NCBI GenBank assembly: GCA_022865965.1
Contig: JALHTS010000004.1
Coordinates: forward strand, 1 to 10,262
Source: Ignavibacteriaceae bacterium
GTDB lineage: Bacteria > Bacteroidota > Ignavibacteria > Ignavibacteriales > Ignavibacteriaceae
Length of the DNA stretch: 10,262 nt
Reading direction: 5' to 3'
Below are positions 1 to 10,262 of this stretch, piece after piece. Below the pieces are notes generated by a model. The model was given only the letters and a program-made list of their open reading frames with translations, was not told the origin of the DNA and did not search any database. Position numbers and translations under genes: made by a program. Position 1 is the stretch's first letter, and the number at the start of each line of letters is the position of its first letter.

Positions 1-275
1 GGTAATTTTATTTTTTTTGTGTATGTATAAGTAACGAATATTTGATTTGTAACTGTGGGTTTAAATTCAAAAGCAGAGCGATGACTTAGCACCGCTTCCG
101 GATATAGATTACCCAATATCTCGAGAATATTTCTTTTGACAATGGCAGAAGGTGCTTCTTCAAAATTTGTCGAATAAATCCTTGGAGCTATCTTCCGAAT
201 TTTCTTTTCTTGAAGCATTTTAGAAATTTTATATGCTTCTTGAGGGTTTGACGATGCAAATATTATTTCACTCAT
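1..275 (-). CDS. Fic-family/AbiEi-like protein, N-terminal part (partial)
   Basis: An open frame runs from an ATG at 275 to the left edge and gives 91 residues with no stop. It begins MSEIIFASSN and contains RKIAPRIYS (28-36), then AVLSHRSAFEFKP (61-73) and VTYTYTKKIKL (81-91). The pattern 'R-I-Y ... LSHRSA-E' is that of the winged-helix and adjoining region in AbiEi-type antitoxin proteins and in long Fic-family proteins that share this N-terminus. I remember the 'TYTKKIKLPG' stretch from Fic-like proteins, but the Fic motif (HxFx(D/E)GNGR) would lie outside the window, so this is inference. The start at 275 is preferred over an in-frame ATG at 287 because GGAG lies six bases upstream. The promoter region carries a repeat array that looks like an operator set, which fits an autoregulated toxin-antitoxin-type gene. 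It could instead be an AbiEi-like antitoxin without a Fic domain. Confidence 0.7.
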   Translation of the reverse strand, partial: MSEIIFASSNPQEAYKISKMLQEKKIRKIAPRIYSTNFEEAPSAIVKRNILEILGNLYPEAVLSHRSAFEFKPTVTNQIFVTYTYTKKIKL

Positions 276-310
276 TTCCGTCTCCATTTCATTTCGCCGG
301 ACAGGTTGAA

Positions 311-497
311 TTAATTTCCAGAATAATTGAAATTTATTGGTAAAATTATAAATATTTTCCAGAATAAGCCAAATAATTGTAAATATTTTCTATAATAGAG
401 TATTCGGAATATTTTCCAGAATAAGAGCTAAATAGTCAAGTAATTTGATTTATTTTCCATTATAAACGGATATTTTAAAATATTTTTCCATTATAAG
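311..497. promoter_or_regulatory. Six-copy operator-like direct repeat array
   Basis: Six copies of a 12-bp core, TTTCCAGAATAA or TTTCCATTATAA, start at 315, 356, 387 (degenerate, TTTCTATAATAG), 413, 454 and 485. All have the same orientation. Copies 1-3 and 4-6 are each exactly 98 bp apart, so a 98-bp block appears to have been tandemly duplicated and then diverged. Spacings of 41 and 31 bp are close to whole helical turns. In gene orientation copies 5 and 6 read TTATAATGGAAAA, so they contain a TATAAT that could be a -10 element. The array lies 40-220 bp upstream of the Fic/AbiEi-like start at 275. A DNA-binding autoregulator acting here is inference; the repeats themselves are visible. Confidence 0.6.
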
Positions 498-732
498 AGT
501 AGAAGGAAGAGCAAAAAATAAATCCTTTACTTAAAAACTAGATGTTAGGATAAAAGTGAGAAAGTAATTAGGAAAGATAATCTGAGGCATCCTCCAAAGG
601 ATTCCTTTTAACTTGATTAGTTATTTTATTCTACTTCTTTTATTTTCAAAATTCGGTTTGATATCCGTTCCACTCGAAGGTGATGTCAGGAAAAATCGTC
701 CGCCATTGGAACAATTTATCAGATTTCTTTTC
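498..732. other. AT-rich intergenic stretch, no supported gene
   Basis: This continues the gap between the repeat array and the methyltransferase stop. Short open frames on both strands lack a recognisable protein, and the plus-strand one (from 613) overlaps the methyltransferase antisense. A weak stem (GGCATCC at 587-593 with GGATTCC at 599-605, one mismatch) lies downstream of the methyltransferase but has no T-run in gene direction, so I do not call it a terminator. Directly after the methyltransferase stop the same frame stays open for 28 codons (to about 649). Confidence 0.4.
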
Positions 733-1368
733 TTATTTTTTAACTGCGAAAGCTATCACAGCTATATGCGGTCCATATTTTCCCGCAATCTCAGTTGTAG
801 TTATTTCCTTTATATCGAAGTGCGCATTTAATAATTGTTCAATTTCTTTTTCAGATGAGAAATAAAGTGTTGTATCCATAGGTGTCTTTCGATATTTGCC
901 AACTCCTCCAAAATCCGGGTCTTCTTCACTGAAGCAAACTGTAAAGTAGTGTACACCTTTTTGAAGAAGTTTAATTACGTTTCGTATGTATGTGTCACGA
1001 GCTTCCGGGAAAATGTGGTGAAGCACTTCCCAATCGTAGGCAAATTCGTACTGGGTATCTTCTATAAAATCCGAATCAGTTAAATCACCCACCTTGAATA
1101 TGCATTCTACATTCTCTTGCTCCGCTTGTTTTCGGGCCAGGTTTACCGCACTTTCTGAAAGATCAATTCCAGTAACCTGGAATCCCCTCTTCGCTAACCA
1201 TATTGCGTAGTTGCCAGCACCACAACCAAGATCTACCGCACGACACGGAGAAACTTTTCCGCTCTCAACGAGTTCGACGAGTTGCTTTGGCGGCTCTTTA
1301 AGGTCCCATGGTATTTTGTCTGCAGGAGCACTGCCATAGATTTGCTCCATTTTGTCTTTAAGATTCAT
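733..1368 (-). CDS. Class I SAM-dependent methyltransferase
   Basis: This 211-residue cytosolic protein has a Rossmann-type methyltransferase fold. Motif I is VDLGCGAGN (45-53). The acidic end of strand 2 is GIDLS (D69), which would bind the SAM ribose. GDLTD (94-98) follows, and YDWEVLHHI (111-119) is in the motif IV region. The C-terminal part has the FDIKEITTTEI and HIAVIAFAVKK strands usual for small-molecule methyltransferases of the TehB/thiopurine-methyltransferase-like group. The substrate cannot be read from the sequence. I start at ATG 1368 (MNLKDKMEQIYG); an in-frame TTG at 1386 would add six residues but has no ribosome binding site. It is the last complete gene of the same-strand series, 104 bp or more after the transglutaminase-like gene, with a hairpin in the gap. 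Confidence 0.85.
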   Translation of the reverse strand: MNLKDKMEQIYGSAPADKIPWDLKEPPKQLVELVESGKVSPCRAVDLGCGAGNYAIWLAKRGFQVTGIDLSESAVNLARKQAEQENVECIFKVGDLTDSDFIEDTQYEFAYDWEVLHHIFPEARDTYIRNVIKLLQKGVHYFTVCFSEEDPDFGGVGKYRKTPMDTTLYFSSEKEIEQLLNAHFDIKEITTTEIAGKYGPHIAVIAFAVKK

Positions 1369-1396
1369 TTTTATATTTTTTCCCAAATACGTTACC

Positions 1397-1438
1397 GCTA
1401 AACAGCCTGCCCCGATCTATCGAGGGTCGCTGTTGAGT
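1397..1438. repeat. Hairpin between genes, attC-like or terminator-like
   Basis: AACAGC (1401-1406) pairs with GCTGTT (1429-1434), CCC with GGG and CGAT (1413-1416) with ATCG (1419-1422), leaving a two-base loop, one bulged base and a small internal loop. In gene orientation the flanks read ACTCAAC (fits RYYYAAC) and GTTTAGC (one base off GTTRRRY), the box pattern of integron attC sites. At 42 bp it is shorter than known attC sites. It lies 52 bp past the stop of the transglutaminase-like gene and has no U-tract for an intrinsic terminator. A similar hairpin occurs at 7224-7253. Confidence 0.4.
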
Positions 1439-1490
1439 AGTTGTTCAGTCTACATTATTTAGATCCTCAGATTAACTAACCTATTCTATC

Positions 1491-3827
1491 CTATTTGAAG
1501 TTCCAAACTAAGTTACTGTTGTATTCTTCCCAATCGCCAGACCTTAACACATTTTTATCTTCAAAAATGATATATGAAGCAGCTGGATCATATGGAGATA
1601 AATTACTCATTTTTAAGGTAGCATCGTTGCTAAGACCTGCAAGAAGTATAATCCAACCATTTGGATTAATAGTGCTCTCTGTAATTAAAACAATCCCTTG
1701 TGAAGGTTTATTATAGGTAATACCTTGGTATAAGAACTTATCTTTATCGAATAGAATCGGGAATGCATTTTTTAGTTGCTGGGTGATTTTATTTGTCTTC
1801 GGACGACCAATAAGTACAACAAAATGTTTATTCAAATCCTCCTTTGTAACACTAGTATCTGCCTTTATGAATTCCCGTCCTAAACCTAACCACTTATCAT
1901 CGAATAATATAGCAGCGGTTTTGTTGTCTTCACCTTCGCTCGATGTACCATAAACTATAATCCCATCCGGATAAAAATCCCAAAATGTCCGGATACGAGC
2001 CGGCATCCATCGTATAGTTGGAATGTGAAAATCGGGATCTACTATTAGTTTTTTAGGATTATTCGTTGTATAAAACTCAAAATTAGTTTTTTTCGAGTTC
2101 AACCAGATTTCCTTGCTTTCCTGACCCTTCTCTGTTTCAAGGACCAGTTCAACAGGAACTTGATAAGTTGTTTCTCCTTTCTGCAGAAGACTTCCGTACA
2201 CCTTCCATTGATTTAATACCTTTTCTATCAGAATATTATCCAGCTTAAATTGTGATAATGCAATATTACCTACCCATTGTTTAAAGAAGAAATCGAGTGA
2301 AGTTCCATGCATACGTTCGGCAATATCTTGAAATTTTTCTATTGAAACAGATTTACCGGAAGTAAGCCGGAGATCTAAATAGCTTCGGAAAATCTTAAGA
2401 AATTTTTCATCTCCTATAATTTGACGAAGCAAATGGCACAGGTATGCTTCACGATTTTCATTAAGCCTGGGATTTATTTCAAATAATTCACCGTTATTTA
2501 TATCTCCTCTTTTTGCATTATAGAATGAAAGCAGAACTTTTTGTCGCCAATTTCTTAGCTTCTCTTCTTCTTCATTTTCCGGATAGAGTTGAGCAGCATA
2601 TTCAGCATAGCTGTCAGCTGGAAATGGATCGGAATTGTGGAGAACTTTTGCTTTTGCTATACGGATTTTGGTAATGTTCCATACACCCCACCCTATTATA
2701 GCTGCTCTTCCTTTATAAAGAGGTATCCACTGGTCGCCATAGCCTTCACTTTCCTCCTGTGGTGCATATGGACCTATCTTTACATCAAAACCCTTAGATA
2801 AAATTATTTTTTTATTGCCTTGATAACCGAATTTTCCCCATGTCGGATCTACGGGTATCCATCCGTATTCTGGAAGGTAAAACTCGGCCCAAACATGACC
2901 TGCTATAGGTCCATAGAGTCTTGTCGCTGCCAATCCATCTGATGTTAATTTAGTATGTTCATTAGAGCGAAGTTTTAAGTCCTTTTCCTTGATCGAGGGA
3001 TCCCAGCCAGCCATACCGGTTACTCCTCTTGCCGGAATACCTACTGCACGGCACAGTCCAATAAAAAAAGTACCGTAATGGTCACATTGGCCCTCATAAT
3101 ATTGTTCTCCTGTTATGGGATCACAGACAGGAAAATCCAAAATAGATTCGATACCAGTACCTCTTTCACGCCTAACTGTTTTAAAGCGAATTCTATTTCT
3201 TACAAATTCAAAAATCCTTTTCGCTTGCAGATAAACATTCTTTTCATCGCCAACAGCTGTTTGTGCGAGCTCTTTTAACTCTGGAGTAATATTTATTTTA
3301 TTTGTACTCCTTGTGTAAAGCTGATAATTCTCACTGTTCTTATCATATGAGCCTATCTGCTCAGGATCAATTATGCAATGGACTTCAAAAATTTCCAAAC
3401 GGTATTTAATTTTTACTTCATAGAATTCTTTTACCGATACTTTCCCAAAATCCCAAAAGAGTATCTGATTGCCATGTTCTGGATCTTCATAAGTATAATG
3501 TGGTACAGGTTCGATGGCAAGGATCTTTACCGCCTTCTGTGAATCCCACTCACGGGGAACCGGAATCCATACTTTAAGATCTTTGCCCTTGTCAATCTTT
3601 GCATGATCGGGAACTAACTCGAAGGTATAGTCAACGGTCATCACTTGCGGGTTTCTGTAAATTACTTTAGACGTCAGTGATTTATTTAAACTAGAATCGA
3701 AAGAAAACCTGGCTTCTTGTGAAAATGAATTTAATGGATAAAAAATAAATATTGTAATAAAAACGAGTTTAGTTGCATATCGAACTCGCCTCACCTCAGT
3801 CATCAAATCAAGAATTATTTCAATCAT
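1491..3827 (-). CDS. Exported transglutaminase-like protein with M1-peptidase-like C-terminal region
   Basis: The 778-residue protein has an N-terminal signal peptide: a basic stretch at 11-20, a hydrophobic core at 21-32, and a likely end near SFSQ (34-37). A beta-rich region (60-150) precedes a transglutaminase-like domain with Cys248 in YEGQCDHYGTFF, His311 in AGHVWAEFYLP and Asp327 in GWIPVDPTWG, so the Cys-His-Asp triad is complete. Residues 435-605 resemble the region after the catalytic domain of M1 aminopeptidases (YLCHLLRQIIGDEKF, then HGTSLDFFFKQWVG, then a beta-sandwich), but there is no HExxH zinc site. A further C-terminal domain (about 620-775) has VVLIGRP and a GWIILLAG strand, possibly like a domain seen at the end of some secreted peptidases. 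The start at 3827 is supported by an SD (AGAGGT, 3833-3838); ATG 3803 is an alternative. A proteolytic or cross-linking role at the cell surface is inference. Confidence 0.8.
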   Translation of the reverse strand: MIEIILDLMTEVRRVRYATKLVFITIFIFYPLNSFSQEARFSFDSSLNKSLTSKVIYRNPQVMTVDYTFELVPDHAKIDKGKDLKVWIPVPREWDSQKAVKILAIEPVPHYTYEDPEHGNQILFWDFGKVSVKEFYEVKIKYRLEIFEVHCIIDPEQIGSYDKNSENYQLYTRSTNKINITPELKELAQTAVGDEKNVYLQAKRIFEFVRNRIRFKTVRRERGTGIESILDFPVCDPITGEQYYEGQCDHYGTFFIGLCRAVGIPARGVTGMAGWDPSIKEKDLKLRSNEHTKLTSDGLAATRLYGPIAGHVWAEFYLPEYGWIPVDPTWGKFGYQGNKKIILSKGFDVKIGPYAPQEESEGYGDQWIPLYKGRAAIIGWGVWNITKIRIAKAKVLHNSDPFPADSYAEYAAQLYPENEEEEKLRNWRQKVLLSFYNAKRGDINNGELFEINPRLNENREAYLCHLLRQIIGDEKFLKIFRSYLDLRLTSGKSVSIEKFQDIAERMHGTSLDFFFKQWVGNIALSQFKLDNILIEKVLNQWKVYGSLLQKGETTYQVPVELVLETEKGQESKEIWLNSKKTNFEFYTTNNPKKLIVDPDFHIPTIRWMPARIRTFWDFYPDGIIVYGTSSEGEDNKTAAILFDDKWLGLGREFIKADTSVTKEDLNKHFVVLIGRPKTNKITQQLKNAFPILFDKDKFLYQGITYNKPSQGIVLITESTINPNGWIILLAGLSNDATLKMSNLSPYDPAASYIIFEDKNVLRSGDWEEYNSNLVWNFK

Positions 3828-3871
3828 TATTGACCTCTATGATTTCATTAAAAATAAAAACAGATCGTCTA

Positions 3872-3899
3872 ATTATAAAGACCGTTCATATTTTTGATC
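3872..3899 (-). promoter_or_regulatory. Possible promoter for the transglutaminase-like gene
   Basis: In gene orientation a TATAAT lies at 3877-3872, 45 bp before the ATG at 3827. A poor -35 candidate (TGATCA) sits about 17 bp further upstream. The 143-bp gap between the esterase stop and this gene carries none of the intergenic repeats, so a private promoter here is plausible, but the match is only to the -10 hexamer. Confidence 0.25.
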
Positions 3900-3970
3900 A
3901 GGTTTACATTTTATTCCCATTCTTATCGTATGTTTTGTTTTTGACAACTGCATCCAGTTTGATTAAATAC

Positions 3971-4864
3971 CTAAAAACTATTTACCTTTAACCAATTAAT
4001 AAACAACTGCACCCACTGGTCAGTACCATCTTCTTTACGGCCCATTCCAAATCCATGTCCGCCTCTGGGAAACAGATGCATTTCAACAGGTACTCTATGC
4101 TCAAATAGTTTTTGTGAATATAGTGTTGTCTCTTTCACTTTACAAACATTATCATTATAGGCATGGATTAAAAATGCCGGGGGTGTATCATCAGTCACCA
4201 GGTTAATTAATTCGTTTTTAGCTATTTCTTCTTCGGTCATTTTTCTTAAGTATAAGTCGTCTTCCAGCCATTTTAAATTAACCGAGTCGATAGTAGTTAC
4301 GCCATAAATCAGGGCAGTAAAGTCAGGGTTTTCTTCTCCGTTTTCACTCCTCCATAAACCTACTACAGTGGCGAGATGACTCCCGGCTGAAAAACCCATT
4401 ACTCCAACCTGGTCATTTTGAACACCATACTTCTCAGCATTCTCTCTGAGTAATTTAAGAGACTTTCTTGCATCGGTTAGAGGCACTAATTCCGGTTTGT
4501 CGGATGATTCAGCGTTAGGAAGCCTGTATTTTAGAACAGCCGCTGTAATTCCATATTTTGCCAGTACTTTAGCCAGATCGTGTCCTTCATGATAAATTGC
4601 CACCGCCGAATAACCGCCCCCTGGTATAATAACTACAGCTTTGCCACTGTTAATTCCTTCCGCTTTGTAAACAGTAAGTGTCGGTTCTGTAACGTCAAAC
4701 GCGCAAATCTCACCCCACGACTCTTTTTCATATTCCTTCAAGTTGTTCTCTTTATAAAAAGGTTTTTGTTCTCCGTCCCAAAGTTTATACTGGTCCTGAG
4801 CTTTAGTCTCAGCTATAATGAGCAATAAAAAACAGAATATGAAAAATGTTTTAGCTGCGTTCAT
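3971..4864 (-). CDS. Exported alpha/beta hydrolase, acetyl-xylan-esterase-like (BD-FAE type)
   Basis: The 297-residue protein starts with a signal peptide (MNAAKTFFIFCFLLLIIAE, likely cut after KAQ at 21-23), so it acts in the periplasm or outside. The oxyanion-hole motif PGGGY (81-85) is followed by the nucleophile elbow GFSAG with Ser159, a probable catalytic Asp238 in AYNDNV, and His270 in RGGHGFGMG, so the triad is complete. Order and spacing fit the esterase/lipase group that includes acetyl-xylan and feruloyl esterases. The real ester is not readable from sequence. AAGGAT lies just before the ATG at 4864. The next gene in transcription order, the transglutaminase-like one, is 143 bp away with no repeat between, so the two could travel together. 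A repeat unit lies 41 bp upstream of the start. Confidence 0.85.
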   Translation of the reverse strand: MNAAKTFFIFCFLLLIIAETKAQDQYKLWDGEQKPFYKENNLKEYEKESWGEICAFDVTEPTLTVYKAEGINSGKAVVIIPGGGYSAVAIYHEGHDLAKVLAKYGITAAVLKYRLPNAESSDKPELVPLTDARKSLKLLRENAEKYGVQNDQVGVMGFSAGSHLATVVGLWRSENGEENPDFTALIYGVTTIDSVNLKWLEDDLYLRKMTEEEIAKNELINLVTDDTPPAFLIHAYNDNVCKVKETTLYSQKLFEHRVPVEMHLFPRGGHGFGMGRKEDGTDQWVQLFINWLKVNSF

Positions 4865-4905
4865 AGAAATCCTTATTACTAATTAGAATTTTTTTTATCT
4901 ATGAG

Positions 4906-5043
4906 TATAATGGCATGTGATCCCGTGATATCGAGATAACACAACCTTTGATTGAGTTCTCAATTATTTACTTGTCCGCCTCAGCCAAATTTATCATCCT
5001 ATGGCGGAGTCTAAAAAATCTGGCGGATTAAAGATGTTATGTG
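4906..5043. repeat. Dispersed palindromic repeat unit, attC-like
   Basis: The inner palindrome has ends ACACAAC (4939-4945) and GTTATGT (5036-5042), complementary with one G-T pair, giving a 104-bp site. The core shares TTGATTGAGTTCTCA and ATTTACTTGTCCGCCTCAGCC-like blocks with the units at 8702 and 6354. The outer left end (TATAATGGCATG, 4906-4917) aligns with CCTAACGGCGTG of the unit at 8702, with a small hairpin between (near TCCCGTGATATCGAGA). In gene orientation the R''-like end CACATAAC follows the stop of the 5099-6256 gene by 56 bp. The order of boxes is that of an integron attC site; that assignment is inference. Confidence 0.6.
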
Positions 5044-5098
5044 CTACACTTATCCAACCTATTTCAATAATAGAGTTTTGATTAACTGTTTCAAACCG

Positions 5099-6256
5099 TC
5101 AGTTCTTCCCTGTATCGATGGGTGCGTGGGGATATAATGACTGGCGCTTCTGAAACGATATAATGGCAGGTTTTTGAATCACGCCGGCATCAATATTCAC
5201 AGCCTGTCGAATGGTCTCATTTTGCTGCCAGTTCTCATACCCTGCCACCACAGTCGGTAAATGGACAATGAGAGCAGCAGAGATAGAGCGCGAGGCACTT
5301 TCCCAAAGATAGCTTGGTGAATGATCCACGGCGTAGTAATCTACCATTCCAATTTTAAACATAGGATTTTTAAATGTGGTTGGTTTGGCAAAAAAGAATC
5401 CCATACCCTCATCACAACTTACGTCAATAATAAGGCAGCCTGGCTTGAGATAAGATATTTCATCTTCTGTAACGAAAAGAATAGGATGATCTGGTTCTTG
5501 CAGGGTTCCGTTCACGATGATCTCTGATTGTTTGATCAGATCAATTAATGGTTGCTCAGTCCCATCGTGCTCTACTACCAACATGCGCGCTTCACCTTCA
5601 TTGCCTTCCCGAATACGGACATATTCACAATCAAGTACTTCCTCACGCACTTCGTGGTCGGGACGTTGAATGCAAATTGTAATATCTCTAAAGCCACGTG
5701 CTTTAAGGGCGTATATTGCTCCTCGGCTGACCGCACCAAAACTAAAAATGATCACTTTGCGCTGGTTACCATAATGCCCGTCGATTCCTTTAAGTTGCAG
5801 TGCATGTAAAACCGCACAGTAACCCGCCATTTCGTTGTTTTTATAAAAAGTGTGGCGCCCAATCTCTCCGTTGGGTCCCCAAACAAACATATCTTCAAAG
5901 GCAATGAGCGTCTGCTTGCGATCGATCGCAGCTTGAGTATGAGCCCGCTGCTGCACGCAATGCAGATAACCCCAAAGGATTCCACCCTCACGCAGTTCCT
6001 CAAAATCCGCTAATGTTGGTTTGGCAAGAATGACATTCCCAATGTTGGCTAATAGTTCGTGTCGTGTGGCAACGCCACCCGTCTTGTCAGCAATTTCCGA
6101 GTCGGCGATACCGAACGGCGCTCCATAGCCTTCCTCAAATATCAGTTGGCGACGAATTTGTTCGGGAAGCCGTGGCAGATGCTCCGGATGGATTGGAATA
6201 CGTTGCTCATCCTCTTTTTTTGAAGTACCAATGACTCCAAATGTTAATTTACTCAT
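5099..6256 (-). CDS. Alanine dehydrogenase/PNT-family oxidoreductase, N5-(carboxyethyl)ornithine-synthase-like
   Basis: This 385-residue cytosolic NAD(P)-dependent enzyme has two domains. The N-terminal AlaDH/PNT domain (about 5-135) has the pattern E-x-R-(I/V)-P (17-21), EEGYGAPFGI (41-50), a Lys in LAKP (80) and GYLH with His99, which correspond to substrate-binding and catalytic positions in the family. The NAD domain has FSFGAVSRGAI (171-181). VDYYAVDHSPSYLWESAS (305-322) is typical of the saccharopine-dehydrogenase/CEO-synthase branch rather than true alanine dehydrogenase, as is the REGGILWGYLH segment. N5-(carboxyethyl)ornithine synthase reductively condenses pyruvate with ornithine; saccharopine-type chemistry is the alternative. 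AAGGA precedes the ATG. By eye the gene is richer in G+C than its neighbours, which fits separate acquisition. Repeat units flank it on both sides. Confidence 0.8.
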   Translation of the reverse strand: MSKLTFGVIGTSKKEDEQRIPIHPEHLPRLPEQIRRQLIFEEGYGAPFGIADSEIADKTGGVATRHELLANIGNVILAKPTLADFEELREGGILWGYLHCVQQRAHTQAAIDRKQTLIAFEDMFVWGPNGEIGRHTFYKNNEMAGYCAVLHALQLKGIDGHYGNQRKVIIFSFGAVSRGAIYALKARGFRDITICIQRPDHEVREEVLDCEYVRIREGNEGEARMLVVEHDGTEQPLIDLIKQSEIIVNGTLQEPDHPILFVTEDEISYLKPGCLIIDVSCDEGMGFFFAKPTTFKNPMFKIGMVDYYAVDHSPSYLWESASRSISAALIVHLPTVVAGYENWQQNETIRQAVNIDAGVIQKPAIISFQKRQSLYPHAPIDTGKN

Positions 6257-6353
6257 ATCGTTTCCTTTTTTTAAGACAATTAAGGTTTATGGCTTCATGA
6301 ATGCATTATTAAAAGTTTAAATGTACTCATTTTTTATCCTTCTTTTTTATGCG

Positions 6354-6514
6354 CTATAACGGCGTAGTTTTTAAGTTGCAACCCATCCTTTAGCTAACGG
6401 ACAACAATGCCAATTAACCACAATTAACTTTTATTTACTTGTCCGCCTCAGCCAAATTTATCCGTCTATGGCAGAGGCTGATAATATTTTCAGATTAAAA
6501 AGTTTACGTTGTGT
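6354..6514. repeat. Dispersed palindromic repeat unit, attC-like
   Basis: The left end CTATAAC-GGCG (6354-6364) matches the ATAACGGCG ends of the units at 10178 and 8702. Then comes CCTTTAGCTAACGG (6387-6400), a decayed copy of a perfect palindrome in the unit at 7003. The inner palindrome runs from CCACAAT (6418-6424) to GTTGTGT (6508-6514), with the conserved ATTTACTTGTCCGCC block and a central stem TCAGCC (6448-6453)/GGCTGA (6476-6481). In gene orientation ACACAAC lies 15 bp after the lipoprotein stop, where an attC R'' box would sit. The left inner box is degenerate (5 of 7 bases complementary), so the exact crossover end is uncertain. Confidence 0.6.
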
Positions 6515-6529
6515 TTTATTTATATGCTA

Positions 6530-6976
6530 CTAAGGTTTAATAACATACTCACTATACTCAATTAGAGAATCATAATTACAGTAAAACAAATATTGATCTT
6601 CCGGTAAACCAAATAATTCTAAATGTATTACATAACTGCATATGCAACGGCAAAGATGTGCAGCAGTATCTGTTACCGTAACAAACAACGTGTCTGAATT
6701 TATTGTGTAGTTCGTAACAAATCTGTTTGAGTCCGGACAACAATTTCCTACAACGCAAAAGTCGATTTTTAGTGTGTCTTTAAAACTATACGTAAAGCAA
6801 TAGTCATCAAGCAAAGCTTTTTCTAAAGAGGAAGAAGAACTACACCCGGGAATTTGATATGAAACAAATTCAATTTCTTCGGTAGTTTCAATTGGACCAT
6901 CTCCTGAACAAGAGAAATGATGAATTAGTGCAAACAAAAGGAATAAGCTTAAACTTATTTCTATAAATTTTTTCAT
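6530..6976 (-). CDS. Cys-rich lipoprotein of unknown function
   Basis: The 148-residue protein opens with a lipoprotein signal peptide: MKKFIEISLSLFLLFALIHH, then FSC with the lipidated Cys at 23, followed by SGDG, a flexible tether. The mature part has nine further cysteines at 45, 60, 74, 79, 80, 109, 111, 113 and 133, including the pairs NCCPDSN and LCRCIC. Such a density in an exported protein suggests disulfides or metal binding. I do not recognise a named family. The SD AGAGGT before ATG 6976 fixes the start. The gene is alone between two repeat-bearing gaps, as a single-gene cassette would be. Confidence 0.8.
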   Translation of the reverse strand: MKKFIEISLSLFLLFALIHHFSCSGDGPIETTEEIEFVSYQIPGCSSSSSLEKALLDDYCFTYSFKDTLKIDFCVVGNCCPDSNRFVTNYTINSDTLFVTVTDTAAHLCRCICSYVIHLELFGLPEDQYLFYCNYDSLIEYSEYVIKP

Positions 6977-7002
6977 AGCTTACCTCTATATTTATGCTTT
7001 GT

Positions 7003-7090
7003 AAAATAACGGTGCTATTATTAAGTTTTCGCCCATCCGTTAGCTAACGGAAAGTAATTCCGCTTAACAGCACAACAACTTTTTATTTAC
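7003..7090. repeat. Half repeat unit, right arm replaced
   Basis: AAAATAACGGTGC (7003-7015) aligns with the ATAACGGCG ends of the other units. A perfect 14-bp palindrome CCGTTAGCTAACGG (7037-7050) follows, and the half ends with CACAACAACTTTTTATTTAC (7071-7090), the same block that precedes CTTGTCC in the other units. Beyond 7090 the conserved TTGTCCGCCTCAGCC core and its partner arm are absent. Unrelated sequence and a separate palindrome (7110-7203) follow instead. This looks like a decayed or interrupted copy. Confidence 0.6.
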
Positions 7091-7109
7091 AAACGAAACC
7101 AATAATTTC

Positions 7110-7203
7110 AGAGGGTTAGATATTAAATAAATTATTTCCTCAATCTTTAATTACTTTCTCAATTAATATTACAAATACATTAAGTATTTCTATCTAACCC
7201 TCT
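7110..7203. repeat. 94-bp palindrome with 13-bp perfect terminal inverted repeats
   Basis: AGAGGGTTAGATA (7110-7122) is an exact inverted copy of TATCTAACCCTCT (7191-7203). Inner arms pair imperfectly, and TTAATT (7147-7152) pairs with AATTAA (7161-7166) around the same centre (7156.5), so nearly the whole element can form one long AT-rich hairpin with an eight-base loop. It has no coding capacity. No flanking target duplication is evident. It could be a MITE-like remnant or a long stem of another sort, and it sits where the right arm of the half repeat unit should be. Confidence 0.65.
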
Positions 7204-7223
7204 AAACGTATGCCGCACTGAAA

Positions 7224-7281
7224 AACAGTTTACCACGACTTGTCGAGGCTGTCCGTGTTTTGGCAAAGATTAGACACAGCC
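7224..7281. repeat. Nested hairpins downstream of the PH-like gene
   Basis: ACAG (7225-7228) pairs with CTGT (7249-7252), CC with GG, and CGAC (7236-7239) with GTCG (7242-7245) around a two-base loop, with a four-base bulge on one side. The layout resembles the hairpin at 1401-1434. A competing stem pairs GGCTGT (7247-7252) with ACAGCC (7276-7281), within 10 bp of the stop of the 7290-7655 gene. There is no U-tract after either stem, so a rho-independent terminator is not clearly supported. A decayed attC is possible. Confidence 0.35.
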
Positions 7282-7289
7282 GCTCAAAC

Positions 7290-7655
7290 TTAACTATCTG
7301 GCTGATTCTCTTTGTATCGAGTTAGCGCCTCCTCTAAAGCTCGCTTAAAAGCTGCAGGATCATCCGGTGTAAAGAGCACCCGCCGGATATGTCCTTCGCT
7401 TTTGTCAAGAACGACGTGTTCTAAAAAGTTGGCCCAATCCAGCTTCAAGGCAGGCCGAAAGTTCTTCAGGTGCAGGTCTCCTTTTAGGAGTCCCTTTACT
7501 TCGGATTCGGAAATGTTGATTCGCTCGATGTGGTCAAAAGGAATTGTCATTTGGCCTAAGTGCGTGTCGAACTCCACGCGATTGTTGTAAATGCGGTACT
7601 CTTGCCAGAGGCTCTTAACAGTGCACACGGAAGTATAGACTGCTTTTTCATTCAT
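7290..7655 (-). CDS. Small protein with PH-like fold, function unknown
   Basis: This 121-residue soluble protein has no signal peptide or membrane segment. The pattern of short beta strands (QEYRIYNNRVEF 18-29, GQMTIPFDHIERI 34-46), then PALKLDW (68-74), a strand with HVVLDK (80-85) and a terminal helix after FTPDDPAAFKRAL (95-107), resembles bacterial PH-like domain proteins. This is family-level recognition only; no ligand or partner can be inferred. AAGGTG lies nine bases before ATG 7655. Base composition is visibly higher in G+C than the genes on either side. An attC-like site lies 58 bp upstream of the start, and hairpins and repeats fill the 313 bp downstream. Confidence 0.65.
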   Translation of the reverse strand: MNEKAVYTSVCTVKSLWQEYRIYNNRVEFDTHLGQMTIPFDHIERINISESEVKGLLKGDLHLKNFRPALKLDWANFLEHVVLDKSEGHIRRVLFTPDDPAAFKRALEEALTRYKENQPDS

Positions 7656-7712
7656 TTGGTTTACACCTTTCCAGACGCCCCGCTACATTTACTGAGCGTC
7701 TATCATAATTAT

Positions 7713-7769
7713 GCCTAACTTAGTTTACCCCAATTTTTCGGGGGCGACTGTTTGATTGGCGGGTTATGT
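7713..7769. repeat. Compact attC-like recombination site
   Basis: The 57-bp site reads, in gene orientation, ACATAAC (R''-like) at 7769-7763 through to GTTAGGC at 7719-7713, which fits the R' consensus GTTRRRY exactly. Inside, AGT (7722-7724) pairs with ACT (7747-7749) and CCCC (7728-7731) with GGGG (7740-7743 or shifted by one) around an eight-base loop, with unequal unpaired bases between, like the unpaired spacer and extrahelical bases of attC hairpins. R'' begins seven bases after the stop of the 7777-8223 gene, as in integron cassettes. Function as a recombination site is inference. Confidence 0.6.
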
Positions 7770-7776
7770 TTACTAT

Positions 7777-8223
7777 TTATTCCTTTTTTGTAAAAACTAC
7801 TTCTAATATTATTTCGTAATCATTTTTATTTGACGGATACCTCATCTCAAGAAGTATATTCCCATTCTCTATTCGGCTAAATGTTTGAACCAGTAAGCTA
7901 TTATGCCAATTTAAACAAAGCGTGTTTTCATTTATAAAATTACAGGTTGCTTTCATAAATTCGCCGGAATCTTCGAACCACCAATATCTATAAATTTGAC
8001 TTTTTTCATCCCAAGCAAATATAGCGTACGCAGCTCCTTCACTATTTGATAGTTTTGCACTATAATCAAAAGTAACATATTGATTATTTAGAATCCGCTT
8101 AAATTCACCTTCGCCTTCTCCAATATCTACATCACTAAAATGGCTCTTTGGTACTTTATAATGCAATTTCCAAGTACCAAGTAGAAAATTAAACTTATCC
8201 ATTGGATTTAATTCTTCACTCAT
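7777..8223 (-). CDS. DUF1579-like protein of unknown function
   Basis: The 148-residue protein has no signal peptide. It starts with MSEELNPMDKFNFLLGTWKLHYKV; the F-x-x-LLGTW opening followed by many short strands (FAWDEKSQIYRYWWFEDSGE, 69-88; NILLEMRYP, 122-130) is typical of DUF1579-like or calycin-type beta-barrel proteins, which are often found as lone cargo genes. No active site can be named. I start at ATG 8223, which has GGAA just before it; an ATG at 8232 and a TTG at 8235 are in frame but have no ribosome binding site. It lies close after the 4-TM gene (37-50 bp) and may be co-transcribed with it. Confidence 0.7.
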   Translation of the reverse strand: MSEELNPMDKFNFLLGTWKLHYKVPKSHFSDVDIGEGEGEFKRILNNQYVTFDYSAKLSNSEGAAYAIFAWDEKSQIYRYWWFEDSGEFMKATCNFINENTLCLNWHNSLLVQTFSRIENGNILLEMRYPSNKNDYEIILEVVFTKKE

Positions 8224-8272
8224 AATTTCCATCAATTTATTGTAAATTTATACTCTTACGCCATGCTACTGT

Positions 8273-8665
8273 TTACGATTCTATCTCTCTTGGTCCTCCA
8301 AAGAGTAAGTATCCGTATGCCACTGACAATCCTATGTGAATTACATATATTGAAGCAAACATGAGATTAAACGAAATTCCATACAGAAGATTCAATGACA
8401 CTTTATACAAAATCAATAAAATGTAGAGAGTAAATAAAGAAAGAACTATTGCTCGTCTAGCCTCAGATTTTGAGGCGTCTCTTGCGAAAAATGTAAGGAC
8501 GCCAGTGCCAATGACAAATACACCCATGCCCTGAGCAATCAGAGAGGAGTCACCAGCTACATTAAATCCCATCAACGAACTGCATAATGTCGGGAAAAAA
8601 GTAAACCCAGCTCCAAAAAGAAATGCAATAATGTAGTTTACAGTGAAGATTGTCTTTAGTTTCAT
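8273..8665 (-). CDS. Small integral membrane protein, four predicted TM helices
   Basis: The 130-residue protein has hydrophobic segments at about 6-28, 42-60, 70-90 and 99-122. The second and third are joined by ARDASKSEARRAI (61-73), a basic cytosolic loop, and the protein ends in a short tail, GGPREIES. I recognise the general type (4-TM proteins beginning MKLKTI...N with a 'FFAR-A-S-ARRAIVL' loop) but not a function. AGGAGGGTG stands just before ATG 8665, the strongest ribosome binding site in the window. Repeat unit 8702-8851 lies upstream and the DUF1579-like gene follows closely, so the pair may form one two-gene cassette. Confidence 0.75.
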   Translation of the reverse strand: MKLKTIFTVNYIIAFLFGAGFTFFPTLCSSLMGFNVAGDSSLIAQGMGVFVIGTGVLTFFARDASKSEARRAIVLSLFTLYILLILYKVSLNLLYGISFNLMFASIYVIHIGLSVAYGYLLFGGPREIES

Positions 8666-8701
8666 TTCAACACCCTCCTAGATAAATATTACTATTAGGA
8701 T

Positions 8702-8851
8702 CCCTAACGGCGTGTTATCCCGATAAATCGGGAAAACATAACCGTTGATTGAGTTCTCATTTACTTACTTGTCCGTCTCAGCCTAATTTATCCGACTATG
8801 GCGGAGGCTGATAAATTTGCGAAACTTTTTACTTATTAAAGATGTTATGTG
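8702..8851. repeat. Dispersed palindromic repeat unit, attC-like
   Basis: The inner palindrome has perfect 7-bp inverted ends, ACATAAC (8736-8742) and GTTATGT (8844-8850), 115 bp in all. A central stem pairs TCAGCCT (8778-8784) with AGGCTGA (8805-8811). The outer left part has CCCTAACGGCG (8702-8712) and an exact small palindrome TCCCGATAAATCGGGA (8718-8733). In gene orientation the R''-like box starts one base after the TAA of the S41-like gene. Which GTTA box is the crossover point (8742 or 8708) cannot be settled by eye; both copies recur in other units. Confidence 0.65.
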
Positions 8852-10153
8852 TTATTTCAGTTTGTTTAAGAGTAACTCAAGTATGGGATCATGATGTCTA
8901 AAATATTCATGGGAATACAATTTCACGAGTATTTCCGGTTCAATATAGTTCCGTTCATCCCATGGCCAACTGTTTTGCCAATAATATCTTGAAACAAGTA
9001 ATTCAATTTTGCTATTTGGTAATGTAAAACGATTAGGATCTGCATAGTGATTTGGGGCGGATGCCGTAGGCTCTCCGACAAATATAGCATTCGTATGTTT
9101 TTCTAACCACGTTGCACAATGCATCGCAGCAGACCATGTTTTCCTTCCAATGTTAATATAAAGGTTACCCTTTACGTTAATATCATCATGTCTTATTATA
9201 TCATGAACCAATGGTAAGACAATTTGATTATTGCCGCCGATGTTATTTCTTAAATCAATTATGAGACGCTTGACATTATTCCTATCGATAAACTCCCACA
9301 ACTTAGAATTAAATTCGGAATATTTTTCATTTTCAGAGTCAGCACAAATATTAAAACAAAAGTAAACAGTTTCTAATTCTTTTAGATATTCAAACCAGTA
9401 AAACTTGTCCATATTCCGATAAACCAAAGGCAATTTCTCTTTTTCGAGGTCTATAAATCTTACAGATTCTGTTGTAGGAACACTATTAAACATCCAATAC
9501 CACATTAAGTCGGAATCTGAGTCAAATCCAGTAGCTGGAATATTTAATTCTGATATTTTTCCTTCTTTCTCAATTATAAGATTAAGATATTTTGAATCAC
9601 CAATAATGTTTAGTCCATTTAAAACGGATTGCATTGTAAGATACATAGGAGCTGTATAACTCAAAGAATATTCATTATCATGTGGTGTAATTTTTTTAAT
9701 CCTTTCAAATGCTTCATCAACCGTATATTTTCCAATTTTAATAACTTTAGCGCCAATAGCGTTAATATAATCACGATGAATAGCAGTAATAAAATAACCA
9801 TCTTCAAATTCATATACTCTTATAGGAAACCATAATTTTGTTAGATTTTTCCCATGTAATCGAGTGTGCCCATCCTTGAGAAGTGAAGTGATTCGAATTA
9901 ATTCAACAATGACTTCGTTATCTTTTATTTTAGGTATTCTATCATAAAGTAGTTTTGCTGAATACATGAAAGTATCTTCTGATGAATTAAAAAAAGGATT
10001 AGGATGGGTAGTCTTAATTTTTTCAACTAAAAATTGCAAATCTTCACGCCACTGTTCATCGCTAAGGGATCTATTTTCAACCAAATTCTGAGATAAAGCA
10101 TGAGCATTTAACATGAAGTACATGACTGATACTATAAAAATCATATTTTTCAT
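8852..10153 (-). CDS. Exported S41-type (tail-specific/tricorn-like) peptidase homologue
   Basis: The 433-residue protein begins with a signal peptide (MKNMIFIVSVMYFMLNAHAL, likely end at ALSQ), so it is exported. DGHT (94-97) belongs to the N-terminal S41 helical region. The catalytic domain has LIIDLRNNIGG (297-307), GRKTWSAAMHCATWL with the probable nucleophile Ser341, and VGEPTASAPNHYAD with Glu361. The Lys of the CtpA Ser-Lys dyad is not seen after the Ser. The His/Ser/Glu set is closer to the tricorn branch, but activity is uncertain. I start at ATG 10153 rather than the in-frame TTG at 10168, because the ATG directly opens the signal peptide; no strong SD is visible. A repeat end (GTTATGTG in gene orientation) lies 25-30 bp upstream, and another repeat starts one base after the stop, so this is the clearest gene-plus-site unit in the window. 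Confidence 0.8.
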   Translation of the reverse strand: MKNMIFIVSVMYFMLNAHALSQNLVENRSLSDEQWREDLQFLVEKIKTTHPNPFFNSSEDTFMYSAKLLYDRIPKIKDNEVIVELIRITSLLKDGHTRLHGKNLTKLWFPIRVYEFEDGYFITAIHRDYINAIGAKVIKIGKYTVDEAFERIKKITPHDNEYSLSYTAPMYLTMQSVLNGLNIIGDSKYLNLIIEKEGKISELNIPATGFDSDSDLMWYWMFNSVPTTESVRFIDLEKEKLPLVYRNMDKFYWFEYLKELETVYFCFNICADSENEKYSEFNSKLWEFIDRNNVKRLIIDLRNNIGGNNQIVLPLVHDIIRHDDINVKGNLYINIGRKTWSAAMHCATWLEKHTNAIFVGEPTASAPNHYADPNRFTLPNSKIELLVSRYYWQNSWPWDERNYIEPEILVKLYSHEYFRHHDPILELLLNKLK

Positions 10154-10177
10154 AAGATTACTACTCAATTATTTTAA

Positions 10178-10262
10178 CACATAACGGCGTGGTTGCTAAG
10201 GCGCAGTCCATAACAACATTGCCCAATTTGTTTAACAACTTTTTATTTACTTGTCCTCCTCA
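10178..10262. repeat. Dispersed repeat unit, cut by window edge
   Basis: CACATAACGGCG (10178-10189) is the left end, and its CACATAAC is an exact inverted match to the GTTATGTG right ends of the units at 4906 and 8702. TTTAACAACTTTTTATTTAC and CTTGTCC (10231-10256) match the conserved core of the other units. The second arm lies beyond the window. The unit sits immediately upstream of the S41-like gene. Confidence 0.6.

Follow-up and report, generated by a model that had tools for sequence, protein, structure and literature searches.

A probable, partly decayed integron cassette array with two types of site on an Ignavibacteriaceae contig

The stretch of DNA analysed here (the window, 10,262 nt) is very probably, over at least 4.9-10.3 kb, an integron cassette array, partly decayed and with its integrase not on the contig. 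Its units have one orientation, each starting at an R' box (G/TTA), continuing with a gene and ending in an R'' box and a site. Judged by sequence, some of these sites appear to be canonical long attC or their remnants, and two (B and G) a second type, which we call type ii. An IntI of the kind found in relatives would excise such a cassette as a circle, R'' and R' being paired in the folded bottom strand, and would then insert the circle at attI. The window is the whole of contig C717, which belongs to a bin of 3.03 Mb (741 contigs, 95.9% complete, 7.84% contaminated). Given this level of contamination, the assignment of the contig to its host depends on binning.

As for the genes, the open reading frame list of the window holds nine complete genes and a partial one (3-287), all on the minus strand. 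An earlier note on this DNA had described the nine complete genes as co-directional and functionally unrelated, and both statements held, since the functions that Pfam and NCBIfam assign are mutually unrelated, three genes having no match and one only a weak one. Gene 10 (8852-10168) encodes a 438-aa S41 peptidase-like protein (PF03572, E 8.7e-8) with a signal peptide recognised by eye. Cassette gene 9 (8273-8665; 130 aa, hydrophobic by eye) and gene 8 (7777-8235; 152 aa) are without a family match, cassette gene 7 (7290-7655; 121 aa) has a weak PH-domain match under the cut-off, and cassette gene 6 (6530-6976; 148 aa), again without a family match, shows a lipoprotein-like N terminus by eye. 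Cassette gene 5 (5099-6256; 385 aa) is alanine-dehydrogenase/transhydrogenase-like (PF01262, PF05222). By Pfam and NCBIfam, gene 4 (3971-4864) specifies a BD-FAE/acetylxylan-esterase-like hydrolase and gene 2 (733-1386) a SAM-dependent methyltransferase, while gene 3 (1491-3827) encodes a 778-aa transglutaminase-like protein (PF01841); signal peptides were seen by eye in the products of genes 4 and 3. A PADLOC scan of the nine genes returned methyltransferase-domain matches only, all on gene 2. Cargo appears to vary between relatives, judged on genes 5 and 3, i.e. two of the nine. At E <= 1e-20 each is matched in 2 of 59 genomes, gene 5 in its own and in G049 (69%), gene 3 in its own and, partially, in G040 (27%), and the same-genus genome G001 has neither. 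The bin also carries a 50% paralogue of gene 5, on C498.

The repeats that had been noticed in five gaps were confirmed as related copies (10169-10262, 8666-8851, 6977-7289, 6257-6529 and 4865-5098), and a further gap (7656-7776) carries R''- and R'-like boxes with no repeat copy. Sites lie behind genes 10, 8, 7, 6 and 5; none lies behind genes 9, 4 and 2, and the one behind gene 3 is doubtful. The R''-like boxes reported after the stops at 8852, 7777, 6530 and 5099 are present, but their sequence, ACATAAC or ACACAAC, departs from strict RYYYAAC. All sites are on the minus strand. Site A (10182-10262), which opens the first cassette, is the right half of an attC truncated at the contig end, with R' GTTATGT running downward from 10185. 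Site B (8702-8854), of type ii, consists of R'', ATCTTTAATAAGTAAAAAGT, a palindrome insert and a local hairpin, with R' GTTAGGG at 8708. Site D (7713-7769) has a canonical attC left arm (R'' ACATAAC, CC, GCCAATCAAACAGTCGCC), a shortened right arm and a strict R' GTTAGGC. Site E (7001-7289; R' GTTATTT at 7010) is an interrupted attC remnant that has AACACGGACAGC and TTTTTCAGTGCGGCAT in common with a canonical attC of G009. Within it lies a MITE-like insert of 110 nt (7102-7211) with 13-nt inverted ends, AGAGGGTTAGATA, and with no second copy among the loci compared. The ends of this insert hold strict GTTAGAT and ATCTAAC motifs. Site F (6354-6514), which carries the repeats D1 and D4, is a hybrid, in which R'' ACACAAC is followed by a palindrome insert and a canonical right arm, R' being GTTATAG at 6360. 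Finally, site G (4905-5042), of type ii, comprises R'' ACATAAC, ATCTTTAAT, a palindrome and a degenerate R' ATTATAC, and shares 82% identity with site B across 115 nt.

The earlier note had extended the array over 733-10262. This is supported from about 4.9 kb, but 733-4864 holds no clear site: gaps H (3828-3970) and J (288-732) have none by inspection or arm profiles, and in gap I (1387-1490) the one candidate is doubtful and falls short of the threshold. This candidate, picked out by inspection on the minus strand at 1387-1450, is a possible degenerate canonical attC with its R' core lost and does not rise above chance with either the whole-site detector or the arm profiles. Gap C (8236-8272) is, at 37 nt, too short for a site, and since no site intervenes between genes 9 and 8, these would form one two-gene cassette or have lost a site.

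The absence of an attC model hit would, in the earlier note, have spoken against an array. Hits were sought with arm profiles built from 35 canonical attC of other genomes, none from the bin itself; these were selected by pairing score and spacer, so pairing among them proves nothing. On the minus strand, matches above 40 shuffles were obtained at sites A and F (right arm) and D (left arm). Site A scores 45.7 at 10229 and site F 13.1 at 6404, against a right-arm shuffle maximum of 7.8, and site D scores 21.4 against a left-arm maximum of 12.2; the right arm of site E, at 1.8, is under the shuffle maximum. The best scores on the plus strand of the window are -9.4 (right) and 5.7 (left). In four contigs of the bin with no known array the maxima are 8.3 (right) and 5.1 (left), the 8.3, on C259, being slightly over the window's shuffle maximum of 7.8. 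A whole-site detector gave two hits in the window, both inside the shuffle range, and thus no whole canonical attC stands out there; it found one clear whole canonical attC on C463 of the same bin, and C168, also of this bin, carries both canonical arms by the arm profiles. Seven of nine named IntI loci are matched by these profiles, the two without a match being L209 and L210 (Stygiobacter electus). Rfam gave a single chance match in the window and no attC.

The first bases of an integron cassette are complementary to the R'' at its own end, as would follow from R''/R' pairing on the folded bottom strand. The start of the gene 10 cassette, GTTATGTGTTA (10185-10175), is the exact reverse complement, over 11 nt, of TAACACATAAC (8854-8844). 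When 170 AAC were tested on the minus strand, three reached 9 nt, one of these 11 nt, and two of the three are boxes that had been predicted, at B (11 nt) and at D (9 nt). The R'' of site D is complementary over 9 nt to an inner GTTATGTTT at 8742, within site B, and the cassette of genes 9 and 8 may therefore start at 8742, not 8708. The R'' of sites F and G find a complement of at most 6 and 7 nt, away from the expected R', and the cassette starts of genes 6 and 5 are not complementary to their own R''. Elsewhere in the bin, own-R'' pairs were seen on C1 (10 and 9 nt), C463 (10 nt), C168 (10 and 10 nt) and C160 (11 nt). A blind scan for 10-nt inverted pairs returned one in the window and two in the reversed window, and blind k-mer pairs were dropped as evidence, since in 12 of 25 loci, among them the window, the reversed sequence gave equal or more. 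Because of this background, pairs were counted only where a site was already known or where a permutation control was run; the weight of inverted pairs would seem to rest on where they fall. The cassette array proposed by the earlier note is supported by the order of gene and then site, the canonical arms in three gaps, the 11-nt complement of an own R'', IntI, attI and attC in relatives, and the lack of two cargo genes in 57 of 59 genomes each.

The gaps could instead hold ordinary intergenic REP- or MITE-like palindromes between unrelated genes, with no integron, as might be suggested by the palindrome GTCCGCCTCAGCC..GGCTGAGGCGGAC, which recurs in the window gaps, and by the MITE-like insert in gap E. 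This we consider very improbable. The palindrome is an insert inside sites, own-R'' complementarity exceeds its control, canonical arms occur in the window and IntI and attI in relatives, and the two cargo genes are not conserved. Moreover, on the array contigs that were read, the repeats lie behind the gene and in the gene's orientation: a gene-by-gene reading of C655, C1, C594 and C463 found the site in this position, a ParE/Phd pair on C655 forming one unit. The gap-F query, with 40 of 44 candidates scored, has 19 matches in the bin, which at E < 1e-4 fall on 4 of the 741 contigs (C717, C1, C594 and C655), and further repeat queries add C463, C168, C388, C413 and C62. The genome-wide scatter of repeats that the earlier note had weighed against an array thus comes, by repeat searches only, to 9 of 741 contigs.

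If the window is a cassette array, its integrase lies elsewhere, for the window has neither intI nor attI. The IntI-type recombinase that the earlier note had proposed to look for in flanking contigs did not emerge, the 741 contigs of the bin yielding no full IntI and nothing over the TIGR02249 cut-off. A fragment on C701, a 66-aa C-terminal tail, was considered as the missing IntI, being 63% identical over 62-63 aa to the IntI of G054 and G017; it is also 52-56% identical to two Xer-like proteins of the same bin, and is an ambiguous candidate. Among relatives, IntI over the cut-off is encoded by 26 of 59 genomes (that of the window included in the 59), G001, the sole same-genus genome in the sample, being one of them; none of 14 controls had a match at E 1e-30. 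In a scan of named genomes, the best 80 IntI matches came from Ignavibacteria/Ignavibacteriales MAGs, Stygiobacter electus (Melioribacteraceae, Ignavibacteriota), MAGs labelled Bacteroidetes, and others; contig C35 of G016 proved identical to one that carries the label Bacteroidetes bacterium WY2.bin74. An attI box, TAATA/GTT[AG], lies at most 420 nt past the intI stop and on the same strand in 13 of 20 intI loci; a variant, AAGTATAT/GTTA, occurs in two, and no box was seen in the other five within the stretch examined. Downstream of intI and attI, the cassettes of relatives are co-oriented and end in canonical attC, which read R'', two bases, GCNNNTcAANCCGaCCGC, and then GCGGCNGGTTANNNGC-AACGCC-GTTA.

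Sites like attI, with 0-1 mismatch, are present in the bin on C463, C168, C62, C160 and C254, and IntI queries had no hit on those of these contigs that were searched. On C463, C168 and C160 they lead to an R'' match of at least 10 nt. Among 35 listed attI-like sites, the intI-linked ones included, 26 are followed by an R'' match of at least 9 nt, three distant places in G002 (L187-L189) being among these. IntI scraps were found in 2 of the 27 loci searched, 22 aa of the C terminus at L189 and 33 aa of the N terminus at L200, suggesting that intI was deleted. Some attI sites have little sequence upstream of them (90 nt at L203), so an intI may have been lost there as well. With two mismatches allowed, the attI pattern was rejected, the reversed control being near-equal (5 vs 3 in the own bin, 9 vs 6 in G002), and weight is therefore given to sites of 0-1 mismatch from which a cassette follows.

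In type ii sites, R'' is directly joined to a fixed block, A or C followed by TCTTTAATAAGTAAAAAGTC, as seen in sites B and G and on C1, C463 and C168; some of these blocks are split after TTTAAT by the palindrome. The corresponding 25-mer (the TAAC of R'' included, at most 2 mismatches) was found in 40 of the 146 genomes that were sampled from the order, against 0 of 146 for the reversed 25-mer, and one contig of a viral collection has it exactly. The one-contig genome G002 carries seven copies at 3134229-3146973, near an intI at 3153556-3154491, several of them near-identical repeats of ~390-440 nt; type ii sites reach 438 nt. A complement of at least 9 nt to an upstream GTT start was found for 29 of 77 type ii sites, compared with 2.6% for permuted R'', and 48 of the 77 have no 9-nt upstream match. 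L''/L' pairing has a median of 5.1, as against 5.1 for permuted pairs, in 18 type-ii-left sites. Among their right ends, that of L098 (52 nt) was wrongly assigned to an inner GTT, L106 has a canonical arm and L162 lacks a type ii arm, and all three stayed in the count. Type ii sites thus appear to retain R''/R' pairing without L pairing. Local folding beside R' was seen in about half of the right ends, for example as CGGCTGTTGTG-TTTTAA-CATAACATGCCG. A pairing of the G002 left block with an inner TTATTAAAGAGG, seen by eye, was discarded because short type ii sites lack TTATTAAAGAGG.

Junctions were classed from pairs of at least 9 nt, using start classes that are regular expressions written post hoc and with 577 other/other pairs as background. 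Type ii ends follow attI in 8 cases, a canonical start in 14 and a type ii start in 8, two of these last eight having one end (L170) in common; canonical ends follow type ii in 2 cases, attI in 24 and a canonical start in 28.

That the same kind of IntI also uses type ii sites has, to our mind, an even or slightly better chance. The mechanism that we tentatively put forward, at somewhat under an even chance, is that type ii is a second class of IntI substrate, in which an R''/R' stem of 9-13 nt, the 20-nt block at R'' and a local hairpin at R' (ACGG-TGTT...AACA-CG-CCGT) would replace the L-box helix, with up to ~440 nt in the folded junction. A distinct possibility, although one that we rate short of even, is that IntI does not use these sites, which would be attC that lost L'' to a deletion or to the spread of a non-coding element over it, leaving frozen cassettes. 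L''/L' pairing no higher than in permuted pairs, the 48 of 77 sites without an upstream match, hybrids with a type ii left and a canonical right arm (L106/L185 and site F of the window), and the truncated and IS/intron-split attC of mobile integrons described in PMC12901181 all speak for such decay. Against it, the pairing that is kept tracks many different R'' (in 28 selected cassettes, TAAC is preceded by 20 different 5-mers), which drift should erase; the block is found in 40 of 146 genomes, and the array beside intI in G002 holds near-identical copies of ~430 nt. Type ii cassettes might instead be moved by some tyrosine recombinase other than IntI, acting on a double-stranded site formed by R'' with the fixed block. 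In favour of this, the 20-nt block beside the crossover resembles a protein-binding site, and the bin encodes several other tyrosine recombinases. We regard it as unlikely, because attI and canonical R', where type ii cassettes have their starts, are IntI junctions in relatives; the recombinase search beside type ii sites used IntI queries only. A search of the literature at title and abstract level, with subscription papers and preprints outside its scope, did not turn up the type ii block. The folded junction proposed above for type ii would, if true, probably be missed by present attC models, and recombination at type ii sites, if it occurs, would call for relaxing the rule that an attC needs an L-box helix.

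Together, these findings describe, in environmental bacteria that are seemingly Ignavibacteria-related, a system of gene capture in which attC are long, intI is co-oriented and attI sites occur without intI, and suggest that integron surveys based on one attC model may miss cassettes. A cluster of attC without an integrase is known as a CALIN. The array resembles sedentary chromosomal integrons and CALINs in its co-oriented units of gene and site, its own-R''/R' complementarity, the IntI and attI of relatives, its accessory cargo, and a toxin-antitoxin unit. It differs from them in that no integrase was found in the bin, some sites are non-canonical and attI-like sites occur without intI. The occurrence of integrons in Ignavibacteriae was already known, complete integrons in Chlorobi and Ignavibacteriae being reported with IntegronFinder 2.0 in PMC9024848. 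Like canonical attC, the sites of relatives and of C463 show the order R''-L''..L'-R' and extrahelical bases. In contrast to the 57-141 bp given for attC in PMC12901181, the 35 canonical sites from other genomes are 144-266 nt long, and type ii sites show no L''/L' pairing and extend to the 438 nt noted above. As in the Treponema integrons of PMC3607928, a paper that has intI transcribed toward attI and mentions longer attC sites, intI, attI and cassettes are co-oriented in the relatives studied here; these differ in lineage and in their attI, where a TATAAGTAATA-like box is conserved and often lies behind a hairpin. Among the unusual cassettes that PMC12901181 sets out (truncated, delta-attI, or with an attC split by an IS or intron), there is likeness in a cassette end with R'' but no full attC, whereas type ii differs in being one conserved block across genera that is not recognisably attI.

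Several cassette sites contain an internal palindromic insert (GTCCGCCTCAGCC...GGCTGAGGCGGAC), which lies at 6431-6490, 4964-5012 and 8761-8818 in the window and at 4883-4939 in locus L037 and 4182-4232 in locus L038. Within the bin, the insert is found on the window's own contig (C717), C1 and C594, with a partial copy on C655. The latter contig also carries two M28-like peptidase paralogues side by side, one recognized by Pfam and the other by likeness. Within site E, an interrupted attC remnant, sits a MITE-like element of 110 nt (window 7102-7211), whose 13-nt inverted ends resemble R' and R''.

A third kind of right-end context, GTAAACTAA abutting GTTAGGC, occurs at three sites: window 7713-7730, in site D, and 1840-1945 and 3140-3250 of locus L036. 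The exact type ii block is present in one viral-collection contig (L292, 10509-10533). In the gap preceding the partial gene (window 288-500), the motif TATTTTCCA(G/T)(A/T)ATAA can be made out by eye roughly six times in degenerate form, and some of these copies correspond to D6/D17 of the window repeat listing.

At L187, L188, L199-L201 and L043, the attI box is preceded by an inverted repeat of ~14 bp (GGAACGTAGATATGC..GCATATCTACGTTCC and variants), which adjoins intI in L043 and is also found at attI-like sites without a full intI. Close to a contig end, L040 encodes the last 66 aa of a tyrosine recombinase (8243-8437), a C-terminal fragment that could be IntI-like or Xer-like.
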